The position numbers and the translations under genes are program-made. From positions 1-35,504 of the forward strand of contig NZ_PJCF01000016.1 of the NCBI RefSeq assembly GCF_002835935.1: DNA of 35,504 bases, written 5' to 3'. The stretch is from Paraglaciecola sp. MB-3u-78 (GTDB lineage: Bacteria; Pseudomonadota; Gammaproteobacteria; Enterobacterales; Alteromonadaceae). The notes under the pieces are model-generated. The model saw only the letters and a program-made list of their open reading frames with translations. It was not told the origin of the DNA and made no database searches. Below, in pieces: positions 1 to 35,504 of this stretch. The stretch's first letter is position 1. Each line of letters begins with the position of its first letter.

Positions 1-24
1 ACTTGACCGGAGAGGGCTAATGAG
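1..24 (+). mobile_element. Right end of a second IS1111-like element (partial)
   Basis: The first 24 bases are identical to the last 24 or so bases of the IS110/IS1111 element that ends at 18599. They include the subterminal inverted repeat GGAGAGGGCTA at 9-19. The identity stops at TGACCCC, exactly where the complete copy also meets its target. This is therefore the right end of another copy whose body lies upstream of the window. The call rests on sequence identity alone. Confidence 0.75.
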
Positions 25-25
25 T

Positions 26-52
26 GACCCCGTTCCGCAAGACCCCGTTCCG
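26..52. repeat. Two direct GACCCCGTTCCG units
   Basis: GACCCCGTTCCG occurs at 26-37 and 41-52, separated by CAA. The TGACCCC core is the one shared by all RAYT-type terminal repeats in this window. The pair looks like a third sequence family of the same kind of terminal repeat, here serving as the insertion target of the IS ending at base 24. Confidence 0.6.
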
Positions 53-54
53 TT

Positions 55-342
55 CTAAAGCCAAACATCTGTATCTTGACCACCTATAATCGCCATGATC
101 TCGATGGTACTTTGGTTTATTCGATAGTAAATTACGTCAGAACGATGTGGGCAGCGTCTATAGCCAGGTCTAATATTGTCAACAGACTGATATATTAAGG
201 GTGATTCTGCAATTTTAAGAAAAGCTTCAAAGAAGCTGTAAAAATATTCATCAGCTTGTTCTTCACCAAACTCCTCATATCCATATTCGTAGATTCTGCG
301 CAAATCTTCTTTTGCTTCGTCCGTTAAGCGATATTTACTCAT
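55..342 (-). CDS. parE: ParE-like toxin (RelE/ParE superfamily)
   Basis: A 95-aa protein with the typical ParE layout: an N-terminal helical hairpin starting YRLTDEAKEDLRRIYEYG, a central SPLIYQSVDNIRPGYRR segment, and a C-terminal strand that reads IMAIIGGQDTDVWL. ParE family toxins poison DNA gyrase or act as ribonucleases; which applies here cannot be told from sequence. The start codon directly follows the parD stop with no gap, so the two are co-transcribed and probably translationally coupled. Length and motifs fit an intact toxin. The gene ends only about 30 bp from the remnant IS end at the window start. Family assignment is good; the exact target is unknown. Confidence 0.85.
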   Translation of the reverse strand: MSKYRLTDEAKEDLRRIYEYGYEEFGEEQADEYFYSFFEAFLKIAESPLIYQSVDNIRPGYRRCPHRSDVIYYRINQSTIEIMAIIGGQDTDVWL

Positions 343-573
343 TTACTTTATAAAATCGGCTTTAAACTCGGCAAGAATTTCATCTGGTGACTGTGAAACG
401 AAGTTACTTTTTTCTGCCTTTGATAGCTTTTGATTTATAAACTCAGCTCGCCTTGCACGTCTTATAAGATCATTAATCAACTCACTCTTATTCGCATAGT
501 CGCCGATGTTTCCAACATGAGAGTTGAGCCAACTGTTATTGCTTTCCGTCAATGTAACACTTTGTCTAGGCAT
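343..573 (-). CDS. parD: ParD-like ribbon-helix-helix antitoxin
   Basis: A 76-aa protein upstream of the ParE-like toxin. Residues 1-45 (PRQSVTLTESNNSWLNSHV, then YANKSELINDLIRRARR) match a CopG/ParD ribbon-helix-helix DNA-binding fold. The acidic C-terminal tail (PDEILAEFKADFIK) is the usual toxin-binding segment. In this family the antitoxin neutralises the toxin and represses its own promoter. A perfect 14-bp inverted repeat lies 13 bp upstream of the start codon and is a plausible operator. The stop codon abuts the toxin start. Confidence 0.85.
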   Translation of the reverse strand: MPRQSVTLTESNNSWLNSHVGNIGDYANKSELINDLIRRARRAEFINQKLSKAEKSNFVSQSPDEILAEFKADFIK

Positions 574-585
574 TTCTTATTCTCC

Positions 586-621
586 AAATGTGACTGGTGC
601 GATATTACACCAGTCACATTT
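586..621. promoter_or_regulatory. Perfect 14-bp inverted repeat upstream of parD
   Basis: AAATGTGACTGGTG (586-599) and its exact reverse complement (608-621) flank an 8-nt spacer. The palindrome sits immediately upstream of parD on the minus strand, the usual place for the antitoxin operator. Read on the plus strand it is followed by a T-rich run and could instead be a terminator-like or REP-like hairpin. A related sequence, GTGACTGGTGCG followed by TATTCACACCA, occurs at 18451-18472 inside the IS1111-like element, so the motif may not be specific to this operon. Confidence 0.5.
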
Positions 622-636
622 TATTTTCAACGATGA

Positions 637-902
637 AATGCTGGCAACGAAATGCTGGGGTCAAGTCTTGCAAAATGCTGGGGTCAAAATGCTGGGGTCA
701 CAAAATGCTGGGGTCAAGTCTTCACAAAATGCTGGGGTCAAGTCTTAAAATGCTGGGGTCAAGTCTTGAATTTTGTCAAAATGCTGGGGTCAAGTCTTGT
801 AAAATGCTGGGGTCAAGTCTTGAATTTTGTCAAAATGCTGGGGTCAAGTCTTGCAAAATGCTGGGGTCAAGTCTTGTGCAAAATGCTGGGGTCATGCAAA
901 AT
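637..902 (+). repeat. Tandem array of RAYT 5'-end units
   Basis: Eleven units beginning with GCTGGGGTCA start at about 654, 677, 691, 707, 731, 752, 783, 806, 837, 860 and 885. The twelfth, at 903, is the true left end of the RAYT element. A degenerate unit lies near 640. Unit lengths range from 14 to 31 bp. Each unit is the 5' terminus of the element cut off at a different inward point: some stop after GGGGTCA, some after AAGTCTTG, some after AATTTTGTC. The outer edge is constant and the inner edge varies. Open reading frames across the array are a by-product of the periodicity and show no protein features. Confidence 0.85.
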
Positions 903-1833
903 GCTGGGGTCAAGTCTTGAATTTTGCATGTCTCCCTTTTTAAACTATGGTTATTTTATTCATATCTAGTTTAGACGAGAGAAAATATGAGTCGGCCATT
1001 ACGATTAGAGTTTGCCGGTGCGCTTTATCATATTACCTCACGGGGCAACGGTAGAAACTTGATCTATCTTCAGGATGATGATTTTGAGTTGTTTCTGCAG
1101 ATTTTAGCTAACGTGTGTGAGCGCTATAATTGGGTTGTTCACGCGTATTGTTTAATGAGTAACCATTACCACCTTTTAGTTGAGACACCGGATGCCAACC
1201 TTAGTCAGGGGATGCGCCAGTTAAATGGTGTTTTTACGCAATCGATGAATCGTAAACACCACCGAGTAGGGCATTTATTTCAGGGAAGATACAAGGCTAT
1301 TCTGATAGATAAAGATGCTTACCTGCTGGAACTATGCCGCTACATTGTTTTAAACCCTGTGCGAGCCAACATGGTGAACTCGCCTGAGGAATGGCCCTGG
1401 TCTAGCTGGCATTGCATGTTGGGCAACGTTGAGTCGCCTGTATGGTTGTCGACAGATACTTTACTTGTTCAATTTGCTAAAAATCGACAAGATGCGATCC
1501 AAAGCTATATTGACTTTGTTAAATCGGGTATTGGCAAAACCGTTTGGGATACTTTGCAGCATCAGATATTTTTAGGCGATGAGGCTTTTGTTGCAAGGCA
1601 TCAAGCAATGCAAGATGGGTTGGAAGGTGATTTACTCGAAATTCCTTTTAAACAGCGCAGTGCTGCACCATTGCCGCTTGCTGAATACCAAGCTCAAACT
1701 GTTGATAAGCATCAAGCCATCTATAATGCCTACCGCTCTGGTGGCTATACGCAAAAACAAATAGGTGATTATTTTGGCTTACATTATTCTCAAATAAGTC
1801 GCCTTGTTGCAAAATACAAGACTTGACCCCAGC
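903..1833 (+). mobile_element. RAYT element with terminal inverted repeats
   Basis: The left terminus (903-927) and right terminus (1809-1833) are inverted repeats of 25 bp with one mismatch; the outer 17 bp, GCTGGGGTCAAGTCTTG at the left, are perfect. They contain TCAAG-T-CTTGA, itself a small palindrome. Between them lies a 60-bp leader and one transposase gene. The transposase stop codon is inside the right terminal repeat, so its last codons are part of the repeat. Both ends carry tandem partial copies of themselves. Classical IS200/IS605 elements lack such inverted repeats, whereas RAYT genes are usually bracketed by inverted REP sequences. Confidence 0.8.
987..1826 (+). CDS. REP-associated tyrosine transposase (RAYT, Y1 HUH type)
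   Basis: A 279-aa HUH-superfamily single-strand transposase. The HUH motif is HYH in LMSNHYHLLVETP (about residues 58-70). The motif CRYIVLNPVRAN (about residues 117-128) carries the tyrosine that makes the covalent 5'-DNA link in this family. MRQLNGVFTQSMNRKHHRVGH and LFQGRYKA are further RAYT signatures. The C-terminus (GGYTQKQIGDYFGLHYSQIS) is a helix-turn-helix that would bind DNA. GAGAG sits about 8 nt before the ATG. The last codons and the stop lie in the right terminal repeat. The family mobilises or maintains REP-like palindromes; the gene looks intact. No second ORF is present. Confidence 0.92.
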   Translation: MSRPLRLEFAGALYHITSRGNGRNLIYLQDDDFELFLQILANVCERYNWVVHAYCLMSNHYHLLVETPDANLSQGMRQLNGVFTQSMNRKHHRVGHLFQGRYKAILIDKDAYLLELCRYIVLNPVRANMVNSPEEWPWSSWHCMLGNVESPVWLSTDTLLVQFAKNRQDAIQSYIDFVKSGIGKTVWDTLQHQIFLGDEAFVARHQAMQDGLEGDLLEIPFKQRSAAPLPLAEYQAQTVDKHQAIYNAYRSGGYTQKQIGDYFGLHYSQISRLVAKYKT

Positions 1834-2173
1834 CCACCCACTTGCTGAATACCAAGCTCAAACTGTTGATAAGCATCAAGCCATCTATAATGCCTACCGC
1901 TCTGGTGGCTATACGCAAAAACAAATAGGTGATTATTTTGGCTTACATTATTCTCAAATAAGTCGCCTTGTTGCAAAATACAAGACTTGACCCCAGCCCA
2001 CCACTGGTGATTATTTTGGCTTACATTATTCTCAAATAAGTCGCCTTGTTGCAAAATACAAGACTTGACCCCAGCCCACAAAATACAAGACTTGATCCCA
2101 GCCCATTGCATGACCCCAGCCCATACTGTTTGACCCCAGCCCATACACTTTGACCCCAGCCCATACCAGCCCA
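1834..2173 (+). repeat. Nested, progressively shorter copies of the RAYT 3' end
   Basis: After the element's right end (GACCCCAGCCCA at 1825) the same terminus recurs at 1989, 2067, 2094 (as GATCCCA), 2112, 2132 and 2152, with a scrap near 2165. Each copy ends at the same point but starts at a different place inside the transposase gene. The copy ending at 1989 begins about 150 bp back, at the codons for LAEYQAQTVDKHQ. The next carries about 60 bp, the next about 27 bp, and the last four only about 18-20 bp. The coding sequence is duplicated with almost no change, so the events are recent. Copies shorten with distance from the gene. Confidence 0.85.
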
Positions 2174-2307
2174 TAAAGTCGTAAATTAATCGGCTTGCAG
2201 TCCTAAGAGTATTCGCTCCTCAGGGCTGCTTGCGCGACAAACTTGTCATTCGATGATATTGACTATGATTCGGGAACGGCCAAATAATCGAAGTAGCTTA
2301 TCTGCAA

Positions 2308-2823
2308 TTATAATAAGCTAGAGACAACCTGAATACAGGTTTTTATGGGTAGCCACATTTCAAGATGAGAATCATTACCGGGCTCTGCAGTTAAAAAACC
2401 ATACTGCTGATAAAATGGAATAACTTCATGAGTCATAGGATCAACATATAATCCGATAGCTGAAATTTGCTCGGCGACTAACACTGTCCGATAGATAGCA
2501 TCAATTAATAACTTTTCGCCTAAGCGTTGTTTCTGGTTCGAGGAAGCCACAGCAAGACGAGCCAGTTTAACCGCATTGAGTGGGTGTGGATATTTTTTAT
2601 AATTTTTGTGAGCGGGAGGTGTTATTACTGAATATCCTGTCAGAGTGTGATAACCAATGATGTTAGTTGCTTCAGCTGCTTTGCAGGCTACATATGTTTT
2701 TGAAATTTGCTTGGCTGTTTTCTGCCGAGCTTGATGTCGTAAGAACTGATTTAATTCGTCTACTCCACAATCAAACGTTTTGCGATTATGTTGCCGAGTA
2801 ATCTCTTCAATGATTACTGACAT
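2308..2823 (-). CDS. tacT: TacT-like GNAT acetyltransferase toxin
   Basis: A 171-aa GCN5-related N-acetyltransferase. The N-terminus FDCGVDELNQFLRHQARQ and the central VKLARLAVASSNQKQRLGEKLLIDA (acetyl-CoA-binding motif A, usually Q/R-x-x-G-x-G/A; here QRLGEK) are characteristic of TacT/AtaT toxins. The C-terminal AIGLYVDPMTHEVIPFYQQYGF is the conserved Tyr-containing segment. Characterised members acetylate the amino group of aminoacyl-tRNA and halt translation. The gene overlaps the end of the upstream DUF1778 antitoxin by 17 bp, the standard arrangement. The C-terminal tail CIQVVSSLL extends a little beyond the usual end. Confidence 0.9.
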   Translation of the reverse strand: MSVIIEEITRQHNRKTFDCGVDELNQFLRHQARQKTAKQISKTYVACKAAEATNIIGYHTLTGYSVITPPAHKNYKKYPHPLNAVKLARLAVASSNQKQRLGEKLLIDAIYRTVLVAEQISAIGLYVDPMTHEVIPFYQQYGFLTAEPGNDSHLEMWLPIKTCIQVVSSLL

Positions 2824-3100
2824 TCACCGTACTCTTATAGTATTCCGCCGCCTTGAGTAATTTAGCACTCGCTTTTGGTGGGTTCTCTAATGCATTAAAC
2901 AAAGCATCAGCACCTGCCATTGATAAGTTCAAAGATTCAGTTCTTTCAATAACATTGCGAGCTTTCTCCATAGCTGAATCAACTAGAAATTGCGATAATG
3001 TCGCCCCAGAATAATCAGCCGCACGCTGTATTATTTCCTGGATCTCGGCTGAAGTTCGCGCAACTAGACGGGTTTCTTTACGTTCTGCACTGCTAGCCAT
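2807..3100 (-). CDS. tacA: TacA-like DUF1778 antitoxin
   Basis: A 97-aa DUF1778 protein. Residues 5-50 (ERKETRLVARTSAEIQEIIQRAA, then GATLSQFLVDSAMEKA) form a ribbon-helix-helix. The C-terminus is the toxin-wrapping tail, with the usual LFNALENPPKAS segment. It would bind DNA as a dimer, repress its own operon, and neutralise the acetyltransferase encoded next to it by blocking the active site. Upstream (3101-3180) is a short A/T-rich interval followed by decayed RAYT repeats, so the module is bordered on that side by mobile-element DNA. Confidence 0.9.
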   Translation of the reverse strand: MASSAERKETRLVARTSAEIQEIIQRAADYSGATLSQFLVDSAMEKARNVIERTESLNLSMAGADALFNALENPPKASAKLLKAAEYYKSTVNVSNH

Positions 3101-3180
3101 AATTTCACCTCTGTTTTTCGAAAATATTTATAGGCGTCATTATGGCACACACAACCAATATCAGTCAATTTGAACAAAGA

Positions 3181-3450
3181 CCGGGGTCACTCTTGCAAAA
3201 ACAAAAATGCCGGGGTCACATCTTGTATTTTGCCTATCTTCTTTTTTAAACTATGGTTATTTTATTCATATCTAGTTTAGACGAGAGAAGATATGAGTCG
3301 GTCATTACGATTAGAAGTTGCAGGGTAGGTACTCCCTAGCATATGACTTCACAAGGTGATGGCAGAAACTTAATTTATTTTCAGACTTATGATTTTGAGT
3401 TGTTTCTGCAAAATACAAGACTTGATAAGCCCATGACCCCAGCCCAAGAC
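3181..3450 (+). mobile_element. Internally deleted RAYT derivative (MITE-like)
   Basis: Two 5'-type units with CCGGGGTCAC begin at 3181 and about 3210. The leader TTTTTTAAACTATGGTTAT (from 3243) matches the intact element. A degenerate transposase start follows at 3293 (ATGAGTCGG), with an early stop. Sequence then follows the intact gene to TTGTTTCTGCA and jumps straight to AAATACAAGACTTGA and GACCCCAGCCCA, the right terminus. The deletion removes about 700 bp and joins at TGCA, present on both sides in the full-length element. The remnant cannot encode a transposase but keeps both ends. Confidence 0.8.
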
Positions 3451-3696
3451 ACTTGAGTAATAAGGCGCAGCGATTTTTATACCTCGGCGTATGGCAATCC
3501 CTGGCACCTTGCGCTAATCCTTCACGCCAGCTTAGTTGTAGTCGAGACATTTGCCGCCGATTAATTGTTTCGCGGATATGTAGCGGGTGAACTGTTACCC
3601 ATGCATGTTGGGAGCAATCCCTGAGTTATCGCCCTTTTGAGCAAGGCTACTTAGTAGGTATTTGATTTAAAATATTTCGGTGAAAATTACTAATAT

Positions 3697-4491
3697 TTAC
3701 TGGAATAAAATATCCTCAGCATCACATTTATCACAATATAAAGCAATGTCATCTGCGTATAGGCGTTTAACGATCGCAACTAACTCTGGATTATATAGCG
3801 ACTTATGACTAGGGCACTGCCCAGCACGCTTTAATATGGCAATATCAAACGCTTTCATTTCGCTGAAACATCGGTCATTTAACAGCTCATATATATCAAT
3901 ACCATGCGATGTAAGCGAACGAGCATCAACAACATTAAAGTTGATCTTTTCACTTAATATGTGAATTGCGTCACTAAAGTGTTCCAACGCAAAATAATCA
4001 TCATATTGCGTGTATAGTAAAAAATCGCTTTGTGGTTTCCAATGGATGTTAAAGCCCTTCATTGCCGGCACCGCAAGTGATTTTATAAATTGTGTAAATG
4101 TTAAATTATCTAAATCAACCTCATGCCTCAACTGAGCTCGATATAGCCACGCATCAGGCTCTTTAGCGACAAACTTATCTAAAAATACACTCGCTAATCG
4201 CCTGTAAGGACAACGAAGTACCACAAATTTATATTGTGCTTTAGCAGCATCAGCTAAGCTGGGTTTAAATGTTTGGTTATTAGCATGGATCCAATTGCCT
4301 TGCTCAATACCGTCAATACAACCATTTTCAATGGCGACCGATAAACGTAACGTAGAGCATCCATTTTTAGGTATAAAAGTATAAATGGAATTAGTCTTAT
4401 AAATTTCCATTGCATGATTCATCGGGGTTTGATGCAGCGGATTTTGTTGCAAAGGACCATGTGTTTTTGAAGCACTTTTAAATATAGTCAT
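3697..4491 (-). CDS. Sulfotransferase family 2-like protein
   Basis: A 264-aa protein with the carbohydrate sulfotransferase layout (Sulfotransfer_2 type). IPKNGCSTLR (about residues 40-49) is the 5'-phosphosulfate loop that binds PAPS. VVLRCPYRRLASVFLDKFV (about residues 90-108) is the 3'-phosphate-binding segment. The spaced HWKPQSDFL and C-terminal VKRLYADDIALY motifs are typical of bacterial members that act on polysaccharides or cell-surface sugars. There is no signal peptide, so it would be cytoplasmic. It stands alone on the minus strand but is close to a glycosyltransferase and the gmd/fcl genes, which suggests sulfation of a surface glycan. The start is uncertain: a second ATG at residue 27 (MEIYKTN) would also keep all motifs. 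Confidence 0.75.
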   Translation of the reverse strand: MTIFKSASKTHGPLQQNPLHQTPMNHAMEIYKTNSIYTFIPKNGCSTLRLSVAIENGCIDGIEQGNWIHANNQTFKPSLADAAKAQYKFVVLRCPYRRLASVFLDKFVAKEPDAWLYRAQLRHEVDLDNLTFTQFIKSLAVPAMKGFNIHWKPQSDFLLYTQYDDYFALEHFSDAIHILSEKINFNVVDARSLTSHGIDIYELLNDRCFSEMKAFDIAILKRAGQCPSHKSLYNPELVAIVKRLYADDIALYCDKCDAEDILFQ

Positions 4492-4752
4492 AACTGTTTA
4501 TTTACTCGTCAATTAAGTTTAAATTTGATGGCTTATATGTATATTTTCATTTTTACAGTATTACATTACATACTAATGTTATCAGGTAATTTGAATGAAA
4601 TTATCATTTCTATTTCGTCACAGGGTTATCAAGTATATTGTCAGATCACATTCTGCTATTCGGTAAGAGGGCGTTGAGCAAAAATTAGCCAAATCGATAT
4701 GATTGATTGTGGGCCGAACAGCGCAAGAGTTTAATCTACAAAAAATCTGAAA

Positions 4753-4816
4753 TGACGGGGTCTTGTATTTTGCATGTCTCTCTTTTTAAACTATGGTTAT
4801 TTTATTCATATCTAGT
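4753..4816 (+). mobile_element. Solo RAYT 5' end
   Basis: From GACGGGGTCTTG through GCATGTCTCTC to TTTATTCATATCTAGT the sequence matches the left terminus and leader of the intact RAYT element (903-968), then stops abruptly before the start codon. A further degenerate unit (GACGGAGTCAGG) lies at about 4840. In the rest of the interval 4492-4944 nothing coding is visible. Confidence 0.75.
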
Positions 4817-4944
4817 ACCTAAACACAGTGAAAAATAATGACGGAGTCAGGCCTTTGATTTTGCGCTTGAGGTCACCTCGTTCCTTCTCGTTATATCATT
4901 AATCCCTAGAAAGATAGATAATGTGTGCTGTTTTTTGCGCGCTA

Positions 4945-4972
4945 TTGAGAGTGCTTTGTTTTGTGCTATTAT
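4945..4972 (+). promoter_or_regulatory. Promoter of the Phd/RelE-like operon
   Basis: TTGAGA (4945-4950) and TATTAT (4967-4972) are separated by 16 bp and lie 30 bp upstream of the antitoxin start. This is close to a sigma-70 consensus. Position and spacing are the evidence; no transcript data are available. Confidence 0.55.
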
Positions 4973-5002
4973 GATTGTGTCGTAATAATAAGGGGAAGGT
5001 TC

Positions 5003-5281
5003 ATGAATTCAATTACTGCCAATGAGTTGAAACGTAATGGTGTTGCGGGTATCGAACGAGTAATGTCACAGAGTCATGAAAGTAGCGTTATGATCGATGT
5101 TAGAGGTAAGACAAAATATGTCATTTTGTCTGCGGATGAGTTTAACCAATATCGTGAATACCAGCTGGATCTTGCAATCTCCGAAGCGGAAGTGAGTTTA
5201 GCTAATGGCAACTATAGTACTATTGACGATATTGATAATTATGCTGAAACGCTAGAGAAAGAGATTAGCAATGGCATTTGA
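5003..5281 (+). CDS. Phd/YefM-family antitoxin
   Basis: A 92-aa protein starting at the ATG at 5003, which has AGGGGAAGG 5 nt upstream; an in-frame upstream start lacks such a site. SITANELKRNGVAGIERVM followed by VMIDVRGKTKYVILSADEFNQYR is the Phd/YefM DNA-binding and dimerisation fold. The C-terminal half is acidic and helical, as in toxin-binding tails. It should repress its own promoter and neutralise the toxin encoded by the next gene, which it overlaps by 11 bp. Confidence 0.85.
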   Translation: MNSITANELKRNGVAGIERVMSQSHESSVMIDVRGKTKYVILSADEFNQYREYQLDLAISEAEVSLANGNYSTIDDIDNYAETLEKEISNGI

Positions 5282-5546
5282 GCTTATTCGCCCAGTCTCT
5301 TATGCGAAACGTGAAAGAAAATTTTTTAAAAAGCATCCTGAGTTAATTAAGCAGTATGTAAAAACATTGAAGTTATTGTCGCTTAATCCAGAGCATCCCT
5401 CTTTGCGGTTACATCCTATCGTTAACAAGAAATGCCATTCTGTCTCTATCAATATGCAGTATCGTTTATTGTTAACGTTAAGAATGTTAGATGATGGAAA
5501 GTTGATACTTATCGATGTTGGTGATCATGATATCTACTCTCATTGA
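5271..5546 (+). CDS. RelE/ParE-superfamily toxin, mRNA-interferase-like
   Basis: A 91-aa basic protein following a Phd-type antitoxin with an 11-bp overlap. KHPELIKQYVKTLKLLSLNPEHPSLRLHPI, then HSVSINMQYRLLLTL and a C-terminal LILIDVGDHDIYSH, match the RelE/YoeB/YafQ-like fold: a helical pair, then a beta sheet, ending in a DHD-x-x-Y segment. Members of this branch cut mRNA at the ribosome. The paired conserved H and D/Y residues near the C-terminus suggest an active nuclease, but the exact subfamily cannot be fixed by eye. Confidence 0.8.
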   Translation: MAFELIRPVSYAKRERKFFKKHPELIKQYVKTLKLLSLNPEHPSLRLHPIVNKKCHSVSINMQYRLLLTLRMLDDGKLILIDVGDHDIYSH

Positions 5547-5587
5547 AAACGATTACAGCGGGGTCACTCCCGCTCACAGTAACAGCT

Positions 5588-6592
5588 TTATCTGACCGCG
5601 AAAGGCCTTCGTTGTTCTTTCATTGTTATTGGATATTCGTTATGAAAGCTTGCCAGTATTTGTTCCCACCAATAATCTAACGAAAGTCGGTTTAAGGTTT
5701 CCGCTCTAAGATTTGTATCTTCATAAAAGGGTTCGAGAGCTTGTATCCAGTGTCGAAGTTTATCTTTTGTAATACAGTTGCTATTCCAATCTTCAACGAT
5801 AACTGCGGGGAGTTGAGAGTACGAGTCGTCTAATGGGGATGATTTAATGATAGGAATGGTGCCGTTGACGATGGCCATCCATGCTTTTGGTGATGGGTCG
5901 ATCCCACCGCCCTGAACACATAAAATGAATGGATGTCGCCTCACTTGCTGCAAATAGTTGGCATAACTGATTTCTTCGGTGATTACTGTTGAGTATTCAC
6001 TCAAATCTTGCTCACACAAACGAGTTACATGACGCCTTGCGTCCCATTGTTTGCCTATCCTTACACGGTGCGAGCAAAGTACTTTTAGCGCCCTGTCCTT
6101 TAGGCGTGACGATAGCGCGGGCACTTCAATTAGTTCTGACTCTTTGTGCTCGAAAACATAACCTAAAGGTAATGATGTCATTTTTACATGTGTTTCATCC
6201 ACATTCTCTGCAAACCAATGGATGACTCTCTTATCATTTAATATGTTTTTAATTATCTCCTTCTCATCGTGATTAAATGATCTCCACCTAGCGTCAATCT
6301 GGTTAGGCAGGGTGACATCCTCGGAAGCGGTTATTAGTACGAATTTCTGATTTATTCTTGGTAGAATTTCACGGAAAAAGTATAACAGGCCAACAAAAGG
6401 TGCCCGCATAGAAAGAAACACTATACTGGGCTGTTTTAAAAGATTGCCGTGAGTAAACACCTTTTCTGAGTTAGTGTCAGTCATAATGACCCAGTCACAT
6501 CGCGCCGCAATTCCTGTAAGGTTATAAGCCCCCGCCCCAAAGCTTTTTGGGAACAAACGAGTATTTTGGATATGTATTTGTGTTGCTGTCAT
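5588..6592 (-). CDS. Exostosin-like glycosyltransferase (GT47-like)
   Basis: A 334-aa protein. The C-terminal half contains FILCVQGGGIDPSPKAWMAI followed by VNGTIPIIKSSPLDDSYSQLPAVIVEDW. This is the exostosin family signature: a glycine-rich loop, a conserved E/D-type sugar-nucleotide contact region, and a P-L-x-x-x-Y-x-x-L-P-x-V-x-V-x-D-W block. The N-terminal half is variable, as expected for acceptor binding. No signal peptide or membrane segment is seen, so it acts at the cytoplasmic face. A good ribosome site (AGGAAAAC) precedes the ATG. Its position beside gmd and a sulfotransferase points to assembly of a surface polysaccharide; donor and linkage are not predictable. Confidence 0.75.
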   Translation of the reverse strand: MTATQIHIQNTRLFPKSFGAGAYNLTGIAARCDWVIMTDTNSEKVFTHGNLLKQPSIVFLSMRAPFVGLLYFFREILPRINQKFVLITASEDVTLPNQIDARWRSFNHDEKEIIKNILNDKRVIHWFAENVDETHVKMTSLPLGYVFEHKESELIEVPALSSRLKDRALKVLCSHRVRIGKQWDARRHVTRLCEQDLSEYSTVITEEISYANYLQQVRRHPFILCVQGGGIDPSPKAWMAIVNGTIPIIKSSPLDDSYSQLPAVIVEDWNSNCITKDKLRHWIQALEPFYEDTNLRAETLNRLSLDYWWEQILASFHNEYPITMKEQRRPFAVR

Positions 6593-7079
6593 GTTTTCCT
6601 ATTTTCACTGACTGCGTTGTAAAAATTTTTGTGATTTTGAATTCTGATTAATTCTGCAGCTTCTATGATATTTCTCGTTTAGAAACGAAAAAACCAAACA
6701 TTCAAGGTAATATACACTCCTATTCATGGAGGTAAGCGACAAACGGCAGGCTGAGACAGTGGTTATCTGTTAAAAGTGCCAATTATTTTAATGCGATTGC
6801 CCTGCCAGTCGCTTGCATGCAGTCGGGTCCCCCCAGTTGCGTTGATTAACTACAATGATAGATAATGTCAAAAATTCACTAATTGTTATTATCACGTGGC
6901 AAATACAAGACATTTGCTGATCAATTTGGAATAATACTCCGATTGGTTCAACAGCTTGGAATTGAGGTGTTGTTACCTAATTTTAGGCACCATTTGAAGA
7001 TAACAACGCAAATGTGCTATCAGAATCCAATATTGCACGGGCTTCCCGGGTAATCAAGTAGTAAAAGGAATAGAGTTTA
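6593..7079. other. Divergent intergenic region
   Basis: This 487-bp region separates two divergently transcribed polysaccharide genes and must hold both promoters. I see a short TCGTTT-AG-AAACGA palindrome at about 6675-6688 and a run of C in GGGTCCCCCCAG near 6825. I found no recognisable JUMPstart/ops element, ORF or convincing terminator. Confidence 0.4.
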
Positions 7080-8195
7080 ATGAAAAAAGCATTAATTACC
7101 GGAGTAACCGGCCAAGATGGCTCCTATTTAGCCGAATTATTATTAGAAAAAGGATATGAGGTTCACGGTATTAAACGTCGTGCGTCTTCATTTAACACTC
7201 AGCGTGTTGATCATATCTATGAAGATGTGCATATCGAAAATGCCCGCTTTAAGTTGCACTACGGTGATTTGACTGATTCATCCAATCTAATCCGTATTAT
7301 GCAAGAAGTTGAGCCTGATGAGGTGTACAACTTAGGGGCGCAGTCACATGTTGCTGTGTCTTTTGAAGCACCAGAGTATACGGCTGATGTTGATGCACTT
7401 GGTACCTTGCGGCTCTTAGAAGCGATTCGATTTTTGGGGCTTGAAAAGAAAACCAAATTTTACCAAGCGTCTACCTCAGAGCTTTATGGTGAAGTGCAAG
7501 AAATCCCGCAAAAAGAAACTACGCCCTTTCACCCCCGTTCGCCTTATGCCGTAGCTAAAATGTATGCCTACTGGATTGTGGTTAACTACCGAGAGTCTTA
7601 CGGTATTTTTGCCTGTAACGGTATTTTGTTTAACCATGAATCACCACGCCGCGGTGAGACCTTTGTAACCCGTAAAATTACTCGTGCTATTGCTAATATC
7701 GCTCAAGGCGCAGAACAGTGTTTGTTCTTAGGTAATATGGACGCCCTTCGTGACTGGGGTCATGCTAAAGATTACGTGCGTATGCAATGGATGATGTTGC
7801 AACAAGACCAGCCAGATGATTTTGTTATTGCCACAGGCAAACAAATCTCGGTGCGTGAATTTGTACGTATGTCGGCTGAAAATGCAGGTATTACCATAGA
7901 ATTTAGCGGTGAAGGTCTTACTGAGATTGCAACAGTTGCTGCCGTGACGGGTGAAAACGCACCAGAAGTGAAAGTTGGCGACGTAATTGTTAAAGTTGAC
8001 CCACGTTATTTCCGCCCTGCAGAGGTCGAAACTTTATTGGGTGACCCAAGCAAAGCCAAAGAAAAACTAGGTTGGGTGCCAGAGATCACCGTTGAAGAAA
8101 TGTGTGCCGAAATGGTGAAGCATGACTTAGACAAAGCCAAACAACATGCCTTGCTCAAAAAACATGGCTTTGATGTGGCGTTAGCTAAAGAATAA
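7080..8195 (+). CDS. gmd: GDP-mannose 4,6-dehydratase
   Basis: A 371-aa extended short-chain dehydrogenase, full length for Gmd. [20 protein letters not shown] at the N-terminus is the NADP-binding Rossmann motif. STSELYGEV and [12 protein letters not shown] contain the catalytic T/S, E and YxxxK residues. [20 protein letters not shown] is a strongly conserved Gmd segment. It converts GDP-D-mannose to GDP-4-keto-6-deoxy-D-mannose in the cytoplasm, the first step to GDP-L-fucose, perosamine or rhamnose. AAAGGAAT precedes the ATG at good distance. fcl lies about 3.7 kb downstream on the same strand. A sequence insertion around residues 280-300 ([21 protein letters not shown]) is normal for this group. 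Confidence 0.97.
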
Positions 8196-8218
8196 CAGCC
8201 CTAAGAAAGGCATTGGTT

Positions 8219-8343
8219 CACCACAGAGGGCACCGGGTGCCGCGCACAGAGAACAGAGGTAAACATTTTAGGTTAAATAATTTCATGCGTTTTTCTTACT
8301 CCTAGTACTCTCCACGCGGTGGCCGGAATCCTCTGTGGTGGAT
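8219..8343. repeat. Inverted-repeat element after gmd (CACCACAGAG type)
   Basis: CACCACAGAG (about 8219-8228) is matched by its exact reverse complement CTCTGTGGTG at about 8332-8341. The left side continues with further CACAGAGAACAGAGG-type motifs. The 125-bp stretch has no ORF of note and resembles the common palindromic intergenic repeats of gammaproteobacteria. It lies directly before a remnant of a second gmd. Confidence 0.5.
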
Positions 8344-8353
8344 CTGCTTTTGC

Positions 8354-8418
8354 CTGGCGCAGTGCTAAAGATTATGTGCGTATGCAATAGTTTTGATATG
8401 GCGCTGGCCAATGAGTAA
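8354..8418 (+). pseudogene. Fragments of a second gmd copy
   Basis: CTGG...GCTAAAGATTATGTGCGTATG (8354-8387) matches the internal gmd sequence at about 7756-7789. Immediately after it comes TTTGATATGGCGCTGGCCAATGAGTAA, which encodes FDMALANE-stop and parallels the gmd C-terminus [12 protein letters not shown]. About 400 bp of gene between the two pieces are missing. Silent differences from the intact gene show this is a diverged second copy and not an assembly duplicate. Confidence 0.75.
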
Positions 8419-8652
8419 AATAAAGACTTTATAGGTACGTAGCATCTGTTGGTTTTTGTAGCTATATTCCTTTGATACTGAAGAAGGGATAATATCAAGA
8501 TGACTGGTGTTATTTTGGCAAGGATTGTCTTGCTTCTCAACTATCTGTAGGTGTTCGCATTGTGCCAACTTTAAACCATCGAATAGCTTGAACTAGCGAA
8601 TGTTCGTTGTGAATGTGAAAGCATGATTGAAATACTTAGATACGGAGAAGGC

Positions 8653-10047
8653 ATGCAAAATAAACTGCAAACTGAAGGTTATGTTGGGCCTTTCTCTAGC
8701 GGCAATGATGAGCTATTGCAGGCTATGAAGTCAGAGTTAAATAAACTGGGTAATAATTTTAAAAACCTACATATTAAAAGTGAAATTTGTCAATCTTTGC
8801 TTTCGAGTCCTTTGATTGCAGATTTTGTTAATGCTTATTTTGGCAAGAGTTTAAAGCTGTGGAGAACTAACTGTTTTAAAAAGGTAGACGGCAGTGGTGA
8901 GGTCAGTTGGCACCACGACCGTCACTTTGAGAATGCAGATGAAAAGGTGACGTTTTCAAACCTAGGTAATCATTTCTCAATCTTGCTGGCAGTCACTGAT
9001 ATGACAGAAGAAACTGGAATAATGGAATTTATTCCCGGCTCACATTTGCCAGTTCCCGGCTTTAAGCGAGATGAACGTCCATTTCACCAGCGAGCGATAC
9101 AAGAACATTTTCTCGATATTCCAGAGGAATTACTGGCAAAACGAGTCAGTATTCCTTTAAAACGTGGCGAGTTCATCTTATTCCATTCAGGTTTATTACA
9201 TCGTAGTCTGCCAGCACAGGGTGTCGACGTTAATCGATATTCTATGGTAGCTAGGTTATGCACTGCGGATACTCTTATTCCAAATGAATTGGCGTCTCCC
9301 CAGGAGGTTGTTGACTATCCTATGAAAATGGTTGCTCAAAATGGTAGTTTAGACGGAAAAGTTGCGCTTATCACGGGTGGAAGTCGCGGTATTGGTCGAG
9401 CTATTGCAAAAGCAATTTTGGCGCAGGGAGGTAAGGTCATGATAGTTGGGCGAGACAATGCTAAATTGGCGCAAGCTCAATCTGAGTTAAATCAGAGTGG
9501 CCAAGCATCTGCACTTGGAAGTTTGCAGGCAGACGCGAGTGATTATGCCTCGCTTAGTCAGGCTTTTGAGTTGGCCCATGAAACATTTGGTAAAATAGAT
9601 ATCGTATTTTCGAACGCAGCGACCAATCAACCTGCAGGAGTGCTCGAAAATATGACAGTTGATGAATGGATGACACCCTTTAACTCGAATATGGCATGCA
9701 CAGTGAATACCTGTAAACTCGCGGTTCAATATTTGAGACAAAGTGGCGGAAATATCATTACTTTAGGATCGGGCATAGGTCACGCAGGTGCTCAAGGGAA
9801 TTCCTCGTATGCAGCGGCGAAAGCAGCGAGTTGGGTTTTTACCAAATCTCTTGCCCAAGAAGTGGCCAAATATAAAATAAACGTTAACGAATTGATCCCC
9901 GGCCCCGTAAAAACGGATATGAACCCGAATGCAAACGGCGCCCATTGGAAAGAACCTGACGATATCGGCCCACTAGCGATAATGTTAGCTACACAGGATT
10001 TGGAAAATGGCGCCACAGGACAGTGCTTTTGTTTAAAACGTTTTTAA
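8653..10047 (+). CDS. PhyH-type dioxygenase fused to short-chain dehydrogenase
   Basis: A 464-aa two-domain protein. Residues about 1-225 are a phytanoyl-CoA dioxygenase-like domain: HHDRHF supplies the H-x-D iron ligands, and HRSLPAQGVDVNRYSM supplies the distal His and the 2-oxoglutarate-binding Arg. Residues about 235-464 are an SDR: ITGGSRGIGRAI is the nucleotide-binding motif, SNAAT replaces NNAG, and GSGIG plus SSYAAAKAA give Ser and YxxxK. The ATG at 8653 follows GGAGAAGG and is preferred over an ATG 30 bp upstream. The pair suggests hydroxylation of a substrate followed by oxidation or reduction of the product. It lies between gmd and fcl, so a sugar or lipid part of the glycan is a plausible substrate; this is inference. 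Confidence 0.85.
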   Translation: MQNKLQTEGYVGPFSSGNDELLQAMKSELNKLGNNFKNLHIKSEICQSLLSSPLIADFVNAYFGKSLKLWRTNCFKKVDGSGEVSWHHDRHFENADEKVTFSNLGNHFSILLAVTDMTEETGIMEFIPGSHLPVPGFKRDERPFHQRAIQEHFLDIPEELLAKRVSIPLKRGEFILFHSGLLHRSLPAQGVDVNRYSMVARLCTADTLIPNELASPQEVVDYPMKMVAQNGSLDGKVALITGGSRGIGRAIAKAILAQGGKVMIVGRDNAKLAQAQSELNQSGQASALGSLQADASDYASLSQAFELAHETFGKIDIVFSNAATNQPAGVLENMTVDEWMTPFNSNMACTVNTCKLAVQYLRQSGGNIITLGSGIGHAGAQGNSSYAAAKAASWVFTKSLAQEVAKYKINVNELIPGPVKTDMNPNANGAHWKEPDDIGPLAIMLATQDLENGATGQCFCLKRF

Positions 10048-10063
10048 CAGGCGATCTATCACC

Positions 10064-11143
10064 GTGAATCCTTATAGAAATCTTGAAAATCGACAGTATT
10101 GGCGCAATTTTGTCTCTGATAGCAAGGAATCTGGCGTTATTATTAGGGAACTTTGGCAGCCCAAATTTAACATTTCAAAAGATGATGAAATTGTCACGTT
10201 TGGCTCGTGTTTTGCCCAGCATTTTAGCCACGCGCTGAAAAAAGCGAATTACACGTGGTTGTGTACTGAAGATTTACCTGCAGGGGTAAGTGATGAGGTT
10301 GCTACTGCTTTGGATTATAGAGTGTTCTCATGCAGAACAGGAAATATATATACCACCTCAATTCTAAACCAGTGGGTTGACTGGAGTCTTAACAAGCAGG
10401 TCATGCCGCAAGAAATTTGGCAATACAAAAAACGCTACTATGATCCCATGCGCCCAACCATTGAGAAAGTCGGTTTTGAGTCATTAGAAGAATGTCTGGC
10501 GATGCGTGAGCAAACAAGGTTATGTTTTACTCGTTGTATTGAACAGGCTGAGGTTTTCGTTTTTACCCTGGGTTTGACAGAAGCCTGGTACAACCCAGAC
10601 ATGGGTTACGAATACCCAGTGTGTCCTCAAGCCCTGAAGATCGCACCGATAGAATGCAGAAGCCAATTCGTAAATCATGACTATGGAAGTGTTAAAGCTT
10701 ATTTACTTAGTGCATTGGAAAAAATACGCCAAGTTAATCCAACTGTAAAAGTACTACTAACAGTTTCGCCAGTACCACTAATAGCTACTCAGTTGTCAGA
10801 TCATGTGATGGTTGCCACTACGTCGGCGAAATCAATTTTAAGAGCGGTATGCAGTAGTGTTGCAGATACCTCAAAACACATCGATTACTTTCCATCTTAT
10901 GAAATCATCACTAACCCGTTTAAGTCAGGCAATTTTTTTGCAGACGATAGACGAAGTGTAACGAGTGACGGCGTGAATACAGTGATGCAGCATTTCTTTG
11001 GCCCGTTTGGCACTGCAGTGCATGCTCATAGTAACGATTTAACAGCAAATCAGCCAAATCGTAGCAAAAAAGATTATGACCAAACGGTGTGCGAAGAAGA
11101 ACTATTAGTGGCTTTTGCCAACGAACAAGGGAAGAGCACTTGA
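10064..11143 (+). CDS. GSCFA domain protein
   Basis: A 359-aa protein beginning at GTG. DEIVTFGSCFAQHFSHALKK (about residues 40-60) holds the name-giving GSCFA motif, with the Ser of an SGNH-like fold. VFTLGLTEAWYN and VLLTVSPVPLIAT are also conserved in this family. GSCFA proteins are found in polysaccharide and glycosyltransferase loci and are assumed to be esterases or acyltransferases, but their reaction is not firmly known. The gene starts 16 bp after the dioxygenase/SDR fusion, so they are likely co-transcribed. The ribosome site is weak. There is no signal peptide. Confidence 0.85.
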   Translation: MNPYRNLENRQYWRNFVSDSKESGVIIRELWQPKFNISKDDEIVTFGSCFAQHFSHALKKANYTWLCTEDLPAGVSDEVATALDYRVFSCRTGNIYTTSILNQWVDWSLNKQVMPQEIWQYKKRYYDPMRPTIEKVGFESLEECLAMREQTRLCFTRCIEQAEVFVFTLGLTEAWYNPDMGYEYPVCPQALKIAPIECRSQFVNHDYGSVKAYLLSALEKIRQVNPTVKVLLTVSPVPLIATQLSDHVMVATTSAKSILRAVCSSVADTSKHIDYFPSYEIITNPFKSGNFFADDRRSVTSDGVNTVMQHFFGPFGTAVHAHSNDLTANQPNRSKKDYDQTVCEEELLVAFANEQGKST

Positions 11144-11922
11144 ATATTTGTGTTATAGGCAATTCTCATGTGGCTGCCTTGAAAAAATCTTCATTTCAAC
11201 TTGATTGCAATACTTTAGATTATTACGCTATCCCCGGAGCTGGGGCCCCTGACCTGCTCTTAAAAAACGATAGACTCTTCCCAGATTATGATTCAGATAA
11301 AGGAGTCACCTATCCTGACTTTAAACCTGGTGAATGGGTTAGCAGTAATATTCCGCAGGTTGAAACACAGGGTCTGGAGCTAGATAATTATGATTTGATC
11401 GTATATTCAGGTGTTGGTTTGCCGGCGCTCCGTTCATCAAATGTAAATGCTATTAATCAGGTTGTTTGCCCTTTTTTTCTTCCCGCTAATTATGACCAGA
11501 GCAGTTGCGAAAAAAATATTGTCAGCATACAGGCTTTTGAAAGATTGATCGTAAATGAACTGGAAAATGCAGCGAACATTTGTTCTCTCAGGTTGCTACT
11601 AGCACATTTTAATGGACCCATATTACTTCAACATTTCCCCGTGCCAAGTAATCAACTGCGCACACAACCAGACTTTGACTATGCATCAAGTGTTAGCATT
11701 TCAAGTCTGATTAAGTGGTATTATAAGCAACAAATAGAGTTTGTTGAAAATTTGATAGTCGAACATTCGAATGCATCTTATCTATTTGATGTTTTTGAAC
11801 TTGTTGACGAATCTGGTTTTACGCAGAATCGTTTCAGCAAGCTTAATGACGCGTGGCACATGAATCATTTGTACGGTGATGAAGTCTTTAAACACCTGCA
11901 GATATATTTAGACAATCTTTAA
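11140..11922 (+). CDS. SGNH-hydrolase-like protein of polysaccharide locus
   Basis: A 260-aa protein. I place the start at TTG 11140, whose last bases overlap the preceding TGA stop and which has AGGGAAGAG at good distance; an ATG 51 bp upstream would add 17 unrelated residues. [16 protein letters not shown] at the N-terminus resembles block I of SGNH hydrolases (G-N/D-S). Near the C-terminus, [13 protein letters not shown] resembles block V (D-x-x-H). The middle is not recognisable. Directly following a GSCFA gene, it may form a functional pair with it, for example in O-acetyl transfer or removal. The function is a guess from two motifs. Confidence 0.6.
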
Positions 11923-11938
11923 AAGTAGTTACAAAAAT

Positions 11939-12898
11939 ATGAAAAAAATATTTATAGCAGGTCACCGCGGCATGGTCGGGTCGGCCATTGTTCGACAATT
12001 GCAAGCACGTGGTGACGTTGAATTGGTTTTACGCTCACGCAGTGAATTGGATTTAACGAATCAGCAGGCAGTTGCCGAATTTTTTAAGGCAGAGCAAATT
12101 GATGATGTGTATTTGGCAGCAGCCAAAGTCGGCGGCATTATTGCTAACAACACCTATCCTGCTGATTTTATTTACGAAAACCTGATGATTGAGTGCAATA
12201 TTATTCACTCAGCTCATATGGCGAGTATACAGCAATTGTTGTTTTTGGGCTCTTCATGTATTTATCCAAAGTTGGCATCACAGCCGATGGCTGAATCTGC
12301 ATTGTTAACCGCTACTTTAGAACCAACCAATGAACCCTATGCCATTGCAAAAATCGCTGGGATTAAATTGTGTGAGTCTTATAACCGCCAGTATGGCCGT
12401 GACTATCGCAGTGTGATGCCGACCAACTTATATGGGCCGCATGATAATTTTCACCCTGAAAATTCCCATGTTATTCCGGCGCTATTGCGTCGATTTCACG
12501 AAGCCAAACTTAATGGTGATAAGCAAGTGGTTGCCTGGGGTAGCGGCAAACCGATGCGCGAGTTTTTACATGTCAACGACATGGCCGCAGCGTCAATTCA
12601 TGTGATGGAATTAGATAAAACAACCTACGATGAAAATACTGAGCCTATGTTAAGTCATATTAATGTGGGAACTGGTGTGGATTGCACTATTCGTGAATTG
12701 GTTGAAACGGTGGCCAAGGTTACTGGTTTTGCCGGTGAGATTGAATTTGATGCCACTAAACCAGACGGTGCGCCGCGTAAATTGATGAATGTGGATAGGC
12801 TGGCATCATTAGGTTGGCAATATACCTATAGCCTTGAAGCCGGTTTACAAGATGCCTATCAGTGGTTTTTAGAGAATCAGGACAGATTCAGAGGTTAA
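11939..12898 (+). CDS. fcl: GDP-L-fucose synthase
   Basis: A 319-aa extended SDR, full length for Fcl/Wca[19 protein letters not shown] is the NADPH-binding motif. [12 protein letters not shown] and GSSCIYPK are diagnostic, with the catalytic Ser in [19 protein letters not shown] holds Yxxx[27 protein letters not shown] is a hallmark of the family. It carries out the epimerisation and reduction of GDP-4-keto-6-deoxymannose to GDP-L-fucose, directly using the Gmd product. It starts 16 bp after the SGNH-like gene. No clear terminator follows. Confidence 0.97.
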
Positions 12899-13023
12899 GG
12901 ATAGGCAACATGTAATATTTGCAACTTAACATGGACTTCTGATTGAAATTCGAAGTGTGTCAGTAAGTTGGCTATGAAACGGATTTTGTCTTCTGTCAGA
13001 TTGATTTAAATCATATCCCAGCT

Positions 13024-13740
13024 TCAATTTGTGGGCTGTTTTTGAGATTGTAAATATTCATGTAATTTTTCACGATTTTGTAAAATCACTGTATCTTCTC
13101 TATACAGGTCCAAACGATAATTCCATTCTGGTGGTAGCGTCGCAATCCTTAGATTAGTCTTGTAAAGTAGAAATCTAAATGTGCCTTGATCATGATAATG
13201 GGAGAACATGTCGGCAAGATATGCATTAGCCCAGCTTTTAATAAAATTTTTCACGGCTTGAGTATTATTATACAGAATTAAATCACAGTTAAATTCGGGA
13301 AATGCAACGGGCAATTCAGGGATCAAGCCATGAGTATGGGATGGAACAATTCTAGTTTTAGGAGCGTGCGATGCAGCAATATCAAAATTGTCGAGTAAGT
13401 CAGGAAGCACTGCTACTCCATCTTTAAGAGCATATGTATCAGCACCTAATAATAATACTTTGTCTTCAGACATCTCTTGCATGACACGATGCTTTACAAT
13501 CATTTGGCCGTTCATATGACATCGGTTCTTTAAAAACTCAGGAACATAAAACTCAGCATCACGAATTTCATCAAATTGATCAATACCATCTAGATCTTTT
13601 GCATCAGTGTAGAGATAGTATTTTGCATCTGGCAGGTATTTTCGGAAGCTCTTAGCGGACTCATTTGCTTCACGAACAAAAAATCCATTTCTATGGTGAG
13701 AGTTGATATATAAAACGGCTAAGGACACTTGTATCTCCAT
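13024..13740 (-). CDS. Putative nucleotide-sugar transferase (GT-A-like)
   Basis: A 238-aa protein. The N-terminus VSLAVLYINSHHRNGFFVREA is followed by a Rossmann-like KYYLYTDAKDLDG. VLLLGADTYALKDG (about residues 95-108) resembles the metal-binding D-x-D region of GT-A transferases, in the form A-D-T. FPEFNCDLILYNNT, HDQGTFRFLLYKT and LPPEWNYRL match the pattern of putative nucleotide-diphospho-sugar transferases, in which an acidic residue, N and W contact the donor. There is no membrane segment. It is transcribed against fcl and is the last intact gene before a zone of pseudogenes. Donor and acceptor are unknown. Confidence 0.6.
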   Translation of the reverse strand: MEIQVSLAVLYINSHHRNGFFVREANESAKSFRKYLPDAKYYLYTDAKDLDGIDQFDEIRDAEFYVPEFLKNRCHMNGQMIVKHRVMQEMSEDKVLLLGADTYALKDGVAVLPDLLDNFDIAASHAPKTRIVPSHTHGLIPELPVAFPEFNCDLILYNNTQAVKNFIKSWANAYLADMFSHYHDQGTFRFLLYKTNLRIATLPPEWNYRLDLYREDTVILQNREKLHEYLQSQKQPTN

Positions 13741-13791
13741 CTGAACAGATAATTTTATTAAAATAACTTATTGAATTTCCCCTCTACTTTT

Positions 13792-13917
13792 TTAGGACTG
13801 GATAGGGACATACTTCAGTGCAACCGCATGACTTACATCTACTTTTGTACTCACATCCAGTACCCAATGCAAGCTGTTCTCTATTTCCCAGTGACCTCGT
13901 ACTGCTTCTGCAAATTG
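13792..13917 (-). pseudogene. ISAs1-family transposase C-terminal remnant
   Basis: On the minus strand 41 codons read QFAEAVRGHWEIENSLHW followed by VLDVSTKVDVSHAVALKYV, ending in a stop. RGHWxIENxLHWVLDV is the C-terminal signature of ISAs1 (H-repeat) transposases. Nothing upstream continues the protein and the DDE motifs are missing, so only the tail is left. Confidence 0.75.
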
Positions 13918-14200
13918 TACCTAATTTACTCGGGCAGTTCTTATGCTTTTTTGTGCACTGGTGAAAGTACATTGAAACGCTATAAAATCGATTCTGATTT
14001 TAGGGGATTGGTATACAAGCTTTATTATTTGCGAAATCAAGAGAGTTAAGCGTAGTACATTGTCATAAGATACCATGTAAAATATTTTATCAAACAAAAA
14101 CACATCTAGAGGATTTATTAATATGGTGTGTATTTAGTATTTATCCAGTGTAAAACTATTTAATTACTACTTAGTTGCTGGTATCTGGCAATGTTACATA

Positions 14201-14434
14201 GTGCTTTGTAGTTCTTTGACCCGGCAGCAAGCCGTCTTTCTTGGGCCGTTTGAGCATTTTCACGACGACTATGTGTTTGGTGAAGATATCACGACTCATT
14301 ATGTGGTGTTGGGCTATGCCCTTACCATCGATATTGATTTGGCAAGCTTGCCCCAGGACCAACACTGCCAGTACGCCTGTTTTACTGCTAGTGACATGCT
14401 TCGGCGAGAAGATGTACACACACATTCGAAATAG
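14201..14434 (+). pseudogene. GDP-mannose mannosyl hydrolase (gmm) remnant
   Basis: About 77 codons read GPFEHFHDDYVFGEDITTHY, VVLGYALTIDID, LPQDQHCQY, FTASDMLRREDVHTHSK, then TAG. This parallels the C-terminal half of the Nudix-type GDP-mannose mannosyl hydrolase (F-H-D-D/N-x-F-x-x-D-x-x-T-H-Y-V-V-L-G-x, then D-E-Q-H-x-x-Y and V-H-x-x-S/T-x-x-Y). The N-terminal half, including the catalytic Nudix region, is absent. The stop falls just before the expected end, and the frame continues for another 16 codons. gmm normally accompanies gmd and fcl, so this is a decayed member of the same pathway operon. The interval 13918-14200 contains nothing recognisable. Confidence 0.75.
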
Positions 14435-14607
14435 TACGTGGCAGATGATGTGCCATTCAAGACGGGATGTAGTGAATTGAGCTGAGATAAATCTTGTTTT
14501 TTGTGCGTAATCGGGGAAATTCTGTAATAATACTGCCAGTTTACAAAGCGCGTTAATCCCAGCTAGATTGCAGGGCTGTTTTACATTCTTCAGGTGAATA
14601 AATATAC

Positions 14608-15513
14608 ATGTCTAAAAATATAATTGAGAAAATATCTCAGAAGTTCAAAGGTGGTGTTCTTAAGTATTCCTTAGATCAGGCTAACACTAATGAAATTGTT
14701 GGTTGGGTTTTCGATCCAAAAAGCACAAGTGATCACCTGGTGGTGCAGTTACGCGAAGGCGATAAGGTTGTCGACACAATTAAAGCGGATGAACTTAGAA
14801 AAGATGTAAGGGATGCGGGTTTCGGCAATGGCTATTGTGGATTTCGTTTTAATACTCAAACATTATTTGCAGAGCAGGCAGAAGCCCGTATTGACTTATT
14901 TGCCAACGGTAAAAAACTCAATCAGGAACCAATTGTTATTAAATTTGAGGTGCAAAAACCTCTACAACAAACAGGTGTCTTAGAAAACTACCGAGTGCAT
15001 ATAGATAATAATATTCCCGGCAAATTATTCGGGTGGGCTATTGATGACAGTCGCCAGGCACATAAGCCCCATATTGAATGCAAATTGGGTGACTTTACAC
15101 TAGGTGCTTGTGTTGCTGATACTTTTCGGGATGACCTTGCCAAGGCTGGTATCGGTGATGGTAAATTTGCATTTAAAATTGACTATGACGTTGCGTTTTT
15201 GCCAGATGACGGTGCTGGGCTTAAGGTGATTGTTGATGGTATCGTATTAGTTAATTCTGAAAAATCCTTTATTCTATCAGCTACTGACGTACAAAAAGCC
15301 AAAGATAATAAACAACAAGCTCTTTTTGTGGAGGGCGTAAAGCAGGAAATTAGTGAAATTACGCAGCAAATCAGTCAACACAATATGAATGAGGGATTGC
15401 CTGCAGACAGCGTGGCTGGGGTGTGCAGTGTGTTTGTTGAGAGAATGGCTGAGATGAGTTTTAGGCTGTCAGTCATTGAAAAAGCTTTGGTAGCAAAATC
15501 ATCTGGAAATTAA
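14608..15513 (+). CDS. Protein with two tandem polysaccharide-locus beta domains and a coiled coil
   Basis: A 301-aa protein with no signal peptide. Residues about 28-115 (EIVGWVFDP, VVQLREGDKVVDTIKADEL, RKDVRDAGFGNGYCGFRF) and about 130-225 (KLFGWAIDD, CVADTFRDDLAKAGIGDGKF) are two copies of one domain. Its signature is G-W-x-x-D near the start and R-x-D-L/V-x-x-A-G-I/F-G-x-G-x-x-x-F near the end. I know this pattern from extra domains attached to glycosyltransferases and capsule-locus proteins, but cannot name a Pfam family. Residues about 235-300 are helical and heptad-like. AGGTGA precedes the ATG. A broken relative follows at 15631. The function is unknown; carbohydrate binding or scaffolding is possible. 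Confidence 0.7.
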   Translation: MSKNIIEKISQKFKGGVLKYSLDQANTNEIVGWVFDPKSTSDHLVVQLREGDKVVDTIKADELRKDVRDAGFGNGYCGFRFNTQTLFAEQAEARIDLFANGKKLNQEPIVIKFEVQKPLQQTGVLENYRVHIDNNIPGKLFGWAIDDSRQAHKPHIECKLGDFTLGACVADTFRDDLAKAGIGDGKFAFKIDYDVAFLPDDGAGLKVIVDGIVLVNSEKSFILSATDVQKAKDNKQQALFVEGVKQEISEITQQISQHNMNEGLPADSVAGVCSVFVERMAEMSFRLSVIEKALVAKSSGN

Positions 15514-15630
15514 GCAACAGAATAAAAAAACCTTAGCTGGGGGTCTATTGTCCTCGCTCTATTCGCGTTAAATTTTAAAGGTATATTTGTGCAATTTCTG
15601 TCAACTCAACCATCACCCTTGCGCGCGCAG

Positions 15631-15749
15631 GTTGACACAGTTGATGCTCTCGTTTCTGGCTGGCTGTTAATGGCTGCATTGTCATCGCAGGTAAAGCGGA
15701 TTAACATCGGCCTGATTTGCGCGAGGCTGGCTTTGAAAACTACCGGTAA
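15631..15749 (+). pseudogene. Frameshifted remnant of the same beta-domain family
   Basis: One frame reads VDTVDALVSGWLL near 15631. Another, from about 15710, reads PDLREAGFENYR and a stop. Together they give the opening G-W and the closing R-x-D-L-R-x-A-G-F signature of the domain duplicated in the preceding gene, but in different frames with the centre shortened. This is a decayed gene fragment, not an expressed ORF. Confidence 0.6.
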
Positions 15750-16083
15750 TAGCTCTGAATCAAGTGCTTTGCTAAATTGAGAGTAGTCAGAAAATGTATA
15801 ATGGTTTTGCAATTCCTTTTTTAAACGTTGGAATGCTTAATAATTCTCTGCTTTTTTCATTAGCATCAATGACTAGTGAGAACAAACCCAATGTTGGTTT
15901 TTTGTAGGCGAACTTACTAGGATGATTTTCAATTGTTTGTATGTTTGTTTGAGCTTGTGTTTAAATAATTGGCAGTAACTATGGTTGTAGTTATCCCGAT
16001 TAAAACAACTAAAACAGCAGTAATAGGGAACGAAAATTCAATGGTGATTTTGTTGAAGGGATACTTTCAATTTGTTCAATTTG
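15750..16083. other. Intergenic stretch without a visible gene
   Basis: AT-rich sequence between two pseudogene fragments. I see no ORF with protein features, no RNA gene and no clear hairpin terminator. Confidence 0.4.
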
Positions 16084-16437
16084 TTATTTATTTTCTGTAA
16101 CTTTATATTCTCGTTTTTGTTCTTCCGCAGATTTGTAAAGTGTATAGGCTCCGACTTCTAAAATACTGGCTACACGTTGAATAGAGGAAGGAGCAACAAG
16201 ACGCTCTCTAAATACTTTACTGACAATATCTTTAGGAGCTGAATCAAGGTTTTCTTTATCTGCAATTGGTTCTGCTAACGATGCTTGAGTTTTGTAACCC
16301 GCACTAGCCAGCGCTTCTTCGAGCTTAACTCGAGAAGCGCGGATCCCTCGCTTTCGTTTGCGCGGTGAATTCTGAGCCTCGACTATAATGCAGTCCTTTT
16401 TCCTTGTCGTTGATGGTGGGTTAGATATACAAGCATG
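16084..16437 (-). pseudogene. Start-less ORF with a helical, HTH-like domain
   Basis: The minus strand is open for 117 codons but has no ATG, GTG or TTG near its beginning; the frame is closed upstream by TAA (16438-16440). It reads PPSTTRKKDCIIVEAQNSP, then RKRKRGIRASRVKLEEALAS, AGYKTQASLAEPIADKENLD, SAPKDIVSKVFRERLVAPSS, IQRVASILEVGAYTLYKSAE. The stretch KTQASLAEPIAD...APSSIQRVASIL looks like an XRE-type helix-turn-helix with an insertion: a helix pair, then a second pair ending A-x-x-L-x-V-x-A-Y-T-L-Y. It was probably the N-terminal DNA-binding part of a larger protein. I cannot name the family. Confidence 0.45.
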
Positions 16438-16561
16438 TTATTCATCGCTGTATGAAAAACATACAGCGTTCAATTGCTTATTACTATTATTGGTTATTTT
16501 TTTAAAAAGCCGTTTAAGTGACGACATTCATAGTGAAACGACTTTAACTCTCTAAAAACGA

Positions 16562-17014
16562 ATGTCGGCGTCTTATCTGGTATTATTTTTAGCCGCTATT
16601 TTTTCTTTTCACACATCAGCACTAACAATAAATATCACCAGCGACAGCGACACTAAAGCTGCTTCTGCTCCAAAAGTGTATAAGATTTATGTAAGCAACA
16701 CTGACAAGGTGACCCGTAACAATGTGCAATTGAGGGCCAATGTTCCTTCACAAATGACGTTTTATCGAGACCTATCTTTACCTACAGTTAATGTTTGCAG
16801 CAGCACTTGTAGCACAGGTCAAGTACCTCGCTGGGATTTGGGTGATATCGCTGCAGGTCAAACGAAAATCATCCATGCTTTGTATTTTACCAAATCCAAT
16901 GCATCGGATGAGGATGTGACTATTTCAACTTCAGTAAGTTATGACGGAATATCCTCCTCAATCGACACTGAACAAGGCTTTAGTTTTTCAAATGACGTGT
17001 CTTGCGTCATTTAA
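16562..17014 (+). CDS. Secreted DUF11-like domain protein, probably truncated
   Basis: A 150-aa protein with a signal peptide (SYLVLFLAAIFSFHTSALT) and one immunoglobulin-like domain. YKIYVSNTDKVTRNNVQLRA, VPSQMTF, RWDLGDIAAGQTKIIHALYF and VTISTSVSYDG match the DUF11/conserved-repeat pattern of surface proteins (x-V-x-N-x-G/D, V-x-x-x-x-P, W-D-L-G-x-L/I-x-x-G). Such domains normally occur in long tandem proteins, so 150 aa is short. The ORF ends 15 bp before RAYT-type repeat sequence begins (17029), which suggests that insertion of repeat DNA removed the 3' part. There is no obvious ribosome site at this ATG. Confidence 0.55.
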   Translation: MSASYLVLFLAAIFSFHTSALTINITSDSDTKAASAPKVYKIYVSNTDKVTRNNVQLRANVPSQMTFYRDLSLPTVNVCSSTCSTGQVPRWDLGDIAAGQTKIIHALYFTKSNASDEDVTISTSVSYDGISSSIDTEQGFSFSNDVSCVI

Positions 17015-17028
17015 ATTGACACTGACCC

Positions 17029-17062
17029 TTTTATTCACCAAATAGGCAAAACGCAAGACCTG
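17029..17062 (+). repeat. First unit of repeat array B, split by the IS
   Basis: TTCACCAAATAGGCAAAACG followed by CAAGACCTGA matches the unit at about 18751-18785. In that unit the sequence continues ACCCCAACACA; here it is interrupted by the IS1111-like element after the TG. Removing the IS joins CAAGACCTG to ACCCCAACACACA and rebuilds a normal unit of the array. Confidence 0.8.
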
Positions 17063-17148
17063 ATAATCATATAGCAATCTCCTACGTGTCGAGCTTAAAT
17101 TATGTGTTGACCAAAACACTTTTTAAACACAAACACGAGGAGATTGAG

Positions 17149-18162
17149 ATGAAACTATATGGCGGGATTGACTTACATTCAAATAATAGTGTTATTGCGA
17201 TTAAAGATGACAACGGCAAAGTACTCGTTTGTAAAAAATTGCCTAATGATTGGGAGCTGATACAGCGATTCCTTGAACCATACAAAGAGATGTTAATAGG
17301 ATTAGTCATCGAGTCGACCTATAACTGGTATTGGCTTGTGGATGCTTTAATAGGCGCCAAGTTCTGTGTTCACTTGGCCAACACGGCGGCTATCCAACAG
17401 TACTCGGGGTTAAAGTATGCTGATGATAATAGTGATGCACAATGGTTGGCTGAAATGCTTAGACTTAATATTTTACCTGAAGGGTATATTTACCCTAAAG
17501 AGGAACGAGCAGTGCGAGATCTGATGCGCAAACGCATGAATCTGGTACAACAATCAACAGCAAACTTGTTGTCTATTCAGGGCATATACATGCGTCATCT
17601 AAGCTACAGGCTCAGTAATAACAAAATAAAACAGCTTACCTGCGAGCAAATAGCACAAGATCATACTGCAAACACAGCACAAGCGGTGACAGCCACCCTC
17701 AATGTTATGAATTGTCTTAAAAATGAAATTAAGCAGATTGAAAGTGCTTTATTAGTACAAGTAAAACTAAGAGCTGAATTTAAATCACTGAGTAGCATTG
17801 ATGGTATTGGCAATATTCTGGCCCTGACTATTATGCTAGAAACAGGTGATATTAAACGCTTTAACAAGCCAGGGAATTATGCCTCCTATTGCCGTTGTAT
17901 CGGTGGAGCGCGCTATAGCAACGGTAAAAAGAAAGGGGGAAGCAATAGCAAAAATGGCAATAAATATCTGGCATGGGCTTTTGTCGAAGCGGCTAATTTT
18001 GCTATTCGCCACAACAAAATAGTCAAAAGCTATTACCAGCGAAAAGCCGCTAAAACGAATCAAATTATCGCTATAAAGACGGTTGCCCATAAGCTTGCAA
18101 GGGCCTGTTTTTATGTATTAAGAGACCAGGTGGAATTTGATGCCAATAAAGCTTTTTGTTAA
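17149..18162 (+). CDS. IS110/IS1111 family DEDD transposase
   Basis: A 337-aa recombinase. I choose the ATG at 17149 because GAGGAGA lies just upstream and the next residues, KLYGGIDLHSNNSVIAI, begin the RuvC-like domain. The DEDD set is visible as the D of GGIDLH, the E of LVIESTYNWYW and the DD of KYADDNSDAQWLAE. The Tnp domain has FKSLSSIDGIGNILALTIML (helix-hairpin-helix), RFNKPGNYASYCRC and GGSNSKNGNKYLAWAFVEAA, where the family's catalytic serine resides (SNSKNGN). In this family the enzyme is directed by a bridge RNA (seekRNA) from the same element that base-pairs with donor and target. It looks intact. Confidence 0.93.
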   Translation: MKLYGGIDLHSNNSVIAIKDDNGKVLVCKKLPNDWELIQRFLEPYKEMLIGLVIESTYNWYWLVDALIGAKFCVHLANTAAIQQYSGLKYADDNSDAQWLAEMLRLNILPEGYIYPKEERAVRDLMRKRMNLVQQSTANLLSIQGIYMRHLSYRLSNNKIKQLTCEQIAQDHTANTAQAVTATLNVMNCLKNEIKQIESALLVQVKLRAEFKSLSSIDGIGNILALTIMLETGDIKRFNKPGNYASYCRCIGGARYSNGKKKGGSNSKNGNKYLAWAFVEAANFAIRHNKIVKSYYQRKAAKTNQIIAIKTVAHKLARACFYVLRDQVEFDANKAFC

Positions 18163-18172
18163 CCAGTTTGGC

Positions 18173-18369
18173 TAAGGTGATGAGTTATACGCGGGGTTGG
18201 TAAAACCATTAGACCTGATTAAACCATCACCTTACCCAATCCAATCCAATGAAGTTGAAAAATGAATATGCCCACACTCATAGCTATAACGGGTTGGACT
18301 GTCTTTATTAGGCTGAGCCATAGATCTGTTAACGAGTCGTTTCGCGACTCAGAACTGGAATGAGTGTGG
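18173..18369 (+). ncRNA. Candidate bridge RNA (seekRNA) of the IS
   Basis: Two strong stem-loops follow the transposase gene. Stem 1 pairs TAAGGTGATG (18173-18182) with CATCACCTTA (18225-18234). Its 42-nt loop is capped by a small TGGT-AAA-ACCA hairpin and has CGCGGGGT on its 5' side (18190-18197) and AGACCTGA on its 3' side (18211-18218). Stem 2 pairs CCACACTCAT (18272-18281) with ATGAGTGTGG (18360-18369), with an inner GAGTCG/CGACTC hairpin. The interrupted repeat on the minus strand is GGGGTCAGGTCT: GGGGT equals the 5' side, and AGACCTG is the complement of the rest. This is the layout of a target-binding loop. Both ends of the RNA are guesses. Confidence 0.55.
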
Positions 18370-18599
18370 CACTAAAAAATGACTGAGGCGAAAGCCAAGA
18401 GCAGTAGCCTTCCATGAACACGGCAGGCTACACCGCTTTAATTCAGATGAGTGACTGGTGCGTATTCACACCAACGACGTAATTTTTAGGAGCATATAAA
18501 TAATCAGCTGCAAAGGATGGAACAAGCACAACGATTTACTTAGTTGAAATAAAACATAAGGGATGACGCATACCTACTTGACCGGAGAGGGCTAATGAG

Positions 18600-18812
18600 T
18601 GACCCCAACACACACAAGACCTGACCCCAACACACAGGCACAACACAGTTTCATTTTTTTGCAGTTTGGCAAAACGCAAGACCTGACCCCAACACACCCA
18701 TGACCCCAACACACCCACAGTTTGGCAAAACGCAAGACCTGACCCCAACACACATTTTTCACCAAATAGGCAAAACGCAAGACCTGACCCCAACACATGT
18801 GACCCCAACACA
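18600..18812 (+). repeat. Array B of RAYT-type 3' terminal units
   Basis: GACCCCAACACA begins at 18601, 18623, 18685, 18702, 18741, 18786 and 18801. Most copies are preceded by CAAGACCT, and three also by GGCAAAACG; one extends back to TTCACCAAATAG. As in the array after the RAYT gene, the outer end is fixed and the inner end varies. GGCAAAACGCAAGACCTGACCCC is clearly homologous to GCAAAATACAAGACTTGACCCC of family A but is a distinct lineage. No transposase of this lineage is in the window. The array overruns the 3' end of an IS1595 gene. Confidence 0.85.
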
Positions 18813-18814
18813 TG

Positions 18815-19601
18815 ATAGCCAACGTTTCAATAAAGAAGCAACTCTGTGAACCCCAGGCATAGTTTCATGAGCTGGTTTATCTGAGCCAAGGTGAACTGTT
18901 TTCTTTCTTGAATGCCCCATCTCATTCAATGAGCTATAAGCTTGTGACCCATCAGTACAGATTTTACAGTTAGGTTCAATGACATCACTTATGAATTGTT
19001 CAATATTCTTTTTTGTTGCTCTATCTACCTGTCGTAATCTGATGCGACCAAATCCTTTTGGCTCTAATAACTCTATAGCAATTAGAACAACAGATTTTGT
19101 TTTATCTTGTTGATTTTCAGTGGAAGTTTTATGAACTATTCCACCAACGAAAGTTTCATCTACTTCAACAATACCAGATAACTTATCTCTTTCTGGGTTT
19201 ACCATAGCATGGCGTAATCTATGCAGTATTGTCCAAGCCGTTTGGTAACTACCAAGTCCAAGTAAACGTTGCATACCAAGCGCACTGACTCCATTTTTCT
19301 GATTTGTTAAATACCAAACAGCAGCAAACCAATTTTTTAGAGGGGTTCTGGTCTTATCAAAAATAGTACCTGCTGTTACAGAAGTTTGCTTACGGCATTT
19401 AACACATTTAAATTTATTTTTTGGAAGACTATATGGAACACTTTCGCTAAAACAGTTTGGGCAAATAAAACCATTAGGCCAGCGAAGTTTTTTTAAATAA
19501 CTTAGGCATGATTGTTCATCGTGAAAGCAGTTCATAAACTGATCCCAGTTTTTAGGGTAATCAATGCCTGCTTTGAGTGATTTGGATTCTTTGCTCATCA
19601 C
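18815..19601 (-). pseudogene. IS1595-family transposase, 3' end lost to repeat array
   Basis: The ORF (which continues to 18759 through repeat DNA) encodes a zinc ribbon, FICPNCFSES and FKCVKCRKQTS (about residues 47-80), then an ISXO2-like DDE domain with VEVDETFVGG, ICTDGSQAYSSL and PGVHRVASLLKRWL. After RWL the family normally has some 40 more residues (the GTHQGAVSP region); here the frame enters the antisense of array B and codes SCVGVTCVGVRSCVL. So the true gene is cut at about 18815. The start may be either of two adjacent Met codons. The 5' end overlaps the end of the next gene. It is probably inactive. Confidence 0.85.
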
Positions 19602-20844
19602 TACATATTGACACTGGTTGCTCTAAATGGATAGCCCTTGTTTTTTTACAGTCAGAACGTCTATAGTAGTGCTGAACTATATCCCAAACTGGCTGAGTAA
19701 TGGGTTGGTTTTGACTAAAGTCGGCAAACAGACCAAAGGGTGTCCTAGGACCATCTCTGCTTGGATCAGCCAGATAACGATCATTGCCAACTACCCACAA
19801 AAAGCCAGGCACTGAGTCCTGTGAGCTTATATTTTTGGCGCACAGTGTGCTTAAAAAGTAACGTTCATAATACTCTTTTTGTTGTTGGTACGATTGAGTC
19901 ACTGGGCTTTGCTCAGTTTCAAGTTTAAAACCAAACTCATCTATCCACAGAGGTTTGTTTATGCCTGATTCGCGGTATATTTGCAGCGCACCGCTTATGA
20001 CTTGGTGATAATAAGAGTCAGTAGTCTGGTTAACAAGCTTTGGTAAATGCACATAAAGATTGAGTGTCACCACCGAGAGTGTTGGTAGGTTTTGTTTTAC
20101 CCATTGTAAATAGGTTTGAATATCTTCAGCACTGCGGTAGGTCACAGTATCAAATGAATAGTTTAGTTTTTTCAAATCAGGGTGGGGATGGTTGTCGAAA
20201 TAATGGAAGACACGTTTTATCCACCTAGCATGATTAACAACTCGGCTTGGCTGAACATCGCCACCCAGCATAACCATGTTTATATTGGTTTTATTAATTT
20301 GGCTTAAAATGCTTTCAAAAAACACAATATCATTATCTGCATCAGCAAAGTCTTTTGACCCGCCCAGTACAATTTCAATATTAAAATTAAATTCGGGGCG
20401 GGTAAGGAAAGCCAAAAAATGATTAATCGCCTCTACATGCGGTTTGGCGAGTTGCGGATAAACCTCTTGCATATCAAAATTGCAGCGATTTTGGTAAATC
20501 TCATAAAAACCTTTACCAATCAGTAAGCGAACCCAATTGACCCCTGATCCTTTAAGTTCTTGTAAGGTATTAATTAAGCGCTTCTCAATGTCAATTGTGG
20601 TGCCTTTGCAAGCTTTTTCACCGTGATAAAGTTTTTCAATGAGCTGAGGTAGGTCTTCCTGATCACGGCCATTCAGATAGAATAAACTCACGCCTTTGAC
20701 AGGCTCTTGCATAAAATCAGGAGAGGAACTGATAGCCGCGTTTTTTGCAGAGGCAATTTTAACTTTATCGAACGTCTCGAAGGCCTGTACTTCTGTCTGT
20801 AGAACCAAACTAAATGTCAGCAAAATGAGGTAAAGCTTGGTCAT
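19561..20844 (-). CDS. Secreted glycoside-hydrolase-like (TIM-barrel) protein, IS-altered C-terminus
   Basis: A 427-aa protein with a signal peptide (LYLILLTFSLVLQTEVQA). The body resembles clan GH-A barrels: GSGVNWVRLLIGKGFYEIYQ early, NINMVMLGGDVQPS in the middle where an acid/base often lies, and KPLWIDEFGFKLETE late, where the Glu of WIDEFG fits a nucleophile. GFLWVVGNDRYLADPSRDGP near the end would be a substrate-side loop. I cannot assign a GH family. The last 20 or so residues (LEQPVSICSDEQ onward) are encoded by DNA that looks like the left end of the IS1595 element, so the native C-terminus is probably lost. Substrate unknown; perhaps a surface or environmental polysaccharide. Confidence 0.6.
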   Translation of the reverse strand: MTKLYLILLTFSLVLQTEVQAFETFDKVKIASAKNAAISSSPDFMQEPVKGVSLFYLNGRDQEDLPQLIEKLYHGEKACKGTTIDIEKRLINTLQELKGSGVNWVRLLIGKGFYEIYQNRCNFDMQEVYPQLAKPHVEAINHFLAFLTRPEFNFNIEIVLGGSKDFADADNDIVFFESILSQINKTNINMVMLGGDVQPSRVVNHARWIKRVFHYFDNHPHPDLKKLNYSFDTVTYRSAEDIQTYLQWVKQNLPTLSVVTLNLYVHLPKLVNQTTDSYYHQVISGALQIYRESGINKPLWIDEFGFKLETEQSPVTQSYQQQKEYYERYFLSTLCAKNISSQDSVPGFLWVVGNDRYLADPSRDGPRTPFGLFADFSQNQPITQPVWDIVQHYYRRSDCKKTRAIHLEQPVSICSDEQRIQITQSRH

Positions 20845-21183
20845 ATTATTTTCCTAATGTGTTAGAGGTAAAGCCTTAATTATTGTCAGTTTTTAAACTA
20901 CATACTTTAAATCGTGAACAAGACCTGCAGTTAAAGAGCAACTCAAATTGGCAATCGCCCTTAGTTTTCCAAGCTAGTTATTTCAATACTAAAGACTTAA
21001 TTTTACCGACATTATCATCAATTGAGAATGAGGGTGAGCTTATTAAAAACTGAACACAAAGCATGTCTGAATGATGTGATTGACCGAAAAGTGCAAACAT
21101 TTGTGCGTTTAGGACTAACCCTAAAAGCGAAAATCAATTAGAGTTTTAGAATATTGTTTGAATCACAAACTGGGAGAAAAGAT
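20845..21183. other. Divergent intergenic region before the first giant protein
   Basis: It separates the glycoside-hydrolase-like gene from the 1535-aa protein gene. It contains the conserved element at 21080-21110, described separately. There is no ORF of its own and I see no convincing riboswitch. Confidence 0.4.
21080..21110 (+). promoter_or_regulatory. Conserved upstream element, copy 1
   Basis: TTGACCGAAAAGTGCAAACA followed by TTTGTGCGTTT occurs 74 bp before the ATG of the first giant protein. A copy with about two differences in 30 lies upstream of the second. It contains a TTGACC that could be a -35 box and an imperfect palindrome CAAA-CA-TTTG. The surrounding DNA of the two copies is unrelated. 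Confidence 0.5.
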
Positions 21184-24100
21184 ATGTTTGCAGTATACAA
21201 AGGTAGAGGGAGCTCACAAGCAGGAGGATTAACAGGCTTTCTTATTCTGATGCTAATTATATTTCAGTCTTCTTTTGCTCATGCTGCAGATAAGCTGATA
21301 ATTAAGAGCATTAAAGCGCAAAAGACGGCTCACGGCTTAGATTCGAGTTCAAAAACCGGCTTTGCTGCGCTTGGTGCCGCAATTGGCGTTGCGGCTGCAT
21401 CGGCAGCAGCCCCTGCCACAGCAGGCCTTTCCACCTTTGCTGCAATAAAAGCTGGCGGTAGCGGTGGCGGAGCAGCACTTGCAGCAGCGGATTTATTAGA
21501 TGGTAAGTATAGTGGCCAAGACGATTTGATTGTGCGGGTCAATGGTAGGAAAGTCTGGCCAATAGGTGTCGGATTCCAGCCAATGAACCCTGGTGAGGAA
21601 ATTTTTCCAAATATTGAGGCTTCATTTGAATTTGGTGTGCGTATTCAGCTTGTAGAGTATGACTCGGGCAGTGATGATGATGATTTAGGTGCACTGGATA
21701 TCAGTAGCACGTTTTATGATTTAACCGACCCAGGTGCAGATTATGGAAAAGATCAGGTTATAGTACTGTCTCCTTCAGATGAAGATGGCAGCATTTACCT
21801 TATCACCTATGTTGTGTTGCGTAACCAAGGCGACCCATCACAAGTCGTCAAAAGCATGATTTGCGGAACCGCCCAATGTAATGCCTGTTTTAATGCCGCG
21901 TGTGTTGGTCAGCAGATATCCCATCTTGATAGGGATGGCGATTTAGAAGATTTAAAGAGTTGCCCTTATCCTTTCGTAACCACTGGTTTTCAAAAATTTC
22001 CTCAGTTTATAGTTGATGATGTTTACCTGAGGGTGTGTGGTACGCCTTGTCCAGTATTAGCGCCCACTACTCTGACTGCAAGTTTACCCTCGCCTGGAAG
22101 GCCTTTAATCACTTGGAGTCCCATTAGCGAAGCTGATCGTTATTTGGTTACTGAAAAAAATCAATTTGGACAAGTGACGAACAGTTTTTCTACTTTTGAG
22201 CCAAGATTTTCGCGTACTCATTCTAAGGCCCCTACGTTTAATCCAGGAACCTATACATACAGCGTAATAGGTATGAATATAGACAGTATCGTTGCTAGCA
22301 GAAGTAATGGGACTGAAGGCGTATGTCTAGGTACTGCTAGCAAATCTGTCAGCATTTTTGTTCCCTTAACCCCAGTGTTGGTTGATGTTGAGGTGGAGAG
22401 TGAAGATGCAGTTGGCCTTGGCACAGGTACAGTGGACCTCAGTCCAGAGCCGGTAACGGAAATTGGCGGCAAATATTATACACCTGGTCAGGTGGTCACC
22501 TTTACCGCAAAAGCAGAAAGCCGCTCAGAATTTGTCGGATGGAGCGGTAACCCACTTTGTTCTGATGATAAATTAACCTGCGACATCACCATTGTGACGG
22601 GTGCACCAGTAAATGTGAAAGCCATTTTTAGACCCAAACCTCGCTTGGTTATTTACACTGTGGGCATTTCAAATGCAGCTGATGGAGTAAATGTTTTCCC
22701 CAAAGGAAATGTGTGTAACAACGTAGCTTATACATGTTTTGAATATGACACAGGCGACGCTGTGTCAATAGCCGGTATCACAGATGCCAATACAGGCGTG
22801 GCATTCGATCGCTGGAGTGGCGATGAAGACTGCAGTGATGGCAGTGTAACAGTGGATAAAAATATTACCTGCACTGCTGTTTTTAAAAGGACCTCTTACG
22901 ATTTAACCATCACGCCGTCTGCTGGTAGTAAAGTGATCTCAGATACCGGCTCAATTGACTGTGGTGAACTTTGTAGCGCCAGTTACCCGGTGGATGACAG
23001 CAGTTTCAAAGTGGTTGAGTTGTTAACTGCCACTATTAATCCTGATTTCACATTTGTTCGCTGGGTTGGTGCCAGCGGTTGTTGGGATGCAAACACCTTG
23101 ATTAACATTAACGACCCCTTAAAAAGAAGTATAGCTGTGGGGGATAAAGATGTGAATTGCGGCGTTATTGCCGTGCCTGAAGACACGGTTTATGCTCTGA
23201 CTATTGAAAAGTTAGGAGGGGGGACGGTTAAGGCCGCAGCAACACCCTTTGTTGACTCCTCTGACATTCTTATTTGTCCTGCCGGTCATGCCTGCACGGT
23301 AGAGTACCCGGTGAATGCTCAAGTGACTCTTACCGCTAAGGCCACCCGTGGCTCTGAGTTTGTCGGCTTTGAATCATCTGATGTGGGCAGTGACAACTAC
23401 AGACGAGAAGACGATGACTGTATCGATGGCCAGATCAGTATGATTGAAAGCCTGAGCTGTGTTGCTACCTTTAAAACCAATATTTTGGTCGTCAATGGCG
23501 CAGATGATGATAAATCGAAAGAGGATAATGAATATATCGGTGTGCTCAATAATATGGATTCAGTGGATTACGATATCTGGCATATAAAACATCCTACTTC
23601 TGGCGATAACACTTTTGATACCACAACAAATCAGCGCCGGGTCGAGCCTAGTGCAGAAGATTTGGCCAATTATGGCCGGGTGATCTGGTATACGGGCAAT
23701 GCTGGTACAGAACGGGCTGTTGCGTCCCTAAAAGCAGGGCCAAGTGAAGCCGCAGAGGCAAGCTTGGCAAGCTACCTAGATTCGGGTGGATGTTTATTGA
23801 TGAGCGGTCCAGAGTATTTTAAAGACCGAGGACTCACACCTTTCATGAAAAATTATTTGGGTGTCAGCGGTATCACCGAAGATGTAGAAGCTTCATATAT
23901 TAAGGGAGCTGGTGATGCCATTTTTGGTTTTGACACACTCACTGAAGAGTCATTTAAAGGCGCAAGTTCAGAAGGGTATTTTCGTTTTCAGGGTAGTTTC
24001 CCTCCATACAGTAGTGATGCCTTGATCCCTAACCCGGATATAGCGGATGGTAATATTTTGTTTACTTACCAAGATGATGACTTTGGTAATATTAGAAGCA

Positions 24101-25791
24101 GAGGTGACGCTGCAATCGCCATAGATACGGGTACTTATCGAGCGGCGTTCTTTGGTTTTCCTTTTCTGGGGATCTCCAGTGGTGAGCGCCAGAATAATAC
24201 CATGCGCACCTTTCTGGATTTTTGTGGTCGACCTGAAAATGACGATACGTTTGAGGTCAATGATGACTTTGATAGTGCCTCGGAACGCAAAGGCTCTTTT
24301 ATTCTCGATAATATGAAAGTATTCAAAGGTAATGACGACTACTTTAAGTGGACCTCCGATTTTTATGGTCAAGGAACGCTTGTTTTACAGTTTGATAATT
24401 CAGAGGATACCTTTGGCATCGAAATCTATGATAGTCAGTTTTCATCGTTACATCAGACTGAATTTACTACCAGTACTACATTTCCATTAACTAATTTGGA
24501 CGAGGATGACATTTTTTATATCCGAATCTACGGCGTGGACGAGGCTACTGGTGAATACTCATTAACTATTAGTTATATTGGTGCCCCTGACCGTGATCAT
24601 GACGGCACACCAGACAGTGAAGATGCGTTACCTGAAGATGCATTCGAGCAGTTTGATAATGATGGTGACTTTATTGGCGACACCGTCGACACCGATGACG
24701 ACAATGATGGTTTGCCAGATTTATGGGAAATACAGTTTGGATTTGATCCCTTAGTGGCAAACGATGAAGACGCTGATACTGATGCAGATACTTTTACTGA
24801 TCTTCAGGAGTTTCGCCTAGACACAAATTCGAATGATGCAAGTTCGTTTCCAGTGCCTGCCGCATTGCCGGTGAGCGTTTCAATCAATCAAAGAAAAAAC
24901 GACGTGGACGGCGACGGTAAATCTGACTTGTTATGGCGCAGTGAAGCCAAAGGCTGGAACTTCTTGTGGTCGATGGATGGAGTAAAAACCAAACAGGCAT
25001 CACCGATTAATGTGGTGCAGGATGATGGTTGGTTAATGGCGGGTCAGGGCGACTATGACGCGGACGGTAAGTCAGACATCTTGTGGCGCAATACACTCAC
25101 TGGTCTGAACTTTATCTATCTGATGGATGGCTTGACGATTAAAACCCGTAAGGTGCTCAACTTTGTCGATGCACCGCAGTGGGAGTTGCGGGGCAGTGGT
25201 GACTTTAATGGTGACGGTAAAGGGGATGTATTGTGGCGTGATGTGGTGCGAGGGCGCACCCATTTCTTCCTGATGGATGGCCTGAGTATTGGCACTAACC
25301 AACCAGGATTGTTGGTCACTGACTTGAACTACAAGATAGTGGCGATAGGGGATATTAACGGCGATGGCACAGATGATGTGATTTGGCGTAATCAAGCTAC
25401 AGGTGTGAACTATATCTGGATAATGGTAAATGGCCAGATAGCTAGCCGTTATGTGCTCAATACTATTAATGATGATTGGACGATAGCCGGGGCCGGAGAT
25501 TTGGACGGCGATGGCACCGACGATATCATCTTGCGCAACCAGGTGGATGGCCGTAACTGGGCGTATTTGATGGAAGACGGTCAAATCAAGGCCAGTGAGC
25601 TTATCAATACGGTCGGCGATACCAACTGGCAGATAGCCAACATGGGTGATTACGATGGCGATGGCAAGGTGGATATTTTGTGGCGCAATGAAAACGCAGC
25701 CAGAAACATCGTGCATCTTATGGATGGGCTATCGGTGCACGCCAAAGGGGTGTTAAGGCCCACCGACAATACTTGGCAGTTGGCGCAATAG
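21184..25791 (+). CDS. Giant secreted multidomain surface protein (InlB-like repeats, PPC, TSP3, VCBS)
   Basis: 1535 aa from ATG 21184, which has GGGAGAAAAG upstream. Order: signal peptide (LTGFLILMLIIFQSSFAHA); Ala/Gly-rich hydrophobic stretch (about 50-90); cysteine-bearing segment; Fn3-like domain (LITWSPISEADRYLV); four divergent InlB B-type repeats, each ending with F-x-x-W/F-x-x...C...C-x-A-x-F; a Rossmann-like amidotransferase-type domain from TNILVVNGADDD to RTFLDFCG; a PPC domain (about 1028-1140); calcium-binding TSP3 repeats (DTDDDNDGLPD); and six FG-GAP/VCBS-like repeats of about 49 aa such as DYDADGKSDILWRN. A strong terminator follows. Probably an exported adhesin or matrix protein; no catalytic motif is obvious. 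The C-terminal 900 bp are shared with the next gene. Confidence 0.85.
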   Translation: MFAVYKGRGSSQAGGLTGFLILMLIIFQSSFAHAADKLIIKSIKAQKTAHGLDSSSKTGFAALGAAIGVAAASAAAPATAGLSTFAAIKAGGSGGGAALAAADLLDGKYSGQDDLIVRVNGRKVWPIGVGFQPMNPGEEIFPNIEASFEFGVRIQLVEYDSGSDDDDLGALDISSTFYDLTDPGADYGKDQVIVLSPSDEDGSIYLITYVVLRNQGDPSQVVKSMICGTAQCNACFNAACVGQQISHLDRDGDLEDLKSCPYPFVTTGFQKFPQFIVDDVYLRVCGTPCPVLAPTTLTASLPSPGRPLITWSPISEADRYLVTEKNQFGQVTNSFSTFEPRFSRTHSKAPTFNPGTYTYSVIGMNIDSIVASRSNGTEGVCLGTASKSVSIFVPLTPVLVDVEVESEDAVGLGTGTVDLSPEPVTEIGGKYYTPGQVVTFTAKAESRSEFVGWSGNPLCSDDKLTCDITIVTGAPVNVKAIFRPKPRLVIYTVGISNAADGVNVFPKGNVCNNVAYTCFEYDTGDAVSIAGITDANTGVAFDRWSGDEDCSDGSVTVDKNITCTAVFKRTSYDLTITPSAGSKVISDTGSIDCGELCSASYPVDDSSFKVVELLTATINPDFTFVRWVGASGCWDANTLININDPLKRSIAVGDKDVNCGVIAVPEDTVYALTIEKLGGGTVKAAATPFVDSSDILICPAGHACTVEYPVNAQVTLTAKATRGSEFVGFESSDVGSDNYRREDDDCIDGQISMIESLSCVATFKTNILVVNGADDDKSKEDNEYIGVLNNMDSVDYDIWHIKHPTSGDNTFDTTTNQRRVEPSAEDLANYGRVIWYTGNAGTERAVASLKAGPSEAAEASLASYLDSGGCLLMSGPEYFKDRGLTPFMKNYLGVSGITEDVEASYIKGAGDAIFGFDTLTEESFKGASSEGYFRFQGSFPPYSSDALIPNPDIADGNILFTYQDDDFGNIRSRGDAAIAIDTGTYRAAFFGFPFLGISSGERQNNTMRTFLDFCGRPENDDTFEVNDDFDSASERKGSFILDNMKVFKGNDDYFKWTSDFYGQGTLVLQFDNSEDTFGIEIYDSQFSSLHQTEFTTSTTFPLTNLDEDDIFYIRIYGVDEATGEYSLTISYIGAPDRDHDGTPDSEDALPEDAFEQFDNDGDFIGDTVDTDDDNDGLPDLWEIQFGFDPLVANDEDADTDADTFTDLQEFRLDTNSNDASSFPVPAALPVSVSINQRKNDVDGDGKSDLLWRSEAKGWNFLWSMDGVKTKQASPINVVQDDGWLMAGQGDYDADGKSDILWRNTLTGLNFIYLMDGLTIKTRKVLNFVDAPQWELRGSGDFNGDGKGDVLWRDVVRGRTHFFLMDGLSIGTNQPGLLVTDLNYKIVAIGDINGDGTDDVIWRNQATGVNYIWIMVNGQIASRYVLNTINDDWTIAGAGDLDGDGTDDIILRNQVDGRNWAYLMEDGQIKASELINTVGDTNWQIANMGDYDGDGKVDILWRNENAARNIVHLMDGLSVHAKGVLRPTDNTWQLAQ
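24897..25791 (+). repeat. C-terminal VCBS module, copy 1
   Basis: This 895-bp segment is duplicated at 30226-31118. A central block (about 25127-25505 against 30462-30840) differs at only a handful of positions, and the last 80 bp of shared sequence are identical. Between them, and at the left edge, the copies differ more, mostly at third codon positions. The mosaic suggests repeated gene conversion. Confidence 0.85.
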
Positions 25792-25817
25792 CGGGTCAGA
25801 CGGTTAAAGGATAAAGC

Positions 25818-25855
25818 AAAGCGCAAAGGTGACTCACCTTTGCGCTTTTTTTTGC
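25818..25855 (+). terminator. Rho-independent terminator
   Basis: AAAGCGCAAAGGT (25818-25830) and its exact reverse complement (25836-25848) enclose a 5-nt loop GACTC. The right arm runs into eight or more T. It lies 27 bp after the stop of the first giant protein gene. Confidence 0.9.
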
Positions 25856-26336
25856 CTTGTGCACAGAAAAAATAAGAGGGTGGGTTTAAATAAAGGGGTG
25901 TGCCGAAACTGAGCAGTTCACAGGAGAAGCACTCACGATGGCCCTGTTTTTGGATGTTTAATTAACCGACCTGTTGCAGGTTGACCGAAAAGTACAAACA
26001 TTTGTGGGTTAAGTGCAAACCTTGCAGCGCCTAATAAGGTATGGTTTTTAGAAATACACTAATGATATTCTCCCATCGTTGAGGGGTTTAAACGATATAC
26101 GTTTTTTCAAGGATAGTTTGACTGAATGCATAAACTGCGCAGCTAAGAAAGTGACAGTGTTCAGGGATAGATTTCATTTTTGTTATGGAGAATGCGTTGG
26201 GTATCTGCTGTCGCCAGCCAGACGGGTTTTAGTGTAAGTATTAAGTCGGCCACAGTCGGCGAAATGGTATGAGATTAAGCACATGCTTCCGGTAGGAACT
26301 CATGCTTATTTGGTTTAAACATAAGGAGTATTTGGC
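25856..26336. other. Intergenic region between the two giant genes
   Basis: 481 bp carrying the second copy of the conserved upstream element at 25981-26010. The remainder, including a GTCGGCCACAGTCGGCG repeat near 26247, has no ORF with protein features. AAGGAG at about 26323 serves the following gene. Confidence 0.4.
25981..26010 (+). promoter_or_regulatory. Conserved upstream element, copy 2
   Basis: TTGACCGAAAAGTACAAACA followed by TTTGTGGGTT matches the element at 21080-21110 with about two differences. It lies 327 bp before the ATG of the FG-GAP repeat gene, compared with 74 bp in copy 1, so either the transcript leader is longer here or the element acts at a variable distance. Confidence 0.5.
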
Positions 26337-29300
26337 ATGAATTTCTATAAGAAGCGCCAGTCTATGTCGCAATCGTTCAATAAAGTCAGTTTACTGACAC
26401 TAATTTGTTTGCTGAGCTCGCCAGTGATGGCGGCCACTCCTGGCTTGCCTTTTACCGAAGACTTTTCAGACCAGACATTAATGGATAGCAGTCAAACCAC
26501 GGCAAATTGGTCTACCGAAGAAAAAGCCGTGGCATTGGCCTGGCATACACAACGCTTGCAGCAATTACCGGATGGCGCTACTCCCCGCAGCGCCCTTGTT
26601 GGTACTGACGAGGATGAAACCTTTTCACTCACCCTTGGGGATATCGACGGCGATGGTGACCTTGATGTGCTCGCGGGTAACTTGAATCAAACCAACAAGC
26701 TGTACCTGAATAATGGCAGTGGTGGTTTTAGCACGGCTGGCGTAAACATTGGCAGTGAGACGAATAGCACCCTCTCGCTGACCCTTGGGGATATTGACGG
26801 CGATGGTGATTTGGATGTGCTGGCAGGTAATGAGGGTCAAACCAACAAGCTATACCTGAATAATGGCAGTGGCAGTTTTAGCACGCTTGGCGTAAACATT
26901 GGCAATGAGACGGATAATACCCGTGCGCTCACCCTAGGGGATATCGACGGCGATGGGGATTTGGATGTGCTGGCGGGTAATCTTAATGCAACCAACAAGC
27001 TTTACCTAAATAATGGCAGTGGTGGTTTTAGCCCAACGGGCTTGGATATTGGCAATGAGACGGATACCACCCTCGTGCTTACCCTTGGTGATATCGACGG
27101 CGATGGTGATTTGGACGTGCTGGCGGGTAATAATGGTCAACCCAACAAGCTGTACCTGAATATTGGCAGTGGCAATTTTAGCGTCGGAGATAATATTAGC
27201 AGTGAGGCAGATAATATCGTCGCACTTATCCTTGGTGATATCGACGGCGATGGTGATTTGGACCTGCTGGCGGGTAATTTTAATGCAACCAACAAGCTTT
27301 ACCTGAATGATGGCAGTGGTGGTTTTAGCGCCGGAAATAATATTGGCAGTGAGGCGGGTAGAACCCTCGCGCTCGCCCTAGAAGATATTGACGGCGATGG
27401 TGATTTGGATGTGTTGTCGGGTAATCAGGGTCAAAACACGCTGTATCTGAATAATGGCAGTGGTGGTTTTAGTGAGGCGGGCTTCAACATTGGCAGTGAG
27501 ACGGATAATACCCGTACACTCACCCTTGGAGATATCGACGGCGATGGTGATTTGGACGTGCTGGCAGGTAATTTTAATGCAACCAACAAGCTGTACCTGA
27601 ATGCTGGCAGTGGCGGTATTAGCACGGCTGGCTTCAACATTGGCAGTGAGACGGATAATACCCTTGCACTCACCCTTGGAGATATCGACGGCGATGGTGA
27701 TTTGGACGTGCTGGTGGGTAATCTGGGTCAAAACAAGCTGTACCTAAATAATGGCAGTGGCGGTTTTAGCGAGGTGGGCTTCAATATTGGCGGTGAGACG
27801 GATAATACTCGTACGCTCACCCTTGGAGATATCGACGGCGATGGGGATTTGGACGTACTGTTGGGTAATAATGGTCTAAACAAGCTGTACTTGAATGATG
27901 GCACTGGCGGCTTTGGCGAGACGGGCGTAAACATTGGAAGTGAGACGGGTAACACCTATGAGCTTACCCTTGGGGATATCGACGGCGATGGTGATTTGGA
28001 TGTGCTGGTGGGTAATTTCGACCAAGCCAACAAGCTGTATCTGAATAATGGCAGTGGCGGTTTTAGCGAGGTGGGCTTCAACATTGGCGGTGAGACGGAT
28101 AATACTCGTACGCTCACCCTTGGAGATATCGACGGCGATGGGGATTTGGATGTGTTGGCGGGTAATTTCGGCCAAGCCAACAAGCTGTACTTGAATGATG
28201 GCAGTGGCGGTTTTAGCACGGCTGGCGTAAACATTGGCGGTGTGCCGAATAGCACCTTAGCACTTATCCTTGGTGATATCGACGGCGATGGTGATTTGGA
28301 CGTGCTGGCGGGTAATTATAATGTAACCAACAAGCTTTACCTGAATGATGGCAGTGGTGGTTTTAGCGCCGGAGATAATATTGGCAGTGAGGCGGGTAGT
28401 ACCCTCACGCTCGCCCTAGAAGATATTGACGGCGATGGGGATTTGGATGTGTTGGCGGGTAATCAGGGTCAAAACACGCTGTATCTGAATAATGGCAGTG
28501 GTGGTTTTAGTGAGGCGGGCTTCAACATTGGCAGTGAGACGGGTAACACCTATGCGCTTACCCTTGGGGATATTGACGGCGATGGTGATTTGGACGTGCT
28601 GGCGGGTAATTATAATGCAACCAACAAGCTATACCGGAATAATGGCAGCGCCGGTTTTAGTGCCGCGGGCTCAGATATTGGCAATGAGAGCGATATCACC
28701 CACTTGCTAACCCTGGGTGATATTGATGGCGATGGTGATTTGGACGTACTGACGGGTAATTATAATGCAACCAACAAGCTGTACCGGAATAATGGCAGTG
28801 GTGGTTTTAGCACGCCTGGCGTAAACATTGGCAATGAGGAGGATGAAACCATTTCACTCACCCTAGGGGATATCGACGGCGATGGTGATTTGGATGTGCT
28901 AGCGGGTAATAATACAACAGCAACCAATAAGTTATACCTGAATAATGGCAGTGGCGGTTTTAGTGAGGTGGGCGTAAGCATTGGCAGTGAGACGGATAGA
29001 ACCTGGGCGCTGAGCCTTGGGGATATCGACGGCGATGGTGATTTGGACGTGCTGGCGGGTAATGTTCTCGAAAACAAGCTGTATCTAAATGATGGTAGTG
29101 GTGGTTTTAGCCCGACGGGCTTGGATATTGGCAATGAGAGGGATACCACCCTCGCGCTAACCCTGGGTGATATTGATGGCGATGGTGATTTGGACGTGCT
29201 GGCGGGTAATTTTAATGCAACCAACAAGCTGTACCTAAATAATGGCAGTGGTGGTTTTAGCCCAACGGGCTTGGATATTGGCAATGAGGGGGATAGCACC

Positions 29301-31118
29301 CGTGCGCTTACCCTTGGGGATATCGACGGCGATGGTGATTTGGACGTGCTGGCGGGTAATTATAGTCGTCAAACCAACAAGCTGTACCTGAATAATGGCA
29401 GTGGCGGTTTTAGCCCGGCGGGCGTAAACATTGGCAGTGAGTTTGATGAAACCTATGCGCTCGTTCTTGGCGATATCGACGGCGATGGAGATTTGGATGT
29501 GCTGGCGGGTAATTTTAATCAAAGCAACAAGCTGTACCTAAATGAGGGCAGTGGTAGTTTTAGCACGACGGGCGTAAACATTGGCAATGAGAGGGGTAGC
29601 ACCCTTGCGCTTACCCTTGGGGATATCGACGGCGATGGGGATTTGGATGTGCTGGATGGTAATAATGGCGCAAACAAGCTGTATCGCCAGGTCAGCTTTA
29701 TGACGCATGCTGGGCGGGTTGTTTCAAACAAGGTTAATGATACTGAAACCGATATTTTGGCGCTTAGGTTTAATGTCACTCAAACTAGCAACACGCCCAC
29801 GACGCGCAATACCCGCATCGATTATTATGTATCGAATAATGGTGGTATTCAATGGCATCAGGTCACGCCGGGTCATGTCTTTGCTTTTCCTGATGCGGGC
29901 ACTGACGATTTGCGCTGGAAAGCCCAATTGCGTTCGCTGTCACCCTCTCGCACGCCTTTATTGTCACAAGTGACGCTTGAGCAAGTTGACCCTGACGATT
30001 TGGATGGTGATGGGATTGACAATGAAAATGATGCCTATCCACTTATTTCAATTGGTGATTATGTTGATACCGACAACGACGGTGCACCGGATGAGTGCGA
30101 TGCGGCTTGTATATCCCTTGGCATGGCAGCTGACACTGACGATGACAATGACGGTGTATTGGATGTAGATGATGCATTTCCTCTTGATCCTACAAAATCG
30201 CAAAACACAACTCAGCAAAAAGTCAAAAGCGACGTGGATGGCGATGGTAAATCAGACTTGTTATGGCGCAGCAATGCTAAAGGTTGGAACTTTTTATGGT
30301 CGATGGATGGTGTAAAAACCAAACAAGCCAAACCGATTAATGTGGTACAAGATGAAGGTTGGCTGATGGCGGGTCAGGGTGATTATGACGCCGATGGTCA
30401 TTCGGATATCTTGTGGCGTAATACGCTCACCGGCATGAACTTTATTTACCTGATGGATGGCTTGACGATTAAAACCCGTAAGGTGCTCAACTTTGTCGAT
30501 GCACCGCAGTGGGAGTTGCGGGGCAGTGGTGACTTTAATGGCGACGGTAAAGGGGATGTATTGTGGCGTGATGTGGTGCGAGGGCGCACCCATTTCTTCC
30601 TGATGGATGGTCTCAGTATTGGCACTAACCAACCAGGATTGTTGGTCACCGACTTGAACTACAAGATAGTGGCGATAGGGGATATTAACGGCGATGGCAC
30701 AGATGATGTGATTTGGCGTAATCAAGCTACAGGTGTGAACTATATCTGGATAATGGTAAATGGCCAGATAGCTAGCCGTTATGTGCTCAATACTATCAAC
30801 GGGGATTGGACGATAGCCGGGGCCGGAGATTTGGATGGCGATGGTACCGATGACATGATTTTACGTAACCAAGTAGATGGTCGTAACTGGGCGTATTTGA
30901 TGGAAAGCGGTCAAATCAAGACCAGTGAGCTTATCAATACGGTAGGTATGGGCTGGCAAATTGCTGACATGGGCGATTATGATGGAGACGGTAAGGCAGA
31001 CTTGTTATGGCGCAATGAAAGCACGGCTAGAAACATCGTGCATCTTATGGATGGGCTATCGGTGCACGCCAAAGGGGTGTTAAGGCCCACCGACAATACT
31101 TGGCAGTTGGCTAAGTAA
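26337..31118 (+). CDS. Giant secreted FG-GAP/VCBS repeat protein
   Basis: 1593 aa; AAGGAG precedes the ATG. Order: signal peptide (cut after SSPVMA, about residue 32); a short domain, LPFTEDFSDQTLMDSSQTTA to LAWHTQRLQQLPDG; 21 tandem repeats of about 47-51 aa (residues about 97-1118); a beta domain (residues about 1119-1220, SFMTHAGRVVSNKV onward); TSP3 repeats (DTDNDGAPDECDAACISLG); and six VCBS repeats shared with the upstream gene. Each central repeat has GDIDGDGDLDVLAGN, a calcium-loop motif of the FG-GAP type, then NKLYLNNGSGGFS. Such arrays fold as beta-propellers that bind calcium. Positions just after LAGN and in the IGxETDxT segment vary between repeats. Role probably adhesion or matrix. 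Confidence 0.88.
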   Translation: MNFYKKRQSMSQSFNKVSLLTLICLLSSPVMAATPGLPFTEDFSDQTLMDSSQTTANWSTEEKAVALAWHTQRLQQLPDGATPRSALVGTDEDETFSLTLGDIDGDGDLDVLAGNLNQTNKLYLNNGSGGFSTAGVNIGSETNSTLSLTLGDIDGDGDLDVLAGNEGQTNKLYLNNGSGSFSTLGVNIGNETDNTRALTLGDIDGDGDLDVLAGNLNATNKLYLNNGSGGFSPTGLDIGNETDTTLVLTLGDIDGDGDLDVLAGNNGQPNKLYLNIGSGNFSVGDNISSEADNIVALILGDIDGDGDLDLLAGNFNATNKLYLNDGSGGFSAGNNIGSEAGRTLALALEDIDGDGDLDVLSGNQGQNTLYLNNGSGGFSEAGFNIGSETDNTRTLTLGDIDGDGDLDVLAGNFNATNKLYLNAGSGGISTAGFNIGSETDNTLALTLGDIDGDGDLDVLVGNLGQNKLYLNNGSGGFSEVGFNIGGETDNTRTLTLGDIDGDGDLDVLLGNNGLNKLYLNDGTGGFGETGVNIGSETGNTYELTLGDIDGDGDLDVLVGNFDQANKLYLNNGSGGFSEVGFNIGGETDNTRTLTLGDIDGDGDLDVLAGNFGQANKLYLNDGSGGFSTAGVNIGGVPNSTLALILGDIDGDGDLDVLAGNYNVTNKLYLNDGSGGFSAGDNIGSEAGSTLTLALEDIDGDGDLDVLAGNQGQNTLYLNNGSGGFSEAGFNIGSETGNTYALTLGDIDGDGDLDVLAGNYNATNKLYRNNGSAGFSAAGSDIGNESDITHLLTLGDIDGDGDLDVLTGNYNATNKLYRNNGSGGFSTPGVNIGNEEDETISLTLGDIDGDGDLDVLAGNNTTATNKLYLNNGSGGFSEVGVSIGSETDRTWALSLGDIDGDGDLDVLAGNVLENKLYLNDGSGGFSPTGLDIGNERDTTLALTLGDIDGDGDLDVLAGNFNATNKLYLNNGSGGFSPTGLDIGNEGDSTRALTLGDIDGDGDLDVLAGNYSRQTNKLYLNNGSGGFSPAGVNIGSEFDETYALVLGDIDGDGDLDVLAGNFNQSNKLYLNEGSGSFSTTGVNIGNERGSTLALTLGDIDGDGDLDVLDGNNGANKLYRQVSFMTHAGRVVSNKVNDTETDILALRFNVTQTSNTPTTRNTRIDYYVSNNGGIQWHQVTPGHVFAFPDAGTDDLRWKAQLRSLSPSRTPLLSQVTLEQVDPDDLDGDGIDNENDAYPLISIGDYVDTDNDGAPDECDAACISLGMAADTDDDNDGVLDVDDAFPLDPTKSQNTTQQKVKSDVDGDGKSDLLWRSNAKGWNFLWSMDGVKTKQAKPINVVQDEGWLMAGQGDYDADGHSDILWRNTLTGMNFIYLMDGLTIKTRKVLNFVDAPQWELRGSGDFNGDGKGDVLWRDVVRGRTHFFLMDGLSIGTNQPGLLVTDLNYKIVAIGDINGDGTDDVIWRNQATGVNYIWIMVNGQIASRYVLNTINGDWTIAGAGDLDGDGTDDMILRNQVDGRNWAYLMESGQIKTSELINTVGMGWQIADMGDYDGDGKADLLWRNESTARNIVHLMDGLSVHAKGVLRPTDNTWQLAK
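26628..29690 (+). repeat. 21-copy tandem repeat of about 150 bp
   Basis: The codon string for GDIDGDGDLDVL recurs 21 times with a period of about 140-153 bp, always in frame. Repeats 5-6 and 12-13 (with ALEDIDGDGDLDVL and NQGQNTLYLNNG) match each other better than their neighbours. So do repeats 8 and 10, and 3 and 18. This indicates block duplication inside the array as well as unit-by-unit homogenisation. Confidence 0.9.
30226..31118 (+). repeat. C-terminal VCBS module, copy 2
   Basis: Second copy of the module at 24897-25791, including the stop-proximal sequence. The preceding TSP3 segment (about 30051-30190) is in turn nearly identical to segments at about 34165-34290 and 34305-34430 in the next gene, so the three genes share parts pairwise. 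Confidence 0.85.
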
Positions 31119-31170
31119 GCTCAATTAGCGGTAAAGCAAACAGGAAAGGTCAGCTCAGTAATATGAGGTG

Positions 31171-31240
31171 GTCTTGGCCTGGCATTCGCAGCGATTACAG
31201 CAATTACCTGATGGTACACAAGCGGGCATTGCCTTTGGAC
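31171..31240 (+). pseudogene. N-terminal fragment of a further paralogue
   Basis: GTCTTGGCCTGGCATTCGCA and onward encodes VLAWHSQRLQQLPDGTQAGIAFG, which parallels ALAWHTQRLQQLPDGATPRSA of the preceding gene (residues about 66-88). It has no start codon or continuation. It lies between the FG-GAP gene and the LVIVD gene and appears to be what is left of another family member. Confidence 0.7.
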
Positions 31241-31291
31241 CTTTTAACTTTACAATAATAACAATCGAAACAAGGCTGCAAATAAAATAAA

Positions 31292-34200
31292 ATGAAACGC
31301 ATACTCAACCTCACTTCACTTCTATTGCTGCTTGTTATCGCACACCCTGCCGCTGCGGTTATAAAAGCACTGTCAGCGATAGATACGCCAGACTTTGCCG
31401 TAGGCGTCACTGTCTCGGGCAATTATGCCTATGTCGCTGATTACGAATCAGGTCTACAAGTCATTGATATATCAAACCCCGCTAGGCCAGTAATAGTTGG
31501 CACTGTTGATACGCCAGGCATTGCCCTAGGCGTCACTGTCTCGGGCAATTATGCCTATGTCGCTGATGACGAATCAGGTCTACAAGTCATTGATATATCA
31601 ACCCCCGCTGCGCCAGTAATAGTCGGCAGTATCGATACGCCAGGCTTTGCCCGACGCGTCACTGTCTCGGGCAATTATGCCTATGTCGCTGATATCAACT
31701 CAGGTCTACAAGTCATTGATATATCAACCCCCGCTGCGCCAGTAATAGTCGGCAGCATCGATACGCCAGGCGTTGCCCAAGGCGTCACTGTCTCGGGCAA
31801 TTATGCCTATGTCGCTGATGGCCTTTCCGGTCTACAAGTCATTGATATATCAAACCGCGCTGCGCCAGTAATAGTCGGCACTGTTGATACGCCAGGCGCT
31901 GCCCGAGGCGTCACTGTCTCGGGCAATTATGCCTATGTCGCTGATGGCACTTTAGGATTGCAGGTCATTGATATATCAAACCCCGCTGCGCCAGCAATAG
32001 TTGGCAGTGTTGATACGCCAGACCGTGCCTATGGCGTCACCGTTTCAAGCAATTATGCCTATGTCGCTGATGGCCTTTCCGGTCTACAAGTCATTGATAT
32101 ATCAAACCCCGCTGCGCCAGTAATAGTTGGCAGCATCAGTACGCCAGGCTTTGCCCAAGGCGTCACTGTCTCGGGCAATTATGCCTATGTCGCTGATGGC
32201 ACTTCAGGATTGCAGGTCATTAATATCACTTACCCGCAGGAGGACCCTTCAATAGTCGGCGCTGTTGATACGCTAGGAAAGGCCTGGAACGTCACTGTCT
32301 CGGGCAATTATGCCTATGTCGCTGATGGCACTTTAGGATTGCAGGTCATTGATATATCAAACCGCGCTGCACCAGTAATAATCGGCAGCATCGGTACACC
32401 AGGCTTTGCCGCAGGCGTCACCGTTTCGGGCAATTATGCCTTTGTCGCTGCTGACACTTCAGGATTGCAGGTCATTGATATATCAAACCCCGCTGCGCCA
32501 GAAATAGTCGGCAGCATCGATACGCCAGGCGCTGCCTATAGCGTCATTGTCTCGGGCAATTATGCTTATGTCGCTGATTACAGCTTTGGTCTACAAATCA
32601 TTGATATATCAAACCCCGCTGAGCCAGTAATAGTCGGCACTGTTGATACGCCAGCCTTTGCCTATGGCGTCACTGTCTCGGGCAATTATGCCTATGTCGC
32701 TGATGCCCTTTCCGGTCTACAAGTCATTGATATATCAAACCGCGCTGCGCCAGTAATAATCGGCAGCATCGATACGCCAGGCTTTGCCTCAGGCGTCACT
32801 GTCTCGGGAAATTATGCCTATGTCGCTGATATCAACAAAGGCCTACAAGTCATTGATATATCAAACCCCGCTGCGCCAGTAATAGTCGGTAGCATCGATA
32901 TTTATGTCACTGCCTATAGCGTCACTGTCTGGGGCAATTATGCCTATGTCGCTGATGACAACTTCGGGCTACAAGTCTTTGATATATCAAACCCCGCTGC
33001 GCCAGCAATAGTTGGCATTGTTCATACGCCAAGCTCTGCTCGAGGCGTCACTGTCTCGGGAAATTATGCCTATGTCGCTGATAACGAATCAGGCCTGCAA
33101 GTCATTGATATCATTAATTTTGTGCCCGTGATAGTAGGCAGTGTTGATACGCCAAGCTCTGCCGAAGGCGTCACTGTCTCGGGCAATTATGCCTATGTCG
33201 CTGATTCCCGCTCAGGGCTACAAGTCATTAATATATCAAACCCCGCTACGCCAGTAATAGTTGGCACTGTTGATACGTCAGGCTTTGCCCTAGGCGTTAC
33301 CCTCTCGGGCAATTATGCCTATGTCGCTGATAACTTTTCCGGTCTACAAGTCATTAATATATCAAACCCCGCTGCGCCAGTAATAGTCGGCACTTTTGAT
33401 ACGGCAGGCAATGCCTATCGCGTCACTGTCTCGGGAAATTATGCCTATGTCGCTGATTTCCTTTCAGGTCTACAAGTCATTGATATATCAACCCCCGCTG
33501 CGCCAGTATTAGTTGGCACTGTTGATACGCCAGGCGCTGCCCGAGGCGTCACTGTCTCCGGAAATTATGTCTATGTCGCTGATGATAACTCAGGGCTACA
33601 AGTCATTAATATATCAAACCCCGCAGTGCCAGCAATAGTTGGCACTGTTGATACGTCAGGCTTTGCCCTAGGCGTCACCCTCTCGGGCAATTATGCCTAT
33701 GTCGCTGATTACGAATCAGGTCTACAAGTCATTGATATATCAAACCCCGCTGCGCCAGTAATAGTCGGCACTGTTGATACGTCAGGCTTTGCCGAAGGCG
33801 TCACTGTCTCGGGAAATTATGCCTATGTCGCTGATAACAACTCAGGGCTACAAGTCATTGATATATCAAACCCCGTTGCGCCAGTAATAGTCGGCAGTAT
33901 CGATACGCCAGGCGCTGCCGGAGGCGTCACTGTCTCGGGAAATTATGCCTATGTCGCTGATAGATATTCAGGTCTACAGATAATTGGTATATCCGATCTT
34001 GCTGATACCGATAGTGATTTAATTGTCGACGGTGATGACAATTGCCCCACGATCGCCAATGGTGATCAAGCAGATTTAGACTTGGATGGTATTGGTGATG
34101 TCTGTGACGATGATATTGATGGCGATACAATTAATAACAGCCTTGATGCGTTCTCACTGATAGCCATTGGAGATTATGTTGATACTGATAATGACGGTGC

Positions 34201-35504
34201 ACCGGATGAGTGCGATGCGGCTTGTATATCCCTTGGCATGGCAGCTGATGCTGACGACGACAACGATGGTTATTCAGATGCAGATGATGCGTTCTCACTG
34301 ATAGCCATTGGAGATTACGTTGATACTGATAATGACGGTGCGCCGGATGAGTGTGATGCGGCTTGTATATCCCTTGGCATGGCAGCTGATGTTGACGACG
34401 ACAACGATGGTGTATTGGATGTGAACGATGCCTTCCCATTGGATGCAGGCGAGTTTGATATCATCAATTTTGTGCCCACGATAGTCGGCAGTATTGATAC
34501 GCCAAGCTTTGCCCGAAGCGTCACCGTCTCGGGCAATTATGCCTATGTCGCTGATAGTTTTTCTGGCCTACAAGTCATTGATATATCAAACCCCGCTGCG
34601 CCAGTAATAGTCGGCAGCATCGATACGCCAGCCGATGCCAAGGACGTCACCCTCTTCGGCAATTATGCCTATGTCGCTGATGGTTTTTCTGGCCTACAAG
34701 TCATTGATATATCAAACCCATCTTTGCCTGTGATAGTAAGCCTTATCGATACGCCAGACTTTGCCCGAGGCGTCACCGTCTCGGGTAATTATGCCTATGT
34801 CGCTGATGACGAATCAGGTCTACAAGTCATTGATATATCAAACCCCGCTGCGCCATTAATAGTCAGTACTGTTGATACGCCAGGCGCTGCCCGACGCGTC
34901 ACTTTCTCGGGAAATTATGTCAATGTCGCTGATGACGAATCAGGTCTACAAGTCATTGATATATCAAACCCCGCTGCGCCAGTAATAGTTGGCACTGTTG
35001 ATACGCCAGACCGTGCCTTTGGCGTCACCGTCTCGGGCAATTATGCCTATGTCGCTGATTACGAATCAGGTCTACAAGTCATTGATATATCAAACCCCGC
35101 TGCGCCAGTAATAGTCGGCACTGTTGATACCTCAGGCTTTGCCGAAGGCGTCACTGTCTCGGGAAATTATGCCTATGTCGCTGATAACAACTCAGGGCTA
35201 CAAGTCATTGATATATCAAACCCCGCTGCGCCAGTAATAGTTGGCACTGTTGATACGCCAGGCCCTGCCCGAGGCGTCACCATCTCGGGCAATTATGCCT
35301 ATGTCGCTGATGGTTTTTCTGGCCTACAAGTCATTGATATATCCGGTCTTGCTGATACCGATAGTGATTTAATTGTCGACGGTGATGACAATTGCCCCAC
35401 CATCGCCAATGTTGATCAAGCAGATTTAGAATTGGATGGTATTGGTGATGTCTGTGACGATGATATTGATGGCGATACAATTAATAACAGCCTTGATGCA
35501 TTCC
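31292..35504 (+). CDS. Giant secreted LVIVD-repeat protein (partial, runs off the window)
   Basis: The frame is open from ATG 31292 to the window end, at least 1404 codons. A signal peptide (MKRILNLTSLLLLLVIAHPAAA) is followed by 21 LVIVD repeats of 42 aa (126 bp; one of 129 and one of 123 bp, all in frame). The consensus is VTVSGNYAYVAD-x-x-SGLQVIDISNPAAPVIV followed by G-x-x-DTPGFA-x-G. Calcium-binding TSP3 repeats (DGDDNCPTIANGDQADLDLD, DTDNDGAPDECDAACISLG) come at residues about 903-1065, then seven more LVIVD repeats, then a second TSP3 block cut by the window edge. LVIVD repeats form beta-propellers on secreted surface proteins. There is no clear ribosome site. The residues after YVAD and after GFA are the variable ones. 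Confidence 0.88.
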   Translation, partial: MKRILNLTSLLLLLVIAHPAAAVIKALSAIDTPDFAVGVTVSGNYAYVADYESGLQVIDISNPARPVIVGTVDTPGIALGVTVSGNYAYVADDESGLQVIDISTPAAPVIVGSIDTPGFARRVTVSGNYAYVADINSGLQVIDISTPAAPVIVGSIDTPGVAQGVTVSGNYAYVADGLSGLQVIDISNRAAPVIVGTVDTPGAARGVTVSGNYAYVADGTLGLQVIDISNPAAPAIVGSVDTPDRAYGVTVSSNYAYVADGLSGLQVIDISNPAAPVIVGSISTPGFAQGVTVSGNYAYVADGTSGLQVINITYPQEDPSIVGAVDTLGKAWNVTVSGNYAYVADGTLGLQVIDISNRAAPVIIGSIGTPGFAAGVTVSGNYAFVAADTSGLQVIDISNPAAPEIVGSIDTPGAAYSVIVSGNYAYVADYSFGLQIIDISNPAEPVIVGTVDTPAFAYGVTVSGNYAYVADALSGLQVIDISNRAAPVIIGSIDTPGFASGVTVSGNYAYVADINKGLQVIDISNPAAPVIVGSIDIYVTAYSVTVWGNYAYVADDNFGLQVFDISNPAAPAIVGIVHTPSSARGVTVSGNYAYVADNESGLQVIDIINFVPVIVGSVDTPSSAEGVTVSGNYAYVADSRSGLQVINISNPATPVIVGTVDTSGFALGVTLSGNYAYVADNFSGLQVINISNPAAPVIVGTFDTAGNAYRVTVSGNYAYVADFLSGLQVIDISTPAAPVLVGTVDTPGAARGVTVSGNYVYVADDNSGLQVINISNPAVPAIVGTVDTSGFALGVTLSGNYAYVADYESGLQVIDISNPAAPVIVGTVDTSGFAEGVTVSGNYAYVADNNSGLQVIDISNPVAPVIVGSIDTPGAAGGVTVSGNYAYVADRYSGLQIIGISDLADTDSDLIVDGDDNCPTIANGDQADLDLDGIGDVCDDDIDGDTINNSLDAFSLIAIGDYVDTDNDGAPDECDAACISLGMAADADDDNDGYSDADDAFSLIAIGDYVDTDNDGAPDECDAACISLGMAADVDDDNDGVLDVNDAFPLDAGEFDIINFVPTIVGSIDTPSFARSVTVSGNYAYVADSFSGLQVIDISNPAAPVIVGSIDTPADAKDVTLFGNYAYVADGFSGLQVIDISNPSLPVIVSLIDTPDFARGVTVSGNYAYVADDESGLQVIDISNPAAPLIVSTVDTPGAARRVTFSGNYVNVADDESGLQVIDISNPAAPVIVGTVDTPDRAFGVTVSGNYAYVADYESGLQVIDISNPAAPVIVGTVDTSGFAEGVTVSGNYAYVADNNSGLQVIDISNPAAPVIVGTVDTPGPARGVTISGNYAYVADGFSGLQVIDISGLADTDSDLIVDGDDNCPTIANVDQADLELDGIGDVCDDDIDGDTINNSLDAF
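31406..33960 (+). repeat. First LVIVD repeat array, 21 units of about 126 bp
   Basis: GTCACTGTCTCGGGCAATTA or a close variant begins at 31406, 31532, 31658, 31784, 31910, 32036, 32162, 32291, 32417, 32543, 32669, 32795, 32921, 33047, 33170, 33296, 33422, 33548, 33674, 33800 and 33926. Nucleotide identity between units is very high, beyond what protein constraint alone would need. Confidence 0.9.
34001..35504 (+). repeat. Higher-order repeat of 1350 bp (TSP3 block plus LVIVD array)
   Basis: GCTGATACCGATAGTGATTT and the following 130 bp at 34001-34153 recur with only about four changes at 35351-35503, a spacing of 1350 bp (450 codons). Between them lie two near-identical TSP3 blocks and seven LVIVD repeats (starting 34520, 34646, 34772, 34898, 35024, 35150, 35276). 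The gene therefore grows by large modules as well as by single repeats. Confidence 0.85.

Follow-up and report, generated by a model that had tools for sequence, protein, structure and literature searches.

A 35,504-nucleotide stretch of the Paraglaciecola sp. MB-3u-78 genome (contig NZ_PJCF01000016.1; hereafter the window) carries an insertion sequence that is very probably an IS1111 element with a guide RNA encoded downstream of its transposase gene, and this RNA would steer insertion at a TG core into the end repeats of TIRYT elements and into arrays derived from them. An earlier reading of the sequence alone (the sequence-only reading) had placed the element at 17063..18602, splitting a unit of a repeat array (array B). 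We found the interrupted unit, CAAGACC/TG/ACCCC (slashes mark junctions), and the start as described, whereas the end moves to 18601, position 18602 being already the A of ACCCC. The features of the element are as follows.

17063..18601, forward strand: IS1111-type insertion sequence (junctions read; further copies; relatives)
17054..17062, forward strand: left target half CAAGACC and core TG (junctions; guide-flank matching)
18600..18606, forward strand: core TG and right target half ACCCC, GGGGTCA on the minus strand (junctions; guide-flank matching)
17149..18162, forward strand: DEDD transposase, 337 aa, PF01548 and PF02371 (domain search)
17072..17082, forward strand: left subterminal inverted repeat TAGCAATCTCC (by eye)
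18584..18594, reverse strand: right subterminal inverted repeat TAGCCCTCTCC (by eye)
18578..18583, forward strand: TTGACC, -35 half of a possible circle-junction promoter (sequence)
17062..17067, forward strand: GATAAT, -10 half of the same possible promoter (sequence)

The left junction reads ...CAAGACC/TG/ATAATCA... and the right junction ...GAG/TG/ACCCCAACAC, with TG at both (17061-17062 and 18600-18601); this 2-bp core can be assigned to either side of the element. Joining the two flanks gives CACCAAATAGGCAAAACGCAAGACCTGACCCCAACACA, which is identical to an intact unit further along array B, and so the insertion left no duplication except TG. Both transposase domains (DEDD_Tnp_IS110 and Transposase_20) scored over their cut-offs, and the protein fits the 330-350 aa given for IS1111 transposases (PMC11187229). 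The gene is preceded by 86 nt of non-coding DNA and followed by 437 nt (18163 to 18599); in ISEc11 a downstream non-coding region is needed for transposition (PMC11187229). The subterminal inverted repeats agree at 9/11 positions (by eye, without a shuffled control), and their 11 bp fit the 7-17 bp given for IS1111 (PMC11208160). Joining the ends into a circle would place GATAAT 17 bp from TTGACC; among relatives, TTGAC recurs in 51/56 joined ends and is accompanied by a -10-like hexamer at 16-18 bp in 48/56 (consensus only, without a shuffled control), a comparison by which a promoter-like circle junction is kept in the group. None of the defining IS1111 features that we tested failed. As a separate observation, the C-terminal serine motif of the transposases in this clade is S-N-G (YSNGKKK in the window), and of the 46 rows that make up the 15 commonest motif forms, 43 have S-N (93 rows entered, not all matching the expression). 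Elsewhere in the window, an IS1595-type transposase (PF12762 and PF12760; 18759-19601) lies directly behind array B, and two very long open reading frames occupy 21154-25791 (1545 aa) and 26337-31118 (1593 aa).

Besides the complete copy (17063-18601), the genome holds three partial ones, one of which opens the window.

1..26, forward strand: right end of a further IS copy at the contig edge, then ACCCC (copy search)

Contig C7 carries a 5' part of the element with left flank CAAGACC/TG, which adjoins sequence matching the 5' region of the window's Y1 transposase gene (by eye), and C23 carries a 3' fragment with ACCCC directly after its end; two of the own-genome copies are broken off inside a contig. 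A same-genus genome (G001) has a broken copy, 96% identical, again with ACCCC after the right end. The sequence-only reading had expected further copies at GGGGTCA sites, and we found none outside this motif and none with both flanks known. Beyond the motif, the outer flanks of the copies differ (ACCCCAACAC, ACCCCGTTCC, ACCCCACGAT), and the conserved part is therefore the target. These copies bear on the alternative that survives best, namely that the element came to lie in the array mainly through duplication and recombination of units and Y1 remnants, without homing. The arrays do consist of repeats, 3' pieces of the Y1 gene recur in them, and the two truncations within contigs could be read the same way; however, the junctions fall at the same TG in distant hosts and the outer flanks of the copies are not shared. 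We consider this account improbable as the main route, although it is compatible with guided insertion.

The guide itself is predicted to lie in a hairpin downstream of the transposase gene.

18168..18239, forward strand: predicted seekRNA/bridge-RNA hairpin (fold; arm covariation)
18173..18182, forward strand: 5' arm TAAGGTGATG of a 10-bp stem (sequence)
18225..18234, forward strand: 3' arm CATCACCTTA of the 10-bp stem (sequence)
18190..18197, forward strand: guide segment 1, CGCGGGGT, complement of the right target half (top strand) (guide-flank matching)
18211..18217, forward strand: guide segment 2, AGACC and core TG, identical to the left target half as read on the top strand (guide-flank matching)

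Both the perfect 10-bp stem (18173-18182 with 18225-18234) and the two loop segments pointed out earlier are present, GGGGT answering to the right half and AGACCTG being the left half with the core. The region folds with z = -3.4, and 1/200 shuffles was as stable. Conservation of the stem by covariation, on which the sequence-only reading had staked its case, emerged from an arm-swap test, in which the loci's own arms scored a mean of 10.3 vs. 5.5 for swapped arms (0/5,000 permutations as high; 71/73 loci over their own median swapped score, and 34/73 best or tied with their own partner); where several candidate loops existed, the choice was made partly by stem quality, so that this test leans towards the true pairing. 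In a single MAFFT register, 65.4% of cells paired vs. 59.7% in shuffles, yet a one-column shift gave 66.1%; groups differ from each other in loop length by a single base. Rfam at its gathering threshold gave no match within the window, and so no curated bridge-RNA model backs the hairpin.

We next compared guides with flanks across relatives. A scan of genome contigs returned 383 relatives, of which the best 80 were used; together with the window and 12 loci of its own and related genomes they make 93 loci, 78 of them with a recognisable loop (the 15 without one include L010, L011 and L142, for which the loop was picked out by eye). These tests excluded loci that lacked a flank or whose end deviated from the consensus at more than two positions, and relatives from nine further genomes found by a class search (L154-L162, L164) stood outside them. 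The left guide agreed with its flank at 253/360 positions (60 loci; 128.6 expected on flank shuffling) and the right guide at 308/354 (59 loci; 216.3 expected), and none of 20,000 shuffles came as high on either side. When each distinct guide was counted once, agreement was 195/282 vs. 94.0 expected on the left and 196/222 vs. 124.0 on the right (0/20,000 each), and right guides without ACCCC agreed at 122/132 positions vs. 63.0 expected (0/20,000). Sliding the left flank of the distinct guides by 1, 2 or 3 bases lowered the matches from 195 to 83, 65 and 64 of 282. The match between loop and target is thus no accident. The left match spans about 5 nt plus TG and the right one 5-9 nt; poor left matches (2/6) occurred in the distinct-guide list at L054, L069, L073 and L074. 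Viral contigs scanned with the transposase yielded five stretches that fit a pattern, none of them a relative, and a plasmid collection at E <= 1e-60 yielded 16 records, every one below 60% identity.

A further explanation holds that the transposase protein alone recognises the site and that the likeness of the loop arises by chance or shared ancestry. The raw match is partly inherited, since close relatives share guide and target, and one guide type (AGAnn with ACCC) accounts for 29/78 looped rows. On the other hand, the match persists when each distinct guide is counted once, the transposase tree shows at least 10 changes of the AGAnn class, and guide and flank change together in unrelated ways: L021 and L022 have loop CCCTGTGT with flank ACACAGGG, and L056 has loop TACCGTTGT with flank ACAACGGTA. 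Recognition by protein alone is, on this evidence, very improbable. Least probable of all is that the loop is a captured copy of flanking DNA and not the director of insertion, which would likewise yield co-variation of guide and flank, but the segments sit at fixed places in a co-varying hairpin, one of them inverted, in the order found in IS1111 seekRNAs, and near-identical copies within one genome (L016-L018) have A[CT]CCC in common and differ immediately after it.

The guides fall into classes that can be followed base by base. The right half is of ACCC type in 51/78 loci and is combined with an AGAnn left half in 29/78, whose hosts belong by record name to Pseudomonadota, Nitrospirota, Acidobacteriota, Myxococcota, Thermodesulfobacteriota and others; many of these are metagenome-assembled genomes, and contamination may explain individual cases. 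Where the left end of an AGAnn locus is well called, guide and flank carry identical bases at the two variable positions in 18/23 loci (a 24th, L014, has an unread flank (N) and is outside the count), and 4/5 mismatching loci show guide T vs. flank C, a combination that would be open to G-U pairing. Guide AGACT is found with flank AGACT in 4/4 such loci (L015, L023, L032, L062), AGACG with AGACG in 2/2 (L012 and L013, two copies of one genome, both counted) and AGATG with AGATG in 1/1 (L048). Two misfits, L060 (guide AGACT, flank AGATG) and L057 (guide AGATT, flank AGACC), have a left end three places off the consensus and are outside the 23-locus count. It had been suggested that the guide would tell family B from family A; this single-base tracking bears it out across relatives, and the genome itself, with two IS copies of known left flank and 17 B vs. 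12 A sites, is consistent with it. The transposase tree requires 14 changes of the AGAnn class, of which well-supported branches force at least 10, vs. 24.9 with shuffled labels (L030 and L141, frameshifted or broken, lie on very long branches and their placement is unsure). These changes indicate that guides have been rewritten repeatedly; natural guide reprogramming has been described for ISEc11 and ISXne4 (PMC11187229).

The landing site had been called a RAYT repeat, and this holds in so far as the repeats are ends of Y1 transposase elements; they are not classical REPs, and we refine the assignment to the TIRYT/TIRtron kind.

987..1826, forward strand: TIRYT/RAYT-like gene (Y1_Tnp, weak HTH_23), flanked on either side by array A ends CAAGACTTGACCCC (domain and motif search)
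18615..18791, forward strand: four intact target units CAAGACCTGACCCC of array B (motif search)

Intact exact sites in the genome number 12 for array A (CAAGACTTGACCCC) and 17 for array B (CAAGACCTGACCCC), and CAAGACYTGACCCC occurs 29 times; the reversed control patterns gave none. The stop codon of the Y1 gene at 987..1826 is the TGA of its own end repeat, and its HTH_23 scores 20.9 bits against a cut-off of 24.6 (in 2/4 other Y1 genes the HTH is likewise weak and below cut-off). Behind this gene, at 1829-2100, its 3' end with the end repeat is tandemly repeated, and this array seems to grow by the copying of gene ends. With CAAGACC ends we found remnants in the genome, but no intact Y1 gene. 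Other Y1 subfamilies in the same genome have similarly built ends, CAAGCAACT/TGACCCC and TTTGTTC/TGACCCCGATAGTT.

In the 33 genomes holding IS relatives, CAAGANNTGACCCC occurs 106 times in 20 (reversed control, 3); the 13 hosts that lack the intact site comprise 7 that carry an AGAnn-guide IS and 6 with another guide type. At least 20 of the 106 occurrences lie within 1 kb of a Y1 gene, among the Y1 genes listed, and 19 of those 20 keep a fixed distance from the Y1 domain, 67-114 bp ahead of it or 480-510 bp behind it (the remaining one is 764 bp away). Where both ends of a Y1 gene were seen, they were inverted. For the eight Y1 genes with a 3' motif, the TGA of the motif is the stop in five (the window's gene, L167, L168, L169 and L177), the stop falls just before the motif in two, and L170 has its frame interrupted before this point. 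Since the first IS base behind the core TG is A, an insertion there would preserve TGA as the stop. In G119, G120 and G126 (e.g. G119:C684) we also observed pairs of end motifs facing outwards about 30-110 bp apart, a spacing that leaves no room for a Y1 gene and suggests MITE- or REPIN-like derivatives.

A canonical REP of the GT[AG]G type was considered as target and set aside, the ends reading CAAGACC TGACCCC with no GT[AG]G head by eye. The published consensus of TIRYT terminal inverted repeats is GGGGWSAS (PMC3733652), and of 26 described TIRYTs, 20 are placed in subclass 2.1, in which, by the part of PMC6006769 drawn on here, no REP-like sequences were found. The CAAGACC-type end GGGGTCAG fits this consensus, the array A end GGGGTCAA departs from it at the last base, and several Y1 genes are bordered by inverted ends; a Y1 gene between inverted repeats with GGGGWSAS is the arrangement that defines TIRYT/TIRtron elements. 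By its sequence, then, the target fits the end repeats of TIRYT/TIRtron-kind Y1 elements, a RAYT-superfamily branch that lacks canonical GTAG REPs.

We also asked how IS loci relate to the Y1 ends of their own hosts. Summed scores, taken first (25/33 IS loci usable), gave the weaker result: 307 of 20,000 genome swaps were as high for the 5-nt guide, 396 for the 8-nt flank and 859 for the 6-nt flank. Perfect-match counts, chosen after seeing these, used 24 loci with TGACCCC-type ends near same-host Y1 genes (L029 was dropped for its short flank): the 8-nt left flank equalled a Y1-element end of the same host in 7/24 loci (1.1 expected with genomes swapped; 1/20,000 as high), and the 5-nt guide did so in 8/24 (mean 3.8; 151/20,000). 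A Y1 gene lies 41-79 bp off the IS left end in 6/67 left flanks (L015, L023, L033, L048, L049, L053), and none lies within 100 bp of the right end in 67 right flanks. The Y1 gene adjacent to L049 showed no inverted target copy at its far end and is not counted as proof of a Y1-element end; towards the far end of the one adjacent to L053 (left flank, -772) stands GAGCCTGGCCCC in inverted orientation, similar to the target that the guide of this IS predicts.

Two further IS1111 lineages of the genus sit in the ends of other Y1 families. The second lineage (L010, L011, L142; 47-49% identical) is found in CGAACC/TGACCCCGCAGGT with loop TTTGCGGGGTTGG, and the guide of L010/L011 agrees in its right half and poorly in its left (2/5 by eye); the CGAACC/TGACCCCGCAGGT repeat occurs 15 times in G019 and flanks Y1 gene L256 in G001 on both sides (up to two mismatches). 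The third (L144, left end called with three mismatches) lies in TTTGTTC/TGACCCCGATAGTT, a sequence that forms the end of a Y1 gene on contig C13 of the MB-3u-78 genome.

The claim that the IS is RNA-programmed to home into the ends of another transposon family draws its support from the co-variation of guide and flank, and the transposition step may be pictured as follows. The non-coding region downstream of the transposase would be transcribed into a guide RNA (a seekRNA or bridge RNA) and form a ribonucleoprotein with the transposase; one loop segment would pair with ACCCC, the right half of the target on its top strand, and the other with the bottom strand opposite AGACCTG (left half and core), and the DEDD transposase would recombine a circular intermediate into the TG core of TIRYT end repeats and derived arrays, directed by the RNA. 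The GGGGT guide half would read the motif common to the ends, the other half would pick the subfamily, and such a landing site might bring the element some benefit. On balance we lean towards a wider reading, held with considerably less assurance, in which an RNA-guided IS1111 clade spread over several phyla is a specialised TIRYT parasite, its GGGGT half held and its other half rewritten after diverging subfamilies, so that lineages of one genus divide the TIRYT families among themselves.

The proposed mechanism is of the known seekRNA/bridge-RNA kind, and IS1111 members that target REPs or Tn21 ends are known. IS4321 is reportedly an IS1111 element that homes into the ends of Tn21-family transposons; here, in contrast, the ends are those of Y1 (HuH) elements, and several subfamilies are matched by different guides. 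Like the IS1111 seekRNA elements ISEc11, ISPa11, ISKpn4 and ISPst6, as far as the portion of PMC11187229 used here describes them, the present element has a DEDD transposase of similar length, a downstream non-coding region and subterminal inverted repeats, and its top-strand match lies 5' of the bottom-strand match; it differs in its class of target, in a guide RNA that is predicted from sequence, and in a serine motif S-N-G where those have S(t)G. A promoter at the circle junction is described for ISEc11, and a promoter-like consensus is seen here. With IS621 it shares a two-part guide around a 2-bp core, and the natural target of IS621 lies in REP elements, but the IS621 guide lies upstream of tnp with core CT, and here it would lie downstream with core TG (PMC11208160, in part). 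ISPa11, ISPpu9, ISPpu10 and ISRm19 are likewise IS110-family elements inside repeats thought to be spread by Y1 transposases; by the parts of PMC1525189 and PMC8450116 consulted, their targets are REPs, whereas here they are non-canonical ends of the form ...TGACCCC. The TIRYT/TIRtron elements (TnpA_REP subclass 2.1; PMC3733652 and PMC6006769, in part) are the owners of the landing site and not the IS. The term IS110 has no occurrence in PMC3733652 and one, as a comparison, in PMC6006769, and a literature search of open-licence papers, among the titles listed, found neither the motif letters nor IS110/IS1111 in TIRYT ends. What looks new, judged from the loci compared, is a clade that would have rewritten one guide half again and again and so followed the TIRYT subfamilies. 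The natural series of guides and targets, varying base by base, makes the pairing rules of IS1111 seekRNAs readable (half length, wobble, core); it adds an occupant to the little-studied TIRYT elements, and it presents one mobile element that apparently relies on an RNA guide to settle in the ends of a second one.
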